Below are positions 1 to 64,000 of a DNA stretch of 64,000 bases, in pieces (position 1 is the first letter of the stretch; each line of letters starts with the position of its first letter). Location: contig NZ_CP010868.1 of NCBI RefSeq assembly GCF_000875775.1, positions 930,001 through 994,000 on the forward strand. The letters run 5' to 3'. Made by a program: the position numbers and the translations under genes. The stretch is from Nitrosopumilus piranensis (lineage in GTDB: Archaea; Thermoproteota; Nitrososphaeria; Nitrososphaerales; Nitrosopumilaceae). The notes below the pieces were generated by a model, which was not told where the DNA came from, did not search any database, and saw only the letters and a list, made by a program, of their open reading frames with translations.

Positions 1-35
1 GTCTCCTACTCTGAATTCCGAAAATTTCTTCATTC

Positions 36-1802
36 TTATCTTGATTCATCAACACAGAAAGTAACTTCAGCTGATGAAGCAGCGCTATCTGAAACAAGGA
101 AATTAATTGCATCTGCAATTCTCTCATTATTTGGCTCTCCACCTGTTACAGTTCCTGGGAAAACCGAAAACATTCTGATTTTAGATTTTAATACATCGCT
201 TAATTCCTGATTGACTGTTGTTGTAAATGGTCTTAATGCTCCTCTGAAAACTTCTACCTGTGCTCTTTGCGTTCCTGTAGTCTTTCTTCCAACTGGCAAG
301 TCTGGACCGATGATCATAATTGCTCCCTTTGCATCCTTGTAAAGGCGTGGGTCTTTTCCTCCACCTGGGACAAACTGTTCTAGTGCTCTTTGTGCTACTG
401 TTGCAGGAGTTACAATGAATTTTGCAACAAGTTCATCCCATCCTGCCCTTGTTAACTCTGTTAATTTTCCAACTTCTGGCAGTTTTCCTGTAGTATGAAT
501 TACAGCTAGAACTTCTCCGATGTTGGTCTTGGCTGTGTTTAGCCACCTTTCAACTTCCTCAGGATTTGTAATATCTACTACATGTGAATGGAATTTTCCG
601 CTAATTTGTTCTTGAATCTCCGTTGGAGTGGTTTTTGAAATAAAGCATGCAACTTTGCCGCCATTTTTCTCAACATGGTCTGCCAAAAATTCAACTCTTT
701 CAGAATCTGCTTTGTCAGTTGCATCAACTGTAAAGATTACTGCTTTTCCTGCAAAGTCTGGTTGATGAACTCCTGGTGTTGTAGTTCCAATATGTGGTCT
801 TACTGGATAAAATACTCTGTCTCCTGGAATTACTTTACCGTTTAGAATTTCTGCAATTTTATCATCACACAAATTGAGAACTGATTCTGCAACTTGTGTT
901 TGTTTTAGGAATTCTTGGTCTGCAATCATGTGTGATGTGTTGTTTTGAATCTTTCCTGCCAGCTTTTGAATTTGTTCTAATAATTTTGTAAATGTCTCAG
1001 TTAGCTTAGCAACATCTCTGCCGTTTGCTAGTTTTTCTGCTGTTTTTGCAATCCCTTCCTTGTCTACACCATCTGCTAGTATGCATTCTAACAAGTCATC
1101 TTTTGCTTCTTCAACTTCAACTGGACTAAGGTCTTCAAATCCACTAACTCTCATGAATTCTGCTGCTGCTTTTGGATAAACTGTTTTGTAAATTCTGTCC
1201 GAGTGAACAGGTCCGGGATTTGTTGCAATTGATATGATTCCTTTGTCAGTTAACTCCCATGACATTGCTTCGGCAAGTCTGTTCTTTGCACCTTGTGATG
1301 CAGTGTATGGACTTCTAAATCTGTAAGGTCTTTGCTCTAGTGGCCTCTCTTCTGTAAAGAATGTTGAAATTGTTATTATTTTTCCTCCTTCTTTCATTAC
1401 TTTTAGTGCTTGAACTGAACCCCAGAATGTTCCTGTTAAATGAATTCCAATTGTACTTTTGAATTCATCTAGTGGCGCATTTGCAAAACATGTTACTGGA
1501 CCTGAAACTCCAGCATTATTAATTATGTAATCTACATTGGTTCCTTCATTTTTTAGAGTATCAAACATTTCATTCATTGCTGTTTCATCAGCAACATCTA
1601 CACCTGCAAAAATTTTGACTGTTGCATTTACCCCTTGTGGGATTTTTCCTTCAAGTTCTGTTGCTGCTTCTTGTAGGGGTTCCTTTCTTCTACCAAGAAT
1701 AATTACACTGGCCCCGTTTTCTACAAATTTTGTTGCAATGGCTTTTCCAATACCTGTTCCGCTTCCTGTAACTAGTGCGACTTTGTCTTGGAATTTTAGC
1801 AT
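36..1802 (-). CDS. Tandem short-chain dehydrogenase/reductase (two SDR domains)
   Basis: This 588-residue protein holds two Rossmann SDR domains. The first (about 1-260) has TGSGTGIG at residues 12-19, NNAG at 95-98 and a Ser at 146. The second (about 345-588) is degenerate. The two-domain layout and the NPGPVHSDRI segment near 195 resemble the N-terminal half of Chloroflexus malonyl-CoA reductase, which reduces malonic semialdehyde. An oddity is that the catalytic YxxxK reads Y166-T-A-S-Q170, so the usual Lys is Gln, and I see no YxxxK in the second domain either. A reductase role is therefore uncertain. It could be a divergent oxidoreductase or a non-catalytic NAD(P)-binding protein. The ATG start is clear, and the gene is divergent from the small gene at 1899. 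Confidence 0.85.
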   Translation of the reverse strand: MLKFQDKVALVTGSGTGIGKAIATKFVENGASVIILGRRKEPLQEAATELEGKIPQGVNATVKIFAGVDVADETAMNEMFDTLKNEGTNVDYIINNAGVSGPVTCFANAPLDEFKSTIGIHLTGTFWGSVQALKVMKEGGKIITISTFFTEERPLEQRPYRFRSPYTASQGAKNRLAEAMSWELTDKGIISIATNPGPVHSDRIYKTVYPKAAAEFMRVSGFEDLSPVEVEEAKDDLLECILADGVDKEGIAKTAEKLANGRDVAKLTETFTKLLEQIQKLAGKIQNNTSHMIADQEFLKQTQVAESVLNLCDDKIAEILNGKVIPGDRVFYPVRPHIGTTTPGVHQPDFAGKAVIFTVDATDKADSERVEFLADHVEKNGGKVACFISKTTPTEIQEQISGKFHSHVVDITNPEEVERWLNTAKTNIGEVLAVIHTTGKLPEVGKLTELTRAGWDELVAKFIVTPATVAQRALEQFVPGGGKDPRLYKDAKGAIMIIGPDLPVGRKTTGTQRAQVEVFRGALRPFTTTVNQELSDVLKSKIRMFSVFPGTVTGGEPNNERIADAINFLVSDSAASSAEVTFCVDESR

Positions 1803-1898
1803 AGATAAAGTCTCAAATCTTTTGTAATATTTAATTGGATTGATCCCTGAAAATTTTTTCTTGATATCTTTATTTGTGGGTATGATTCATGATTCTTG

Positions 1899-2135
1899 AT
1901 GCATGATACAGAGCCAGATACATTTGTCTATCAGACATGGCCTGAGAAATTTAGTAGTATGTTAAAGGAGATCGGTGTGGATTCAGAATCAAAAGAAATT
2001 GGAACTGATGATGTTGAACAAGGTGATTATTACAGTAGATATTTTGCTAGTACCGCTAGAATGATAACTAATAGAGGATGTCTTGACGTTAAGAATTCTA
2101 ACATTGACGTGATTCAAATTATTCAAAAGGGCTAA
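1899..2135 (+). CDS. Small conserved-looking hypothetical protein
   Basis: I do not recognise this protein of 78 residues. It is acidic in its first half and ends in a hydrophobic strand-like tail (IDVIQIIQKG). The ATG at 1899 is preferred over the TTG one codon earlier. It sits 2 bp before the next gene on the same strand, so the two are probably one transcript. No signal peptide, membrane segment or metal motif is visible. Confidence 0.55.
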   Translation: MHDTEPDTFVYQTWPEKFSSMLKEIGVDSESKEIGTDDVEQGDYYSRYFASTARMITNRGCLDVKNSNIDVIQIIQKG

Positions 2136-2137
2136 AA

Positions 2138-2515
2138 ATGCAAGATCCAAATCCACTCCCTTGGGGTGCACTAGACAGATTTCAAGCACATTTTATTGTA
2201 AGAAAAGATACTGGCCAAGATGTTAGTAACTATGTTGCAAAAACACAACTTACAACCAAAGGCCACTTTGCATCCAAAACTGTTCTCAAAGTGAGTTGGG
2301 ATGGACCTGGTTCATTAGCTCAAAAATTAAATCAAGATACTGAATTAAATGAGATGATTGCAAGGCAGTCAGTCAAAGATGCTACCATCTATGTTGAGCC
2401 AACAGAAAATGCAGTGAGAATTCGCAGTAAATGGGATAATCATTTGTCTTTTGGAATTACAAAAGAGCTTTTTGAAATCTATGATCGTATTGCAGGTCAC
2501 ATAAAATCTGCTTAA
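2138..2515 (+). CDS. Hypothetical protein, co-transcribed with the upstream small gene
   Basis: This is a soluble protein of 125 residues with mixed alpha/beta character and no motif I can name. A basic N-terminal segment (FQAHFIVRKD) is followed by a stretch with regular polar/hydrophobic alternation. It begins 2 bp after the upstream stop and its 3' end overlaps the convergent endA gene by 4 bp. The function is unknown. Confidence 0.65.
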   Translation: MQDPNPLPWGALDRFQAHFIVRKDTGQDVSNYVAKTQLTTKGHFASKTVLKVSWDGPGSLAQKLNQDTELNEMIARQSVKDATIYVEPTENAVRIRSKWDNHLSFGITKELFEIYDRIAGHIKSA

Positions 2516-3048
2516 GCTTTCCACCAATCTAAAGCTAAAAAGTCAACATTGTCTTTGCCTTTGGGAATTGCTAAAATGAATTGTTTTCTTACAGTTGTTG
2601 CAAGTCTTCCTGCAAGTACAATTCCTGTGGATGTAATTGACTCACTTCGATTATACACTTGAATTAAAAACGGTGCATGATCTATTCCTGGACCTTTCTC
2701 ATAAACTGCAAAATCACAACCAAACTTTATTCCGGGATTGATAATGTAACCCTTGTCTCTAAAATTTTTGTATACTAGATATTTTTTATCAAAATCATGA
2801 TGCTCTTGTTTGCAAATATCTGTCATCTGTTCAACTGTAACTTTACGTTTTGATTTTGAAATTGTAATTTTTTTATTTTCCAACAAATACAATGCTTCAA
2901 TTAAATCCAAAATAAGAGGTGCATCAATTTCTTCAATCTTTGGTTTTGGTATTCCTATTGGCTTTCCATAATATCCTTGGCTGAAAAGTTTACGCGACTC
3001 TTCGATATTCCATACAATTACTCTATTTTCAATTAACTCTCCTTTCAC
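2512..3048 (-). CDS. endA: tRNA-splicing endonuclease EndA
   Basis: EndA cleaves introns out of archaeal precursor tRNAs and rRNAs at bulge-helix-bulge structures. The C-terminal catalytic domain carries the expected triad: Tyr116 in the FAVYEKGP motif, His124 in DHAPF and Lys155 in VRKQFILA. The length of 178 residues fits the compact homotetramer or heteromeric type of subunit. The N-terminal half (about 1-85) is the small alpha/beta domain. The same enzyme class is expected to process the rRNA stems at 19722-21308 in this window. Confidence 0.9.
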   Translation of the reverse strand: MKGELIENRVIVWNIEESRKLFSQGYYGKPIGIPKPKIEEIDAPLILDLIEALYLLENKKITISKSKRKVTVEQMTDICKQEHHDFDKKYLVYKNFRDKGYIINPGIKFGCDFAVYEKGPGIDHAPFLIQVYNRSESITSTGIVLAGRLATTVRKQFILAIPKGKDNVDFLALDWWKA

Positions 3049-3141
3049 AATTTTTTTAATAAATTAAAGTGTATATGAATTCACTAGCTTGAAGTGTTCT
3101 TTAAAATATAAAATAAAGTAAAAATGTAGATGATGGTTTGT

Positions 3142-3795
3142 CTATAGGCTTAGTGCTAACAAAATGAAAGAATCTGAAACCCTTTGGCATTTATCTGCCA
3201 TCTCTTCAATTCCCTCAATTACATCTTTCATTAACATCAATTCTTTGGTGTTTGTGACTTCACTTAGAAGCTTTATTGTTGCTTGTCTGTATTTGATGTC
3301 TATTTCTCTTTCAATTGTTTGTGTTTCTTGTGCCAACTCAATTGCATTTGCAGTATTGGTGTTAAGACTTCTAATGATCTCATTTAGTTTGTAGACTTCG
3401 TCTACTACCAATTCAATTAGTTTTGTCAAGTCTTTGTCTAGTTTTGCACTTTTTAGTGTAGTTGCTTTTACATTTGAGAGTTTGAATGAGATTCCGGTAA
3501 TGTAACCTGCAATTTCATCCATTGTATATGCTGTGTTTAGAAGATTCTCTCTATTCATGATCAAACCCCCTACATCTGCAACCTCACGTGTAATCTTTCT
3601 TCTTAGATTCTCTACTTCTTCCTCAATTGTTGAGATTTGCTCTAGTGTGTTTTTGATTCCTGTCTTGTCTTTTTTCATCATCAGTTCAGGAAGTGTTGCT
3701 AGTTCTCTAGAAGCATTAAGAATTCTGTTGATTTCGTCTTGTAAAACTGCTATAGCCTTTCTTTTTGCTTGAACTTCAAGCTCTCCGCTATACAT
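3142..3795 (-). CDS. DUF47 / PhoU-like helical protein
   Basis: This is an all-helical protein of 217 residues with heptad-like spacing throughout, ending in EGIEEMADKCQRVSDSF, typical of DUF47 proteins (TIGR00153), which are relatives of PhoU. Family members are usually linked to phosphate transport or its regulation, but no phosphate transporter is adjacent here. I chose ATG 3795 over the TTG five codons upstream because it gives the normal family N-terminus (MYSGELEVQAK). Confidence 0.75.
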   Translation of the reverse strand: MYSGELEVQAKRKAIAVLQDEINRILNASRELATLPELMMKKDKTGIKNTLEQISTIEEEVENLRRKITREVADVGGLIMNRENLLNTAYTMDEIAGYITGISFKLSNVKATTLKSAKLDKDLTKLIELVVDEVYKLNEIIRSLNTNTANAIELAQETQTIEREIDIKYRQATIKLLSEVTNTKELMLMKDVIEGIEEMADKCQRVSDSFILLALSL

Positions 3796-3861
3796 AACAA
3801 AAACTACCAAATCCCAAGGTAATTTAAATCCTCTATGATTTTTGATATTTTTTGAGCATGA

Positions 3862-5628
3862 TTACATGAGGCTTTTGTCATGTGCTACTTTTTTCTGACC
3901 TTGGTATAGTGTAATTATTTCTTCATTTGTGGATGCATCCTCTGCCATTTTCTCAACTCTCATTTTTCCAGTAAATTTTGGAAACCTTAACGCAAGTCCT
4001 GCACCCTTTCGAACTTTGTCTCTTGCTGCTTTGTGAATTGGACTAAGTGTGATCTCAGATGCAACTACCTCTATTACTAATTCTGGTTCAAACCATACAT
4101 CAGCTTCCATTTCACTATCGATGCGCGGATTTTTTTTGATTGTAACTTTGGGACTTAGAATTTGATACAATTGGTCCAAATCTTCATCTGAAAATCCAGT
4201 ACCAACTTTACAAATACTGGTAAATGTATCTTCATCTTCCTCATATGTTGCCAGTAACAAGGTTCCATAACTCCCAGTTCTTCTTCCTTTTCCAAAGAAT
4301 CCTCCTATGACAACTAGATCTAAACTATCTCCAAGCTCATTTTGATACTCTCTTTTGAGTTTTAACCAATGACTTCCTCGTGAACCTGCTTGATATGGTT
4401 TATCAAGCATCTTTAGCATCAGTCCTTCACTTCCTGCGTTTATGCTGTTTTCAAAAAAGTCTTCAATGTCGTTTTCGTTTTTTACTATTGCCATTGGAAT
4501 GTGTTTTACAAATTCATCTTCTTTTACAACTTTTTCCATCTTCTCTCTTCTTTCTTTATAGTCTAACTCTAAACAGCTTTTTCCATTGCAGTACAAAATA
4601 TCAAACAGATTAACTGTTATTGGGTACTGTGTAACTGCTTTTTCTATTTTGTATTTTCTTCTTCTGTGCATTAATTCTTGGAATGGTAAAAATTCTCCTG
4701 TGTTTTCATTAACTGCAACTGCCTCTGCTTCTAGTATGATGTTTTCTGCTTGAATTGCTTTTGGAATTTTTTCTATTATGTCTGGATAGTAGCTTGAAAT
4801 GTTTTCTAGACTTCTTGAAAACAAAACAACTTTGTCTCCTTCAATATGCAACTGTACTCTTTCTCCATCTAGCTTGTATTCTGCTGCAAACTCTTCTCCC
4901 ATTTTCTCAATTGCTTCTTGCTCACTCTTTACTCTGTCTGCAAGCATTGGTCTGATGGGATTAAATAAAATTATTTTGAATTTTTCAACTCCTTCTAATC
5001 CGTCATTTGCTAAAATCTCTGCGACTTTTCCCAAGTCGCTAGAAACATTGTATGCATGCTCCAACACTTTTCTGTTTTCTTTATTTCCTGAAAATGCTAT
5101 TGCTAATGCATCCATTACTGTATTTTCTGCAATTCCTAGTCTTAGTGTTCCTAACAAAATTTTTAGAATAAAACTTGCTTCTAGTGGACTTGCATCGTTT
5201 AGAAGACTTGAGATGTACTTCATCTTCATGTCTTGTGATCTGTTTCCTTCTAGCTTTGCAATTTTGAATAGTGTCTCATAAACGCGCTCTACTGTAATGT
5301 CTTCTACAAGAAACGTTGTTTGTGTTTTCTGCTCTAGTATTATGGTTGCAGCATGTCCCATGTCTCCTCCTTTTCTATATTCTTCTTCAATTTTTTTAAT
5401 TGGAATGCCTGAAGACTTTGAAATTGCCCTTATTGCAAGTTTTTCTGCTACTCCTAACTCTATTCCTTCAAAGTCTGGTCTTAGTTTTCCTTGTAAGAGG
5501 TAAACTATTTTTGAGATTACTTCTTGTGGTGTCTTTTCAAATAATTCTACCAAGTATTGAGTTAACTCTAATCTCTTTCTAGTTGACTCCATTTTGTTAA
5601 ATGCGTCAGCTAAAACAGAAAACTCCAT
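3862..5628 (-). CDS. lig: ATP-dependent DNA ligase
   Basis: This ligase seals nicks in DNA during replication and repair, using ATP. The 588 residues match archaeal/eukaryotic ligase I. An N-terminal helical DNA-binding domain (about 1-210) is followed by the adenylation domain with the KLDGERVQ motif, catalytic Lys242, and by an OB-fold domain containing the basic WLKLKREY-type motif V region and FPKF near the end. The replication clamp is not in the window, and I did not identify a clear PCNA-binding peptide. The start is an unambiguous ATG. Confidence 0.95.
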   Translation of the reverse strand: MEFSVLADAFNKMESTRKRLELTQYLVELFEKTPQEVISKIVYLLQGKLRPDFEGIELGVAEKLAIRAISKSSGIPIKKIEEEYRKGGDMGHAATIILEQKTQTTFLVEDITVERVYETLFKIAKLEGNRSQDMKMKYISSLLNDASPLEASFILKILLGTLRLGIAENTVMDALAIAFSGNKENRKVLEHAYNVSSDLGKVAEILANDGLEGVEKFKIILFNPIRPMLADRVKSEQEAIEKMGEEFAAEYKLDGERVQLHIEGDKVVLFSRSLENISSYYPDIIEKIPKAIQAENIILEAEAVAVNENTGEFLPFQELMHRRRKYKIEKAVTQYPITVNLFDILYCNGKSCLELDYKERREKMEKVVKEDEFVKHIPMAIVKNENDIEDFFENSINAGSEGLMLKMLDKPYQAGSRGSHWLKLKREYQNELGDSLDLVVIGGFFGKGRRTGSYGTLLLATYEEDEDTFTSICKVGTGFSDEDLDQLYQILSPKVTIKKNPRIDSEMEADVWFEPELVIEVVASEITLSPIHKAARDKVRKGAGLALRFPKFTGKMRVEKMAEDASTNEEIITLYQGQKKVAHDKSLM

Positions 5629-5664
5629 TCTAATTCTTTACGTAATGTTGAATAAAAATTGAAT

Positions 5665-6072
5665 CTAGATGTATCTGAAAATAGTTGGCTTGTCTGACTT
5701 TGGAAGATCAGATACTAGCGCAAAATTGTATAGTGGGTATGATTTTTTGTACTGCTTCATAAAACTCCATGCCACATCATGTGTTTTGAATTCTGTTCTC
5801 AAGCCATCAATCTGACTCTTTTTTCCAAATACATCAAATGGGACTACTGAATATTGTTTTGGACGGTTGTGGGGTTTTGCCTTTAGGAGCCAAGCAAGTG
5901 CAAATACAAAAACTGCTCCCAATACGACGTATTCTCCTGCAACTTTGAAAAAGTCTAGTACTATTACTGGTATAGTTTTACCAAATAATACTGCCATGAA
6001 ATTTGAAAATGAGATAACAGCTAATGCTGTGAAAATGTATGTCTTCCAGTCAAAAATCTTTTGAAAATCCAT
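5665..6072 (-). CDS. Small membrane protein with cytoplasmic tail
   Basis: This protein of 135 residues has two predicted membrane segments (about residues 13-32 and 43-63) and then a soluble C-terminal half of about 70 residues that is rich in Lys, Phe and Tyr. I do not recognise the family. It is close to the ligase gene on the same strand (36 bp gap), which may mean joint transcription but does not suggest a function. Confidence 0.6.
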   Translation of the reverse strand: MDFQKIFDWKTYIFTALAVISFSNFMAVLFGKTIPVIVLDFFKVAGEYVVLGAVFVFALAWLLKAKPHNRPKQYSVVPFDVFGKKSQIDGLRTEFKTHDVAWSFMKQYKKSYPLYNFALVSDLPKSDKPTIFRYI

Positions 6073-6139
6073 TTCTGCCTAAATACAGTAATGTCTTTTT
6101 AGATTTAACCATTTCTTATAATTGCAGAGTCCGAACTGG

Positions 6140-7285
6140 CTAGTCTGGATCTTCGTAATTTTCTTTCTTTTGTCCACTAGAAGTGCTTTCTTCCATTGGT
6201 TTCATCTTACTTTCAAGAACATCCATTCTTGCTCTATACCCTTCAGCATATTCTAATTCTGATGGAACAAGTGTTGCTGGATGAATGAATCCTTGACTTC
6301 TAATTGCCATTGCTTTTTCTGTTGCTCTTTCTCTAATTAGATCCCAATCTGGAGTTGAGAATCCATCAAATGGACCTGTAAACTTTCCATTATGCATACT
6401 AAAAACAAGTGCTTCAACTATTGGAATGCAAAAGTTGATTGTTGCTGCAGAATTTAGTTTCACAGGCATTAAAGGCATGTTGTGACTTCCTCTTGTATTT
6501 CCTGCAACAAAGTGTGGATTGTTAAAGACACTTCCTACCTCTTCGGTTGCAGGGAATCTTTTTTGTGTTCTAACAAGACAAATTGGATCGTCTTTTCCAA
6601 CATATGTTCCTGCAATGTTGTGTAATCTGTCAGTTGATGCAGCTAAAATTGGCTCTCCATCTTTGGTAGTGACAGAATCTACAACATATCTTCCTGGATA
6701 CATTAATGCAGCTTCAATTGTTGGTTTGTCTTGCCATAATTCTAATTCTGCAATCTGAGCTTTCTCAACATCCATGATGTTCATTTTTACTCCTTCTGCA
6801 AGATTCTTGTTTACGATTAATCCTGTGTTACTTAGTGCGTCTACAAACATTCTGTAAATTGGATAGTTGAATGCACCTGGTTCTGTTTTATCCGCTGCAA
6901 ATACTGTAAATGCTTCATTAGGTCTTTCTTCAAACTCCATCTCTGCAACCCCTGGACCCATACCTTTTACGTTTCCTGAAAATGAATCTTTGAGTAAATC
7001 TTGTCCTGCCCCATACAGACCTTCTTCTTTTGCAACTTGAGTTCCTGCCATGAATGCATCCCATGCTAATTTGTGAATCTGTTGGTTGTCTACTCCGTGA
7101 GTGTGAGACATTACAATGTGAGTGTCGTCTCCACAATATCCTATGTAATAATCAATAAGCAAATCTGCTGAATTTTTGACGGTATTTTTAATTGCGTCTA
7201 ACAATCCGTCACTTGGTTTTGTATGTCCACCGACACCACCGACATCGGCTTTGATAACTGAAACTGTAATTTTCATATTTTCCAT
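6140..7285 (-). CDS. fbp: Fructose-1,6-bisphosphate aldolase/phosphatase (bifunctional, archaeal type V)
   Basis: This enzyme condenses triose phosphates and dephosphorylates the product to fructose 6-phosphate, making gluconeogenesis one-directional in autotrophic archaea. The N-terminus KITVSVIKADVGGVGGHT, the DDTHIVMSHTHG segment and the GSHNMPLMPV segment are hallmarks of the family, and 381 residues is the normal length. An ATG three codons downstream (7276) is an equally good start. It fits with the 3HP/4HB enzyme at 11959 in an autotrophic metabolism. Confidence 0.95.
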   Translation of the reverse strand: MENMKITVSVIKADVGGVGGHTKPSDGLLDAIKNTVKNSADLLIDYYIGYCGDDTHIVMSHTHGVDNQQIHKLAWDAFMAGTQVAKEEGLYGAGQDLLKDSFSGNVKGMGPGVAEMEFEERPNEAFTVFAADKTEPGAFNYPIYRMFVDALSNTGLIVNKNLAEGVKMNIMDVEKAQIAELELWQDKPTIEAALMYPGRYVVDSVTTKDGEPILAASTDRLHNIAGTYVGKDDPICLVRTQKRFPATEEVGSVFNNPHFVAGNTRGSHNMPLMPVKLNSAATINFCIPIVEALVFSMHNGKFTGPFDGFSTPDWDLIRERATEKAMAIRSQGFIHPATLVPSELEYAEGYRARMDVLESKMKPMEESTSSGQKKENYEDPD

Positions 7286-7406
7286 TTTTGCCCCTTTGAT
7301 TTATGTGCTTTTAGCAAAGTCTTCTGATCTGAAATTAATTGAAAAATTTTGGATTTTTTTTCAAAAATTCATAACAGTAATAAATGCCCTCAGATACGCA
7401 CTCTAC

Positions 7407-8705
7407 ATGGCAGATAAACCACACTTGAACCTGATTGTTACAGGTCATATTGATAATGGAAAATCAACAACTATGGGTCATTTCTTGATGGATCTTGGTG
7501 TTGTAGATGAAAGAACAATTGCAGCACATGCATCCGAATCCGAGAAGACCGGAAAAGGTGATACTTTCAAGTATGCATGGGTTATGGATAACATTAAGGA
7601 TGAAAGAGAGAGAGGTATTACAATCGATCTTGCATTCCAAAAATTTGAGTCTCCAAAGTACTTCTTTACTTTGATTGACGCTCCTGGTCACAGGGACTTT
7701 ATTAAAAACATGATTACTGGTGCTTCTGAAGCCGATGCAGCAGTCTTAGTACTTTCAGCAAAAGAAGGTGAAACAGATACTGCAATTGCTGCAGGAGGTC
7801 AAGCAAGAGAACACGCATTCTTACTCAAGACTTTAGGTGTAAACCAACTAATCGTTGCAATCAACAAGATGGATGATAGCAACTATTCTGAAGACGCATT
7901 TAAAGCCGCCAAAGAAAAGGGCGAAAAATTAGTTAAATCTGTAGGTTACAAACTAGAAAATGTGCCATTCATTCCAGTTTCTGGATGGAAAGGCGATAAC
8001 TTGGTTAAAAAATCTGAGAACATGCCATGGTACAATGGCAAGACCCTACTTGAAGCATTTGATGACTTTACAGTATCTGAAAAACCAGTAGGAAAACCAC
8101 TACGTGTTCCAATCCAAGATGTTTATACCATCACTGGTGTTGGTACCGTTCCAGTAGGTAGAGTTGAGACAGGAACTATGAAAGCAGGAGACAAAATTGT
8201 TGTAATGCCTTCAGGTGCTCCTGGTGAAATCAAATCTATTGAGACACACCACCAAGAGATGCCATCTGCAGAAGCAGGTGATAACATTGGTTTTAACCTT
8301 AGAGGTGTTGAGAAGAAAGATATCAAAAGAGGAGATGTTCTTGGAAGTCCAGATGCTCCTCCAGCAGTTGCAAAAGAATTCAAAGCACAAATTATTGTAA
8401 TTCACCACCCAACAGCAATTGCACCTGGTTACACTCCAGTTATGCACGCACACACTGCACAAGTTGCAGCAACAGTTACTGAGTTTCTACAAAAGATCAA
8501 CCCCGCAACTGGTGCCGTTGAGGAAGAAAATCCAAAATTCCTCAAAGTTGGAGATTCCGCAATTGTAAAAATCAGACCGGTAAGACCAACTTGTATTGAA
8601 ACATTCCAAGATTTCCCTGAGATGGGTAGATTTGCCCTAAGAGATATGGGTGCAACTATCGCAGCAGGAATCGTTAAGGAAATTACCGAAGAGTACAAAC
8701 CATAG
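7407..8705 (+). CDS. tuf: Translation elongation factor 1-alpha (aEF1A)
   Basis: aEF1A delivers aminoacyl-tRNA to the ribosome. The 432 residues contain the G1 loop GHIDNGKST (13-21), the G2 region with RERGITID, G3 DAPGH, G4 NKMD and the three-domain layout of EF-1A. The G1 loop has Asn where many archaea have His, an innocuous variant. The reading frame is open far upstream, but ATG 7407 begins the normal MADKPHLNL N-terminus. It is followed after 11 bp by uS10, the usual archaeal order. Confidence 0.97.
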   Translation: MADKPHLNLIVTGHIDNGKSTTMGHFLMDLGVVDERTIAAHASESEKTGKGDTFKYAWVMDNIKDERERGITIDLAFQKFESPKYFFTLIDAPGHRDFIKNMITGASEADAAVLVLSAKEGETDTAIAAGGQAREHAFLLKTLGVNQLIVAINKMDDSNYSEDAFKAAKEKGEKLVKSVGYKLENVPFIPVSGWKGDNLVKKSENMPWYNGKTLLEAFDDFTVSEKPVGKPLRVPIQDVYTITGVGTVPVGRVETGTMKAGDKIVVMPSGAPGEIKSIETHHQEMPSAEAGDNIGFNLRGVEKKDIKRGDVLGSPDAPPAVAKEFKAQIIVIHHPTAIAPGYTPVMHAHTAQVAATVTEFLQKINPATGAVEEENPKFLKVGDSAIVKIRPVRPTCIETFQDFPEMGRFALRDMGATIAAGIVKEITEEYKP

Positions 8706-8716
8706 GCGGATTTTTT

Positions 8717-9025
8717 ATGACCCAAACCGCCCGTGTCAAACTCACATCAACAAGTCTACCAAAACTAGATGGAGTATGTGGGGAAATCATGGGTATCGGT
8801 AAAAAAACAGGTGTTAAGGTAAAAGGTCCAACACCACTTCCTGTAAAAAGATTACATGTTGCTACTAGAAAGTCACCCTGTGGCAGTGGCACTGAAACCT
8901 ATGAGAAGTGGGAGATGAAAATGCATAGAAGAATTATCAATATCAACGCTGATGATAAAGCAATCAGACAACTTATGCGACTAAAGATTCCTGATGACGT
9001 CTACATTGAACTCTCCTTAACATAA
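8717..9025 (+). CDS. rps10: Ribosomal protein uS10
   Basis: This 102-residue protein matches archaeal uS10 in length and sequence, with the RLHVATRKSPCGSGTETYEKWEMK loop region (split here across 8850-8925) and the C-terminal IPDDVYIELSLT strand. It is co-transcribed with EF-1A, 11 bp downstream. It is part of the 30S head. Confidence 0.95.
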   Translation: MTQTARVKLTSTSLPKLDGVCGEIMGIGKKTGVKVKGPTPLPVKRLHVATRKSPCGSGTETYEKWEMKMHRRIININADDKAIRQLMRLKIPDDVYIELSLT

Positions 9026-9056
9026 TCTCTAAATTACAGAAATTTTGATGATAAAC

Positions 9057-9254
9057 ATGGCTGAAGAAAACTTTGATGATGAAGTAGAAGAAACACCTGT
9101 TGAAACATTTGATGTAAACTATTCTTGCCTTAGATGTGGAACTATGGTCTCAAATACTGAACTATCTCGTTTACCTGAAATCAAATGTATTTGTGGATTC
9201 AGAGTATTTACTAAAGTAAGACCCCCAGTAGTCAAAACTGTAAAAGCAATCTAA
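9057..9254 (+). CDS. rpo12: RNA polymerase subunit P (Rpo12, zinc ribbon)
   Basis: This short protein has a CxxC pair (CLRCG) and a C-I-C-G pair (IKCICGFRVF) followed by a basic RVF-x-K tail, the pattern of RNA polymerase subunit P/RPABC4. It probably binds one zinc and helps assemble the polymerase. ATG 9057 is preferred, with ATG 9048 as an alternative giving three more residues. It lies 31 bp downstream of uS10 and overlaps the convergent zinc-finger gene by 4 bp. Confidence 0.85.
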   Translation: MAEENFDDEVEETPVETFDVNYSCLRCGTMVSNTELSRLPEIKCICGFRVFTKVRPPVVKTVKAI

Positions 9255-9454
9255 TTCTCTCTGTCTTTTTTGTAACTGTGCTCTCTTTGCAAATGAGTTC
9301 GCATATCTTCCATATTTGAAAAATATTTGTCACACACTTTGCAATCATACTGTAAATCTTTTCCATGAACAATCTGTTTGTGATTCATCAACTCTTCTTG
9401 TTTTGAAAATTTACTATCACAACTATCGCATTTTATTTTTTTAAAAAATCTCAA
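9251..9454 (-). CDS. Small protein with two C2H2 zinc fingers
   Basis: The 67-residue protein holds two consecutive C2H2 fingers: CDSC...HKQIVH (about residues 9-31) and CKVC...HLQREH (about 38-59). Such tiny C2H2 proteins are common in Thaumarchaeota and are presumed to bind nucleic acid or protein partners. No other domain is present. It lies 3 bp downstream of another zinc-binding gene (9458-9868) on the same strand, so the two probably share a transcript. Confidence 0.75.
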   Translation of the reverse strand: MRFFKKIKCDSCDSKFSKQEELMNHKQIVHGKDLQYDCKVCDKYFSNMEDMRTHLQREHSYKKDREN

Positions 9455-9457
9455 CTG

Positions 9458-9868
9458 TTATCCTAACTCTGCTTTTTTCTCATCCCAGCATTTTCTGCAC
9501 AGCTGTCCATCTACCTTCCATTTTCCTTTTGGATTGTATCTGATCAGTCCCATCTTGCCCCCACACAATGAACAAAAGTTTTTCTTTTTTCCAAATGATT
9601 CTTCTTTTTTATCAAAACATGGCTTGCAAAGAAGTCCCTCCATGTCCCATTGCCATCTTGGCTCCCACAGGTCCGTTATTTTTTGAGTATTCCCGCATTC
9701 GACGCATGGTTGTCTTACCTTTCCTTCATAGTACTCCTTTTGTTTTTCAAAATGGCAATCCCCACAAAGTGAACCTTTGATGTTCCATTCTCTTTTTGGT
9801 TTGTGCTTGTGAGTTAGTTCTTTGTTGCAAACGGCACAAAATGATGGCTTTTTACTAAATAATCCCAT
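9458..9868 (-). CDS. Triple-repeat zinc-binding protein
   Basis: The 136 residues consist of three copies of a ~45-residue unit, each with a CxxC (CAVC, CVEC, CSLC) and, about 25 residues later, a second CxxC (CGDC, CKPC, CRKC) preceded by a W-x-[IVM]-x-G-x-L-C core. This looks like three treble-clef or zinc-ribbon modules. The start MGLFSKK is a common thaumarchaeal N-terminus. The function is unknown; a scaffold or nucleic-acid-binding role is a guess. Confidence 0.7.
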   Translation of the reverse strand: MGLFSKKPSFCAVCNKELTHKHKPKREWNIKGSLCGDCHFEKQKEYYEGKVRQPCVECGNTQKITDLWEPRWQWDMEGLLCKPCFDKKEESFGKKKNFCSLCGGKMGLIRYNPKGKWKVDGQLCRKCWDEKKAELG

Positions 9869-9970
9869 TTTACAAATCTGATGTGAATGTTTTATTCTAT
9901 ATAGCTTATCCTGTTGTTTTATTCTGGCACATTATGAAAATGTTAAATTTTTTGAATTCATATTTTTAAT

Positions 9971-10927
9971 ATGGAAATTATGGGAAGAGGATTTAGACAG
10001 ATCATTCGAGAATCTCCACTGTATTTTCATCTGGGACTAAAAATTGGCGGATACAAGTTATTTGGTAGAAAGAGTCCATTTTATGGCTCAGCTGATATAA
10101 TCAATGTCTGCAATTTGCATTGCGAACACTGCTACTGGTGGCTAAACCGAAAAGAAAATGAGGATCTCACAACTCAGCAATGGAAAAAAATCATTGATGA
10201 AAAGTTCAAGAAGCAACATGTATTTATTGCAACTTTGGTTGGTGGTGAACCTATGATGCGTCCAGACATTGTTGAACTGTTTGTCAAAGAATTTCCAAAA
10301 AGAGCATGTGTTGTGACTAATGGAACTTTTCCAATTCCTTACTTTAAGGACATTTACTTTTACTGGATTTCAATAGACGGAGATGAAAAGACGCACAATA
10401 AAATTCGTGGAGAAGGTGCATGGGCAAAAACTAGAGAAAATGTTCTAAACTATGTAAAAAACAATGGCCAAAAAGCCTGGAAAGATATATGGATAACAAT
10501 GACCATAAACTCACAAAATTACAAAACAGTTGAAAAAGTAATTGATGATTGGAAAGACTATACTAATAAAATTGGATTTCAATTCCACACACCGTTTATG
10601 GAAAATGATCCTCTTTGGCTTCCATTTGGTAAAGAACGTGACAAAGTAATTGATAGACTAATTGATTTAAAATTAAATTCTCTAAAAAATTATATCATCA
10701 ATCCTAAAGAACAACTAGAAATTATGAAACAAAATTGGGGTGGAAAAGGAACCACTCCTATTGATTGCCCTACTTGGGCAATTGTTTCAGTTGATCACAT
10801 GGGTCGGGAAAAACAACCCTGCTGCATAGGAAGTGCTGAGAAAGATTCTATGAAGCCAATATGCGAAAAATGTGGTTTGGGATGTTACTCTGTATTGTTA
10901 GGATATGGAATAAAGGGAATGGCTTAA
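9971..10927 (+). CDS. Radical SAM protein
   Basis: Cys47, Cys51 and Cys54 form the CxxxCxxC motif that binds the SAM-cleaving 4Fe-4S cluster, inside a sequence (ADIINVCNLHCEHCYWW) typical of the family. The C-terminal part has a CPTW segment, a CC pair and CEKCGLGC, suggesting auxiliary iron-sulfur ligands of the SPASM/twitch kind. The 318 residues fit a partial TIM barrel plus such a domain. The substrate is unknown; HpnH-like lipid enzymes and peptide-modifying enzymes are both possible. A TATA-like AT-rich tract precedes the ATG directly. Confidence 0.8.
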   Translation: MEIMGRGFRQIIRESPLYFHLGLKIGGYKLFGRKSPFYGSADIINVCNLHCEHCYWWLNRKENEDLTTQQWKKIIDEKFKKQHVFIATLVGGEPMMRPDIVELFVKEFPKRACVVTNGTFPIPYFKDIYFYWISIDGDEKTHNKIRGEGAWAKTRENVLNYVKNNGQKAWKDIWITMTINSQNYKTVEKVIDDWKDYTNKIGFQFHTPFMENDPLWLPFGKERDKVIDRLIDLKLNSLKNYIINPKEQLEIMKQNWGGKGTTPIDCPTWAIVSVDHMGREKQPCCIGSAEKDSMKPICEKCGLGCYSVLLGYGIKGMA

Positions 10928-10970
10928 TCATAGATTGGATAAAACAAAACAAAAATAACAAAAAAAGCGT

Positions 10971-11093
10971 TTATTCGCTTAGCAGTTTTTCAAGAGCTTG
11001 ACTTGCATTTAGCATGCCGTTTCTTTTGGCATACTCTTCGATCATTTTGTATTGTTTTTCAGTAAAACATACTGGCATTGAACGTCTTTCCAT
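10971..11093 (-). CDS. Very small ribbon-helix-helix-like protein
   Basis: A 40-residue open frame begins at ATG 11093 with MERRSMPVCFTEKQYKMIEE, followed by a second helix with NASQALEKLL. A beta strand (SMPVCFT) followed by two helices is the ribbon-helix-helix layout of CopG-type DNA-binding or antitoxin proteins. No toxin gene is adjacent. It is convergent with the radical SAM gene. The regular codon structure supports it being real despite its size. Confidence 0.6.
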   Translation of the reverse strand: MERRSMPVCFTEKQYKMIEEYAKRNGMLNASQALEKLLSE

Positions 11094-11168
11094 ACAGAGC
11101 AGTGGTATTTTTTACTAATATCCTTTTCTCTCGGAAGATATTTCAAACCATTTTTTGTCTTTAAGACT

Positions 11169-11678
11169 ATGGCAAAGAAAAGACAGATCTTAGTTATTGG
11201 CCACAACACAAAGGGATGCCTTCCTAAGCATGAAAAAATTGCTTATGAGATTGGGGCTGAAATTGCAAAATCTGATTCTGTCTTAATTTGTGGTGGTCTG
11301 GGTGGGGTGATGATTGCAGCAGCTCATGGCGCAAAGGATGCAGGAGGTCTAACTATTGGAATAATTCCTCAAAATGATCCTGCTGAGGCAAATGAATACT
11401 GTGACATTGTAATTCCGACCGGAATGGGATTGGCACGTGATTTTCTCAATGCCTTGTCAGCTGATGGTGTGATAATTGTAGGTGGCGGGTCTGGAACGTT
11501 ATCTGAAACATGTGCTGCATACATGCACAAAAAACCAATGGTTGCAATTAGAAATCTTGATAGCTCAGTTGATCCATTTATTGGCGGATATCTTGATCAC
11601 AGAGAAAACATCAAGATAGTTGGAGTGGATACTCCTCAAGAAGCAATTAAAAAAATTCTAGAATTAATATCTCCATAA
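11169..11678 (+). CDS. SLOG/LOG-like Rossmann protein (TIGR00725 type)
   Basis: This 169-residue protein has a GGLGGVM loop near residue 43 and the GGGSGTLSE motif near residue 101, the signature nucleotide-binding region of the lysine-decarboxylase-like/LOG superfamily. LOG enzymes release bases from nucleotide monophosphates, but the TIGR00725 branch has no established substrate. A nucleotide-related function is likely. Confidence 0.75.
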   Translation: MAKKRQILVIGHNTKGCLPKHEKIAYEIGAEIAKSDSVLICGGLGGVMIAAAHGAKDAGGLTIGIIPQNDPAEANEYCDIVIPTGMGLARDFLNALSADGVIIVGGGSGTLSETCAAYMHKKPMVAIRNLDSSVDPFIGGYLDHRENIKIVGVDTPQEAIKKILELISP

Positions 11679-11710
11679 TATTCTTTAGTCAAAAGATTGT
11701 ATGCTAGGTT

Positions 11711-11962
11711 ATGGCAATTCAAAATGATGAGGAATGCAAACAACTCATTGACAAATTAGACAAAGGATTACCTCCTCAAATGATAGATGAAATCATATCT
11801 TATCTTGAAAAAACAAAAAACTCTGAATTTACCATGACTTTGGTAAAATATCTAAACAACCAAAACATTCAATCACGAAATTCTGTGTGGGCACTAAGTA
11901 GTCAGATTGCAATGATTGGTGAAGATGTAGGTAAAATAAAAGAACATTTGGGCATTCATTAG
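11711..11962 (+). CDS. Small helical hypothetical protein
   Basis: This 83-residue, mostly helical and soluble protein has no recognised motif. Its stop overlaps the convergent 3-hydroxyacyl-CoA dehydrogenase gene by 4 bp. It follows the SLOG gene by 32 bp and may share its transcript. Confidence 0.6.
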   Translation: MAIQNDEECKQLIDKLDKGLPPQMIDEIISYLEKTKNSEFTMTLVKYLNNQNIQSRNSVWALSSQIAMIGEDVGKIKEHLGIH

Positions 11963-13101
11963 TTCTGCATAGACACCAATAATGGGTCTGGTTTGTAAAA
12001 CTCTCCGTACTCTTGAGCAAGTTTGTTTAACTCTTCTACAATATTTTTGATGCCAATCTCTTTTGCTGTCTCAAATAGTGGTTTTTTGAGACCCAATCCT
12101 AATTGAACTGCTTTTTCAATTTCATCAATGTCACTTGCACCATTTGTTACAAGCCATGCTGCATTGTTTAGAATATTTGCAACAATCTGAATTGGGTCAC
12201 ATTTTTGTGCCAGCTCTTCAGATAGTGTAACTCTTTCATATTTGTCATCAGAGTATTTGTAATAACCTTCACCTGATTTTTGCCCCAACTTTTTTTCATC
12301 AAACATTTTTTCAACTAGTGGATGTGGGTTGATTACTTTTTTGTCCCTCAAGTGCATCTCAACTGTTGCCTTGTGTATTACATCCATGCCTGTAAAATCT
12401 GCTAATTCAAAAATTCCCATGGGAAATCCTAACTTGAATTTTACTGCCGAATCAATCTCTTCAAGAGTTGCTCCAGTTCTATCTTTGACAAAACATGCTT
12501 CGTGAACCATTGGAATGAATAATCTGTTAATGATGAATCCTGGGACATCCTTTCTACACAGTACTGCTTGTTTGTTTACTGATTTTACAAAATCTTTAGT
12601 CAACTCTGTGACTTGCTGAGATGTTTTTTCTCCTGGAATCACTTCAACTAATTTCATTAGTTGTGGAGGGTTAAAGAAATGAATTCCAATAAATTTGTCA
12701 GGCCTAGATGTTGTGTTAGCAATCTCTGTAATTGGTAATGTACTTGTGTTTGATGCAAAGATTACTTCAGGTGCTGCCACCTCATCTAATTCTGCATAAA
12801 CTTTTTTCTTCAAATCCATTATCTCTGGTACCACCTCTATTACCATCTCTGCATCTTTTACTGCCTCCTTCAAATCTACTACTGGTTTAATTCTACCAAA
12901 AATTGCATCCCCTTCTTCTTTTGAAATTTTTTCTTTTGAAACTAGTTTATCTAAACTCCATCTTATTTTCTCCATTGCCTTATCCAAAAATCCTTGCTCG
13001 ATATCTCTTAGGACAATATTGTATCCTGCAGTGGCTGATACCTGTGCAATACCGTGTCCCATTACTCCTGAACCTAAAACAGTGATATTTTTTATCGTCA
13101 T
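11959..13101 (-). CDS. 3-hydroxyacyl-CoA dehydrogenase
   Basis: This enzyme oxidises (S)-3-hydroxybutyryl-CoA to acetoacetyl-CoA with NAD(P). In ammonia-oxidising archaea this is a late step of the 3-hydroxypropionate/4-hydroxybutyrate CO2-fixation cycle. The N-terminal Rossmann motif GSGVMG (10-15), Ser117-Asn118 in FASNTS and catalytic His141 in HFFNPP are present, followed by the helical C-terminal domain with a second partial repeat. No crotonase domain is fused, at 380 residues. A link to the PHA pathway at 30-33 kb is possible, since acetoacetyl-CoA and 3-hydroxybutyryl-CoA are shared. Confidence 0.9.
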   Translation of the reverse strand: MTIKNITVLGSGVMGHGIAQVSATAGYNIVLRDIEQGFLDKAMEKIRWSLDKLVSKEKISKEEGDAIFGRIKPVVDLKEAVKDAEMVIEVVPEIMDLKKKVYAELDEVAAPEVIFASNTSTLPITEIANTTSRPDKFIGIHFFNPPQLMKLVEVIPGEKTSQQVTELTKDFVKSVNKQAVLCRKDVPGFIINRLFIPMVHEACFVKDRTGATLEEIDSAVKFKLGFPMGIFELADFTGMDVIHKATVEMHLRDKKVINPHPLVEKMFDEKKLGQKSGEGYYKYSDDKYERVTLSEELAQKCDPIQIVANILNNAAWLVTNGASDIDEIEKAVQLGLGLKKPLFETAKEIGIKNIVEELNKLAQEYGEFYKPDPLLVSMQN

Positions 13102-13155
13102 GATCTTCCAAAAATCACGTATCCTTTATAATGTATTTCAAAATTTTAACAAAAT

Positions 13156-13323
13156 ATGGGTTTGTTCAAACGTAACAAAGACAATGGCAGTAAAACAAAA
13201 TGTGATACCTGTGGAACAGAACTACATGATCCTGAACGCCTGAAAAGACACATGAAAAAAGCACATGGTAATGTCCCTGCAAAGAAATTAGATCCTAATG
13301 CAGGTGATGGCGGTACTTGGTAG
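13156..13323 (+). CDS. Single C2H2 zinc-finger mini-protein
   Basis: A 55-residue frame starting MGLFKRNK contains one C2H2 finger, CDTCGTELHDPERLKRHMKKAH (C15, C18, then His residues 31 and 36). The ATG is followed immediately by a basic stretch. It ends 1 bp before the downstream membrane-protein gene, consistent with one transcript. Its MGLFxK start is shared with other small zinc proteins here. Confidence 0.7.
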   Translation: MGLFKRNKDNGSKTKCDTCGTELHDPERLKRHMKKAHGNVPAKKLDPNAGDGGTW

Positions 13324-13324
13324 A

Positions 13325-13603
13325 ATGGAGATTAGTTCAAGCCAAAAGGCTGGATTAGTCTTTGGAGGTGCATTTGTAGTTGCAGGATTGGTATTGTCTA
13401 CTTTGGTGTTTCCATTTTGGAATTTAATCCGTGAGGATATCTATGAGGATGTTGAAATTTTGAGCAATGATAATGGAATCTGTTATGTTGAAACTAGTGA
13501 TGCAATACCAAAAACAATTGAAAATTGTAATCACAAACCTGGTGATGTTACAACTATCAAGTTTGGCAAAGGATTGGCATGGGCAACAGTTGTAGACCCA
13601 TAA
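13325..13603 (+). CDS. Single-pass membrane protein with conserved Cys pair
   Basis: The 92 residues have one membrane segment (about 11-32) and an outer domain with Cys residues around a C-Y-V-E-T-S ... I-E-N-C-N-H-K-P-G-D pattern. The protein at 59485-59799 has the same layout (C-V-G-E-S ... V-A-D-C-D-A-G-V-G-D), so I read them as paralogs. The Cys pair probably forms a disulfide outside the membrane. I chose ATG 13325, 1 bp after the zinc-finger gene. The function is unknown. Confidence 0.65.
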   Translation: MEISSSQKAGLVFGGAFVVAGLVLSTLVFPFWNLIREDIYEDVEILSNDNGICYVETSDAIPKTIENCNHKPGDVTTIKFGKGLAWATVVDP

Positions 13604-13638
13604 TTAACCATTTAATATTAAAAAAAATATGATATGAT

Positions 13639-14046
13639 ATGGATTGTATTTTCTGTAAAATAATTGCAAAGGAAATTCCATGTAAAATACTTGGAGAAAC
13701 TTCTAACTCCATTTCGTTTCTAGATGCATTTCCTCTAGCAAAGGGACACGTTCTAGTAATTCCAAAAAACCACCATCAGAAAATTCAAGACATGTCTGGT
13801 GATGAGAATGCCGATTTGTTTTCACTTGTGCATAAAATGATATCTAAAGTTGATTCTATTTCTGGTGCCACTTTGGTTGCAGTACACAACGGAAAAGATG
13901 CAGGACAAGAGATACCACATGTACACGTTCATTTAGTTCCAAGAAGTTCTGATGATTCTGCATCTGCAATACATAGCATGTTTGATGGCACATTGAAATT
14001 GCCTGAATCCGAATTAGATGAGATATATGAAAAACTAAAAATGTAA
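13639..14046 (+). CDS. HIT-family nucleotide hydrolase
   Basis: The histidine triad H94-V-H96-V-H98-L-V defines the family, with His96/His98 at the catalytic loop. CIFCKI at residues 3-8 is the usual N-terminal zinc-binding start. HIT proteins hydrolyse dinucleoside polyphosphates or AMP conjugates. At 135 residues the length is typical. The exact substrate cannot be told from sequence. Confidence 0.92.
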   Translation: MDCIFCKIIAKEIPCKILGETSNSISFLDAFPLAKGHVLVIPKNHHQKIQDMSGDENADLFSLVHKMISKVDSISGATLVAVHNGKDAGQEIPHVHVHLVPRSSDDSASAIHSMFDGTLKLPESELDEIYEKLKM

Positions 14047-14048
14047 TT

Positions 14049-14714
14049 TCAATAAGGATACATTCTTTCTTTCGTGTCTGTGTTTTCTACAATTATTGCC
14101 TTTGTGGGACAAGTCATTGCTGCATCCATAATCTTGTTTACTCCTGCACCTTTTTGATTAATTACTGATGATTTTGGATTCATCATTCTTTCTTTGTTAA
14201 TTTCAAATACGTCTGGAGCAATTATTTCACAGCTACAACAACCAATGCACAAACTCTTGTCTACATCTACAAAGAGATTAGGCTGCTTTTTAGGCTCTTT
14301 TGCCTTTTCATATTCTCCATTTCGTCCATCTGGACGAACTCTTGCATTGTATTCTTCCCAAAATTTTTTTTCATACTCTTTCCAAAAGTCAGGATCTCCT
14401 TCTTCAAACTCTTTTGTGTACTTTCCCCAGTCTTGCTCTGGAATTTTTTCATCTTCAGGTGCGCCCCATGGTTTTCTTTTGAAGTTTGTTTTTGGTTTTG
14501 AATCATTTTGATGATAAACATCATTTCTCTGATGATGATTTTTTTTAAGAAATTCATATGCCTCTGTAATTCTTTTAAATTCCACATCCTCATTTTTGTT
14601 CTTACTTTTGTCTGGATGATGCTCTAGTGCCTTTTTTCTAAATGCTGATTTTATCTCCTCTTGTGATGAGTTTGAATCAACATCCAATACCTTGAGGGCC
14701 TGATACGCGTTCAC
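14049..14714 (-). CDS. DnaJ-ferredoxin fusion protein (DnaJ-Fer)
   Basis: A J domain with HPD at 33-35 is followed by a charged linker (about 60-145) and a C-terminal ferredoxin-like module with C156-x2-C159-x2-C162 and C202-Pro. The four cysteines fit one 4Fe-4S cluster; Cys160 is extra. The J domain would stimulate an Hsp70 and the cluster suggests redox or Fe-S coupling. DnaJ-Fer fusions are known in plants and Thaumarchaeota, and published phylogenies propose a transfer between them. No dnaK is in the window. Confidence 0.9.
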   Translation of the reverse strand: MNAYQALKVLDVDSNSSQEEIKSAFRKKALEHHPDKSKNKNEDVEFKRITEAYEFLKKNHHQRNDVYHQNDSKPKTNFKRKPWGAPEDEKIPEQDWGKYTKEFEEGDPDFWKEYEKKFWEEYNARVRPDGRNGEYEKAKEPKKQPNLFVDVDKSLCIGCCSCEIIAPDVFEINKERMMNPKSSVINQKGAGVNKIMDAAMTCPTKAIIVENTDTKERMYPY

Positions 14715-14772
14715 TAATTTTAGAGATTTATCATACGTTAAAAATAATTTCGTTTATGCCATGTATGATTAT

Positions 14773-15135
14773 TCATTCTAGTATGATCTCATCTTCTGCT
14801 TTCCATGCAGGCTCTACTATGCACAAAAATCGCAAGTTTTCTTCCCCCTTGTTTTCAATATGTTGCTTTGAGTTTGGTGGAACATATATCGAATCATCTT
14901 TTTCTAGTTCTAAAACTTCATCATCTACTATCAAATTTGCGCTTCCCTCTAAGATATAGTATATTTCAGATGACTTTAGCTTGTGAATCTTTGATTTTTT
15001 TCCTGGCTTTAATGTGAATTGTGCAAGGCTATAGTTAATCTCGTTTAGCGTATTGTGTGGGTGAAAAAATTGTTTGATACTAGTTCCTTCATTTCCTTGG
15101 ATTGATTCTATTTCTGAATTTTTTCTAACTGACAT
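14773..15135 (-). CDS. Cupin-domain protein
   Basis: This 120-residue single cupin has KKSKIHKLKSSEIYYILEG (motif 1 with His, Glu and Gly) and VPPNSKQHIEN (motif 2 with His). It probably binds a metal. The substrate is unknown. It is next to a second, longer cupin gene (3 bp gap) and a SHOCT-domain gene on the same strand, likely one transcript. Confidence 0.8.
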   Translation of the reverse strand: MSVRKNSEIESIQGNEGTSIKQFFHPHNTLNEINYSLAQFTLKPGKKSKIHKLKSSEIYYILEGSANLIVDDEVLELEKDDSIYVPPNSKQHIENKGEENLRFLCIVEPAWKAEDEIILE

Positions 15136-15138
15136 TCT

Positions 15139-15594
15139 CTAAATGATATTAATAGCCTTTGTCTTAAAATCTGATTCCCACCAGACTGTCTTGTACTGTG
15201 CATTTTTTCGTGGCAAAATATTGATTGCAATATGAGAAAACGTCTTTTTTTTATCCACAGATCCGTGAGTATGGAGTGTCTTTGCAGGTATGTGTACAAT
15301 GTCCCCTTCGTTTAGAGTAATCTTTTCAGTCTTTTTTATTTTGAAATTGCTTTTACTTGTGCCATACTTTTTAAAAATTTCAAGACTGCCTTTACCTTTG
15401 GTTGCAATTAATACTTGGTTTCCATTATGTGCATGAAGTTTTGTTCTAGAACCCTTTTCAAAATGAACATGATAGATGTCTTGATCTTTTGATTTTATTT
15501 TCTCTGATAGAACCTTCATCCATGTTTTAGATGTAAACCAATTTGGATTTACATTTCTTTTATCATTAATACCATTGATATTTGATTTTTTCAT
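15139..15594 (-). CDS. Cupin-domain protein (longer)
   Basis: The cupin motifs are TKLHAHNGNQVLIATKGKG (about residues 51-69) and HIPAKTLHTHGS (about 105-116), giving the usual His-rich metal site. The 151 residues include a basic N-terminus unlike that of the neighbouring cupin. It lies 1 bp downstream of the SHOCT gene's stop on the same strand. Enzymatic and storage or sensor roles are both possible. Confidence 0.75.
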   Translation of the reverse strand: MKKSNINGINDKRNVNPNWFTSKTWMKVLSEKIKSKDQDIYHVHFEKGSRTKLHAHNGNQVLIATKGKGSLEIFKKYGTSKSNFKIKKTEKITLNEGDIVHIPAKTLHTHGSVDKKKTFSHIAINILPRKNAQYKTVWWESDFKTKAINII

Positions 15595-15595
15595 C

Positions 15596-15961
15596 TTAAA
15601 TTCTATCCAGAATCTTCTTTTTCTTTGCCTGAAATTCTTTTTGAGTAATGACTCCTGCCTTTCGAAGTTTTCCTAGTTTCTCAAGTGTTGCCAAATCATC
15701 TTCAGTACCTACCCCTGCATTTTTTACAGCAGAAATACCTTCACTAATTTTTTTGGTACCTTTCTTGTGTAGTTGCTCGCTTTCTTTTTTTGCCCTGTTT
15801 TGGATTTCTTTGCTTGCCTGTGCTGCCTGTTTTGCAGTCATTGAACCAAACTCTACTGCATCCTCTAATACTTCGTCTGCTCTCTTTACCCCTTCATCAA
15901 TTGCCTTGTCTGCTTTTTTCAAAAATCTCTCAATATATCCAACTTTCTTTTTTGTTGCCAT
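15596..15961 (-). CDS. SHOCT-domain protein
   Basis: The C-terminal ~30 residues (LEKLGKLRKAGVITQKEFQ and the KKKIL end) are the SHOCT motif, a short helical hairpin found at the ends of many prokaryotic proteins. The N-terminal 80 residues are Lys/Ala/Glu-rich helix with likely coiled coil. No membrane segment is present. SHOCT is thought to mediate oligomerisation. It heads the transcript that continues into two cupin genes. Confidence 0.75.
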   Translation of the reverse strand: MATKKKVGYIERFLKKADKAIDEGVKRADEVLEDAVEFGSMTAKQAAQASKEIQNRAKKESEQLHKKGTKKISEGISAVKNAGVGTEDDLATLEKLGKLRKAGVITQKEFQAKKKKILDRI

Positions 15962-16039
15962 ATCTGTATTTTGAAAAATCTATTATTTAATTCCTAGTAG
16001 AATTGGTTTAATAGCTATGATGCTGTATTTTGTTTAGTT

Positions 16040-16747
16040 TTGGTAAAGTCAAATTATGATGTAAAAACCACAGTTCTAAGAAAGAGCATAGAACAAGATG
16101 AGGCAGAGCAGATTGTTGAAGACAAAAAGACCTCACCATTCAAGTCATTGCTTTCAAGACCAAAAAAAGAAGAGGTTCACCTCCATTCCTTAAAATTATA
16201 CTATGAGTGCATTTTGCTAGTATCTGGAAAGTACATTGCTGATTATTTTAGAAAGGCAGTACATACAATCTCTGTTCCTTCAAATGTAAATGAAGTTGTT
16301 TTGGGAGATGGTGTGTTTCCAATCAAATCAAAGTCAACTCTAGAAAAAGCATTTGTTGGAAAGCGAGGAAAAAACAAGATTGACATAAAACTTGAGGAGC
16401 ATGTCTTTGTTGAAGAGGAAGACGAGCTTGCGTTTGATCATCATGGAAGAGAGATAAACTTTCCATTCAAAGTAAATTCAAAATCAGTTGAAAATTATCC
16501 AAAGGGAATACTAGAGCAAAACGAACCAAATGTCAAAAGACCAGAGTTGACATATGATGCAGCTATTGACAAGCTTCAGACGATGCTAAAAAAACCATTG
16601 GAAACTGATGTCCGGGATCTTTCTGAAGAATTTGTTTTGCGAGAAATTACTGAACTGTATGTTCCAATATTTGAGGCACGACTCATTGGCCCAAAAAAGA
16701 AAGTTGGTCTTATTAGAGTTGATGCGGTTCGCAAAAAAGTATTATAA
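16040..16747 (+). CDS. Hypothetical soluble protein
   Basis: The 235 residues are highly charged and not recognised. A Lys-rich N-terminal tail (1-45) is followed by an alpha/beta region with an acidic EEHVFVEEEDELAFDHHG segment. The start is a TTG at 16040; no ATG lies nearby in frame. It overlaps the convergent TPR gene by 6 bp. Cytoplasmic by lack of hydrophobic segments. Confidence 0.65.
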   Translation: MVKSNYDVKTTVLRKSIEQDEAEQIVEDKKTSPFKSLLSRPKKEEVHLHSLKLYYECILLVSGKYIADYFRKAVHTISVPSNVNEVVLGDGVFPIKSKSTLEKAFVGKRGKNKIDIKLEEHVFVEEEDELAFDHHGREINFPFKVNSKSVENYPKGILEQNEPNVKRPELTYDAAIDKLQTMLKKPLETDVRDLSEEFVLREITELYVPIFEARLIGPKKKVGLIRVDAVRKKVL

Positions 16748-17563
16748 TTTTAGCAACTTTCTGAACTGATCATTGCTGTGCAACTTTGTAAATATTGGCT
16801 CTTCTTTTGCCCATGCGCGAATGACTTTGGGACTTACAGATACTGCCTGCTTTAGGAGTTCTAGGGATTCGGGATATCTCTCAAGTGCTGCGAGACTGCG
16901 TGATTTTGCATAAACCACATTAACATTGCCTTTGAATTTTTTTAAAATCTCATCAAACACATCTAGTGCTTTTTTGTGTTGCCCTAATTCTGCTAACTGT
17001 ACTCCTTTTTGAAAGAATGCATCCAAATTATTTGGATATTTTTTGCAAACATTAGAAAAGCAATTCAAGGCTTCCTCGTTTCTTTTGAGTTTTCCTAAAA
17101 CTATTCCTTTGTAAATTTGGGCATTTGGCTTTTTTGGATCAATTGAGATTGCCTTGTCTAAAATAGTCAAGGCCTCTTCATGCTCTTGGAGTTTGTCTAG
17201 TAGTACGCCTTTGTTAAAATAGGCTGATGCGTACTTTGCATCAGCTTCTATTGCTTTGTCGTAATATTCTGCTGCCCCCTGAATGTTGCCAGTCTCTGCC
17301 ATAGCTATTCCTCTGTTGTTTAGGGCTTGGGCATCTTTAGGATCAACTTCTATCAGTCTGTCAAAGCAAGTAATTGCGTCCTGATATTTTTTTATCTTGT
17401 TTAGCGCCAATCCCTTTTGTAGTAATGCCTCTTTGTTTTCTGGCTCTTGTTTTAGAACTTTGTTAAATAATGAAATGGCAGCTTTTGGTTGATTTCTTTC
17501 TACCATGTCCATTGCATCATACATTAGGTCTTCAGGATCTTCTTTTTTGCCAAACAGTCCCAT
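16742..17563 (-). CDS. TPR-repeat protein
   Basis: Seven to eight tandem 34-residue tetratricopeptide repeats fill most of the 273 residues, each with the A-x-x-x-x-[GN]-x2-L...Y-x2-A-[IL]-x2-[FY]-[DN]-x-[AVL] pattern. Such proteins are scaffolds for protein complexes. I chose ATG 17563 (MGLFGKKEDPED), which matches the start of other thaumarchaeal proteins, over an upstream ATG at 17593. The partner is unknown. Confidence 0.88.
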   Translation of the reverse strand: MGLFGKKEDPEDLMYDAMDMVERNQPKAAISLFNKVLKQEPENKEALLQKGLALNKIKKYQDAITCFDRLIEVDPKDAQALNNRGIAMAETGNIQGAAEYYDKAIEADAKYASAYFNKGVLLDKLQEHEEALTILDKAISIDPKKPNAQIYKGIVLGKLKRNEEALNCFSNVCKKYPNNLDAFFQKGVQLAELGQHKKALDVFDEILKKFKGNVNVVYAKSRSLAALERYPESLELLKQAVSVSPKVIRAWAKEEPIFTKLHSNDQFRKLLKL

Positions 17564-17596
17564 TTTTTTTAAAAACCTCTCTTCTATAATCAAACT

Positions 17597-17722
17597 TTAC
17601 TGATTATTCAATGATTTGAATTTCTTGATGGCCTCCTTTGCCATATCTTCTTGGGACTTTGCATCTGTATTGGTAGGGTCATCAGTTGCATAGGCATCTT
17701 TTACTTCCTTTTTCTTTTCCAA
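17597..17722 (-). CDS. Possible 41-residue charged small protein
   Basis: An open frame of 41 codons begins at TTG 17722 and is rich in Lys, Asp and Glu (EKKKEVKDAYATDDPTNTDA...). The codon pattern looks coding and no better frame covers this stretch, which lies between the TPR gene and the divergent gene at 17770. The non-ATG start and small size keep confidence low. Confidence 0.4.
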   Translation of the reverse strand: MEKKKEVKDAYATDDPTNTDAKSQEDMAKEAIKKFKSLNNQ

Positions 17723-17769
17723 TATTTTGTAAAATCACTTATTTTATAAAAACATGAAAATTAGTTCTG

Positions 17770-18135
17770 GTGTTGTCTGAAATTTCATTTCTAGCTGAAA
17801 AAGTGTTTGTTCACAGGTGGCCCCATGATACTCCCTTGTGGAGTGATGAAGTCAAAAAGAAATTAGATGAGACCATCTCCAAAAATTCAAATCCCAAACA
17901 AATAACCATCAAAGAAAATATAATTCAAATCCAAGATTTTGAGTTCTCAAAATTAATCAAGATTGGAATCTCTGTACCCTTCTTCAAAGACGAGTGCAGA
18001 ATGATATTTGAGTGTCAGTTTGGAGAACTGTATGCCCACATACACATCACTGTAAAGTCAAAAGAATATCTAGAAATTTTCCGAAAACTAAAGGCTTGGA
18101 AGTCAGAATTCTTTCCAAATGACTCTAATAAATAA
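17770..18135 (+). CDS. Hypothetical protein
   Basis: This 121-residue soluble alpha/beta protein starts at GTG 17770, with [18 protein letters not shown] at the N-terminus and a [18 protein letters not shown] helix near the C-terminus. I recognise no family. It overlaps the convergent aminotransferase gene by 11 bp. Confidence 0.6.
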
Positions 18136-19432
18136 AGTCCTCAGATGCCTTTACCATCTTTTTGATATCTGACTTTGAATGTGCATCTGATATTGCGCCA
18201 AGTTTTCCTGGTAAGAAAAATATTCCATCATGGGCTATCATCTTAAAGTGATACTTTGCCAATAATTCCCCATCGCATTTTGCAGCCTGAGATGAGTTTG
18301 TAATTTCAGTAATTCCGTCTTTTAGAAAATGAGTCATAAACAATGAACCCTTTCCAGTAACTGCAACCTTACCATCAAATGTTTTGGTAATCTCTTTTCT
18401 TGCATATTTCCCAATAGAGTTAATTTTAGAATAAATTGATTTTTTACTTTTCAACTCAGATAGTGTAGAAAAACCTGCCACCATTGAGGCAGGATTTGCA
18501 GAAAACGTACCTCCACCAACATAACTTCTCTCTGACTTTTTCTTTCCAGTGGTATCTGCATACTCCATGATTTCCTTTTTGCCACACATCACACCAATTG
18601 CCATTCCCCCTCCTACAATTTTTCCCAAAGTTACAATGTCAGGATCAAGCTTCATTGTAGGGTATAGGCACCCAAATCTAAATCTAAATCCAGTAACAAT
18701 CTCATCTAAAATAAATAACGAATTGTTCTTTTTACAAAACTCCTGTACACCTTTCAAGTAATCAACATCAGCTGGAATACATCCTCCACCACCTAGAACT
18801 GGCTCTATAATTACACCAGCTAATTCCTTGCAATATTTTTTCAAAATAGAAAGTGATTTTACCAAATCATTGTATGGAATTGATATAATCTGCTCTTCAT
18901 TTACAACACCACTACTTTCAGACTCTGAAAACGGCCAGTTTACAGATTTTAGTAAATCAGAAGTATATCCGTGCCATCCACCATCAATCTTTGCAATAAT
19001 TTTTTTCCCAGTTACAGAGCGGGCTAATCTTACTGCATACATTGTAGCTTCAGTTCCAGATGTGACATAACGAATCTTCTCAGCTACTGAAACTGCTTTT
19101 GATATTAGTTCAGACAGTAAGATGGTCTGCTCATTTACTGTTCCATACATCCAAGATTTCTCAATCTGTTTTTGTAGATTCTTTTTAACTCCTTTTGGAC
19201 CGTGTCCTAGAATCAAAGCCCAATGACCCATCCAGTAATCTGTATACTTGTTTGAATCAACATCAATCAAATTTTTTCCTAAAGATTTTTTTACAACAAA
19301 TGGATATGGTTCATAAAATCTTATGTTATGAGAAACGCCATTGATATGCATCTTTGCTGATTTTGCAAATAGTTTAGCTGATGCAGGAGTTTTCTTTTTG
19401 TACTCTTTAGTATAATCCAAAACCAAATTCAC
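18125..19432 (-). CDS. Class III PLP aminotransferase, glutamate-1-semialdehyde aminomutase-like
   Basis: The family signature is complete: [14 protein letters not shown] (PLP phosphate loop), GGWHGY, DE at 243-244 and catalytic Lys271 in [13 protein letters not shown]. At 435 residues it is the usual length. The sequence is closest in style to GSA aminomutase (HemL), but differences at the N-terminus ([10 protein letters not shown]) and the lack of neighbouring haem genes leave open that it is a paralog acting on another amino compound. Confidence 0.82.
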
Positions 19433-19797
19433 AAATTCGCTTCTATCATTTTAACTATTGAAAATGGCGTAGTCATCTGGCACAAATTTTTGAAAACTAT
19501 ATAGTTTTGCAACGTTGAAACATTGTAATTTTTACAACAAATAGCCCCGATCAGGTATAATTTTACGCATGGTTTATATGGATTCTGAGGTGTTGACCTT
19601 TTGCATACGTAACGCAATAGGCGGCGCTTGTGATGAAGTATGGTATTATGCCATTTTGTGATTCATGGGCCTCCAGTTACGCATACAAAAATGAGGATTT
19701 GATCAAGTGATCAATATCTGAGATGTGAAGATTATGTGCATCCGTCAATTCCAATTAAAGTACAAATGTACTTCAATAATCAAAATCAAAAATTTCA
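19433..19797. promoter_or_regulatory. rRNA operon upstream region
   Basis: This 365-bp gene-free stretch precedes the 16S gene. A TATA-like GGTTTATATGG lies at 19571-19581, which would place the transcription start near 19600, about 200 bp before the 16S. The 5' half of the 16S processing stem is inside it (19722-19745). I see no supported protein gene; the short minus-strand frame at 19429-19617 has no coding character. Confidence 0.55.
19722..19745 (+). other. 16S processing stem, 5' strand
   Basis: GATGTGAAGATTATGTGCAT and the following CCGT pair with 21286-21308 downstream of the 16S gene, leaving one unpaired base (T at about 19735). Archaeal 16S precursors are cut at such stems by the splicing endonuclease. 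Confidence 0.75.
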
Positions 19798-19798
19798 G

Positions 19799-21271
<1,473 letters not shown>

Positions 21272-21285
21272 GATAAGGAAAGTGT

Positions 21286-21308
21286 ACGGATGCACTAATC
21301 TTCACATC
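21286..21308 (+). other. 16S processing stem, 3' strand
   Basis: ACGGATGCACTAATCTTCAC plus ATC is the reverse complement, apart from one bulged base, of 19722-19745. It lies 15 bases after the 16S 3' end, where the pre-16S stem is expected. Confidence 0.75.
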
Positions 21309-21416
21309 AAATCATCGATGCAATGCATCACGAAAGTGGTGTATGAAGGATGTAGCGGGTCCCTGCCAGGGGATTCGCAATGATCGTCGTGCATAGTCGT
21401 GTAATATGTGGCTGAA

Positions 21417-24412
<2,996 letters not shown>

Positions 24413-24430
24413 TACATAGAGACTATGCGC

Positions 24431-24450
24431 GATGAATCATTTCATTCATC
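24431..24450 (+). terminator. Hairpin after the rRNA operon
   Basis: GATGAAT-CATTTC-ATTCATC makes a perfect 7-bp stem with a 6-base loop just past the 23S processing stem. It could be part of rRNA 3' processing or termination. It is short and AT-rich, so this is tentative. Confidence 0.35.
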
Positions 24451-24625
24451 AAAAGTGGAATATACACGACTTGTACGATGATTTCATTTTTAATCATGCT
24501 TAGCGAAAGCTATAGAATTTATGATTTGAAATTTCCTAGTGAAAACTATACATCATTATTCACTTTGTAATCCAAAATAACATACAACCGCATGATGCTG
24601 TGATTATTTTTTAATAATTATTTTT

Positions 24626-24867
24626 CTATTCAAATGTTTGAATTATTTTTTCAAAATACTCTGATGCTTTTCTGAGAATTTGGGACTAGTCATCTGTAAT
24701 AGTATGTTGAACAACATGGGGTACTGTTTCTGTAAGTAACAAACCTGCTACTTTTACAATCACTTTACCTCTGTCTTAGATGGTTTGGTGCTTTATTCTT
24801 CTAATTCTATGTCATTTTGAAGCTCTTTTGGTAATCCAACCCACCAATCCTTTTGGCTGTTTGACAT
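24626..24867 (-). pseudogene. Gene remnant with stops and a frame change
   Basis: The minus strand shows two coding-like pieces. MSNSQKDWWVGLPKELQNDI runs from ATG 24867 to a stop at 24793, then in another frame GKVIVKVAGLLLTETVPHVV continues past a TAG and reads QILRKASEYFEKIIQTFE to a final stop at 24626. Together they look like a small decayed gene of about 80 codons. The DWW-x-LP-x-E-x-Q piece is reminiscent of toxin-antitoxin components, but this is weak. The rest of 24451-24945 holds nothing I can support. Confidence 0.35.
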
Positions 24868-24945
24868 CAAGAGAACAGATCAAAGGTTGCTAATAGATCT
24901 GTTGGTTAATTCTTCAAAGTAACAATTCAAGAAAATCTGACCTCT

Positions 24946-25425
24946 TTAATCTTTCAAATATATGATATCTGATGAATCTTGTGTATTTTTAATCTTTACA
25001 ACTAAAGTGTCTCCCAATCTGTTGAAAATTCTTTGCCTTTTTTGATTGGTCAAAATCCATCCCAGCACAACATCAAATGGTAGTAAAAACGATTTTCCAA
25101 AACTACTAATTAAAACCCCTTTTAAGTTTAGATTTTTCCCATAAACGTCTGTACTTTTCAAATTAAGAATTTTCTTACCAATTGTCTGACCTGTTTTGTA
25201 TTCCAAAACTGTCCAATAAACAAAAAATATGATGCTAGTTGGAATGTATTGAGTATTTTCTGCCCAAAAAGTTCCTTCATCAAATTTATAATCTATATTT
25301 CCAAATACTGCAAAAATAATTCCAGTTGAAATTGATGAAACAATGATAAAATCAATCAACCATGCAAAGAACCTATCTGACCATTTTGCAAGAATAATTT
25401 TTGATGAGATTTCTGAATCCCCCAT
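24946..25425 (-). CDS. RDD-family membrane protein
   Basis: The 159 residues carry a charged N-terminus, then RFFAWLIDFIIVSS, which is the RDD motif (R..., D) at the start of the first of three membrane segments, and the GQTIGKKILNLK segment typical of the family. RDD proteins are small membrane proteins of mixed or unknown transport function. It is an isolated unit. Confidence 0.85.
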   Translation of the reverse strand: MGDSEISSKIILAKWSDRFFAWLIDFIIVSSISTGIIFAVFGNIDYKFDEGTFWAENTQYIPTSIIFFVYWTVLEYKTGQTIGKKILNLKSTDVYGKNLNLKGVLISSFGKSFLLPFDVVLGWILTNQKRQRIFNRLGDTLVVKIKNTQDSSDIIYLKD

Positions 25426-25523
25426 AATTTAATTAATTATTTCAAATTTATAAAACATGTTAATCATTAGCTAACACTGTTTGCAACATATTTGATTTAT
25501 CTACCCATGATTAATCAAAACAC

Positions 25524-25655
25524 ATGAAAGCAAAATTTGCAACATCTTGTGTCTCTTGTGGTGATAAGATTCAACCTGGAAAAGAGATATCAAAAAATAA
25601 GGATGAAAAATGGGTGCACAAACACTGTGCTGAAGATTCTGAAGGCCTACCCTAG
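25524..25655 (+). CDS. Small zinc-ribbon-like protein
   Basis: A 43-residue frame from ATG 25524 has one CxxC (CVSCGDKIQPGKE) and then HKHC about 20 residues later, a plausible four-ligand zinc site similar to PARP-like or treble-clef mini-proteins. It stands alone 28 bp upstream of the methyltransferase. The function is unknown. Confidence 0.6.
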   Translation: MKAKFATSCVSCGDKIQPGKEISKNKDEKWVHKHCAEDSEGLP

Positions 25656-25683
25656 AAATTAATATGACTCTATTCAATTAATT

Positions 25684-26538
25684 TTGAATTTATTTTTGAT
25701 ATCGATAAATCCTTTTGATGTGTTTTTGTGGACTTTTCGTAGAAATGAAAAGGACATTGTAAATCTCTACAATACACTGTCTCCGATTATGCAGCTTGCC
25801 ACTGGTGGAAATATGCTAAATTTTGGTTATTGGTCCTCCGAACACTCTGAACCACTTACTGCTCAGAAAAACCTCTGCATGGTTTTTGCAAATCTAGCTG
25901 AACTTTCATCTGCAAGACATGTTGTTGATGTAGGGAGTGGCTTGTCTGACCCTTCTCATCTTTGGCAACAAAAATTTCCAAACCTCCATTTGTATGATGT
26001 AAATATCAATTATTCCCAACTTTTATTTGGAAAGAAACAGAAAATTGAATTGTTAAACTCTTCCTCAACCAAACTACCTTTTGCAAATAATTCTGTAGAT
26101 CGTGTTTTAGCATTAGAGTCTGCACAGCACTTTAAGCCATTTTCTGATTTTATTTTTGAATCAAAAAGAATATTGGCAAATTCTGGATTACTTGTAATGG
26201 CTATTCCTGTAACTCTTGGAAATTCTTCTATCAAAGACTTAGGTATGCTAAAATTTACTTGGTCTTCAGAACACTATTCCTTAAATGATATAAAAAAAAT
26301 TATTCATTCACATGGATTTATAATTGAAAATGAACAACTAATAGGAAATTCTGTATATGATCCACTTGCAGACTATTATATCAGAAATAGGGAGGAAATT
26401 AAAAAATCTATTTTAAAAAAATATCCAAACTATGTTGAAAACATATTATACAAATCAATTATTAAAATGAAAGAGGCATCTGAAAAAAAAATTATTGATT
26501 ATGTACTTCTAAAATGTATTTCCGATACTACACAATGA
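25684..26538 (+). CDS. Class I SAM-dependent methyltransferase
   Basis: Motif I reads HVVDVGSGLSDPS (about residues 79-91), motif II/III lies around the acidic YDVNIN, and the KLPFANNSVDRVLALESAQH segment is the typical post-II region. This layout matches small-molecule O- or C-methyltransferases such as those for polyketides, sterols or sugars. At 284 residues the length is normal. The start is uncertain: TTG 25684 is used, but a GTG near 25719 is also possible. The substrate is unknown. Confidence 0.8.
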   Translation: MNLFLISINPFDVFLWTFRRNEKDIVNLYNTLSPIMQLATGGNMLNFGYWSSEHSEPLTAQKNLCMVFANLAELSSARHVVDVGSGLSDPSHLWQQKFPNLHLYDVNINYSQLLFGKKQKIELLNSSSTKLPFANNSVDRVLALESAQHFKPFSDFIFESKRILANSGLLVMAIPVTLGNSSIKDLGMLKFTWSSEHYSLNDIKKIIHSHGFIIENEQLIGNSVYDPLADYYIRNREEIKKSILKKYPNYVENILYKSIIKMKEASEKKIIDYVLLKCISDTTQ

Positions 26539-26547
26539 GTATTCTTT

Positions 26548-27317
26548 TCAATCATGTAGTATAAGGCTTGAATATATTCATCTTCAGAAGTTAATCCGTC
26601 TATAAACCACACGATACTTGTTTTCCACCATGCGGGAATTTTCTTCAACAGGAATTCCTAAATCTTCATCAAGTAAAAATTGATAATTTCCTATGCCTTT
26701 TTATGAAACAATTTTTGAATCAATCATAATTCCATCATCATCAATTTTTTTAACTTCAAACTTTTCTGTTACTGTGTTTCCATATTTGCTTGTGTATGAG
26801 TAAGTTACATAATCTGTTTCTTTTGCACATATGCCTTCGACACATGATCTCTGACTAACATTGTATATTATTTTTGGAGAAATTATGTTATTATCGATTA
26901 ACGCCCTAACTCCATATGGCTATAGGCTATCTTTGTATTTCCCATCTGCCCATCTTTTTGTGTCTGTTATTACCTCATGTGGCATTGTAGTGAACTCTGT
27001 GATGTGTCTTTTTTTAGAAAACTAGAATCTCCGAGATATTTTTCTATTTTTGCAAAAAGCACAATTCTCTTGCTTGATGTTCACTGCTCCATGATTGTAT
27101 AAAATCCTACATGCTCTAATATTTGGATATTGGGGATGTATATCTACAAGTGTATCTTACCCAACCGATTCATATTACTCATAAAAAAATTCACAGAATT
27201 TCAAAATATCTTCAGGTGTTTTACTGAAAAATCAGATAGATGTGCAAAGGCATCTTGTACACTAAAACTTCCTAATATTATAATTGCTAAAATTAAAAAT
27301 ATTGTTATTTTCAACAT
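26548..27317 (-). pseudogene. Decayed secreted protein with C-terminal WW-type module
   Basis: From ATG 27317 the minus strand encodes a clear signal peptide (MLKITIFLILAIIILGSFS, ending DAFA) and then about 230 codons of recognisable protein broken by at least two frameshifts and five in-frame stops. Readable parts include HPQYPNIRACRILYNHG, YGVRALIDNNIISPKIIYN and KYGNTVTEKFEVKKID. After the second shift it reads IPAWWKTSIVWFIDGLTSED followed by EYIQALYYMIE, the same module found in the proteins at 27877, 34701 and 49660. The inactivation looks advanced but the gene is not yet lost. Confidence 0.75.
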
Positions 27318-27443
27318 TTTCAATTTTCAGTTTTTGCTTATTAATTTCATGTAAAAACTTGTTAACTTTGTGACCAATTTGGAAGATTTTCAATATGAAT
27401 AATTGACTAGGTTTTTATTTTTGATATCTTGAATTATTTTATA

Positions 27444-27827
27444 ATGTCTAGTTCTGAAGGAGTTTTGAAATTATATGGTGAAAAATGTGATAAATTACTA
27501 AAAGAATCTGAGATTCGTTTTGCCGGTATAGTTGATAAAGCTGGACAGCTTATTGCAGGTGGATTCAAGGAAGGATTGACTCCTCATGAAGGTGATGAAA
27601 CACGATTACAATCATTTTTGGAATTTGTATCAAAGGCATCTATAAGAAAAGAATATGATGAAAGTTTGGGACCAATTAATTATCTTGCCGCAAGACGAGA
27701 TAAGGCTGTTTTAGTGAGTTTCCCATTTCCTATTACGCAGATATTATTGCTGATTTCTGCAGAGCCGACAGCCAATATCGAAAATTTAGCAAAAAAAGTG
27801 GTTGAAATCTTTACTGATGTGAATTGA
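27444..27827 (+). CDS. Roadblock-like small protein
   Basis: This 127-residue protein has the pattern ...FAGIVDKAGQLIAGGFKEGL ... VLVSFPFPITQILLLISAE of a roadblock/LC7- or profilin-like alpha/beta fold. It is clearly related to 32841-33233 (both have LIAGG-x-KEGL and RxDK-[AV]-[IV]-[LV]-[MV]-SFP) and more distantly to 55369 and 55863. Related archaeal proteins may regulate small GTPases. ATG 27444 is used. Confidence 0.65.
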   Translation: MSSSEGVLKLYGEKCDKLLKESEIRFAGIVDKAGQLIAGGFKEGLTPHEGDETRLQSFLEFVSKASIRKEYDESLGPINYLAARRDKAVLVSFPFPITQILLLISAEPTANIENLAKKVVEIFTDVN

Positions 27828-27876
27828 CCTTTTAATTTCTGATAAATTCTTTAATACCTAAAAAAAATCTTTTTTA

Positions 27877-28785
27877 TTGTTGATTAGATATTGTGCAGTT
27901 TTTTCAATCTTGATTCTATTTCCTTTTTCTTCTGCTTTTGGAATTGTCAATAATGTTTCTTTAAGTGATTCTTCTTTTATGGAAGGTGATATCATTAAAG
28001 TATCTGGAAATGTTCAATATGATCCTGAAAATTTTCCTGCTGTAATAATTACAATTTTGCCTCCAGACAATTCAGGTTTTGTTGCAGTTGATCAAAAAAT
28101 TCCTAATTCTGATGGTAGTTTTTCTGCTTCATTCAAAACTGGTACCAGTTGGACTCAAGAAGGTACATACACTTTACGAGTTTCTTATGGGACAACATTT
28201 GAAACCAATTTTCAATATTTGTTTGCAAATAATGACCTGCCATCTACAACTTCATCTTCAGAACCAAAAACATCTTCAGAACCAAAAACATCTTCAGAAC
28301 CAAAAACATCTTCAGAACCAAAAACATCTTCAGAACCAAAAACATCTTCAGAACCAAAAAAATTAGGTATTGCCCCGTTTGTTGATGTCTCAAAAGATCC
28401 TTGGCATTATGTTGAACGCTATAACAACGAACCTAAATACAAAAAATGGTTTGATGACAATTATCCTAATTACCAATCTATCTATGAGGCTGTAGGTTTG
28501 ACAGGACCTGTAGAAAAAATTCCTCCTTGGATTAAACATAATGCTTCATGGTGGGCAGAAAAAGAAATTGATGATAACACGTTTGTTCAAGGAATTAAAT
28601 TTATGCTAGAAAATGATATAATTTTAATTTCTGAAATGACTGAATCAAAATCGCTTACTGCTGAAAAAATTCCTGATTGGGTTCGCAATAATGCTAATTG
28701 GTGGTCTCAAAACATTATCTCTGATAATGAATTTATAAATTCTTTAAAATTTCTTATTGAACAAGGAATACTTGTAATAAACTAA
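27877..28785 (+). CDS. Secreted protein with SSEPKT repeats and two WW-type modules
   Basis: A signal peptide (LIRYCAVFSILILFPFSSAFG) leads into an Ig-like or macroglobulin-like beta domain (about 20-125), then six SSEPKT repeats (about 127-162), then two copies of a ~50-residue module, IPPWIKHNASWWAEKEIDDN and IPDWVRNNANWWSQNIISDN, each followed by a [FI]-x-x-[GS]-[IL]-[KQ]-[FY]-[ML]-[IL]-E helix. The same module occurs at 34701 and 49660. The start is TTG (27877 or 27880). It is probably anchored or secreted at the cell surface; the role is unknown. Confidence 0.75.
   Translation: MLIRYCAVFSILILFPFSSAFGIVNNVSLSDSSFMEGDIIKVSGNVQYDPENFPAVIITILPPDNSGFVAVDQKIPNSDGSFSASFKTGTSWTQEGTYTLRVSYGTTFETNFQYLFANNDLPSTTSSSEPKTSSEPKTSSEPKTSSEPKTSSEPKTSSEPKKLGIAPFVDVSKDPWHYVERYNNEPKYKKWFDDNYPNYQSIYEAVGLTGPVEKIPPWIKHNASWWAEKEIDDNTFVQGIKFMLENDIILISEMTESKSLTAEKIPDWVRNNANWWSQNIISDNEFINSLKFLIEQGILVIN
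28255..28362 (+). repeat. Six 18-bp tandem repeats (TCTTCAGAACCAAAAACA)
   Basis: Five identical copies and one final copy with a single change (…AAAAAAA) lie head to tail inside the secreted-protein gene and encode SSEPKT. The near-perfect identity suggests recent expansion by slippage, so copy number may vary between strains. It is not a CRISPR: there are no spacers. Confidence 0.95.
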
Positions 28786-28832
28786 TTTTTTAAGCATATA
28801 GTTTTAATTTGATAAATTACTTATCTAATTTT

Positions 28833-29285
28833 ATGAAGGCGACATTTGGTGCTGGATGTTTTTGGCATGTTGAGGATTTGCTTAGTAAAACAAAAGGTGT
28901 AAAATCTACACAAGTTGGATACATTGGAGGTAATTTACCTAATCCTACATATGAAGAAGTATGCACCGATAGAACGGGACACGCTGAAGCTGTTGAAGTC
29001 GAATACGATCCTAATGAAATTTCATATGAAGAACTTTTAGATGTCTTCTGGAACAACCATAATCCTACTAGTTTAAATCGTCAAGGCCCTGATGTGGGGA
29101 TACAATATCGTTCTGCAATTTTCTATCATGATGAAAAACAAAAAGAGATTGCAGAAAAATCAAAACAACAACTTGATTCTTCTGGAAAATATGACAAACC
29201 CATAGTCACTGAAATTAACCCTGCACCTACATTCTACAAAGCAGAAGAATACCATCAAAAATATTTCAAAAAGAACGGATTCTAA
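28833..29285 (+). CDS. msrA: Peptide methionine sulfoxide reductase MsrA
   Basis: MsrA reduces (S)-methionine sulfoxide in oxidised proteins. The active-site motif GCFW is at residues 7-10 of the 150-residue protein that starts at ATG 28833, and [19 protein letters not shown] and the HQKY near the end are conserved family segments. An upstream TTG at 28809 is possible but unnecessary. Confidence 0.93.
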
Positions 29286-29388
29286 GTTATTTTATGGCAT
29301 TTAAATTCTGATTGTGTATTTTTAGTAACTTGCTCCTAAAATGCATGATTTGTTTTGTTGAATACTCTCTAAAAAACCATAATTTTTG

Positions 29389-30234
29389 ATGATCGCAAAA
29401 TTAACTAATACTTATCTACCGATAATAATTGAAGCTAAAACAGTGGATGAAAAATTTCTTGAAATCGATGGGAACAAGATTCGTTATTTAGAATCTGGAA
29501 ATTTTGATAAAACATTGGTTCTTATCCATGGATTGGGGGCATCTGCTGAAAGATGGGAACAAGTAATGCCAATTTTTGCAGAAAAATTCCGTGTAATGAT
29601 TCCTGATCTTATTGGATTTGGATATAGTGATAAACCACTTGCTGATTACACAATAGAATTTTTTTCAAATTTTCTTGAAAAATTCTTCTTGACTGCAAAC
29701 ATCTCTTGCCCTTATTTGATTGGTTCTTCTTTAGGAGGACAAATATCTGCTGAATTTACTGCATCGCATCCCAATGATGTTGACAAACTAATCTTGGTGT
29801 CTCCCTCCGGTGTTATGAAGCAGTCTACTCCTGCACTTGATGCGTATATTATGGCTGCACTATATCCTAACGAGCAAAATGCAAAAAATGCATTTGAAAT
29901 GATGGAGGCTTCTGGTGAAAGCATCGATCAAAAAATTGTCGATAACTTTGTTGAAAGAATGAAGTTACCAAATGCCAAACTTGCATTTATGTCTACTATC
30001 CTTGGATTGAAAAATGCTGAAATCATCACAAAAAAATTACCTTCCATATCTACTCAAACCATGTTAATTTGGGGCAGTGAAGATCCAGTAATCCCAATTC
30101 AATACGCTGATGATTTTATTTCCTCTCTAAAGGACTGCCGCTTTGTTAGAATGGATGGATGTGGACACACTCCATATGTTCAAGATCCTCAAACTTTTTC
30201 AGAGAAGGTACTTGATTTTCTGGGGGCAAATTAG
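29389..30234 (+). CDS. Alpha/beta hydrolase
   Basis: The 281 residues show the LVLIHGLGASAERW oxyanion region, the nucleophile elbow GSSLGG (Ser near 116), the Asp in GSEDPVIP and the catalytic His in GCGHTPYVQDP. It lies 36 bp upstream of the phasin gene in the same direction, next to the PHA genes, so an esterase or depolymerase role in storage-polymer turnover is plausible. The sequence alone does not prove this. ATG 29389 is preferred over TTG 29386. Confidence 0.85.
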   Translation: MIAKLTNTYLPIIIEAKTVDEKFLEIDGNKIRYLESGNFDKTLVLIHGLGASAERWEQVMPIFAEKFRVMIPDLIGFGYSDKPLADYTIEFFSNFLEKFFLTANISCPYLIGSSLGGQISAEFTASHPNDVDKLILVSPSGVMKQSTPALDAYIMAALYPNEQNAKNAFEMMEASGESIDQKIVDNFVERMKLPNAKLAFMSTILGLKNAEIITKKLPSISTQTMLIWGSEDPVIPIQYADDFISSLKDCRFVRMDGCGHTPYVQDPQTFSEKVLDFLGAN

Positions 30235-30270
30235 GTGCACTTAAATACCACTTAATTCCTACCATTACCT

Positions 30271-30696
30271 ATGAGTGGTAATACAAACCAATATGATCCA
30301 AGTGAAATGTTCAAAGATTGGATACAAAAAAGTGGACGTGCTCAAGCAGAGTTTATGAAAAATTTTGGTGCTTTAATGAATAATCAAACTAGCAAAACAT
30401 TCAACCCTTTAGATACTCTCAAAGAAGTTTCTGAAACTACTAGACAAGCTCAATCAAATTTGATGGAAAACATGTCTTCTATGCAAAACAAAAGTATGGA
30501 TACTATGTTTAGCATTGGACAAATGCTTCCTTCTTTTATGAATTGGGGTGCATACAAAACTACCGTAAGTAGTAATGGTAGAATTTCGATCCCAGAGGCA
30601 GAACGTAATGCCCTCGGATTAGGCGAAGGTGACTTGGTTCAAGTCATCGTTCTTCCAATAGCAAAAAAATCAAAAGCTAGGGAGGTGAAAAATTGA
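30271..30696 (+). CDS. Phasin-like protein fused to a SpoVT/AbrB domain
   Basis: Residues 1-95 are an amphipathic, Gln/Asn/Met-rich helical region like phasins (MFKDWIQKSGRAQAEFMKNF). Residues 96-130 (TTVSSNGRISIPEAERNALG ... GDLVQVIVL) match the swapped-hairpin AbrB/SpoVT DNA-binding fold. A granule-coating protein fused to a DNA-binding domain could tie PHA granules to the chromosome or regulate phasin genes. Its neighbours, a second phasin plus PhaC and PhaE, set the context. Confidence 0.75.
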   Translation: MSGNTNQYDPSEMFKDWIQKSGRAQAEFMKNFGALMNNQTSKTFNPLDTLKEVSETTRQAQSNLMENMSSMQNKSMDTMFSIGQMLPSFMNWGAYKTTVSSNGRISIPEAERNALGLGEGDLVQVIVLPIAKKSKAREVKN

Positions 30697-31121
30697 GTAA
30701 GAACGAACAAGCACAATCAAATCCAAAAGATCTATTTTCTGTATATCAACAAAACGTAGATAAATTCTTCAACGGTATTAGAACATCAGTACCACAATAT
30801 CATCAAGCAATTACAAATGTACAACAGGAATTCATACAGGCTTATGAAAACATTGCAGATTCTACCCTTTCACTACAAAAACAATTTGCAAAGAAAGCAG
30901 GTATTGCAGCAAACATTCCTGAAGCAACAATCAAAGTAATGCAAGATACAACAGAAGAAATCGTAAAGGCTACATCAATTCAGAACCAAGTAACACTTGC
31001 AACAATTGATGCAACACAACAAAATATCAAGACCTTTAATGACAACGCAAAATCATTTGCTGAGTTAAACAGAAACATTCTACAATCTTGGATTTCTGCA
31101 TTCACCACAAAGAACAACTAG
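30693..31121 (+). CDS. Phasin family protein
   Basis: This 142-residue, wholly helical protein is rich in Gln, Thr, Asn and Ala, as phasins are (KDLFSVYQQNVDKFFNGIRT and the later TLSLQKQFAKKAGIAANIPE). It should coat polyhydroxyalkanoate granules. It starts at TTG 30693, overlapping the stop of the AbrB-phasin gene by 4 bp. A strong GGAGGTG at 30681-30687, spaced 5 bases from TTG, supports this start. The arrangement implies translational coupling. Confidence 0.82.
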   Translation: MSKNEQAQSNPKDLFSVYQQNVDKFFNGIRTSVPQYHQAITNVQQEFIQAYENIADSTLSLQKQFAKKAGIAANIPEATIKVMQDTTEEIVKATSIQNQVTLATIDATQQNIKTFNDNAKSFAELNRNILQSWISAFTTKNN

Positions 31122-31127
31122 TGGCGA

Positions 31128-31152
31128 ATCTATTTTTTTAATTTTTTTCCTT
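31128..31152 (+). terminator. T-rich terminator between phasin and phaC
   Basis: CTATTTTTTTAATTTTTTTC and a further T run follow the phasin gene. Oligo-T tracts are the usual archaeal termination signal. There is no strong hairpin. It separates two convergent transcripts. Confidence 0.5.
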
Positions 31153-31154
31153 TT

Positions 31155-32219
31155 TTATGATCTTTCAGCCAACCATTGACCCAGCTCAGGCAATACCTTT
31201 TTCTGAGATAATGAACTAGCAATCATCCCAACATGGCCTGTGGGGTACATTCGCAATGTCTTGTCTTCACTTCCGACCGCGTAATGAAGTGGCATGCTGC
31301 ATTCAGGTGAGACTAAATGGTCTCCTACTGCTACCTGTGTGAAAATTGGCATGTCTATTTTTTTCAAATCCACTAATTGTCCTTCTACATACATTTTATT
31401 TTGAATAAGCAAATTTTCTTGGTAGATATCTTTAATCCACTGCCTGAATAATTCTCCTGGAATTGGTGGTGTGTCTCCCAACCATTTTTCTACTCTTAGG
31501 AAACTATCTACAAATTTCTTGTTTTCAATATTTTTGAAAAAATTGACATATTTTTCAATACCTTGTTCAAATGGTTTGAGAACTGAAAAACAATAGTACA
31601 TGAATTCTGGAGGCATGTTTCCAATAATTTCTACCATTTTATCCACATCCATATGCTTTGCAAGATTACTAATTACTGTGGTATCACGCCATCCATCAAT
31701 TACAGGTGCAGTGGCAATGTAGTTTTTTACACTTTCTGGATGTAATGATGCATATGTTGTAGCAATTGTTGCACCAGTACAATATCCTTGCAATGAAATT
31801 TTTTCAGTGGATGTTTCGTTTTTAATGTATTCTACATATGTATCTAGATATCCATTAACATAATCATCAAAATCTAAATATTTATCCATGCTAGTCGGTG
31901 TTCCCCAATCAAGCATATACACATCAAATCCTTGTTGAAGTAAATTCCGCACCCAACTTTTTTCTGGATGTATATCCAAAATATGATATCTGTTAATTAA
32001 TGCATATGAAATCAGCAAAGGAGTTTTGTGTTGTTTCTCAGTAATTGGCTTGTAATGTAATAATCTAGTTTTATCCATTTGTTGTACAATATCATGTGGA
32101 GTTACTTCCAAACTAATTTCATCCGGAGCTGCTACTAATTTTGGTGCATCAATAACATTTTTACTAAATTTTAGAATCTCTTCAATTATTTTTGGATCTA
32201 CATTTGATTCACTTTGCAT
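31155..32219 (-). CDS. phaC: Class III polyhydroxyalkanoate synthase subunit PhaC
   Basis: PhaC polymerises 3-hydroxyacyl-CoA into storage polyester. The lipase-like box reads G145-Y-C147-T-G149, with nucleophile Cys147, the Asp lies in VAVGDHLVSP and the catalytic His in YPTGHVGMIA. At 354 residues it is the class III type that needs PhaE, whose gene overlaps it by 11 bp just upstream. Substrate supply could come from 3-hydroxybutyryl-CoA (compare 11959-13101). Confidence 0.95.
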   Translation of the reverse strand: MQSESNVDPKIIEEILKFSKNVIDAPKLVAAPDEISLEVTPHDIVQQMDKTRLLHYKPITEKQHKTPLLISYALINRYHILDIHPEKSWVRNLLQQGFDVYMLDWGTPTSMDKYLDFDDYVNGYLDTYVEYIKNETSTEKISLQGYCTGATIATTYASLHPESVKNYIATAPVIDGWRDTTVISNLAKHMDVDKMVEIIGNMPPEFMYYCFSVLKPFEQGIEKYVNFFKNIENKKFVDSFLRVEKWLGDTPPIPGELFRQWIKDIYQENLLIQNKMYVEGQLVDLKKIDMPIFTQVAVGDHLVSPECSMPLHYAVGSEDKTLRMYPTGHVGMIASSLSQKKVLPELGQWLAERS

Positions 32220-32793
32220 TTTTCTTCATCTCTTTTTTCTTTAATTCTAATTCTAGTTTTGCTACTCTTTTTTTGAGTGAATGTATTTCTTTGTAGACTT
32301 CATCAATCTCTTCTTTACTTGGAAGATTCACAGATTGTAGTATTACATTTGTGATGTTGTTCCAATGTTTTGTTAATTCTAATTCTTTTGAAACTAGTTT
32401 ACCATAATTCTCTCCAAATTTTCCCGAATCAAACAATTCTGTAAAATCGTTATCAAAAATATCAATCCAAATTCTTTTGACTGCTTCCATTTGCTCAACA
32501 TCATGAGGAATTTCAGGTGCTTTGAGATTGACTTTTTTTTGTGCATCACTCCATGTATCTGCTAGTTGTTTGTAGTACTCTGTTAGGTGCTTGTTAAACT
32601 CCATCAAATCCTCATTAATTTCAATTAATTCAGTTGATATTTTCTTAGAATTTGCGGCAAAAGCACGCATTGGACCAATTGATGCTAATGCTTGTGGTTT
32701 GCTTGACATTAAATGCACAATATCTGTCCAGAAAAGTGAAAGATGTTTGTAATAATCTGTAATGTCTTTAGTGGACTCTGATTGCATAGACAT
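32209..32793 (-). CDS. phaE: Class III PHA synthase subunit PhaE
   Basis: The 194 residues are helical with a C-terminal coiled coil (EEIDEVYKEIHSLKKRVAKL) characteristic of PhaE, the partner that activates PhaC. The gene overlaps phaC by 11 bp, indicating coupled translation. PhaE and PhaC begin with nearly the same residues (MQSESTKD and MQSESNVD). Its start could also be two codons later (32787). Confidence 0.88.
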   Translation of the reverse strand: MSMQSESTKDITDYYKHLSLFWTDIVHLMSSKPQALASIGPMRAFAANSKKISTELIEINEDLMEFNKHLTEYYKQLADTWSDAQKKVNLKAPEIPHDVEQMEAVKRIWIDIFDNDFTELFDSGKFGENYGKLVSKELELTKHWNNITNVILQSVNLPSKEEIDEVYKEIHSLKKRVAKLELELKKKEMKKNAK

Positions 32794-32840
32794 CTTTTAA
32801 AACAGATCGCAATAAATAGTTCGCTTACATAATTAGACAA

Positions 32841-33233
32841 GTGGAGAACATAGAAGAACTAGAGAAAATTTGTCAAAAAATTACAAAATTAGATCCTAAA
32901 ATGCGCTCAGCTAGGCTCATCAATAGTAGAGGTCATTTGATTGCTGGTGGAATGAAAGAAGGCTTGCTTTCGCTTGAGGCACAAAAACAAGATGAAATGA
33001 TGTTTATGGAATTGGCATTACGTGTTAGAATGAGACATGAATTTGACAAAGAGTTTGGTCAAGTTCATTTTTCTATGTCTTATCGTGATAAAGTAATTGT
33101 TATGAGTTTTCCATTATCCAATGATGATGTACTGTTAGTGTCTTGTGAGAAAGAAATTGATTTTGGGAAAATACCATTTAACATCCTTAAAATTATTGAA
33201 AATCTTAAAAAATCTCCTATGAAAACATTTTGA
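32841..33233 (+). CDS. Roadblock-like small protein
   Basis: The 130-residue protein is a paralog of 27444-27827, sharing ARLINSRGHLIAGGMKEGLL and SYRDKVIVMSFPL. The start is GTG 32841. It is divergent from phaE (47 bp between starts). Roadblock/profilin-like folds often bind small GTPases; no cognate GTPase is adjacent. Confidence 0.65.
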   Translation: MENIEELEKICQKITKLDPKMRSARLINSRGHLIAGGMKEGLLSLEAQKQDEMMFMELALRVRMRHEFDKEFGQVHFSMSYRDKVIVMSFPLSNDDVLLVSCEKEIDFGKIPFNILKIIENLKKSPMKTF

Positions 33234-33271
33234 TCACAACAACTTAATTCTGCTCATCATAATTTACAATA

Positions 33272-33676
33272 TTGTCTCAGGAAGTAGATTGGCATGAAAT
33301 TGAATTGCTTGTAAAAAACATCTCTCAAAAAATAACAAAATCATCTCGAACTTTTTCTAGTATTACCACTCTTAGCAGGGGTGGATTAATTCCTGCACGT
33401 CTAATAGCAGATCAGTTGGGAATTAAAAAAATATATGTTGATAAAAATAGCATATCTGCAAATTCTTTGTTTGTTGATGATATTTTTGATACTGGTAATA
33501 CTTTTAATAAAATCATTAAGCGAGTTGATATTCCTTCAAAATTTGTTTATGTAACCCTGTATGCCCGACGCGGAAAAAAATACCCTGAACAATTAGTATA
33601 TGCTAAACAAACTGATGATGATGAATATGTTGTATTTCCTTGGGATAAATTAGAATTTGAAAGATCTCAGAAATAA
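33272..33676 (+). CDS. Phosphoribosyltransferase-family protein
   Basis: The PRPP-binding loop reads SLFVDDIFDTGNT (about residues 72-84), and the N-terminal SRGGLIPARLIADQLG is the other conserved region. This is close to xanthine-guanine PRTases of the Gpt kind, but at 134 residues it is short and the substrate cannot be assigned. The start is TTG 33272. It ends 4 bp before the convergent tfb gene. Confidence 0.8.
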   Translation: MSQEVDWHEIELLVKNISQKITKSSRTFSSITTLSRGGLIPARLIADQLGIKKIYVDKNSISANSLFVDDIFDTGNTFNKIIKRVDIPSKFVYVTLYARRGKKYPEQLVYAKQTDDDEYVVFPWDKLEFERSQK

Positions 33677-33680
33677 CTTC

Positions 33681-34628
33681 TTAATCATTAATTATTTTTC
33701 TTAATCCTGCACATCTGTTTCTAATGGTAACTTCTGTTACTCCTGATGCTATGGATATGTCCTTTTGTGATTTTACTTCTCCAGTACTAATACATGCAAG
33801 ATACAATGCGGCAGCAGCTATTCCCATTGGGTCTTTTCCTGCAACTACTCCCATCTTCTTTGCTTCATTTAATATGGCAATTGCTTTTCGTTTACTTTTT
33901 TCACTGAGTTCTGCAATGCTAGCAATTCTAGAAACTCCTTTCACTGGATCAACTACTGGCATTTTTAATTCCAACTCTCTGAAAATTAATCTATAACATC
34001 TTGCAACATCTTTTCTTCTAATGTTGATTCCTTTTGCAACATCGTCTAGTGTTCTTGGGGTCTCTGTATTTCTACATGATGCATAAAGACATGCTGCCAC
34101 CAACCCTTGAATTGAACGCCCTCTGACAAGTTTTTTCTCCATTGCTTTTCTGTAGATATAAGCAGCTTTTTCAATTACTGCATCAGTTAATGCTAATTTG
34201 TCTTTTAGTTTATCCATTTCATTTAGTGCTTGTCTTAGGTTTCGATCTGCTGAAGAATGTGCTTGACTTCTGCTATCCCAAGTTCGTAATCTTTCAATTG
34301 AACTCTTTACACTTGCAGACAGTGGTTTTCCTGTTGAATCTTTGTTTGCTGCTCCAATTACAGTTGACAGACCCATGTCGTGCATTGTAAGTGATGTTCC
34401 TGCACCTGTTCTTGCTTTGTTTCCTTCATCATTTGAAAAAGAACGCCACTCTGCCCCAGTATCTGCAATTTTGTCTGAAACAACAAATCCGCATTTTCCG
34501 CAAAATAATTCACCTGTGTTCTCATCTGTAATCATTTTTTTATCGCCACAGGCAGGACATTTTGAACCTGTAACCATTGGGTTTCTAAGCATAATACTTT
34601 GGATTTCTTTTATTACCTTATTATCCAT
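33681..34628 (-). CDS. tfb: Transcription initiation factor TFB (canonical)
   Basis: TFB bridges the TATA-binding protein to RNA polymerase. Its zinc ribbon is intact (C24-x2-C27 ... C43-x2-C46), followed by the B-reader/linker and two cyclin folds with recognition helices (the last includes GVTEVTIRNRCAGL). At 315 residues it is the usual size. A second, aberrant TFB lies at 40451-41362. Confidence 0.95.
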   Translation of the reverse strand: MDNKVIKEIQSIMLRNPMVTGSKCPACGDKKMITDENTGELFCGKCGFVVSDKIADTGAEWRSFSNDEGNKARTGAGTSLTMHDMGLSTVIGAANKDSTGKPLSASVKSSIERLRTWDSRSQAHSSADRNLRQALNEMDKLKDKLALTDAVIEKAAYIYRKAMEKKLVRGRSIQGLVAACLYASCRNTETPRTLDDVAKGINIRRKDVARCYRLIFRELELKMPVVDPVKGVSRIASIAELSEKSKRKAIAILNEAKKMGVVAGKDPMGIAAAALYLACISTGEVKSQKDISIASGVTEVTIRNRCAGLRKIIND

Positions 34629-34700
34629 TTTACCTGATTTCTACCGGTTATTTGTGTGTAGGTTAAGCTAATTCTGTTTTTTCAACAATTTTTCAAAAAT

Positions 34701-36140
34701 TTAGCTTAACAAACAATATGCATATGATGGTGTGAATGAGGGATACATTATGCTGGTTTTATCTTGGACATGTTTCAAACCTATAGAATGACCCAGCTCA
34801 TGAGTCATTATCGTCTCTACACTTTTAACATCATACAATTGAAAACTTCCATCACAATTGTAATCCCCTAGTGTAACTTCCAGCACTCCTTTTCCAAGAT
34901 GTGCATGTCCTAAGACACCTTCGCCGATATTTCTAACTACCCATGTTACCCAAACATTTGCTTCATGTTTTAAATCAGTTATCTCAAATTTCATTTTTGC
35001 CTTTTGATCGTTTGTGATAAGTTCTTGCTCTTCCCAAAATGCAAATGAATTACTTAGTGTACTTACATGATCTAGTGGAAGACCTGTAGGCTGTTCATTA
35101 ATGAAAACTTTGTAGTATATGATGTACGTTCCATTGACAATTTCATAGGTTGGATCTGGAAAGTTTTTTGCAGCTTTTTTTACTTCTTCTTCAAAATTCC
35201 ATTTTATATAGTCTCTAAGAAATTTTTTAATTACATCTTGACTAGGATTTGAATATTCAATATACCGTGTCTCTTTTGAAATGTTATTTTTAATATCTTT
35301 TAGATATTTTTTAAATAGATAAAATTCATAGTCTGATTCCTCTTGTGTTTTTTGTGGTGTCTCTTCAATATCAATTACAATTAAACCATTTTTTATCATG
35401 TATTGAATACCTTGAACAAATGATTCATCATCAATTTGATTGTCTGCCCACCAACCTGCATTATTTTTTATCCACTGAGGTATCTTTTCTTCAGAAATAT
35501 TTTGGGTTTCAATTGATGGTATCTGAATAATTTTTTTATTTATCATGTATAGTAATGCGGCAACAAATTCTGAATCATCAATACTGTCATTTGACCACCA
35601 TTTTGCTATTGGCTTTATCCAGTCCGGTATCGATATTATTTCCTGACTTTCGAATCTTTCAGGTTTTTCTGTAGGTGTGTATGGATATTTTGAAACAACT
35701 TTGTCTACAAATTCTTTGTAATTTTTTATGACGGTGCTATCTGGTTTTTCTTGTAGAGCTTTTTCAAAATATGCTAATGCTTCTTGATATTCACCTAAAT
35801 TCCCAAACCCTACACCCATTCCAGTTAATGATATGACATCATCAGGTTTGTCTTGTAAAATTTTAAAAAATTGTTCTAAAGATTTTGTGTGATCTCCAAG
35901 ATTGCTTTGAGCAATTCCCTTCATCTTCAATGTAGATATATTGTTTGGTGCACTCTCAAGTATTTTATCATAAATTGTTATTGCTTGTTTGTATTCTCCA
36001 TTAGAAAAATACTTCATAGCTTGATTGAACATAATTTCTGGTTCTTCATCTGATTGTGCAAATGAAAAATTTGCAACACTTTGCATTCCAAGTAACATGA
36101 TAAATAAAATACAAGAAATTCTCCTTACACCATTTATCAT
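34701..36140 (-). CDS. Secreted matrixin-like metalloprotease with TPR and WW-type modules
   Basis: A signal peptide (about 1-29, ending FSFAQ) is followed by TPR repeats (about 33-160), then two WW-type modules (IPDWIKPIAKWWSNDSIDDS; IPQWIKNNAGWWADNQIDDE), then a metalloprotease domain with H447-E-L-G-H-S-I-G-L-K-H457 and a Met-turn Met465, the zinc-binding motif of matrixins (M10). The active residues are intact. It should act outside the cell. The combination of TPR, WW module and protease is unusual. Confidence 0.85.
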   Translation of the reverse strand: MINGVRRISCILFIMLLGMQSVANFSFAQSDEEPEIMFNQAMKYFSNGEYKQAITIYDKILESAPNNISTLKMKGIAQSNLGDHTKSLEQFFKILQDKPDDVISLTGMGVGFGNLGEYQEALAYFEKALQEKPDSTVIKNYKEFVDKVVSKYPYTPTEKPERFESQEIISIPDWIKPIAKWWSNDSIDDSEFVAALLYMINKKIIQIPSIETQNISEEKIPQWIKNNAGWWADNQIDDESFVQGIQYMIKNGLIVIDIEETPQKTQEESDYEFYLFKKYLKDIKNNISKETRYIEYSNPSQDVIKKFLRDYIKWNFEEEVKKAAKNFPDPTYEIVNGTYIIYYKVFINEQPTGLPLDHVSTLSNSFAFWEEQELITNDQKAKMKFEITDLKHEANVWVTWVVRNIGEGVLGHAHLGKGVLEVTLGDYNCDGSFQLYDVKSVETIMTHELGHSIGLKHVQDKTSIMYPSFTPSYAYCLLS

Positions 36141-36237
36141 GTAAAATGAGTGCTACATGGTTTATTTTTATTTTCTACTAACTTTTGTGCATACTTTTCA
36201 TATTGTTTCATATGTATTTTAGAAAATCTTTAATTTA

Positions 36238-36600
36238 TTGGGAGTTTGTGTTTTGATATTGAAAAAGATTGGTGCAGGGGAAATCATCTATGAACTTCGT
36301 AAACAAATACAACAAGCACAAGCAGATTTGGCACGATTAGGTGATCCTTCATCTGATATTCCTGAATTAGTTGACACTGCAAATCTTATTAGATCCAATG
36401 AATACCTTCAAAAAGCAAATACTAAACAAAATGAATTGATTGCTACCTATGAGAAATACTCTAATGCCTTGGAGGAGTTGCTCTCTACTTTGTTTGAGAT
36501 ACAAAATGAACTTAAAGAGATTGTAAAAGAACAGTCTTCTATGCTTTCCAAACCAAAGCGCTCTTCAAAGACTAGAAAACCAAAAAACACAAAAAAATAA
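36238..36600 (+). CDS. Coiled-coil hypothetical protein with basic tail
   Basis: The 120-residue frame is helical (ELRKQIQQAQADLARLG and a second coiled coil) with a Lys/Arg/Ser-rich C-terminus ending KTRKPKNTKK, like a nucleic-acid-binding tail. The start is uncertain: TTG 36238, 36253 or 36259 are all in frame. No family recognised. Confidence 0.55.
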   Translation: MGVCVLILKKIGAGEIIYELRKQIQQAQADLARLGDPSSDIPELVDTANLIRSNEYLQKANTKQNELIATYEKYSNALEELLSTLFEIQNELKEIVKEQSSMLSKPKRSSKTRKPKNTKK

Positions 36601-36601
36601 T

Positions 36602-37609
36602 TTATTTTCCTAAGTGGACTATGTCCCCTGCAATTACCCTATTTGTGTTACTATTATTTGATAAAATTAGCGCACCATCAGCATCAATTCTAATTGCCTT
36701 TCCTTTTATTTCCCCCTCAACTGTATTTATTTTGACATTTTTTCCAATAGTTGATGATCTTTTTGTCCATTCTGAAATAATTTTTTTTGTTTGTCCTGAA
36801 TTTAGTAATTTGTATATTTTTTCCAATTCTACCAAAAACGATTGAACTAATTCCACTGGTTTAATTTTTGTTTTATATTCACTAAGTGAGGCAACACCAT
36901 AAAAATTAGGAGTGCTGCTGAGATTTTTTTCAATTTTTTTTACATCTACATTAAAATTTATTCCAACACCTAATACTAAACTCTCAATTTTGTTTGACTC
37001 TAGTGATGCATCAACTAACATCCCTGCCAGTTTTTTTCCTCTAACCGTTAAATCATTTGGCCATTTTAGTTCTGGAGAAACCTTCAATGTCTTTTCCAAT
37101 GCTATAGCTAATGCTAATGCTGAGGCAATAGGAAATAATGTTGCTGTTGATATGTCAAATTTTGGATGCAAAATAATTGAAAACCATATACCTCCTTTTG
37201 GCGAGACCCATTTTCTTCCTGATCTTCCTCTTCCAATAGTTTGTTTTTCTGCAACTATTATGGCTCCATTTCTTTCAGGGTCTTGTGCCATTTTTAGAGC
37301 TTGATTTTGTGTAGAATCTGTTGAATCAAAATAAAATGCTTGTTGTCCAATCATTTTTGTCTTTAATCCTGAAGTAATTTCCCATGGAAGTAATGCATCT
37401 GAATTTTCTGTTAATCTGTAGCCTAGTTTTTGCTTTGATTCTACAGTATATCCTAATTCTTGAATTTTTTTAATATGTTTCCAAATTGCAACTCTGCTAA
37501 TTCGTAGAACATCACTCAAATCTTGACCTGAAAGATATTCTGTATTGTGTGTCTGTAAAAATGTAAGAACTTTGATTAATCCTGGATTGTCAAATGAATT
37601 GTAAATCAA
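36602..37609 (-). CDS. birA: Biotin-protein ligase / repressor BirA
   Basis: BirA attaches biotin to carboxylase carrier proteins; the 3HP/4HB cycle uses a biotin-dependent acetyl-CoA/propionyl-CoA carboxylase. GRGRSGRKWVSPKGG, ELKWPNDL and KLAGMLVDAS are the ligase signatures, with a C-terminal SH3-like domain. The N-terminal ~65 residues form a winged helix (LRISRVAIWKHIKKIQELG), so this is the repressor-type version. 335 residues. Confidence 0.95.
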   Translation of the reverse strand: MIYNSFDNPGLIKVLTFLQTHNTEYLSGQDLSDVLRISRVAIWKHIKKIQELGYTVESKQKLGYRLTENSDALLPWEITSGLKTKMIGQQAFYFDSTDSTQNQALKMAQDPERNGAIIVAEKQTIGRGRSGRKWVSPKGGIWFSIILHPKFDISTATLFPIASALALAIALEKTLKVSPELKWPNDLTVRGKKLAGMLVDASLESNKIESLVLGVGINFNVDVKKIEKNLSSTPNFYGVASLSEYKTKIKPVELVQSFLVELEKIYKLLNSGQTKKIISEWTKRSSTIGKNVKINTVEGEIKGKAIRIDADGALILSNNSNTNRVIAGDIVHLGK

Positions 37610-37645
37610 TTGTAATTTCTTTTTGTTTCAAGTATAAAATTTACA

Positions 37646-38167
37646 CTAGAATCCAATATCTATGTCAAAACCACCATCGTCCATGCCGCCATCATGTCCT
37701 CCACCATCGTCCATGGTTCCATCAGAACCTTCTGGCATACTTTCAGCTGGAACATAATCTCCCATACTGGCACCAATCATACTGAACATCATACTAAACA
37801 TCATTATGTCCATAATTCCAAAAAACATCATCATTGGGAAAAATGATCTATTGTCATCCATGAAACCTTGAAGTTTTTGTTTATCTCCACTTTGGTATAA
37901 TGCTTGCATTTGATTCCATTTCTCTTTAACTTCATGTAATCTGTGATCTAGCTCGTTTGAACCTTTATTCGTAATCTCTAATTCAATTTTTTTTCCTAAC
38001 CATCCTTTTTTTTCTTCAACTGTTATGAGGTTTCTTTCTTCTAGTTTTTCTAAAATGGAATTAAGTTCGTCAGGTTTTATTTGAGTTGCTTTCTGTATTT
38101 TGTCAAATTTCTTATTACCTCTCCTGATTGCACCTAAAACAATAATGTCTTTTGCCTCTCCTTCCAT
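37646..38167 (-). CDS. Winged-helix protein with Met-rich membrane segment and Gly/Asp tail
   Basis: The N-terminal ~70 residues form a winged helix (IQKATQIKPDELNSILEKLE, EERNLITVEEKKGWLG). Residues about 112-140 are a Met/Phe-dense hydrophobic stretch (SFFPMMMFFGIMDIMMFSMM) and the C-terminus is DDGGGHDGGMDDGG-like. A membrane-associated DNA-binding regulator with a possible metal-binding tail is suggested, but this is inference. No homolog comes to mind. Confidence 0.65.
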   Translation of the reverse strand: MEGEAKDIIVLGAIRRGNKKFDKIQKATQIKPDELNSILEKLEERNLITVEEKKGWLGKKIELEITNKGSNELDHRLHEVKEKWNQMQALYQSGDKQKLQGFMDDNRSFFPMMMFFGIMDIMMFSMMFSMIGASMGDYVPAESMPEGSDGTMDDGGGHDGGMDDGGFDIDIGF

Positions 38168-38247
38168 ATCTTTCCATTTTCTATACTATTAAAAAATTCT
38201 TTGTTTAGTATTTCAAAAATTATATTCCTCACCTTCTTTTGATCTAT

Positions 38248-38658
38248 ATGGAACGAGACGATCATACGGATGAAGAAATTCGAGATATCTTATCTCTAAA
38301 AAAAGTTGCCGTAATTGGAATGTCAAAAAATTCATCAAAGGCAGCACATTATGTACCCCGATATCTGTCTGAAAATGGCTTTGATGTAAAGCCTGTGAAT
38401 CCTACTGCTGATGAAATACTAGGAAAGCAATGCTATGATTCTATTTCTCAAATTGATGAAGAAATTGATATTGTAGATATTTTTCGCCCATCAGAGGACG
38501 TTTTGTCATTTGTTCAAGAGGCAATTAAGAAAAGACCTAAAGTTATTTGGCTTCAAGAGGGAATTCATAATCCTGAAGCTGAAGAATTAGCTAGAAACGA
38601 AGGAATTGATGTTGTTTTTAACAGATGTATGTTGGCAGAACATCAGAGATTGAGTTAG
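38248..38658 (+). CDS. CoA-binding domain protein (YccU type)
   Basis: A Rossmann-like CoA_binding_2 domain with VAVIGMSKNSSKAAHYVPRY and the conserved HNPEAEELARNEGIDVVFNR near the C-terminus. The 136 residues match the stand-alone family found in most prokaryotes, whose function is not settled. ATG 38248 is used. It ends 1 bp before the next gene. Confidence 0.85.
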   Translation: MERDDHTDEEIRDILSLKKVAVIGMSKNSSKAAHYVPRYLSENGFDVKPVNPTADEILGKQCYDSISQIDEEIDIVDIFRPSEDVLSFVQEAIKKRPKVIWLQEGIHNPEAEELARNEGIDVVFNRCMLAEHQRLS

Positions 38659-38659
38659 T

Positions 38660-39025
38660 ATGGAAAACTTTGAGAATTTTTATCAGGATATACTTGATTT
38701 GGCAAAAAAATATGAGGCAAAAAATATTCCAATAAAGATTGAAAGGGATTTGGAAAATGATATCATCAAAATATTTGGAGAGAAAATTACATCTTTAGCA
38801 AGAGCAAAAAATGGTCTTAGTGATGTGAGTGAATTATCATATACCACTGCAGAACATCACCCATATTGGAATTTATTGTATAATTGCTCCGAAATTGCAA
38901 CGAGTCTTCTTGAAAAATGGAAAGATTCCCTTTCAGAAGAAGATTTGGGTGATATTGAGTGGGCATTAAAAGAATTGACTCAATCTCTTGAACAAATTAA
39001 AAATAAAAATCTGATTGATTCCTAG
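38660..39025 (+). CDS. Hypothetical helical protein
   Basis: This 121-residue acidic, mostly helical protein has no motif I recognise. It starts 1 bp after the CoA-binding gene and is 34 bp upstream of the YchF-type GTPase, so it is likely part of the same transcript. Confidence 0.6.
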   Translation: MENFENFYQDILDLAKKYEAKNIPIKIERDLENDIIKIFGEKITSLARAKNGLSDVSELSYTTAEHHPYWNLLYNCSEIATSLLEKWKDSLSEEDLGDIEWALKELTQSLEQIKNKNLIDS

Positions 39026-39059
39026 GCAGAGATAAATATTCTGAGATGAAAAATATTGC

Positions 39060-40271
39060 ATGCCTATCAGGCTTGGATTAATTGGTAAAACCAATACTGG
39101 AAAAACCACTTTTTTTAATTCTGCCACTTTATCTTCAGAAGAAATCTCGTCATATCCATTTACTACTAAATCTCCTGTTTCTGGAGTATCAAATGCAATT
39201 ACTCTTTGTGTTCACCCTGAATTTAACATACAAGATAACCCAAATAATTCAAAATGTGTTGACGGATGGCGATACATCCCAATAGAACTAATCGATCTTC
39301 CAGGATTGATAAAGGATGCTTGGAAAGGAAAGGGTCTAGGAAATCAATTTCTATCAATTGCTGCACAATCTGATGCATTACTTCATGTTGTTGATGCTTC
39401 TGGAGGAATTGATTCAACAGGTAAGATTAGTGAGGTTGGTACTGGAGATCCAATTTCAGATTTTGCAGATATTGAAGAAGAATTAATCATGTGGTATCAT
39501 AAAATTCTAGAAGGAAACAGAGAAAAAATATCAAAGTTGGTTAATTCTGGTTCTGAATTTGTAGATGTTGTAACTGATCTTTATCGTGGAATAGGTGTAA
39601 ACAAATCACATGTAAAAGATTCACTTGTAGCAACCGGTCTTGAAGAAAAGAACTTTGATGATTTTGATATGACTGATACAAAAATATTTGCTTCCTATCT
39701 AAGAAAAATCTCCAAGCCTACATTGATTGTTGCAAATAAAATTGACGTTGAAGGCGCAGACGCAAATTTTGTTAGATTACGAGAGCGCTATAATGACTCT
39801 ATTGTAATTCCTGTAAGTGGTGACAGTGAATTTAGTCTTAGACGCGCTGAACAAAAGGGATTGATAAAATATTCTCCAGGTTCAGAACAATTTGAGATTC
39901 TAAAACCTGATGAATTAAATGAAAAGCAAATCAACGCTTTGAATTTTATCAAAAAAGGGATTATGGGTGAATACATGCGTACTGGTGTTCAATTTGCTAT
40001 TAATGTGGCAGTATTCAAATTACTCAAAATGAATTCAATATATCCTGTTGCAGATGAAACAAAACTTGCTGACAAAAAAGGAAGAATTCTACCTGACTTG
40101 ATTCTTCTTAAAGATGGGGCAACAATTAATGATCTTGCAAAGGAAATACATACTGATTTGACAAAAGGTCTTCTTTATGGCAAGGACTTGAGATATAATC
40201 TTAGATTGCCTGTTGACTATCAACTAAGAGACAGAGATGTTGTGTCTCTAGTTAGTGCTGCAAAAAAATAA
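39060..40271 (+). CDS. Obg-related GTPase of the YchF/OLA1 group with TGS domain
   Basis: The G1 loop GKTNTGKTTFF (about residues 9-19), G3 DLPGLIKDA and G4 NKID are present. The C-terminal TGS domain (ATINDLAKEIHTDLTKGLLY and later) identifies the Obg superfamily; the central helical insertion fits YchF-like proteins, many of which bind ATP and the ribosome. The 403 residues are the usual length for the archaeal branch. Confidence 0.85.
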   Translation: MPIRLGLIGKTNTGKTTFFNSATLSSEEISSYPFTTKSPVSGVSNAITLCVHPEFNIQDNPNNSKCVDGWRYIPIELIDLPGLIKDAWKGKGLGNQFLSIAAQSDALLHVVDASGGIDSTGKISEVGTGDPISDFADIEEELIMWYHKILEGNREKISKLVNSGSEFVDVVTDLYRGIGVNKSHVKDSLVATGLEEKNFDDFDMTDTKIFASYLRKISKPTLIVANKIDVEGADANFVRLRERYNDSIVIPVSGDSEFSLRRAEQKGLIKYSPGSEQFEILKPDELNEKQINALNFIKKGIMGEYMRTGVQFAINVAVFKLLKMNSIYPVADETKLADKKGRILPDLILLKDGATINDLAKEIHTDLTKGLLYGKDLRYNLRLPVDYQLRDRDVVSLVSAAKK

Positions 40272-40272
40272 A

Positions 40273-40458
40273 CTAGACCTTTTTTTTACTTCGTGGCTTT
40301 GTTCTAAGTACTGCTTTACAACAAATGCATCTAGGATCATCAATTGCCAAAAATATCCCACAAAATGTACATCTTTTTTGTCCTATCTCGTATCTAATTT
40401 TATTTGGTGCTGGTCCTGCCTTGTGCATCTCACAAATACCTCTACATGTTCTACCCAT
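40273..40458 (-). CDS. Small zinc-ribbon protein downstream of the aberrant TFB
   Basis: The 61-residue basic protein (MGRTCRGICEMHKAGPAP...) contains C-R-G-I-C, then RCTFCG and CICC, giving six to seven cysteines, enough for one or two zinc sites. ATG 40458 overlaps the TFB stop region and is preceded by GGAGGTG (rc) about 7 bases upstream, so translation is coupled. It probably works with the neighbouring TFB, though that is inference. Confidence 0.75.
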   Translation of the reverse strand: MGRTCRGICEMHKAGPAPNKIRYEIGQKRCTFCGIFLAIDDPRCICCKAVLRTKPRSKKKV

Positions 40459-41362
40459 TAATTTCACCTCCAACTTTTTTCAAAATTTCCTTTGTTCTGT
40501 CTCTAATTGTAACTGCACTAATTCCAGATACTTTGGAAATTTTTAATTGAGAAACCTTCTCGCCATTTTTAATTGATGCAAGGTATGTGGCTGCTGCTGC
40601 CATGGCCATTGGGTTTTTACTTGCCGAAACCCTATTTTTTGCTGAAACATCTAAAATTCTAAATGCAAGTCTTTCTGATTTTTCAGAAATACCTACCGCT
40701 TTTGCAATTCTTGTAACAAATTCTGTTGGGTGATAAATTTCAGGAGTTAAATCTAATTCCCTAGCAAGATATCTGTATGTTCTCTGAATGCTTTTTTTGC
40801 TCACATTACCTGCATTAGCAATATCTTGTAATGTTCTCGGCGTGTTTGTCATTCTACATGTAATGTATACTGCAGCACAGAGAATTCCTGCAGTTGATCT
40901 ACCTGCGAGGATTTTTTTTGCAGCAATTTTTCTAAATAAATAGGCGGTTTGCTCTATAACTGATTCTGGAAGTCCAAGTTTTGCACTTACTCCATCTAGC
41001 ATTGTGAATGCCTTTTGGAATGATTTAACAGAATTTGCTGATCTGCTATTTCTATCCCACATTCTTAGTCGGTAAAACATTCTACGATTTTCACTTGATA
41101 AACCCCTTCCAGTTGAATCCCTGTCCTTAGATTCAATAATGGTTGATAATCCCATATCTATCATTTTTAGAGAAATTTTTCTACCCACTCTGGTATTATT
41201 TTGATAATCTTCACTTGTCATGCCGACACTTTCAGGACCACTGTCTACTGATCTTTCAGATAATACAGCTCCGCAATTGATACATGCAATTTCTCCTGTG
41301 TGTAAGTCTGTAATGACTTTATTTTTTTTGCAAGTCTTTTGATGTACAAGTTTAGTCAACAT
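40451..41362 (-). CDS. Second TFB paralog with altered zinc ribbon
   Basis: The two cyclin folds are recognisable (AGRSTAGILCAAVYITCRMT; ISAVTIRDRTKEIL). The zinc ribbon differs from the canonical one: the first CxxC is replaced by H7-x3-C11 while the second pair C27-x2-C30 is intact. In archaea extra TFBs often control stress or condition-specific genes. It is flanked on both sides by tiny zinc-ribbon genes in the same operon, and its promoter carries the CACTAG box shared by the 41-59 kb regulon. It may therefore be both member and effector of that regulon. 303 residues. Confidence 0.9.
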   Translation of the reverse strand: MLTKLVHQKTCKKNKVITDLHTGEIACINCGAVLSERSVDSGPESVGMTSEDYQNNTRVGRKISLKMIDMGLSTIIESKDRDSTGRGLSSENRRMFYRLRMWDRNSRSANSVKSFQKAFTMLDGVSAKLGLPESVIEQTAYLFRKIAAKKILAGRSTAGILCAAVYITCRMTNTPRTLQDIANAGNVSKKSIQRTYRYLARELDLTPEIYHPTEFVTRIAKAVGISEKSERLAFRILDVSAKNRVSASKNPMAMAAAATYLASIKNGEKVSQLKISKVSGISAVTIRDRTKEILKKVGGEING

Positions 41363-41363
41363 T

Positions 41364-41516
41364 TTATTCTCTCCTTAAAAGTACTCCACATTCTTCACAT
41401 GAGATTCCGAATTCATGGAAATCAATATTTGAATTGCCACAATTAATACAAATTCTGATTTCGTTATTCTTAATTTTCAAATTATTACTTTGCTCATGAA
41501 TTATCTGTTTACTCAT
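41364..41516 (-). CDS. Small zinc-ribbon protein, first gene of the TFB2 operon
   Basis: A 50-residue frame from ATG 41516 has CINCG and CEECG separated by 16 residues (a CxxC...CxxC zinc ribbon). It ends 1 bp before the TFB2 start, so the genes are co-transcribed. The ATG is at the predicted transcription start (box 26 bp upstream), consistent with a leaderless message. The function is unknown. Confidence 0.7.
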   Translation of the reverse strand: MSKQIIHEQSNNLKIKNNEIRICINCGNSNIDFHEFGISCEECGVLLRRE

Positions 41517-41536
41517 GAATCAATTTGGTTCTTACT

Positions 41537-41573
41537 TTATTTAAGAGGGCAAAAATAATTTCTCTAGTGCCAA
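41537..41573 (-). promoter_or_regulatory. CACTAG-box promoter of the TFB2 operon
   Basis: Read on the minus strand, TTGGCACTAG (41564-41573) is followed by 19 bp and then the TATA-like TTAAATAA (41537-41544). ATG 41516 is about 25 bp further. Confidence 0.7.
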
Positions 41574-41574
41574 C

Positions 41575-41805
41575 CTACTCTACATACATTTGACGTTTGT
41601 ATCCTAATAAAATTAAAGTAATTCCTAATATCACTACTCCTAATGAAATTTTTTCAGATGTGATTTCTGGTGATGTAAAAAAATGATGCACAAAGTCTGG
41701 ACCCCAAATTATCAAATTTTGAATTGGAATTATGGCTGCAGAAATTAAAAAGATAACTCCAAAAGCTGTTAAAACATTTGGTTTGTATGATTTAAATGAA
41801 AACAT
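41575..41805 (-). CDS. Small two-pass membrane protein
   Basis: The 76 residues have two membrane segments (about 12-33 and 51-67). It lies 8 bp downstream of the mini-gene at 41814-41945, which has the CACTAG-box promoter, so it probably belongs to that transcript. No family recognised. Confidence 0.55.
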   Translation of the reverse strand: MFSFKSYKPNVLTAFGVIFLISAAIIPIQNLIIWGPDFVHHFFTSPEITSEKISLGVVILGITLILLGYKRQMYVE

Positions 41806-41813
41806 TTTTGATC

Positions 41814-41945
41814 CTATGATATATACACTATTGTTGCAAAAATTTGTGAATCAGTAATAGAATTTTTTCTTAAAATTTTTCTAAATAACTCTTGCCTAGT
41901 TTCCATGACCTCTGCATATGTATGCTCTAGATGTTCTTGTTTCAT
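41814..41945 (-). CDS. 43-residue coiled-coil mini-protein
   Basis: A 43-codon frame from ATG 41945 is helical and charged (MKQEHLEHTYAEVMETRQEL), with leaderless geometry: its TATA-like box at 41966-41973 is about 26 bp before the ATG. Its promoter contains TTAGCACTAG. Small size keeps confidence moderate, but the promoter supports it. Confidence 0.55.
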   Translation of the reverse strand: MKQEHLEHTYAEVMETRQELFRKILRKNSITDSQIFATIVYIS

Positions 41946-41965
41946 AATAAACCTAAGACGTTAGA

Positions 41966-42002
41966 CTATTTTAGTAGTCAAAAATTTCAATTCTAGTGCT
42001 AA
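41966..42002 (-). promoter_or_regulatory. CACTAG-box promoter of the 41945 gene
   Basis: On the minus strand TTAGCACTAG (41993-42002) is 19 bp upstream of TAAAATAG (41966-41973). ATG 41945 follows about 25 bp later. Confidence 0.65.
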
Positions 42003-42036
42003 TTTATGGGTACTTTTACCTACTAAAAATTTTCTT

Positions 42037-42073
42037 TTGGCACTATGAATATTTTTTCATTCTTATTATATAT
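42037..42073 (+). promoter_or_regulatory. CACTAG-box promoter of the 42095 operon
   Basis: TTGGCACTAT (42037-42046) is 19 bp upstream of TTATATAT (42066-42073), and ATG 42095 lies about 26 bp beyond the box centre. The last base of the motif is T instead of G. Confidence 0.65.
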
Positions 42074-42094
42074 TATAATTTTGCAAGGCTATGT

Positions 42095-42457
42095 ATGCCA
42101 CATATTGTATTTGATAAAAGAATTGATCTAAATGATTTCTCAAATAAATTTGATCCAATATTTCAAAAAGAACCTACATTAATTAAAATTTCAACTATTT
42201 TTGTTGATAAGAATGGATTAACTGCCTTGCTTCCCACAATTGTTATTTCTGATATTCATCAGGAATTTTTAATTGAAATTTCTACAAGAAAAGAAAAAAC
42301 TACAATAAGACTATACCCTGCTACTGATCCTGAAAAAACTGATGGTGTTAAAACTTCGATGGCATTACTTGCAAAGCAAATAATTTCTTACTATTCTGAT
42401 TTTAAAGTTACAAAAACTAATCTTTCTGATTATCTAAAACTGGTTGTGGTAAATTGA
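42095..42457 (+). CDS. Hypothetical protein, first gene of the SRPBCC/CrtI-like cluster
   Basis: This 120-residue soluble alpha/beta protein (MPHIVFDKRIDLNDFSNKFD) is not recognised. The frame is open further upstream, but ATG 42095 fits the leaderless promoter. The next gene overlaps it by 4 bp (TTGA), so the two are translationally coupled. Confidence 0.65.
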   Translation: MPHIVFDKRIDLNDFSNKFDPIFQKEPTLIKISTIFVDKNGLTALLPTIVISDIHQEFLIEISTRKEKTTIRLYPATDPEKTDGVKTSMALLAKQIISYYSDFKVTKTNLSDYLKLVVVN

Positions 42458-42906
42458 ATAATTTTACATTAAAGCGCCATTCTGTATTGTCTCAAGAACA
42501 AATTTTTGCAATTAGTACTGATGTGAAAAACTTTCATCTAATAATGCCTGATTATTTTAAATCTTTAGATATAATTAAACAAAACAATAATGAGAAAATT
42601 GTTTATGAGAAAATTTCATTTCTAGGAATTCCTATGAAAATTAAAACTAGACATGTTATTAAACATCCAAACATCCATGAAGTTCATATCTTCTCAGGCC
42701 CAACAAAAGGAACTAGATTTATAGAATCCTATGTTAAATCTGGTAATGGCACAATTGTTACTATTGATGTTCATTTGAACTTTAATGGGATTTTAAAATT
42801 ATTTTCGTTTCTCAAAAGTTTTGTTGCAAAAAAAATGAGTCAGACCATGGATGACTTTATCATATCTGCTGAAAAATTTCATTTATCTGGTACAATTCAA
42901 AGTTAG
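42454..42906 (+). CDS. SRPBCC-fold protein (polyketide cyclase/START-like)
   Basis: The 150 residues follow the helix-grip pattern: SQEQIFAISTDVKNFHLIMPDYF, then beta strands with GTRFIESYVKSGNGTIVTIDVHL, then a long C-terminal helix. Such proteins bind hydrophobic ligands in a deep pocket. It starts at TTG 42454, overlapping the previous stop, and is followed after 53 bp by the CrtI-like oxidoreductase. Ligand binding to isoprenoid-like molecules is possible by context only. Confidence 0.7.
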   Translation: MNNFTLKRHSVLSQEQIFAISTDVKNFHLIMPDYFKSLDIIKQNNNEKIVYEKISFLGIPMKIKTRHVIKHPNIHEVHIFSGPTKGTRFIESYVKSGNGTIVTIDVHLNFNGILKLFSFLKSFVAKKMSQTMDDFIISAEKFHLSGTIQS

Positions 42907-42938
42907 CACTATTTTGTAATTTTATCCCTAGATAAATA
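42903..42938 (+). promoter_or_regulatory. CACTAG-box promoter of the CrtI-like gene
   Basis: TTAGCACTAT (42903-42912) is 18 bp upstream of GATAAATA (42931-42938). ATG 42960 sits at the expected start site. The motif overlaps the end of the SRPBCC gene, so the CrtI-like gene has its own promoter inside the cluster. Confidence 0.65.
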
Positions 42939-42959
42939 CCAAAAGCCAATAATTTGATC

Positions 42960-44294
42960 ATGAAGAGCAGTGTTATTGTTATCGGTGCTGGTGTTGGAGG
43001 TTTGACAACCGGTGCTTTGCTTGCCAAAGAAGGTTATTCAGTACATATTCTTGAGAAATCATCAAAATTAGGTGGTAGAACTGCTTCTTTAGTATACAAA
43101 AATCACATCCTGGATAATGGTTTTCACATCATGCCTTTTTACAAAAAATCTGCAATTTTTAGCGTTTTGAAAAAAATTGGAATTGACTCTAGACTAAAAC
43201 TTGCCACTGTCAATAACATTGCTTTTCATTCTGATTCTGGCTTTCACAAATATCCTAAGGGTATGCTAGATTTACTCCAACTATCTTTAATTCCGCTAAA
43301 AAGTAGAATTCGTTTATTGAAGTTATTATTACCTATGGCATTTACTTCAATTGAAAAAACTGAAGAATGGGATGAAAAGTCTTTAACCGATATTACTGAA
43401 AAACTTGATTCTGATACCAAAGCATTTTTTGAGGCAGTCTGTATGTTAGCATTTGCTGATACTGCTGATCACATTTCGTTAGGTGAATTCGCAAGAACAA
43501 TAATTCGAGCGAATCCATTCAAAGGCGGAACTAGTGAATTTGCTTACCCCGATGAAGGTGGGTATGATTCTATTTCTCAAGTTTTAGGTGATTATATTTT
43601 GGAGCAAAACGGAATAATTGAAACAAATCAATCTGTCAAAAAAGTTGTCATTGAAAATTCCAAAGCCATTGGTGTAATTACAGGTAATGAAAAATTTTAT
43701 CCTGCTGATTGTGTTGTCATTTCGTATCCTGCCTATATGGCTTTAAATCAATTATTTGATGATGGTGTAATTGATAGGAAGTTTATTGAAAAAATTAATC
43801 GCCTAGATAAAAAAACTGCTGTCGTTGAAGTTCATTTTGCATTAAATTCAAAAATTGATAATAAGCAAGTTGTATTTCCTGTAGGTAACCACTATACAAC
43901 TAAAGGGATATTTTTTATTTCAAATATTACTCCAACTGTATCTCCCCACGGGGAACATTTGATTATTGCAGGAACTCCTGTAAATCCTTCTGTGGCAGAT
44001 AACTCTGAAAAAATTAGAGATATTGTAAGTACTATGAAAAAAGAAATCTCTTCAATTTATCCTAATTTTACCTCTTCATTATTATGGGAGCGACCAATGG
44101 CTTGGAAATTAGTCGAATCTGTTGTAAAAGAACCTGGAATGGTCTGGAAATCCAAAATGCCCCATCAAATACCTGACATAGAAGGGCTATTTTTTGTGGG
44201 TGACTCAACAATTAGTTATGGAATTGGGACTGATTCTGCAGCACACAGCTCAATTCTATGTTATCCAAAAATTGAATCATTTCTTAAGACTTAA
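42960..44294 (+). CDS. CrtI-like FAD-dependent oxidoreductase (phytoene desaturase family)
   Basis: The N-terminus is a dinucleotide-binding VIVIGAGVGGLTTGALLAKE followed by EKSSKLGGRTAS, and the C-terminus has GLFFVGDSTISYGIGTDSAAHSS, both typical of the CrtI/amine-oxidase flavoenzymes. At 444 residues it is a normal length. Relatives desaturate or isomerise carotenoid precursors, but no phytoene synthase lies nearby, so the substrate is open. ATG 42960 fits the leaderless promoter. It is convergent with the B12-sensor gene. Confidence 0.8.
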   Translation: MKSSVIVIGAGVGGLTTGALLAKEGYSVHILEKSSKLGGRTASLVYKNHILDNGFHIMPFYKKSAIFSVLKKIGIDSRLKLATVNNIAFHSDSGFHKYPKGMLDLLQLSLIPLKSRIRLLKLLLPMAFTSIEKTEEWDEKSLTDITEKLDSDTKAFFEAVCMLAFADTADHISLGEFARTIIRANPFKGGTSEFAYPDEGGYDSISQVLGDYILEQNGIIETNQSVKKVVIENSKAIGVITGNEKFYPADCVVISYPAYMALNQLFDDGVIDRKFIEKINRLDKKTAVVEVHFALNSKIDNKQVVFPVGNHYTTKGIFFISNITPTVSPHGEHLIIAGTPVNPSVADNSEKIRDIVSTMKKEISSIYPNFTSSLLWERPMAWKLVESVVKEPGMVWKSKMPHQIPDIEGLFFVGDSTISYGIGTDSAAHSSILCYPKIESFLKT

Positions 44295-44295
44295 A

Positions 44296-45138
44296 CTATA
44301 TTTTTCTTAGAATTTTTGGGACTTGTTCAAGGCCACAATCTGGAATTACTTCTCCTGCAAATTTAGGAATTTTTTCGCCTCTAAGTGCGTACCCTCCAAT
44401 CAAAACTGGTATGTTTATGTGATCCTTAATTTTTTTAACAAGTCTTTGACCTGCTGAAAGATTATCTTCAAGTGTAATTGATATCATAACTATGTCTGGT
44501 TTATTATTGTCAATAAAGTTAAGAATTGATTCAGTTGGCATTGATACTCCCATATTGTAAATTTTAAATCCCTTAATTGATAGATAGGTCTCTAGAACAT
44601 CACAACCAAGGTGATGCTCTTCCCCTTGTGGTATGCAAATGAGAATTTTTTTCTTATTGGCTGAACCCGTAATTTTATCCATGATAATTTTTACTAATGT
44701 CTGTGCAACATTGCTTGCTACGTGTTCTGTGGCTATACTGATTTTTCCAGTTGCCCACTCATCTCCAATTCTGTACATTGTAGGTTTTAAAATTTTATCA
44801 AAAAAATCTGGTGCATTAAAAATTTTAGTGTACTCATCATATGTTTTTACAGAGTCATGAATATTTCCCTCTGTTAATTTTTTGTATAATTGTTGTTTTG
44901 ATTTTTTTGTGGCGTCTTCTCTTTTTTTGACATCTTTTGGATTGTATGATGCTAATACTGATAATACCTTTGGATCATTTCTATAATCTACTGGAATGTC
45001 GTCTTTCACTACATCTGATGCCTTTCCAAGATACTTTACAATTTCTTGTTTTGAAGTACTTTTTTTAGAATCCCATACGCTTTTTACCAGATACAAATAT
45101 TGATCTGATTTTACTTTCTTGGCTCTGATGTAAACCAT
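44296..45138 (-). CDS. CarH-like cobalamin-binding sensor protein
   Basis: Residues about 90-160 are a helical cap domain with W128-x9-E138-H139 (EWATGKISIATEHV), the Wx9EH motif of the CarH/LitR photoreceptors. Residues about 163-280 are a B12-binding Rossmann domain with E173-x-H175-x-x-G178, whose His should be the lower cobalt ligand. CarH has a His just after the Trp that ligates cobalt in the light; here it is Ala129. There is no MerR DNA-binding domain. Instead residues 1-45 (MVYIRAKKVKSDQYLYLVKS and following) resemble transposase N-terminal domains. AdoCbl-based light sensing is plausible. Confidence 0.85.
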   Translation of the reverse strand: MVYIRAKKVKSDQYLYLVKSVWDSKKSTSKQEIVKYLGKASDVVKDDIPVDYRNDPKVLSVLASYNPKDVKKREDATKKSKQQLYKKLTEGNIHDSVKTYDEYTKIFNAPDFFDKILKPTMYRIGDEWATGKISIATEHVASNVAQTLVKIIMDKITGSANKKKILICIPQGEEHHLGCDVLETYLSIKGFKIYNMGVSMPTESILNFIDNNKPDIVMISITLEDNLSAGQRLVKKIKDHINIPVLIGGYALRGEKIPKFAGEVIPDCGLEQVPKILRKI

Positions 45139-45158
45139 ACTTTGTGTCTAATGTTTGG

Positions 45159-45195
45159 ATATATAACTAATGGTAATTATAATTGCTAGTGGTAA
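45159..45195 (-). promoter_or_regulatory. CACTAG-box promoter of the B12-sensor gene
   Basis: On the minus strand TTACCACTAG (45186-45195) is 19 bp upstream of TTATATAT (45159-45166); ATG 45138 is leaderless-spaced. Confidence 0.7.
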
Positions 45196-45240
45196 TTTAC
45201 AATTTCCCACCCTTAGGTTTTTGCATGCACATACATGATG

Positions 45241-45276
45241 TTACCACTAGTAGTGTAGTTAACACTAGTTTAAATA
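45241..45276 (+). promoter_or_regulatory. CACTAG-box promoter of the epimerase gene (two sites)
   Basis: TTACCACTAG (45241-45250) and a second TTAACACTAG (45259-45268) abut the TATA-like TTTAAATA (45269-45276). GTG 45298 is at the predicted start. The upstream site has the common 18-bp spacing; the near one touches the box. Confidence 0.7.
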
Positions 45277-45297
45277 ATTTAGATCTATGAGAAAATT

Positions 45298-46689
45298 GTG
45301 ACATCTAATAAAAACACAAAGATGACTTCTAAAGCGGCACTACAGGAATCACCATTTTCAATCTTAGTTACAGGCGCAACTGGATTCATAGGCTCCAGAT
45401 TGATTTCCGAACTATCTTCTTCTGGATACACTGTAAAGGGGTTGAGTAGAAAAAAAATTTCTGATACAAAAAATGTAAAGTATGTTCAAGCTGATGTTTT
45501 TGATCCTAAACAACTGCTACATGCACTAGATGGTGTTGAAATTGCGTATTATCTACTCCATTCTATGGAGGGTAGTAAAGATGAGTGGCAGGAATTTGCA
45601 TCTAGGGAAAAGATTCAAGCTGAAAATTTTCTTAAAGCTGCAACACAGGTTGGAGTCAAAAGAATAATCTATCTTGGAGGATTGGTTCATGAGGGCTCAG
45701 ATTTATCTCCACATATGAAAAGTAGAAAACAAGTTGGACAAATTCTTGCATCTGGTGATATTCCAGTTACTGAACTGAGGGCATCTATAATTATTGGTGC
45801 AAAGGGTGGCTCATATGCAATGCTTCGATACTTGGTTGAACGATTAAGAATCATGGTTTGCCCCTCTTGGGTAAAATCTCTAGCACAACCAATAGCTGTT
45901 GATGATGTAGTACATTATTTGGCTGAATGTATTACAAAATCTGAAACAGTAGGAAAAATATTTGAAATTGGCGGTCCTGACAAAATGACCTATGAGGAGT
46001 TAATGCGTGTATATGCTGCATACCTTAACAAAAATTTGTTTGTTATTCAAATCCCATTTTTGACTACTAGATTGTCTTCTTATTGGGTTGATCTAATAAC
46101 TCCAGTAAAAGCATCATTGGCTAGACCCTTGATTGATAGTCTGGTTCATGACACTGTGGTTACGGATGATTCAATAACAAAAATTATTCCACTTCGTTTG
46201 AAATCTGTTCGTGAGTCAATTGATATCGCAACAAAAGAGATGAAATCCTCCCCCCCTAAAATTGAATCCAAAACTGAAAAAACTAATTTTAAAATTAATC
46301 AAAAAATTATCCAAACCTCACTAATTGCACTTGGAATAATTGGCACCACCTACTATTGGTTAGATGACCGTGCAGATGTGTATGATCCACTATGGATACT
46401 TGCATCTGTTGTATGGTTTACTGTGATTGTTCTTTCAATTGTAACTATTAGAAACAAAACCAGGTTGGGATATATGATGGCTGGTGTGCTATCTTGGGTT
46501 ACCCTTGCCTTTTGGCTTTTTGATAACTATTATGTTGTCTTTGGGATCTCACTTATTGCATCTACGCCAAATGAATTAATTACTATTAGAAATTTTATTG
46601 GTATTGCAGTTGCATCCATCACTGTGATTGCATCTCATAATCTATTTCACAAAGTAATGATCTATCAAGCAAAAGGAAAGCCTATTTGA
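45298..46689 (+). CDS. NAD(P)-binding epimerase-like protein with C-terminal membrane domain
   Basis: Residues about 20-320 are an atypical SDR/NmrA-like Rossmann domain (VTGATGFIGSRLISELSSSG; SGGxxx-type VHEGSDLSPHMKSRKQV). After a Pro/Lys-rich linker the last ~115 residues form about four membrane segments. Fusion of an SDR-epimerase with a membrane bundle resembles proteins in bacterial light regulons, though those differ in detail. It starts at GTG 45298. Substrate unknown. Confidence 0.78.
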   Translation: MTSNKNTKMTSKAALQESPFSILVTGATGFIGSRLISELSSSGYTVKGLSRKKISDTKNVKYVQADVFDPKQLLHALDGVEIAYYLLHSMEGSKDEWQEFASREKIQAENFLKAATQVGVKRIIYLGGLVHEGSDLSPHMKSRKQVGQILASGDIPVTELRASIIIGAKGGSYAMLRYLVERLRIMVCPSWVKSLAQPIAVDDVVHYLAECITKSETVGKIFEIGGPDKMTYEELMRVYAAYLNKNLFVIQIPFLTTRLSSYWVDLITPVKASLARPLIDSLVHDTVVTDDSITKIIPLRLKSVRESIDIATKEMKSSPPKIESKTEKTNFKINQKIIQTSLIALGIIGTTYYWLDDRADVYDPLWILASVVWFTVIVLSIVTIRNKTRLGYMMAGVLSWVTLAFWLFDNYYVVFGISLIASTPNELITIRNFIGIAVASITVIASHNLFHKVMIYQAKGKPI

Positions 46690-46691
46690 TT

Positions 46692-47618
46692 TTATTCTAT
46701 TTTAGAAAAAGAATTTTCTGAAACTATCGTCTTTTGAAATTCATTTGGGTGTATAATTTTTGCAAGAATTTCAATTCCTTCAATTGTACGTATGCTAGGT
46801 TTGCTAAAAAAAGAATTTGCGTCAACTGCAAAAACTTTGTTGTTTTTTACGGCATCAATATTTAGCCATGCCTGATTTTTTGCCAGAATCGATTTGTATT
46901 CTAAAACTGTTCGCTTGACATCAAACCCACAAGGCATGAGAATTATTATGTCTGGATTACTTTCTTTAACCTCTTCAAAACTCATCCGTCTAGAGTGCTC
47001 TCCTGCTCTACTTATCAAATTTCTACCTCCTGCAATTTTGATCATTTCTGGAATCCAGTGACCTGCTGTAAAAAATGGATCAAGCCATTCTAATGCCAAA
47101 ACTTTTGATGATTTGTCTTTTACTCTATTTTTGATTTTTTGAATTCTTTTTTTCAAAGACTCTAAAATCTCTTGTGCTTTCACTTCTCTTCCTAAAACAA
47201 TTCCTATCTCTCTTACTGACTCAAATATTTCTTCTAAATTGTGAGGATCCATTGAATACACTGATGGTTTTTTCTCAAGAATTTTGATGGCTTTGTTCAC
47301 TTGATTGGTGTAAGCTGCACAAACAGAGCATGTTTCTTGTGTAATTATTATATCTGGGTTTGCATCAATTAGATTTTTTTCATTTAATTCAAAAATGTCT
47401 TTTTTATCATTGAGTAACTGGCAAGTTATAGTATTGATCTGGCTACTTGTTAATTTTTCAGAATCTATTACTGAATTGATTACTTTTGGCTTAAGAGACG
47501 CTTCAGTTGGAAATTTGCACTCATGTGTTACTCCGTAGAGATCTTCCTGAGCCCCTAACTCATAAATTAATTCTGTAGCACTTGGCAAAAACGACACAAT
47601 TCTTTTTTCCATCTGCAA
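46692..47618 (-). CDS. BtuF-like cobalamin/corrinoid-binding protein without signal peptide
   Basis: The 308 residues match periplasmic-binding-protein class PF01497 (RIVSFLPSATELIYELGAQE; WLDPFFTAGHWIPEMIKIAG). Members bind vitamin B12 or siderophores for ABC transport. No signal peptide or lipobox is seen, and no permease or ATPase is adjacent, so it may be a cytoplasmic binding or sensing protein. It lies near the B12 sensor at 44296. Confidence 0.8.
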   Translation of the reverse strand: MQMEKRIVSFLPSATELIYELGAQEDLYGVTHECKFPTEASLKPKVINSVIDSEKLTSSQINTITCQLLNDKKDIFELNEKNLIDANPDIIITQETCSVCAAYTNQVNKAIKILEKKPSVYSMDPHNLEEIFESVREIGIVLGREVKAQEILESLKKRIQKIKNRVKDKSSKVLALEWLDPFFTAGHWIPEMIKIAGGRNLISRAGEHSRRMSFEEVKESNPDIIILMPCGFDVKRTVLEYKSILAKNQAWLNIDAVKNNKVFAVDANSFFSKPSIRTIEGIEILAKIIHPNEFQKTIVSENSFSKIE

Positions 47619-47659
47619 ATCCTATGTGTATAAGTTCTTAAATTCAATTATGCACTATT

Positions 47660-47767
47660 ATGTGTATGAAACCACAATCGTGTAGAAATTGCGGGAAAGA
47701 GCTATGGGAAAACCAAACCATTTGTCCCAAATGTGGGAGAGAAAGAGAACAAGAAAATCCTGAATAA
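47660..47767 (+). CDS. Small zinc-ribbon protein
   Basis: A 35-residue frame (MCMKPQSCRNCGKELWENQT, then CPKCG) has two CxxC pairs 11 residues apart. It is a minimal zinc ribbon, 69 bp upstream of the NreA gene in the same direction. NreA proteins often carry an N-terminal zinc finger that is absent in the gene here, so the split-off finger might substitute. This last point is speculation. Confidence 0.6.
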   Translation: MCMKPQSCRNCGKELWENQTICPKCGREREQENPE

Positions 47768-47836
47768 TTTGCATTTACACATTGTCAATTTCTATGATTC
47801 ATCAAGTTATTAGACACAACCTATGCATAATTTTTG

Positions 47837-48994
47837 ATGTCTTCTAATTCTCAGGATATACGACGTTCCATTTTAACAAAGTGGCATGAAACATTATCAA
47901 GATACGGAAATCTATTTTCTTCTGATTCAATTAGTGGTACAAGCCCTCCGTCTGTGTTTGTAGGTTCGTACAATTATCCCAAAGTCTTTGTAGGTCCAAT
48001 GGTTCCTCCAATTCATGGAGATACAAGTTTACTTGATTCACCTGAAAAATGGAAAGGCAAATCTCTGGAAGAAATTGTAAATTTTCGATTAAATTTAATT
48101 CGTGGGACCCAAAAAATACCTATTGATAAAACTGAAGGTCGTTACATAGAGAGTCTTCAAGAAGTAACAATGTCTTCAAAACCAACTGATTCAGATTTAA
48201 TTTTCCAAAAATCTGTTTCTTCAAACATTTCTTTGGATGGTGAAAGTGCACCTTTTGGTCCTACTGGTGAGATAAAATCTGCAAAATTTTCTGGAACATC
48301 ATCTGTGAAAACCATTGAAAAAACATTCTATGATAAGGATCTTAAGGCCCAAGATGCTGTTTTAAATTTATACAATTCTGGAATTGATATTTCAAAAATT
48401 CAAAAGTGCTTTAGTATTGGAATGTTAGGCCAAAGACGTAAACTTGTCCCTACCAAATGGAGCATCACTGCAACTGATGATATTATTGCATCCTCTCTGG
48501 TTGAAGATGTATTGGATTACGGGTTGATTGATTCTTGCAAAGTTTTTTCATATGATCATCTTGGAAATCATTTTGCTGTTGTTTTATTCCCTCATAGGTG
48601 GATTTATGAAATGATTGAAGCCTGGTATTCTAATGGTGTTATGGGATTTGGTTCTGATCATGAGGATGCACGTGGAATCAATCATCCTCCTGCTATAGCA
48701 GGTGCTTATTTTGCAGCAAAATTAGGCGTACTTGAATATCTCCACATACATGAAATTCAGTCCGGCGTGGTGATTCTAAGAGAAATTAGACCTGAATATG
48801 CTATTCCTGTTGGTGTTTGGCAGGTACGTGAAGGTATCCGGGAAGCAATGAAGAGAAAGCCCTTAGTTGTAAACAATTTTGATGATGCTCTAACATTGGC
48901 CTCAAATAAGATGAGTATTAGTAAATCTGAATGGTTGTCTCATGGCAATATTTCAAAATTAATGCGACAAAAAACACTCTCAGATTTTTTCTAG
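47837..48994 (+). CDS. nreA: Archaeal DNA repair protein NreA
   Basis: NreA (DUF650/DUF651) is an archaeal repair factor. The sequence has FVGSYNYPKVFVGPMVPP, FGPTGEIKSAKF and the C-terminal QKTLSDFF, a canonical PCNA-interacting peptide (QxxLxxFF) at the last eight residues. At 385 residues it is normal. The usual N-terminal zinc-binding motif is not evident, but a separate zinc-ribbon gene lies just upstream. ATG 47837 is preferred. Confidence 0.88.
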   Translation: MSSNSQDIRRSILTKWHETLSRYGNLFSSDSISGTSPPSVFVGSYNYPKVFVGPMVPPIHGDTSLLDSPEKWKGKSLEEIVNFRLNLIRGTQKIPIDKTEGRYIESLQEVTMSSKPTDSDLIFQKSVSSNISLDGESAPFGPTGEIKSAKFSGTSSVKTIEKTFYDKDLKAQDAVLNLYNSGIDISKIQKCFSIGMLGQRRKLVPTKWSITATDDIIASSLVEDVLDYGLIDSCKVFSYDHLGNHFAVVLFPHRWIYEMIEAWYSNGVMGFGSDHEDARGINHPPAIAGAYFAAKLGVLEYLHIHEIQSGVVILREIRPEYAIPVGVWQVREGIREAMKRKPLVVNNFDDALTLASNKMSISKSEWLSHGNISKLMRQKTLSDFF

Positions 48995-48996
48995 CT

Positions 48997-49524
48997 CTAT
49001 TTCTGTGATAACATTTGAAAGAAATTTCCTAGTTGATTATCTGCATACAAGAGAAAATATGTTTGATTTGCAAGATATGTAGTGTTGAATCTATAGGTGA
49101 TTGGATTAATCTCAGATAATATTTTTCCAACCGTGATCTTACCTTCTCTAAATTGATTTAATAATTTGAAAAATAATTCCTTTTCAGAGACATTGAATTT
49201 TTTTGAAAAATACCCAAAAATATGCATTATAGCATTTGCATGCGATTTGGTTGTTGGTGGTTTTTCTAACGCTTTTCTAAGGTGCTTTTCATATTCTGAC
49301 ATAATCTCTGATAATGAAACTTTTTTGTAACTTGCAACAATGTTCCCTAAAATTTTTAATTCATTTTGATCATGAACCATAAGCATGTATTTGTTCATGG
49401 CTTGAAATGTTACCAGATTACTGATCTTTCCTTTTTTCACATCATCGAATCTTTTTAAGACATATTCTTTGATATCCTCTTCAGACAGTATTGACATGTC
49501 AGTTTTCTCTTGATTTTTGTTCAC
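48997..49524 (-). CDS. Helical hypothetical protein, member of the CACTAG group
   Basis: The 175 residues are all-helical (DUF1722-like in style: SHANAIMHIFGYFSKKFNVS and a preceding EYEKHLRKALEKPP). DUF1722 domains occur next to photolyase/LitR genes in bacteria, so this match is worth testing; I am only moderately sure. It starts at GTG 49524, spaced for a leaderless message from the TATA box at 49548. It overlaps nothing and is divergent from the WW-module gene. Confidence 0.65.
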   Translation of the reverse strand: MNKNQEKTDMSILSEEDIKEYVLKRFDDVKKGKISNLVTFQAMNKYMLMVHDQNELKILGNIVASYKKVSLSEIMSEYEKHLRKALEKPPTTKSHANAIMHIFGYFSKKFNVSEKELFFKLLNQFREGKITVGKILSEINPITYRFNTTYLANQTYFLLYADNQLGNFFQMLSQK

Positions 49525-49547
49525 TTGTATGGATCATTTTTTTTTGG

Positions 49548-49638
49548 ATATAAACCAGAATTGCTTGAATTCAAATTACCACTAGATTTTGCCTTGTATT
49601 TTTGGCACTAGAAGAACATTTAGCACCAGCTTATATAT
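49548..49638. promoter_or_regulatory. Shared divergent CACTAG promoter region
   Basis: TTACCACTAG (49576-49585), TTGGCACTAG (49602-49611) and the variant TTAGCACCAG (49620-49629) lie in tandem. The second is 19 bp upstream of TTATATAT (49631-49638) for the plus-strand gene. The first is 20 bp from the minus-strand box (rc of ATATAAAC, 49548-49555), in reverse orientation. Confidence 0.7.
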
Positions 49639-49659
49639 CATAACTGAAAATAGATGTTA

Positions 49660-50556
49660 ATGAAAATAGCATTAACTGCAATGACTGCAATAATACTAGT
49701 AGCATTAACATCATCAGCATATGCCGACGTTCCATCTTGGGTCAAAACCAATGCAGGTTGGTGGGCCGATGGCACCCTATCAGAATCTGAATTTGTTTCA
49801 GGCATAGAGTTTTTGATTAATGCTGGAATCATCACAGTTGCGCCAACAACCGTCTCCACTCAAAGCTCAGAAGGAGTTCCCGACTGGGTAAAAAACACCG
49901 CAGGTTGGTGGGCAGAGGGAATAATCACTGATGGTGAATTTGTAAATGGAATCCAACACCTTATTTCCATAGGATTAATTTCTGTGGATTCAAGCCAAAC
50001 TCAGGAAGATATCTCGTCTGTAGAAAAAACATCCGACACAGAGTTGTCAATGTTTGAAAAGGAACTTGAAAAATGTTCTGAGATTACAAAGGCATACAAA
50101 AGATTAGACTGTGAAAAACCTATCAAGAAAGCAATTCAGCTTTACGAATACAAAAAGACTGCACAAAAGTTTGAAGTAGGTCCGATAATTTACTATTGGC
50201 AAGGAATGGGTACTGAAGGAAGTGAATTTGAAATTACTCCTACAGGACAGGCAATTCTAACTATACGTATGCTAGCTGAAAATACTAGTTCTGATATTGT
50301 TGCGTTGAATTGTACTAGTCCCCAGATATGTAACTATGATGTTTGGGATGGCTCAACTGCATTCAAGTATTCTGGTATGGACTTTACCAGCGGTCAAATC
50401 AACATTAATCCTGGAGACACTAGAGAATTCAATATGTTATTTGGTCCTAACATAGGATATGGTGGAACTCAGTTTCTATATGATCCATCATTGACATATC
50501 ACTTTAGAATAAGTGAGAACTTTGGAAGTACAAATGTCCTATTAGAATTGGAATAG
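49660..50556 (+). CDS. Secreted protein with two WW-type modules
   Basis: A signal peptide (MKIALTAMTAIILVALTSSA) is cleaved after YA-D. Two modules, VPSWVKTNAGWWADGTLSES and VPDWVKNTAGWWAEGIITDG, follow, and the C-terminal ~180 residues form a beta-rich domain with Cys pairs (CTSPQIC). ATG 49660 fits the leaderless promoter (TATA centre about 26 bp upstream); ATG 49654 is a less likely start. A surface role is likely. Confidence 0.78.
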   Translation: MKIALTAMTAIILVALTSSAYADVPSWVKTNAGWWADGTLSESEFVSGIEFLINAGIITVAPTTVSTQSSEGVPDWVKNTAGWWAEGIITDGEFVNGIQHLISIGLISVDSSQTQEDISSVEKTSDTELSMFEKELEKCSEITKAYKRLDCEKPIKKAIQLYEYKKTAQKFEVGPIIYYWQGMGTEGSEFEITPTGQAILTIRMLAENTSSDIVALNCTSPQICNYDVWDGSTAFKYSGMDFTSGQININPGDTREFNMLFGPNIGYGGTQFLYDPSLTYHFRISENFGSTNVLLELE

Positions 50557-50629
50557 GATTTTCCTTTCTTTTTTATTTAATCACAAAAACCCAAGAGCAT
50601 AAATTCTAGATTATTGGAACAAAACCACC

Positions 50630-51379
50630 TTGAGTGAAGAATCTTCTGACTTTGCAAAATATGGCTCTTATGAAATCACTGATTCTTTGAATCTTACATT
50701 CCCTGGTACTGAAATCAAGATTAGAAAAGTTGGGAATAATGTCTTTTCCTATGCTAGAAATGACTCTGAAGATAATTTTGTGGAAAAATTAATTCCCACT
50801 AAATCTGAAAAACTCAAAATTGAAATTACACCTATACGCCCCTTGAATTTTCCTGCGCGTCGCACAAATTATGTATATTTAGAACTTGAAACTCCAATTT
50901 TTCTACATGAGGGGTCTTCTGCAGCAGTTTTTGTTAGATGCCCTATTGAAATAGGCGTATATTATATCCATGAAACTCATGAAAATTCTTTGGATTGCTT
51001 TACTTGTGATTCATTTAATGCTCGATTTTGTCTATATGGGTCTCCTGAATCTGGGACTTTGTGCAAATATTACAAATCTGAAATTGTTGAATCTTATGAG
51101 GATTCTGTCCCTTATGTTAATGGAGTTTTACAGATTTCCTTGAATAACCATTTACAAAAAGGAGTTAGTATTGGAAAAATTGTTTTTCCAATTTCTGATA
51201 ATTCCATTTACTATAAAGGCTCTAGGGCAATAATTGATTCAATAACTGCTGAATTGAAGAAAAAATTAACCATTGAAATTATTGATATACAACCAAAATC
51301 AATTGAAACAAATTGGAAAAAATCACCTACATACGAAAAAATTGAAACTGCAAAACGGATGGACATGGGTGTTGATTAA
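50630..51379 (+). CDS. DUF432-family protein
   Basis: The 249-residue archaeal protein matches DUF432 (FARR-like N-terminus, CPIEIGVYYIHETHENSLDC, RFCLYGSPESGTLCKYY). It contains several cysteines and starts at TTG 50630. Its stop overlaps the MscS gene start, so they are coupled. DUF432 genes commonly sit beside mechanosensitive-channel genes, implying a related envelope or osmotic role. Confidence 0.78.
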   Translation: MSEESSDFAKYGSYEITDSLNLTFPGTEIKIRKVGNNVFSYARNDSEDNFVEKLIPTKSEKLKIEITPIRPLNFPARRTNYVYLELETPIFLHEGSSAAVFVRCPIEIGVYYIHETHENSLDCFTCDSFNARFCLYGSPESGTLCKYYKSEIVESYEDSVPYVNGVLQISLNNHLQKGVSIGKIVFPISDNSIYYKGSRAIIDSITAELKKKLTIEIIDIQPKSIETNWKKSPTYEKIETAKRMDMGVD

Positions 51380-52203
51380 TGGTGTTTGAATTTCTACAAA
51401 GTTTTGATGCAATTGAAATCACAGGTGGGTTGACGTTACTTAATTTGTTAATGGGTGGAATAATAATGGCTGTTGGCCTTATTATTGCAAGAACTATAAA
51501 ATTACTTTTTACAAAATACTATGCACCAAAACTACCTCAGGACTCTGCAAAAAATTTAGGAAAATTAATCTATTTTGGAATAATCATTCTTTCATTTTTA
51601 GTTTTTACTTCTTCAACGGGAGTTGATTTATCTGGATTACTTGTTGCAGGTGGAATATTTGGAATTGTAATTGGTTTTGCAACTCAATCAGTTGTAGCCA
51701 ATTTAATCTCTGGAATATTTTTGATGATTGAAAAACCTGTAAAACAAGGAGATAAAATTGAAATTCCTGGTACAGATGTAAATGGAACCTTATTAGATAT
51801 TAGTACGTTTTCTGTTCGCGTTAAAAGATTTGATGGAACAATTATACGTGTTCCAAATGAATCCTTTTTTACATCTAATATTAGATCCCTCAGTTCTACC
51901 CCTGTTCGTAGATCTGAGGCTATTGTTGGAATTGCATACAAAGAAGATATTGATGGGGCAATCTCTGTTTTGCAAAAACATATTCGTAAGGCGCTTCCAT
52001 ATGTTTTGACCTTTCCTGAACCTGAATTTAGAATTAAAGAGTTGGCAGATTCAAGCGTAAACATAGAGATTTTAGTTTGGCATCCCAGAGATGATTGGGA
52101 CCAAGTGGGCCCAAAATTACTGAAAGCTGCTAAAAATGCATTAGATACTGCTGGAATTGAAATCCCATTCCCACAAAGAGTTGTTTGGCAAGGAAAAGAA
52201 TAA
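51379..52203 (+). CDS. mscS: MscS-family mechanosensitive ion channel
   Basis: The 274 residues include three membrane segments, the pore helix with TSSTGVDLSGLLVAGGIFGI followed by GFATQSVVANLISGIFLMIE, and the C-terminal beta domain (GDKIEIPGTDVNGTLLDIST). It protects against osmotic downshock. Starts with ATG 51379 (overlapping the upstream stop). Confidence 0.92.
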   Translation: MVFEFLQSFDAIEITGGLTLLNLLMGGIIMAVGLIIARTIKLLFTKYYAPKLPQDSAKNLGKLIYFGIIILSFLVFTSSTGVDLSGLLVAGGIFGIVIGFATQSVVANLISGIFLMIEKPVKQGDKIEIPGTDVNGTLLDISTFSVRVKRFDGTIIRVPNESFFTSNIRSLSSTPVRRSEAIVGIAYKEDIDGAISVLQKHIRKALPYVLTFPEPEFRIKELADSSVNIEILVWHPRDDWDQVGPKLLKAAKNALDTAGIEIPFPQRVVWQGKE

Positions 52204-52210
52204 AATTTCT

Positions 52211-52492
52211 TTATACTTTTTTTACAGCCATCTGTTTTTTGTTTTGTCTTTTCTTAATTAGACTAAACATTATCATTCCAACATTGACAATTGAAATTAT
52301 TTCAATTAGGTCTACTCCGTACAAAAACCAATCAATTACTGGATGCACTCTTGATATCATGCCTGCCTCCAACATCATATCTGCATTCCATACCATATGT
52401 GGAATTTGAATAAATTGAATAATTGCAATTACAATTACACTTCCAAGAATTTTATTTTCATACCAATTCCAAAATTTGTTCCATGCATTCAT
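52211..52492 (-). CDS. Two-pass membrane protein
   Basis: The 93 residues have two likely membrane segments (about 16-36 and 58-80) with charged ends (KFWNWYENK and KKRQNKKQMAVKKV). It is not recognised. It ends 8 bp from the convergent MscS gene. Confidence 0.55.
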   Translation of the reverse strand: MNAWNKFWNWYENKILGSVIVIAIIQFIQIPHMVWNADMMLEAGMISRVHPVIDWFLYGVDLIEIISIVNVGMIMFSLIKKRQNKKQMAVKKV

Positions 52493-52591
52493 AATAATAA
52501 TTTATTTTTGCATGTATTAAACAACACGAAAATTAGATGTAACTAATTAGACTGTACTAATTTTTTTGTGCCCAATTTTTTAAAAATTAGC

Positions 52592-53233
52592 TTAAGCTTT
52601 TCTTTTTCTTTTGTAAATTAACAATCCAATAAGAACTAATGATGAAAAAATAATTCCAATCAAAATACTAATTGAAATATAATCATTTACAAAAAATTTT
52701 GTTTCAATCCAAGATTTAGGCAACAAAATAAACATGTCCTCTACAGAAAAATCTTCAATTGTCCCAACTGCTAAACTATATTTTCCACTCTGATTTTTTT
52801 CATCTGTTACGATGATGAAATATTTTCCATTAGCTGGTATCTCTGTTTTTAATTCTTGTCTTTCCCAATAAGTGACTTGACCAAATGGTTCATAGAATTC
52901 GGTTCCAGGAAAATCTTTTTCGTAAATTACTTTCTTTGTAATAGAATCATTTTCACTCATTAATACAAGAGTTGGTGCATAATTCTCCAGCCCTTCAATT
53001 TTTGGAACAACAATACTTGCATAAAATGAATCACCTTTTTTTGCATCAAATGTGTAAAATTTTGCCTCATTTACACCTAAATTTTCATAAATTGCCCATG
53101 AAATCTTATGATCTGGAATGTCAAGTGCAGATTCAAAATCTCTGTGAGAATCATCATGACTAATCAATTTATGGGCATAAGCTTGATTTGTTAAAAGGAT
53201 TGCCAACACAACTAGCAAAATTGTACTTTTCAT
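52592..53233 (-). CDS. Secreted/anchored beta-domain protein
   Basis: ATG 53233 begins a clear signal peptide (MKSTILLVVLAILLTNQAYA); the upstream ATG 53260 would sit inside the TATA-like region at about 53262-53272. The outer domain is beta-rich with a GKYFIIVTDEKNQSGKYSLA segment like PPC domains, and the C-terminus is one membrane segment with a KRKRK tail. It is anchored with its main part outside the cell. Confidence 0.65.
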   Translation of the reverse strand: MKSTILLVVLAILLTNQAYAHKLISHDDSHRDFESALDIPDHKISWAIYENLGVNEAKFYTFDAKKGDSFYASIVVPKIEGLENYAPTLVLMSENDSITKKVIYEKDFPGTEFYEPFGQVTYWERQELKTEIPANGKYFIIVTDEKNQSGKYSLAVGTIEDFSVEDMFILLPKSWIETKFFVNDYISISILIGIIFSSLVLIGLLIYKRKRKA

Positions 53234-53266
53234 AAAACCATTGATTTTTGAATCACACATATTTTT

Positions 53267-53629
53267 TTAAAAAACATTGGTGATTTTTTTCAATTTTTTT
53301 AAATCTTTTATTTCAATATCATTACTGAGTGTCACTATTTTAGCTAATTTTGGGTTAGCTTCTTTTCCAAGTTTAAGTACTGTATCTCCTTTTAATTTTA
53401 TTTCCAAAGTAATGCCTTCATGTTTGAGTTTTTTTGCAAGATCCTTTGCTTCTGATAATTGTTTTATTATTCCTGGCTTTCTTGAAATTTTTATTGGAAT
53501 ATCTACAATATCAATAATTTTGGAACTATTGTTGCATGAAAAACTAACTGCAGGTTTATTGTCCCATTTTACACTAAGACTTCCATTTGTTAGTGATGAT
53601 AAAAAATTCGAAGGGAGATTATTTTTCAT
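53267..53629 (-). CDS. Hypothetical basic protein
   Basis: This 120-residue soluble protein is Lys-rich and not recognised. It shares a transcript with the gene 10 bp upstream (53640-53825), which has the CACTAG box. Both may act on a common ligand or complex; unknown. Confidence 0.6.
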   Translation of the reverse strand: MKNNLPSNFLSSLTNGSLSVKWDNKPAVSFSCNNSSKIIDIVDIPIKISRKPGIIKQLSEAKDLAKKLKHEGITLEIKLKGDTVLKLGKEANPKLAKIVTLSNDIEIKDLKKLKKITNVF

Positions 53630-53639
53630 TCACTCCACC

Positions 53640-53825
53640 TCATTTTGCAGTAATTGTCAGTCTACCTTTTAGGGAAACCGTACCTGTTGGAACTACTTTG
53701 CCATTTTTCTCAACCTTGCCTTTCATCTCAAGATCATCAAAATCATAAGTGATTGAGGCATGTTTTTCAGTAAGTTTATCAAAAACTTCTGCAAGCAAAT
53801 TTGCCCATTCTTGTTCTTCGGCCAT
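53640..53825 (-). CDS. Small hypothetical beta-rich protein
   Basis: The 61 residues begin MAEEQEWANLLAEVFDKLTE and end in VSLKGRLTITAK, a helix followed by a beta hairpin. It has the CACTAG promoter and leaderless ATG, and it heads the transcript with the 53267 gene. No family recognised. Confidence 0.6.
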   Translation of the reverse strand: MAEEQEWANLLAEVFDKLTEKHASITYDFDDLEMKGKVEKNGKVVPTGTVSLKGRLTITAK

Positions 53826-53846
53826 AAATTATTGTGTTAAACATGC

Positions 53847-53882
53847 TATTTAATTAACAAAAAAAATTTTTTCTAGTGCTAA
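53847..53882 (-). promoter_or_regulatory. CACTAG-box promoter of the 53825 gene
   Basis: On the minus strand TTAGCACTAG (53873-53882) is 18 bp upstream of TTAAATAG (53847-53854). ATG 53825 follows at leaderless spacing. Confidence 0.65.
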
Positions 53883-53884
53883 TT

Positions 53885-55282
53885 TTAGACTGTACACATC
53901 TTGAAAATCTCTTTTGATTTTTGTGATTCCGATTTGTGCTCCAAAATTGGTTTTGGATATGAAGAATTTTTTGGAAAACTCTTCCAAAGTAAATGAATAT
54001 TTTTAGCTGGCAGTTCTTTTAATTCAGGAATCCATTTTTTGATATATGTGCAATTGGGGTCAAATTTTTTTTGTTGTATCCATGGATTAAATATTCTGAA
54101 CCAAGGCTGAGCATCACATCCAGTTGATGCTGCCCATTGCCAATTTCCTATATTGACACATGGATCATAGTCGATGAGTTTTGTAGCAAAATATTTTTCT
54201 CCCAATCTCCAATCAATATGCATGTCTTTTGTGAGAAATGATGCTACAATCATTCTAACTCTGTTATGCATAAATCCAGTTTGATTAAGCTCTCTCATTC
54301 CTGCGTCTACTATGGGAAATCCTGTTTGTCCTTTACACCATTTTAAAAAATATTTTTTATCTTTGTGCCACTTGATTTTTTGAAAGTTCTTGTTAAATTC
54401 TTTTGAAAATGTGTATTGAAAATGGTGCATTAAATATGTGAAAAAATCTCTCCAATACAGTTCTCTAATAATTGTATGATTTGGACCAAGTGTGTTAATA
54501 CACACCTCATAAATTTCTCTTATGGAGCAAGTACCAAATTTGTTGTGTGCTGAAAGTAGTGATGTTCCATTTATTGCTGGAAAATTTCTTTTTTCGTCAT
54601 AATCTACTAAATTTTTAATATTTTCTAGTCTCTCAAGGCACGATTCTCTTCCTCCTTTCTGTTGCAGTGAATTTCTTTTAATTTTTAATTCAGAAATATT
54701 TTCAATGGTTGTTTCAGATTTAATTTTGGCATCTGAAAGATTTGAAAAATTATATTTCTGCGGTTGCCTAATTGGTAATTCTTTTGCCTTTGAAAAAAAT
54801 GCAGTAAAAATTTTGTATGGTTCCCCTTTACCTGTTTTGATTGTATCTACGTCATGCAGTAGTATATCATCTGCAATTACAAAATCTATTTTATTTTCTT
54901 CACAAATTCTTTTAATTTCTTTATCTCGCTTTTTACTAAATGGTGTATAGTCTCTGTTTACAAAAATTGCATCTATTTTACAATCTGTTATTAAATCCAA
55001 AATTATTTTTTTTGGATGTCCTGAAAAAATATGTAAATGTGATTTTGAATCTAAAAGTTGCTCATTGAGTTCACATATACAATCTTTAAGAAATTGCATT
55101 CTAAATTCACTGAACTTTCTATTTGATTTTTTGATTAATAATGGGTCTATGATGAACGCTGGAATTACTTCTAATGATGTCTTTGAGGCTGCAATTAAGC
55201 CAGAATTATCTATTTTTCGTAGATCTCGTCTGAATATGAACAGTGTTCTTTTGTATTTTGTTTTTTCACTAAATTCTGACAA
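53885..55282 (-). CDS. phr: Class I deoxyribodipyrimidine photolyase
   Basis: Photolyase uses light to split UV-induced pyrimidine dimers. The 465 residues contain the N-terminal antenna-binding domain (TLFIFRRDLRKIDNSGLIAA) and the FAD domain with NIGNWQWAASTGCDAQPWFR near residue 390. The start is TTG 55282, because the frame is closed upstream by a TGA. A short overlapping frame (ATG 55310, 13 codons) lies at the predicted transcript start. Its promoter has the CACTAG box. Confidence 0.93.
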   Translation of the reverse strand: MSEFSEKTKYKRTLFIFRRDLRKIDNSGLIAASKTSLEVIPAFIIDPLLIKKSNRKFSEFRMQFLKDCICELNEQLLDSKSHLHIFSGHPKKIILDLITDCKIDAIFVNRDYTPFSKKRDKEIKRICEENKIDFVIADDILLHDVDTIKTGKGEPYKIFTAFFSKAKELPIRQPQKYNFSNLSDAKIKSETTIENISELKIKRNSLQQKGGRESCLERLENIKNLVDYDEKRNFPAINGTSLLSAHNKFGTCSIREIYEVCINTLGPNHTIIRELYWRDFFTYLMHHFQYTFSKEFNKNFQKIKWHKDKKYFLKWCKGQTGFPIVDAGMRELNQTGFMHNRVRMIVASFLTKDMHIDWRLGEKYFATKLIDYDPCVNIGNWQWAASTGCDAQPWFRIFNPWIQQKKFDPNCTYIKKWIPELKELPAKNIHLLWKSFPKNSSYPKPILEHKSESQKSKEIFKMCTV

Positions 55283-55333
55283 TTTCGTTATGTGTGTTGT
55301 AGGTTGTCATTACTAAAATTATTGTATTTCCAG

Positions 55334-55367
55334 TATAAAATTAAAACAAATTTTTTTCTAGTGGTAA
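55334..55367 (-). promoter_or_regulatory. CACTAG-box promoter of the photolyase gene
   Basis: On the minus strand TTACCACTAG (55358-55367) is 16 bp upstream of TTTTATAC-like box (rc of TATAAAAT, 55334-55341). The predicted transcript start is near 55311, about 29 bp before the TTG start. Confidence 0.6.
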
Positions 55368-55368
55368 A

Positions 55369-55776
55369 TTATTTTTGTGATTTTATAAAATCAACTATGG
55401 ATAGAATTTTTCCCATATCTGCTAAATGCCCATAACTTTTTTTCCCGCTAATTAATGATTTTTTCAATGGTTTGTTACTTAACGTACAGAAAAGCATTTT
55501 GCCACTACCAAGTGGAACTGTAATTCTTTTAATTTTTTGATATGATGAAATTGAATATAGCCCATTTCCGATGAAATCTTTTACTCGAGCATTCTCATCC
55601 CATGCATGCAATGCTCTCAATAATGTTTGCTTTGTTTCTTCAAATGGAACAAGATTTTTCAAACCTTCTCTTTGACTCCACCATAAAATTTCTCCTTTGT
55701 CATTTGAGACTGCAGCGAATCTAATATCATCATTGAAATCCATTAGCATATTGAGGAGTTTTTCTAATTTATCCAC
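55369..55776 (-). CDS. Roadblock-like protein (sensor-like paralog A)
   Basis: The 135 residues (MLMDFNDDIRFAAVSNDKGE) are a paralog of the next gene (55863-56267), sharing the IR-[FL]-A-[AV]-[IV]-SN and KMLF/HMLF strands and the conserved GKILSIVDF end. Distant relatives at 27444 and 32841 suggest a roadblock/profilin fold. It starts at GTG 55776. Its promoter has the CACTAG box. Confidence 0.65.
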   Translation of the reverse strand: MDKLEKLLNMLMDFNDDIRFAAVSNDKGEILWWSQREGLKNLVPFEETKQTLLRALHAWDENARVKDFIGNGLYSISSYQKIKRITVPLGSGKMLFCTLSNKPLKKSLISGKKSYGHLADMGKILSIVDFIKSQK

Positions 55777-55797
55777 ACAACAAGATTACCTTTTCTG

Positions 55798-55832
55798 TTA
55801 ATAAATATTCCAAAAAGATGAACTAGTGGTAA
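55798..55832 (-). promoter_or_regulatory. CACTAG-box promoter of roadblock gene A
   Basis: On the minus strand TTACCACTAG (55823-55832) is about 14 bp from an AATATTTATTAA box (55798-55809), slightly closer than in the other promoters. Confidence 0.55.
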
Positions 55833-55862
55833 ATTGAATTTATTTGGGGTAATTTTGATGTT

Positions 55863-56267
55863 TTACTCAAACGTGTTTACGAAATCAACTATTGATAAGA
55901 TCTTCCCCATCTCTACCAATTTCCCATAACTGTGTTTTTTAGTATTTTTCATAGGGGTGTTGTCTATACTCATAAACAACATGTGAAATGCATCAATAGG
56001 TAAAGTAACTCTCTTTGTTTTCTCAAATGATGTTATATGATACAATGGTTGCCCTAGGGGATTACGATCTGCTGTCTTACATCTGTCAATCCAATCATCT
56101 GATTCGCGTTTTAGAGCCCTTTTGGTTTCAGCTAAGGGGACTTGCAATTTTTCTGAAGTTCTTTTAGAACTCCATAAAATATCTCCTGATGTATTACTGA
56201 TAACTGCAAGTCTTATGTTTTCATCAAAATCCATTAACATATTCAAAACTTTTTCATATCGTCCCAT
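55863..56267 (-). CDS. Roadblock-like protein (sensor-like paralog B)
   Basis: The 134 residues are closely related to the gene at 55369 (LNMLMDFDENIRLAVISNTS; GKILSIVDFVN). The central insertion around CKTADRNPLGQPLYH may form a binding loop. ATG 56267 is leaderless-spaced, with a TTGGCACTTG site upstream. Function unknown. Confidence 0.65.
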   Translation of the reverse strand: MGRYEKVLNMLMDFDENIRLAVISNTSGDILWSSKRTSEKLQVPLAETKRALKRESDDWIDRCKTADRNPLGQPLYHITSFEKTKRVTLPIDAFHMLFMSIDNTPMKNTKKHSYGKLVEMGKILSIVDFVNTFE

Positions 56268-56287
56268 AAAACTTGTATTATTCTAGA

Positions 56288-56353
56288 TAATAAAAAGAAT
56301 TTGTTACTAGTAGGCAAGTGCCAACAAAACCCCAGTAAGGATTAACTTATATC
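56288..56353. promoter_or_regulatory. Shared divergent CACTAG promoter (56267 and 56375 genes)
   Basis: The minus strand reads TTGGCACTTG (56315-56324), 19 bp upstream of TTTTATTA (56288-56295) for the minus gene. For the plus gene the site is reversed and 21 bp from CTTATATC (56346-56353). Confidence 0.6.
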
Positions 56354-56374
56354 TTATTTTGAAAAAGTATTTTC

Positions 56375-56920
56375 ATGGTACAGACATTTGAGGGCTTTGT
56401 AGGTCAAGTTTGGCAAGAATTCCCTCAACTAGCAGAATGGCATGATGATGATCCAAATTTACTTCAATTGTGGGATTTAGAGACCTTTATTGAGGCAGGT
56501 TATCATAACTTTCATGCTAGTCGAAAAGAATTGTATCATATTAGCAAATTAATTGAAAATTATGCAAAAGATAATGGGCAACCACTACTTGCAACTTTTG
56601 AAAAAATTGCCCGATACAAATTTGTTGAAAAGAGATACCAGAAGATGATTGAACAAATTCCAAAGATATGGGTTGTTGCAGATTATGGCAAAACCACTAT
56701 CAAAACACCTCCAAAAATTGATGTTATTAATTGTAAAGACACGCCACTATTTGATGTCTGGAGTGTCATTACCAGAGGTCCTTATGGGCCATTTGGTTTG
56801 ATTGCAGAAGAATATGAAGATGGAAAATTTAGAGGCTTCTTTACACTAAACTCCAATGTTTGCAGGCATGCTCTCAAAATTATGAGCAAAGCACTTGGCA
56901 AAAAATTTGACATTCAATAA
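56375..56920 (+). CDS. DICT-like sensory domain protein (paralog 1)
   Basis: The 181 residues are closely similar in layout to 57997-58572: RKELY-[HR]-[IL]-S-x-LIENYA, PLLATFE, R/KY-K-[FY]-VE, PK-[IV]-W-[VI]-[IV]-[AG], GPFGL-[IV]-AE, FRGFF. This pattern resembles the DICT domain, a sensory domain linked to light response in Pfam notes. No output domain is fused. ATG 56375 is leaderless-spaced. Ligand unknown. Confidence 0.7.
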   Translation: MVQTFEGFVGQVWQEFPQLAEWHDDDPNLLQLWDLETFIEAGYHNFHASRKELYHISKLIENYAKDNGQPLLATFEKIARYKFVEKRYQKMIEQIPKIWVVADYGKTTIKTPPKIDVINCKDTPLFDVWSVITRGPYGPFGLIAEEYEDGKFRGFFTLNSNVCRHALKIMSKALGKKFDIQ

Positions 56921-56943
56921 TTTTGTGATTTTTCTTTAATTTC

Positions 56944-57717
56944 TTAGGCCCACGCAACAATTTTTTGATCCTTATGGTACACTCCTAAAAACATACCTAA
57001 AGTGATTCTTGACGTATTACCTTGGATTTTTGTTACTTCGTGAAAATGATTTGGATTAATTATTACTAAATCTCCTTTATTCACACTTTTTAGTTTGCAG
57101 TAATTAGAGGATACAACTTTTGGTGAGTATCCAAAATCTATCTCTCTAAATTTTTCATCGCTTCTTTTCCATTGGTTCTCATAAATTATTACTTTGCCTC
57201 CAACTTCTGATTCCTGCAGATGTATGACACATGATAATTGGGAATCAATATTTGAAATACAAAATTCTTTTCCCTCGTATTTGATATTGTCTTTGTGAAT
57301 GGGTATGGCTTTCCCTTTTTTGTGAATTCTAATTATGTATGGCGAAAAACTTTCTTGTGATTGTTTTGCAAGAGAAATTGAAAATGTTGGAAATGCTTTT
57401 TTGAACATGGCGAAAACCTTGGAAGATGGATTTTCAACTTTAGTAAAAATTTGTTCAAATTGTTTTTGGGTTTTTTTAGCTTTTTCAAAATATTCATTTT
57501 TTTGTGTTATGTGGGACATTAAAAATGGGCCAATGTGCTCAAGTTTAGTTTTCTGAAAATGTGTTTTTTTAGCTTTTTCTATTTTTTTTATAATAAATTT
57601 ACATTGCTCTTTAGAATAAAAATTTCTAATTATTATAGCTGGGATTTTTTTGTTCAAAAGCAATTCTAAATCTAAATGATTTATGCTTTGGTTTTCTATT
57701 ACTAGTGGATTCCACAC
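56944..57717 (-). CDS. 2-oxoglutarate/Fe(II)-dependent oxygenase-like protein
   Basis: The 257 residues contain an H-x-D (PIHKDN, near 142) and a distal H (NPNHFHEV) followed by an Arg (SRITLG), the facial triad and 2-oxoglutarate-binding residue of this fold. The substrate is unknown; hydroxylation of a protein or small molecule is likely. Its start meets the end of the 57717-58004 gene, so it is third in that operon. Confidence 0.78.
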   Translation of the reverse strand: MWNPLVIENQSINHLDLELLLNKKIPAIIIRNFYSKEQCKFIIKKIEKAKKTHFQKTKLEHIGPFLMSHITQKNEYFEKAKKTQKQFEQIFTKVENPSSKVFAMFKKAFPTFSISLAKQSQESFSPYIIRIHKKGKAIPIHKDNIKYEGKEFCISNIDSQLSCVIHLQESEVGGKVIIYENQWKRSDEKFREIDFGYSPKVVSSNYCKLKSVNKGDLVIINPNHFHEVTKIQGNTSRITLGMFLGVYHKDQKIVAWA

Positions 57718-58004
57718 TAATATCCACCCACGCCTGAATGTGATACTTTGGATAAAAGAAACCCTGATTCATCCTTGCCCTCAATCTCACATTTTAGAAA
57801 TGCATCATTCGTACACTGTTTCAAAATTTCTTCATTCCACTCTGATTCACTATGTGGAAGTCCAGGAATGTCTGCCTGAATAATTTTAATTTTTTCAACA
57901 TCTAAGTAATTCTCTTTGTTTCCATTTTTTCTATGTGTCACATTAAGGATAAATGATGTAGGTGATAAAATATCCGATCCGTTTCCCCAAATAATGTCAG
58001 TCAT
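57717..58004 (-). CDS. Small hypothetical protein between DICT-like and oxygenase genes
   Basis: The 95 residues are soluble and not recognised (TSFILNVTHRKNGNKENYLD; QADIPGLPHSESEWNEEILK). Its 5' end overlaps the DICT-like gene by 8 bp and its 3' end meets the oxygenase gene, so all three are translationally linked. Confidence 0.6.
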   Translation of the reverse strand: MTDIIWGNGSDILSPTSFILNVTHRKNGNKENYLDVEKIKIIQADIPGLPHSESEWNEEILKQCTNDAFLKCEIEGKDESGFLLSKVSHSGVGGY

Positions 58005-58572
58005 TTTCTACAACTTTATGATCAAAATCAATTTTAGTTTTTAGGGATTTTTCTGTTATCTCAATTGCCTTGTTTATAATTGTGGGACTAATTGAGAAGA
58101 ATCCTCTGAACATGCCGTCTCCAATATCTTCTGCCACTAATCCAAACGGACCCTTATCTCCTTTTGTTAGTACCATCCAGATTTCTGTTAAGTTAGTTCC
58201 ATCACAGCTTATTACTTCTGCATTTTTTGGTGGCTGTGGGGCTAATGATGGATTATTAAAATTTCCAATAATCCATACCTTGGGTATATCTTTGACCAAT
58301 TCCATGTATCTGTCTTCAACATACTTGTATCTCTTAGATGTCTCAAATGTAGCTAGTAGTGGAACTTTGTATTTTGCTGCATAATTTTCAATAAGAATAC
58401 TAAGTCGATAAAGTTCTTTTCTACCTGCCTCAAATCTCACATATCCTGAATTGATGTAGTCCCTAAGATACCACAATACATTATGATCTGTAATGTCTGT
58501 AATTTTTACATCTAAAAGTTTTGGAAATTCACTAAAAAGTTCATCAATCATGCTTTTGTATTCCAACTTCAT
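57997..58572 (-). CDS. DICT-like sensory domain protein (paralog 2)
   Basis: The 191 residues are a paralog of 56375-56920, with RKELYRLSILIENYA, PLLATFETSKRYKYVE, PKVWIIGN and GPFGLVAEDIGDGMFRGFF conserved. It starts at ATG 58572 with leaderless spacing from a TATA box at 58593-58600, beneath two CACTAG-type sites. It heads a three-gene operon with an unknown protein and a 2OG oxygenase. Confidence 0.72.
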   Translation of the reverse strand: MKLEYKSMIDELFSEFPKLLDVKITDITDHNVLWYLRDYINSGYVRFEAGRKELYRLSILIENYAAKYKVPLLATFETSKRYKYVEDRYMELVKDIPKVWIIGNFNNPSLAPQPPKNAEVISCDGTNLTEIWMVLTKGDKGPFGLVAEDIGDGMFRGFFSISPTIINKAIEITEKSLKTKIDFDHKVVEND

Positions 58573-58592
58573 GACTTTATTTTGTTAAAATG

Positions 58593-58641
58593 ATATATAA
58601 CTAGTGACCACCAATTTTACTAGTGCTAACATTACCACTAG
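58593..58641. promoter_or_regulatory. Shared divergent CACTAG promoter cluster
   Basis: Minus-strand sites TTAGCACTAG (58620-58629) and TGGTCACTAG (58601-58610) serve the 58572 gene, with the former 19 bp from TTATATAT (58593-58600). The plus-strand site TTACCACTAG (58632-58641) is 19 bp from TTAAATAC (58661-58668) and serves the 58690 gene. Confidence 0.72.
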
Positions 58642-58689
58642 CATCTAATTTTATTACTAGTTAAATACCATTTTTGCACAAACTAGCTA

Positions 58690-58797
58690 TTGAAATTAAA
58701 GTTAACTAATTTTTGTAAAAATTGTGAGAATGAGTACTGTGATTGGTCATGTGATTACTGTTATGGGAAAACAGTTTTGAAAACCATTGAGAGATAA
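58690..58797 (+). CDS. Tiny Cys-rich zinc protein
   Basis: A 35-codon frame from TTG 58690 reads FCKNCENEYCDWSCDYCYGK, with six cysteines in CxxC...C...CxxC spacing. The TATA box at 58661 puts the transcript start at the TTG. It is followed after 2 bp by the FMN-binding gene, suggesting one operon. Confidence is moderate because of size and start codon. Confidence 0.6.
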   Translation: MKLKLTNFCKNCENEYCDWSCDYCYGKTVLKTIER

Positions 58798-58799
58798 AA

Positions 58800-59234
58800 T
58801 TGCAAAAATCTAATCCCTCAAAAATTGATTACATGCTTTCAGATACAAAAATCCCAATTAGACTTGCTTTCATCAAGCCTGATGGATTCCCAAACATACT
58901 TTCTTTATGGTATGAAGAAATTAATGGAAAAATTTTCTGCGCAACTCAAAAATCTGCCAAAATTGTTTCATATATTCAAAAAAACCCGTCCTGTGGATTT
59001 GAAATTGCTGCCGATAATCCTCCTTACAAGGGAGTACGTGGAAGTGGCACTGCTAGAATTTTAGAAAATAAAGGACAAGAAATTCTAAATATTTTAATGA
59101 AAAAGTATTTGGGAGAAAAGGAATCTACCTTGTCAAAATTTCTCAAAGAGCATTCTTCAAATGAAGTAGGAATTGAGATCACTCCTAGTAAAATTTTCAA
59201 TTATGACTACTCAAAACGAATGAGGGATGTATAA
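58800..59234 (+). CDS. FMN-binding split-barrel (pyridoxamine-phosphate-oxidase-like) protein
   Basis: The 144 residues have the split-barrel pattern of PNPOx-like proteins (PIRLAFIKPDGFPNILSLWY; KIFCATQKSAKIVSYIQKNP; GVRGSGTARIL). These bind FMN or F420 and often act as flavin reductases or sensors. The start is TTG 58800, in the operon with the Cys-rich gene. An F420-linked role is possible but not shown. Confidence 0.78.
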   Translation: MQKSNPSKIDYMLSDTKIPIRLAFIKPDGFPNILSLWYEEINGKIFCATQKSAKIVSYIQKNPSCGFEIAADNPPYKGVRGSGTARILENKGQEILNILMKKYLGEKESTLSKFLKEHSSNEVGIEITPSKIFNYDYSKRMRDV

Positions 59235-59237
59235 CAA

Positions 59238-59375
59238 ATGCAAGATGATAGATGTCCTACATGCGGTTCCAGAAATTATGGAATTCTTGAAATAAGAAGA
59301 GATTCAAAAAATAATCCTGCTGTGAAACGTCATTGTTATAACTGCAAAAAATTTTGGTATTCTGATTCTAACTGA
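59238..59375 (+). CDS. Small zinc-ribbon protein
   Basis: A 45-residue frame from ATG 59238 has CPTCGS and CYNCKK, with aromatic residues near the end (FWYSD). It lies 3 bp after the FMN-binding gene, so the operon continues. A minimal zinc ribbon. Confidence 0.62.
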   Translation: MQDDRCPTCGSRNYGILEIRRDSKNNPAVKRHCYNCKKFWYSDSN

Positions 59376-59418
59376 AGACGTGGGCATATCTTCTACCCAT
59401 ACCAGAAATTTTGATTAG

Positions 59419-59456
59419 TTGGCACTAGATTATAAAATTGTCCCTTGCTTATATTC
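59419..59456 (+). promoter_or_regulatory. CACTAG-box promoter of the 59485 gene
   Basis: TTGGCACTAG (59419-59428) is 20 bp upstream of TTATATTC (59449-59456). ATG 59485 follows with a GAGGAG ribosome site at about 59477, so this message has a short leader. Confidence 0.65.
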
Positions 59457-59484
59457 TAAAAACACAAAATTATAGTGAGGAGAA

Positions 59485-59799
59485 ATGCAAGAAACAACAT
59501 ACAAAAAAACACCACGGCTAAAATTCATGTTGATTTTGGCTGCAGCAACTTCAGTAATCCTAGTTTTTACACTAACTCCTTGGAATGTAGTTCCAACTCT
59601 AGTTACTGAGGATGTAGCCGTTATCGCCGTTACTGACTATGGCTGTGTTGGAGAATCTGTTTTGGGGCATTCTGTTGTTGTAGCAGATTGTGATGCAGGT
59701 GTTGGAGATATAATTTCTGCAACATTTTATGTTCCTGCAATGGAACAAAACGGGTACTATGATAGAATCGAGGATAAACTAGCAATGGTTAATCCTTAA
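59485..59799 (+). CDS. Single-pass membrane protein with conserved Cys pair (paralog)
   Basis: The 104 residues have one membrane segment (about 14-33) and an outer C...C-x-A-G-x-G-D domain. The same layout as 13325-13603 (C-V-[EG]-[TE]-S ... C-[ND] ... GD) makes them paralogs. The expected disulfide is outside the cell. Unlike its paralog it has the CACTAG promoter. Start ATG 59485 with GAGGAG upstream. Confidence 0.65.
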   Translation: MQETTYKKTPRLKFMLILAAATSVILVFTLTPWNVVPTLVTEDVAVIAVTDYGCVGESVLGHSVVVADCDAGVGDIISATFYVPAMEQNGYYDRIEDKLAMVNP

Positions 59800-59809
59800 T
59801 TTTTCTTTT

Positions 59810-61198
59810 TTAATTTTCAGCTTTGATGCTTTCTTTTTTCATCCAGATGGTCTTTCCTTTATGATCTATCAATTCTACATTCATCTCATTGAGCTTATCT
59901 CGAATTTTATCTGCTTCTTCGAATTGTTTTTCTTTTCTAAATTTTTCTCTACTTTCAATTATGTTGTCAATTTCCTGTTTCTTTTCTAAGGTCATTTCTG
60001 GGATGTTTAATCCCAAAATTTTTAACATTCTTTGAAATTCTGGCTTTATAATTTCTGCATCCTTCATTCCTAATTTCTCCTCAGCTGCCAATCTGTTTGT
60101 TTCTTTGACTAGTTGGAAAAATGCTGATAATGCTAAATGAGTGTTAAAGTCATCTTCTAACGCATCATTGAATTCTGAGGTTAGTTTGCTAATTACAGGT
60201 AGAATATTTTCATTATTTTGACTATTTGCATGAATCAGTTCATAGTAACATGTTTCAGCTTGTCTCCATTTAGTGAAATTTTCTTTTAGTAATTCTTCAG
60301 AGTAATCGATAGGCTTTGAGTAATGTCCTGAAAGGCAGAACAATCTGATGATATTTGGACCCCAATTCCCTAAAACATGCTTAATTGACTTTATGTTTCC
60401 AACTGACTTTGACATTTTTTCACCATCTATTGTAACCATTCCAACATGCATCCAAATTTTTGCAAATTGAGCGCCTGTACATGATTCAGATTGTGCAATC
60501 TCATTTTCATGATGAGGAAATATCAGATCTCTTCCTCCCCCATGAATGTCAAAATTTTCTCCAAGGTATTTTACACTCATCGCTGAGCATTCAATATGCC
60601 ATCCCGGTCTTCCCTGACCCCATGGACTCTCCCATACTGGTTTTGTATCTGAAAATTTCCACACTGCAAAATCAAGTGGATTATTTTTTGCCTCATCTAC
60701 CTCGATTCTTGCCCCTGATTGCAGTTCTTCAATTTTCTTTTTTGATAATTTGCCATACTCTGGAAATTTTGATACTGCAAAGTAAACCCCGTTCTTTGAT
60801 ACATATGCAATTTGTTTTTTGATTAATTTTTCAATGAATTGTATGATATCTTCTATGTGTTCTGTTGCCCTTGGATAGTTTGTTGCATGCTCTACATTTA
60901 ACCCATCAAAATCTTTGAAATAATTTTCAATGTACGTTGTACTAATTGCCTCTGCAGTCGTGTTTTCAGCTTGTGCCCGATTAATTATTTTATCATCAAC
61001 ATCTGTAAAATTTTGTATAAACTCTATCTCAATTCCTTTGTCTTCCAAATATCTTCTTAAAACATCAAAAACTATGATTGTTCTTGCATGACCAATATGT
61101 GATTCATCATATACTGTTACGCCACAAAGGTAAATTTTGACCTTTTTTGAAATATCTAATTCTTGTTCTTTATTTGATAGTGTGTCTTGCAGTTTCAT
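59810..61198 (-). CDS. cysS: Cysteinyl-tRNA synthetase
   Basis: The class I synthetase charges tRNA-Cys. HIGH reads HIGHA near residue 37 and KMSKS is present near 265, with the Cys-binding CGVTVYDESHIGH and zinc-site residues. The 462 residues are normal. It is followed by nadE 2 bp downstream on the same strand in transcription order nadE then cysS. Confidence 0.96.
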   Translation of the reverse strand: MKLQDTLSNKEQELDISKKVKIYLCGVTVYDESHIGHARTIIVFDVLRRYLEDKGIEIEFIQNFTDVDDKIINRAQAENTTAEAISTTYIENYFKDFDGLNVEHATNYPRATEHIEDIIQFIEKLIKKQIAYVSKNGVYFAVSKFPEYGKLSKKKIEELQSGARIEVDEAKNNPLDFAVWKFSDTKPVWESPWGQGRPGWHIECSAMSVKYLGENFDIHGGGRDLIFPHHENEIAQSESCTGAQFAKIWMHVGMVTIDGEKMSKSVGNIKSIKHVLGNWGPNIIRLFCLSGHYSKPIDYSEELLKENFTKWRQAETCYYELIHANSQNNENILPVISKLTSEFNDALEDDFNTHLALSAFFQLVKETNRLAAEEKLGMKDAEIIKPEFQRMLKILGLNIPEMTLEKKQEIDNIIESREKFRKEKQFEEADKIRDKLNEMNVELIDHKGKTIWMKKESIKAEN

Positions 61199-61200
61199 AA

Positions 61201-61992
61201 TTATTCTCTATTTGGCTTTTGAGCAGGCAATCTTTTATGTTCACTGTTTTTGTTTAGTTCCTGGATTTTCAATATTGTTGAATTGTCAATCTGTGTGAGT
61301 TTTTGAGTTTCATCTACAGATAGTTTTTTCTCAAATAGACAATAAAGAATGGAATCTACTTCTTCATATGATACTCCTAGTTCATTTTCTGCCTCATGAT
61401 CTTTCCACAAGTGGGGGCTGCTCTTTTTTGAAATTATATTTTCTGGAACTCCCAAATATTTTGCAATCTCTCTGACTTGTAGTTTGTATAGTGAAATTAT
61501 TGGAGTAATGTCTGATGCCCCATCTCCAAATTTTGTGAAATATCCAATTAGGTATTCACTTTTGTCACTTGACCCAAGTACGAGATAATTTTTGGCGTTT
61601 GCATAGTAGTACAAAATGTTTGTTCTAATTCTTGCTCGAAGATTGCCCTTTGCCCTTTCATTTGGTTCCAAATACATTGAATATTCGTTAACTATTGGTT
61701 TAATGTCGATTAGTTTGTATTGTATTCCAGTAAGTGAAATCATCTTTAGTGCATCTTCTGTTTCAGTTTTTGGAGTAATTGATGTGTCTGGCATTACTAT
61801 TGCCAGTGTTTTTTCTTTGAGTTTTCTTTTGCAAATGTATGCCAAAACTGCAGAATCTACTCCACCACTTAATCCAAGAATTAGCCCTTCTACTTTATTT
61901 TCCTCAATTTGCTCATCTAGAAAACTTTCAATTGTATTGGTAACGGCAGCATAATCCTGATTTTTTATCTCATTAATAATTTCCTGATTCAA
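61201..61992 (-). CDS. nadE: NH3-dependent NAD synthetase
   Basis: The last NAD synthesis step, using ammonia. The ATP-pyrophosphatase loop is SGGVDS (42-47), and 263 residues without a glutaminase domain is the ammonia-dependent type. It starts at TTG 61992. It precedes cysS by 2 bp in transcription, probably coupled. Confidence 0.93.
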   Translation of the reverse strand: MNQEIINEIKNQDYAAVTNTIESFLDEQIEENKVEGLILGLSGGVDSAVLAYICKRKLKEKTLAIVMPDTSITPKTETEDALKMISLTGIQYKLIDIKPIVNEYSMYLEPNERAKGNLRARIRTNILYYYANAKNYLVLGSSDKSEYLIGYFTKFGDGASDITPIISLYKLQVREIAKYLGVPENIISKKSSPHLWKDHEAENELGVSYEEVDSILYCLFEKKLSVDETQKLTQIDNSTILKIQELNKNSEHKRLPAQKPNRE

Positions 61993-62038
61993 TGAATCGT
62001 TTGTAAAAACTGAGAATAAAAATCGTGCCTAAAAATTT

Positions 62039-62341
62039 CTAAATGTCTACGTAGATTCCATCGTCTCTTGCCTCAACAGGATACGTCTCTAATTTGACAT
62101 CTTTGAGATAGTCAGTCAGTTCTCCTGTTTTGATGTTGTAGTGCCAGAAATGAAGTGGGCATTCAACGATGTCTCCTTCAAGCTTGCCTGGTGCAATTGA
62201 ACCATCTTGATGAACACATAGATCATCCATTGCGTGATATCCATCTTGATTAAAAATTGCAATCTGCTTTCCATCAATTTTGAAGGCTTTGCCTTTTCCT
62301 GAATCAATATCTCCTTTTTCTGCAATTTTCTTCCAAGTCAA
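62039..62341 (-). CDS. Rieske [2Fe-2S] ferredoxin
   Basis: The Rieske ligands are C-V-H (near residues 42-44) and C-P-L-H (near 60-63), separated by 16 residues, in a 100-residue soluble protein like NirD or dioxygenase ferredoxins. It transfers electrons to an unknown oxygenase or reductase; no partner is adjacent. ATG 62341 start. Confidence 0.88.
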   Translation of the reverse strand: MTWKKIAEKGDIDSGKGKAFKIDGKQIAIFNQDGYHAMDDLCVHQDGSIAPGKLEGDIVECPLHFWHYNIKTGELTDYLKDVKLETYPVEARDDGIYVDI

Positions 62342-62416
62342 TGATTTTCTGATAATTTTGTCATTTATTTACATTCGCATGATAAGATTTTATATCTCCA
62401 AAAGTGGGATTGTCTT

Positions 62417-63658
62417 ATGAGTAAAGTAAAGTCTAGTCCAAAACTGATCAAAGAAGGAAAACTATCTTATGAATGGGCAAGATCTCATATGCAAATTTTA
62501 GATAATACAATTAACAGATTAAAAAAATCAAAACCTCTCAAAGGCATTACTCTTGGATTCTGTCTTCATATTACAAAAGAGACTTCGGTGCTTTTAATGG
62601 GCGCAAAAGAACTTGGTGCAAACGTTGCATGCTGTGGTGGAAATCCTCTTACAACACAAGATAACGTTGCAGCATTTTTAGCCTCTCAAGGAATTCATGT
62701 CTATGCATGGAATGGGCAATCTGTTAAAGATTATGATTGGTGCATTGATCAAGTTCTAAAACACAAACCAACAATTCTTACTGATGATGGCGCTGACATG
62801 AACATCAAGGCTCACTTTGACAAGCGATTTAAGAACATGAAAATTTTAGGTGCAACTGAAGAGACAACTGCTGGTGTTACAAGAATCAGAGCAGTTGAGA
62901 ATCAAGGAAAGTTACGTTACCCTGTAATCTTGGTAAATGAGGCATATACAAAACATATGTTTGATAATCGATATGGCACTGGTCAAAGTACAATTGATGG
63001 ATACCTTCGTGCCATGAATTTACTTATGGCATCAAAACGTGTTGTAGTTGTAGGATATGGTTGGGTTGGACGCGGTGTTGCATCAAGATCCCATGGAATG
63101 GGCTCCAAAGTAATTGTCACAGAGATTGATCCTATAAAAGCACTTGAAGCACATATGGATGGATTTGAGGTAATGCCAATGTCACAAGCTGCCAAGATTG
63201 GTGATATCTTTATCACCTGTACTGGAATGACTAGTGTAATTAGAAAAGAACACATTCTAAATATGAAAGATGGTGCAATTATGGGAAATGTTGGCCACTT
63301 TGATGTAGAAATTGATAGTGAATTTTTGTTAAAGAAATCAAAATCTGTTAAAGAAGTAAGACCCTCGCTTGATGAATGTGTTTTGAAAAACGGAAAGAAA
63401 GTCTATCTGATTGGGCAAGGCCGTCTTGCAAACCTGGTTGCTGCAGAAGGACATCCTCCAGAAGTAATGGCCCAATCATTTTCAAATCAGATTTTATCTG
63501 TGATGTACATCCTCAAAAATCACAAAAAGATGGAAAACAAAATAATCAATGTTCCGCAAGAAATTGATACCCAAGTTGCAGTTGATGCACTAAAGGCCAT
63601 GGATGTAAAAATCGATAAACTTACTCCTGAGCAAGTAAAATATGCAAACAGCTGGTAA
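62417..63658 (+). CDS. ahcY: S-adenosylhomocysteinase
   Basis: This enzyme splits S-adenosylhomocysteine to adenosine and homocysteine, removing product inhibition of methyltransferases. The NAD-binding GYGWVGRGVASR (about residues 217-228) and the DDGADM and EETTAGVTRI segments are typical. 413 residues is normal for archaea. It precedes metG, also in methionine metabolism, by 37 bp. Confidence 0.95.
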   Translation: MSKVKSSPKLIKEGKLSYEWARSHMQILDNTINRLKKSKPLKGITLGFCLHITKETSVLLMGAKELGANVACCGGNPLTTQDNVAAFLASQGIHVYAWNGQSVKDYDWCIDQVLKHKPTILTDDGADMNIKAHFDKRFKNMKILGATEETTAGVTRIRAVENQGKLRYPVILVNEAYTKHMFDNRYGTGQSTIDGYLRAMNLLMASKRVVVVGYGWVGRGVASRSHGMGSKVIVTEIDPIKALEAHMDGFEVMPMSQAAKIGDIFITCTGMTSVIRKEHILNMKDGAIMGNVGHFDVEIDSEFLLKKSKSVKEVRPSLDECVLKNGKKVYLIGQGRLANLVAAEGHPPEVMAQSFSNQILSVMYILKNHKKMENKIINVPQEIDTQVAVDALKAMDVKIDKLTPEQVKYANSW

Positions 63659-63695
63659 AACTTCTTAACCCCATCACTGCTTTTGAGAATATCTG

Positions 63696-64000
63696 ATGAA
63701 CAAGAGAGCTATCATTACTAGTGCATTACCTTATGCAAATGGTGAAATTCACCTAGGGCATGTTGCATCTACATATTTGCCTGCAGATGTCACAACTAGA
63801 TTTCTAAAACAAAATGGCGTAGAAGCATACTATGTTTGTGCATCTGATGATTTTGGTACTCCGATTCTAATTCAATCTGAAAAGGAAGGAAAAACTCCTG
63901 CAGAATATGTTGCACATTGGAATAAACGTGATTATGAAGATTTTAGTGCATTCAATATCAATTTTGATTATTTTTACAAAACTAGTTCTCCTGAAAATAT
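63696..64000 (+). CDS. metG: Methionyl-tRNA synthetase (partial, 3' end outside the window)
   Basis: The first 101 codons read MNKRAIITSALPYANGEIHL then GHVAST, which is the class I HIGH-type signature of methionyl-tRNA synthetase, with a YYVCASDDFGTPI block. The gene continues past base 64000, so length and C-terminal domain cannot be judged. It follows ahcY by 37 bp. Confidence 0.93.
   Translation, partial: MNKRAIITSALPYANGEIHLGHVASTYLPADVTTRFLKQNGVEAYYVCASDDFGTPILIQSEKEGKTPAEYVAHWNKRDYEDFSAFNINFDYFYKTSSPEN

Follow-up and report, generated by a model that had tools for sequence, protein, structure and literature searches.

The gene at positions 44296–45138 of the window, i.e., the 64,000-nucleotide stretch of Nitrosopumilus piranensis DNA that was analysed here (the host genome is one contig of 1,713,078 bases), encodes a 280-residue protein in which a cobalamin-type module follows a short N-terminal domain of a different kind. 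The protein was named B12R in this analysis, and its gene stands in a cluster with the following genes and features. An earlier note had proposed that it is an adenosylcobalamin (AdoCbl) light sensor related to bacterial CarH, with an N-terminus other than the MerR DNA-binding domain; tests at the level of sequence support this proposal, while cobalamin binding and the response to light are inferred.

44296..45138, minus strand: B12R, putative B12 light-sensor regulator, 280 aa (ORF, Pfam, NCBIfam, profile of relatives)
45016..45138, minus strand: N-terminal domain of B12R, residues 1-41, putative DNA-binding domain (structure models, profile comparison)
44665..44907, minus strand: four-helix cap (B12-binding_2), residues 78-158, with GxxW 125-128 and EH 138-139 (Pfam, structure model)
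44299..44655, minus strand: Rossmann B12-binding domain, residues 162-280, with GEEHHLG, H175 being the predicted lower ligand (Pfam, model)
40451..41362, minus strand: cluster TFB (archaeal TFIIB) (Pfam, neighbourhoods)
41996..42457, plus strand: ORF w153, without a Pfam family, the true start probably lying within it, near 42092 (ORF, neighbourhoods)
42454..42906, plus strand: SRPBCC (polyketide-cyclase-like) protein, upstream of the FAD oxidoreductase (Pfam, neighbourhoods)
42954..44294, plus strand: FAD amine-oxidase/phytoene-desaturase-like oxidoreductase (Pfam, NCBIfam, co-occurrence)
45298..46689, plus strand: SDR/NAD(P)H-binding protein (Pfam; related to the SDR beside Thermus LitR)
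48997..49524, minus strand: DUF1722 protein (domain of RudS) (Pfam, co-occurrence)
49654..50556, plus strand: ORF w300 (neighbourhoods, operator upstream)
53885..55282, minus strand: DNA photolyase (co-occurrence)

The cobalamin module of B12R

The residues named in the earlier note, W128, A129, E138, H139 and H175, were all found at these positions in the translation of the minus strand, within or beside the motifs GxxWx9EH (125–139), GEEH (172–175) and GVSMP (197–201). The complete cobalamin signature E/DxHx2G-x41-SxT-x22-27-GG, as published (PMC8156234), starts at residue 173, and all four of the marks of light-responsive cobalamin domains used by SignatureFinder (GxxW, EH, GxxH, GxxxP; PMC11796333) are present. 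Pfam assigned the B12-binding_2 (1e-9) and B12-binding (4e-12) domains. The best NCBIfam family was CarH (5.7e-17), which scored better than MetH (1.3e-13), and the curated CarH cut-off was not reached (61.9 bits vs. 400). One relative, in genome G046, is 86% identical to B12R.

The same pair of domains is common to MetH and MtaC/MtbC-type proteins, and B12R could in principle be the corrinoid protein of a methyl-transfer system carrying an unrelated N-terminal tag, a reading to which we give almost no credence. GxxWx9EH is retained in 94 of 99 distinct full-length B12R relatives and is absent from the MetH sequences compared, the methionine synthases of N. piranensis and Planococcus lacking both the W and the EH. 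No methyltransferase partner gene was found among the conserved neighbours of B12R, and its matches to the NCBIfam methyltransferase corrinoid protein and MetH families all stayed under the curated cut-offs. A search of the PDB with a profile of 36 B12R relatives ranked photocobilins first (1e-19), followed by CtMerR (8jbs), a methyltransferase corrinoid protein, CarH and MetH. The earlier proposal would have fallen had the closest relatives been methyltransferase corrinoid proteins; because these rank below photocobilins, the MetH sequences compared lack the W and EH, and no methyltransferase partner was found among the neighbours, that is not the case. A small tree of B12 domains left the forks between B12R, CarH and MetH open and weakly supported.

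Of the Foldseek matches to the B12R model (pTM 0.46), the best 41 were chains of photocobilins, CarH or CtMerR, and MetH came in at rank 42, but the two B12 subdomains of the model, taken together, did not superpose on CarH (TM about 0.36, rmsd about 14).

Inspection of the sequence also confirmed that the place of the upper ligand of the light state, His132 in Thermus CarH, is occupied by Ala129. The residue following the W is A, S, E, D, K, V or Q in the 94 relatives, and never His. An upper His is absent as well from the light-responsive proteins CtMerR (Arg), SasPcob (Gln) and AbDPcob (Tyr), in which the light state is aquo/hydroxo (PMC11796333). Because these proteins respond to light without it, Ala129, judged by analogy, does not exclude photosensing by B12R; on the same analogy it predicts photocobilin-like rather than bis-His Thermus chemistry, the photochemistry itself being inferred. 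The H132A variant of Thermus CarH mostly does not fall apart in the light (PMC10442372), so the release step in B12R would have to resemble that of photocobilins.

The N-terminal domain

Residues 1–41 of B12R were modelled as a three-stranded beta meander (pLDDT 91) and are strongly basic (pI about 9.9). The beta meander and the lack of any MerR match to the N-terminus confirm the claim that this domain is not MerR. It had no match in Pfam, NCBIfam or the PDB, and a fold search with the domain alone returned nothing significant (best E 1.1). Its suggested resemblance to transposase N-termini was upheld by profile comparison with seven IS1634 transposase N-termini (97% probability, E 7e-11), which scored 55.8, none of 200 column-shuffled controls exceeding 13.8. 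The relationship was visible to profile comparison only, as a single-sequence comparison with one bacterial IS1634 N-terminus showed no match. When the domain was sought in 84,980 species genomes, the 80 best matches came from ammonia-oxidising archaea only, and among them it was always fused to a B12 module where the ORF was complete. It occurs once in the N. piranensis genome, and none was found in plasmids or viral contigs.

This homology suggests that the N-terminal domain is a putative DNA-binding domain recruited from a transposase. DNA binding is inferred here, since it rests on likeness to a transposase region of untested function and no significant structural match is available. The output of B12R is probably still DNA binding, because the domain is basic and stands in the place of MerR, and because B12R has evolved in step with a tandem operator found at a set of genes that includes the photolyase; there are no binding data. 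Elsewhere in the same genome, at about 1687117 (L099:1066-1959), lies a gene for a second protein resembling a regulator, of 297 residues, with an N-terminal HTH and a degenerate B12-binding_2-like domain, without a W..EH cap.

Gene cluster and co-occurrence

In 40 neighbourhoods from other genomes, B12R was found with genes for the SDR, FAD oxidoreductase, SRPBCC protein, DUF1722, photolyase, TFB and small proteins, in varying order. Co-occurrence was examined in 121 genomes of the family, 54 with B12R and 67 without it. The SDR was present in 45 of the 54 B12R genomes vs. 2 of the 67 others (p 1e-21), the FAD oxidoreductase in 34 vs. 0 (p 2e-16), DUF1722 in 33 vs. 3 (p 5e-12) and the photolyase in 23 vs. 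2 (p 8e-8); these p values ignore relatedness. The partner genes lie mostly within 5 kb of B12R, in reshuffled orders. The photolyase was rejected as a strict partner, as 31 of the 54 B12R genomes are without it.

Gains and losses within genera follow the same pattern. Three of three B12R-less genomes in the genus of N. piranensis lack all four of these partners, and in genus g9 the sole B12R genome is the sole SDR genome. In the congener G030, the backbone is collinear and exactly the cluster genes are absent between its junctions (GTPase-107 bp-BtuF-like, Nre-108 bp-DUF432, MscS-405 bp-CysS). Genomes G041 and G027 contain operator-bearing cluster genes, and no B12R was found in them. G101 is another apparent exception; its contig stops inside the SDR gene, adjoining the expected place of B12R.

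The Pseudomonas LitR region contains phrB, an SDR and an FAD oxidoreductase (PMC9758184), RudS/DUF1722 occurs together with PhrB and LitR in bacterial light operons (PMC11417400), and the surroundings of Thermus brockianus LitR include phr, crtI and an SDR. By comparison with these regions, the B12R cluster matches the gene kinds of bacterial LitR/CarH light regulons.

The gene at 46692–47618, which encodes a B12-type (BtuF-like) binding protein, lies close to B12R, and the residues described above would also serve a switch between apo and holo forms. B12R might then sense cobalamin status (the AdoCbl level) instead of light, and tune B12-related or oxidative-stress genes. We find this improbable, as no B12 synthesis genes occur among the identified co-retained genes, and the photolyase, RudS-type DUF1722 and oxidoreductases retained with B12R make up a light-response set. 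The neighbouring gene itself is part of the conserved backbone: it is kept in B12R-less G030 and has the operator in 0 of 7 loci, and it was rejected as a member of the system.

A tandem operator at the cluster promoters

Aligned upstream regions of B12R contain TTAGCACTAG-N9-TTAGCAYTAG directly before a TATA-like TTATATA, an arrangement that is mirrored for the divergent SDR gene. Copies of this element in the window are as follows.

41564..41573, minus strand: operator copy upstream of TFB, TTGGCACTAG
41993..42002, minus strand: operator-like copy between ORF 41575-41805 and w153
42037..42046, plus strand: operator-like copy upstream of w153, TTGGCACTAT
42903..42912, plus strand: operator-like copy upstream of the FAD oxidoreductase, TTAGCACTAT
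45167..45176, minus strand: operator copy 2 of the B12R promoter, TTACCATTAG, 19 bp from copy 1, abuts TTATATA (45160-45166)
45186..45195, minus strand: operator copy 1 of the B12R promoter, TTACCACTAG
45241..45250, plus strand: operator copy 1 of the divergent SDR promoter, TTACCACTAG
45259..45268, plus strand: operator copy 2 of the SDR promoter, TTAACACTAG, abuts TATA-like TTTAAATA
49576..49629, plus strand: three operator copies (49576, 49602, 49620) between DUF1722 and ORF 49654
53873..53882, minus strand: operator-like copy close to where the photolyase gene ends, ahead of ORF 53267-53629
55358..55367, minus strand: operator copy upstream of the photolyase, TTACCACTAG
55823..55832, minus strand: operator copy 47 bp upstream of ORF 55369-55776
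58620..58641: two divergent operator copies, ahead of ORF 57997-58572 (minus) and ORF 58800-59234 (plus)
59419..59428, plus strand: operator copy upstream of ORF 59485-59799, TTGGCACTAG

The window contains 13 sites of the form TTASCAYTAG vs. 0.46 expected, and 9 of the 16 TTASCACTAG sites in the genome fall in the 17 kb around B12R, within 1% of the genome's length (p 8e-15). A matrix trained on B12R promoters only found the operator in 157 of 268 upstream regions of cluster genes vs. 4 of 101 backbone controls (p 1e-24). It precedes DUF1722 in 21 of 21 loci, w300 in 31 of 37, and the FAD oxidoreductase and TFB in 14 of 17 each, with lower counts for the SDR (14 of 27) and the photolyase (4 of 13). 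Even deeply diverged genera, with protein identities down to about 40%, keep the tandem operator in front of B12R, and it is missing at 4 of 4 B12R paralogs without the Wx9EH cap. What is new here is that B12R anchors a cluster, mobile in its gene order, with a shared direct-repeat operator. In bacterial CarH, too, head-to-tail assembly leads to the binding of direct repeats in tandem, overlapping its promoter (PMC8156234, PMC9304148).

That the motif is a general promoter element of Thaumarchaeota was considered and rejected on the basis of the few control promoters that carry it and of G030, where 3 sites vs. 6 in the reversed control represent background. One outlier operator site is found 64 bp ahead of a gene for a DUF1722 paralog, located at 471581–472036 of the genome. 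An isolated operator with a TATA near 647320 (L186), TTACCACTAG-N9-TTAGCATCGGTTAAATA, precedes a nitroreductase-like gene, a possible distant member of the regulon. Second B12R-like copies at L059, L060, L061 and L062, without Wx9EH and without the operator, have a ACTCACCTAGGTGAG-like palindrome upstream instead, and at L059 and L061 a short helical-cap-like companion gene lies 3' of the copy.

Other genes in or near the cluster were observed as well. A homologue of the WelO5-type halogenase/2OG-Fe(II) oxygenases (56944–57717, minus strand; Pfam WelO5, E 1.8e-31) lies in an apparent operon behind the operator at 58620. Two small paralogous proteins encoded in tandem (55369–55776 and 55863–56267, minus strand) have no Pfam family, and both move with the cluster elsewhere. 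Between the operator at 41564 and TFB, a 50-residue ORF with two CxxC pairs was seen by eye (41364–41516, minus strand); it ends just before the TFB start.

The operator could be read by a protein other than B12R. The proximal copy lies exactly at the expected place of a BRE, in fixed orientation beside the TATA, and the motif precedes TFB itself in the 14 of 17 loci given above; the cluster TFB might then be a regulon-specific initiation factor that reads the operator as a special BRE, with B12R acting on TFB by contact or competition and not by binding DNA. Such a TFB would parallel, in archaea, the sigma factors of light regulons. TFB is lost together with the cluster in G030. G041 has TFB, the SDR and the motif without a detected B12R, and the operator-bearing genes of both G041 and G027 leave room for recognition of the motif by the cluster TFB or by some other factor. 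Against this, B12R operators occur without a close TFB homologue within about 10 kb (e.g., L048, L049, L052, L064–L066 and Nitrosopelagicus), although a TFB elsewhere is not excluded in these cases, and the two copies 19 bp apart resemble the site of a dimer. The motif is also missing at the four paralogs with degenerate B12 domains. Recognition by TFB is an unlikely explanation, if the least unlikely of those weighed against binding by B12R.

A proposed model for light-controlled transcription

The domain identities, signature residues, gene cluster, co-occurrence and operator with its layout come directly from the sequence, and they are best accommodated by a model that we hold to be likely, in which an oligomer of AdoCbl-bound B12R on the tandem operator blocks TBP/TFB in the dark, and cleavage of the Co-C bond by light frees the promoters. 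The cap and Rossmann module would hold AdoCbl in the dark with H175 below the cobalt and with W128, E138 and H139 placed around the adenosyl group. AdoCbl-B12R would form a head-to-tail oligomer, setting two transposase-derived N-terminal domains in tandem on TTAGCACTAG-N9-TTAGCAYTAG. This operator abuts the TATA of the promoters of B12R, the SDR, the photolyase, DUF1722, the FAD oxidoreductase, TFB and further genes of the cluster, and B12R bound to it would most likely block TBP/TFB. On exposure to green or blue light, the Co-C bond would break and aquo/hydroxo cobalamin would remain, the light state predicted because no upper His is available. The oligomer would then loosen and release the promoters, and photoprotection and repair would be induced.

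Cobalamin binding, photochemistry, binding of the operator by B12R rather than by the cluster TFB, the oligomer state, and repression as opposed to activation are inferred for B12R. It is most likely a light-released transcription factor that acts as a dark repressor, with the direction of control inferred; the fixed position and orientation of the operator by the TATA would equally suit an activator or a TFB-specific element. B12R probably does in archaea what the B12 light switch does in bacteria, with different parts. We favour, with less assurance than the model itself, the broader view that fusion of a light-responsive B12 domain to a DNA-binding domain from an IS1634-type transposase gave rise to such a switch independently of MerR CarH, with an operator code and a TFB of its own and a light regulon based on TATA and TFB in ammonia-oxidising archaea.

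Much of marine nitrification is the work of ammonia-oxidising archaea, which are regarded as light-sensitive. No report of a light sensor in these archaea, or of a CarH-type sensor in Thaumarchaeota, was found in the literature searched, which left subscription journals and preprints outside its scope. The present analysis provides a concrete light-sensor candidate with a list of target genes and an operator, present in cultured strains. The patchy distribution of the set, which is gained and lost as a whole, offers a genetic explanation for light niches among ammonia-oxidising archaea. If the model is true, B12R is a B12 photoreceptor of archaea whose DNA-binding domain is not of the MerR type, the logic of CarH can be rebuilt from a transposase-derived domain, and a new part becomes available for green-light gene switches.

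Comparison with known systems

The N-terminal region of about 50 residues of IS1634 transposases is homologous to that of B12R. Unlike these transposases, B12R has no DDE domain (Pfam finds B12 domains only) and is single-copy and conserved across genera; no IS1634 match was found in the N. piranensis genome. The light operons of RudS (TudS-DUF1722) share a DUF1722 gene with the B12R cluster, where it has the operator upstream in every locus (21/21) and, unlike RudS, stands alone without the TudS desulfidase domain. Photocobilins (SasPcob, AbDPcob) are the nearest solved structures by family profile and have the same signatures, no upper His and an aquo/hydroxo light state. Unlike them, B12R lacks the globin-like biliverdin domain, the protein ending after the Rossmann domain, and its output domain is N-terminal and of another fold.

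A parallel in the proposed mode of action is provided by CarH and class I LitR (e.g., of Thermus, Bacillus megaterium and Myxococcus), which share with B12R the cap and Rossmann domain with W..EH and ExHxxG, a gene neighbourhood with photolyase, SDR and desaturase-like FAD genes, and a tandem direct-repeat operator overlapping the promoter (its binding by B12R has not been shown). Paralogs with degenerate or unneeded B12 sites are common to both groups. B12R is not a member of the CarH family, since the MerR feature is absent and the CarH cut-off was missed. A transposase-type beta domain stands in place of the MerR winged-helix domain, the equivalent of Thermus His132 is lacking, and, unlike in CarH/LitR, no crtB or crtE neighbours were seen near B12R. 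The operator period is 19 bp rather than the 11 bp of CarH, and archaeal TATA/BRE promoters and a TFB take the part that a sigma factor has in the CarH/LitR systems.
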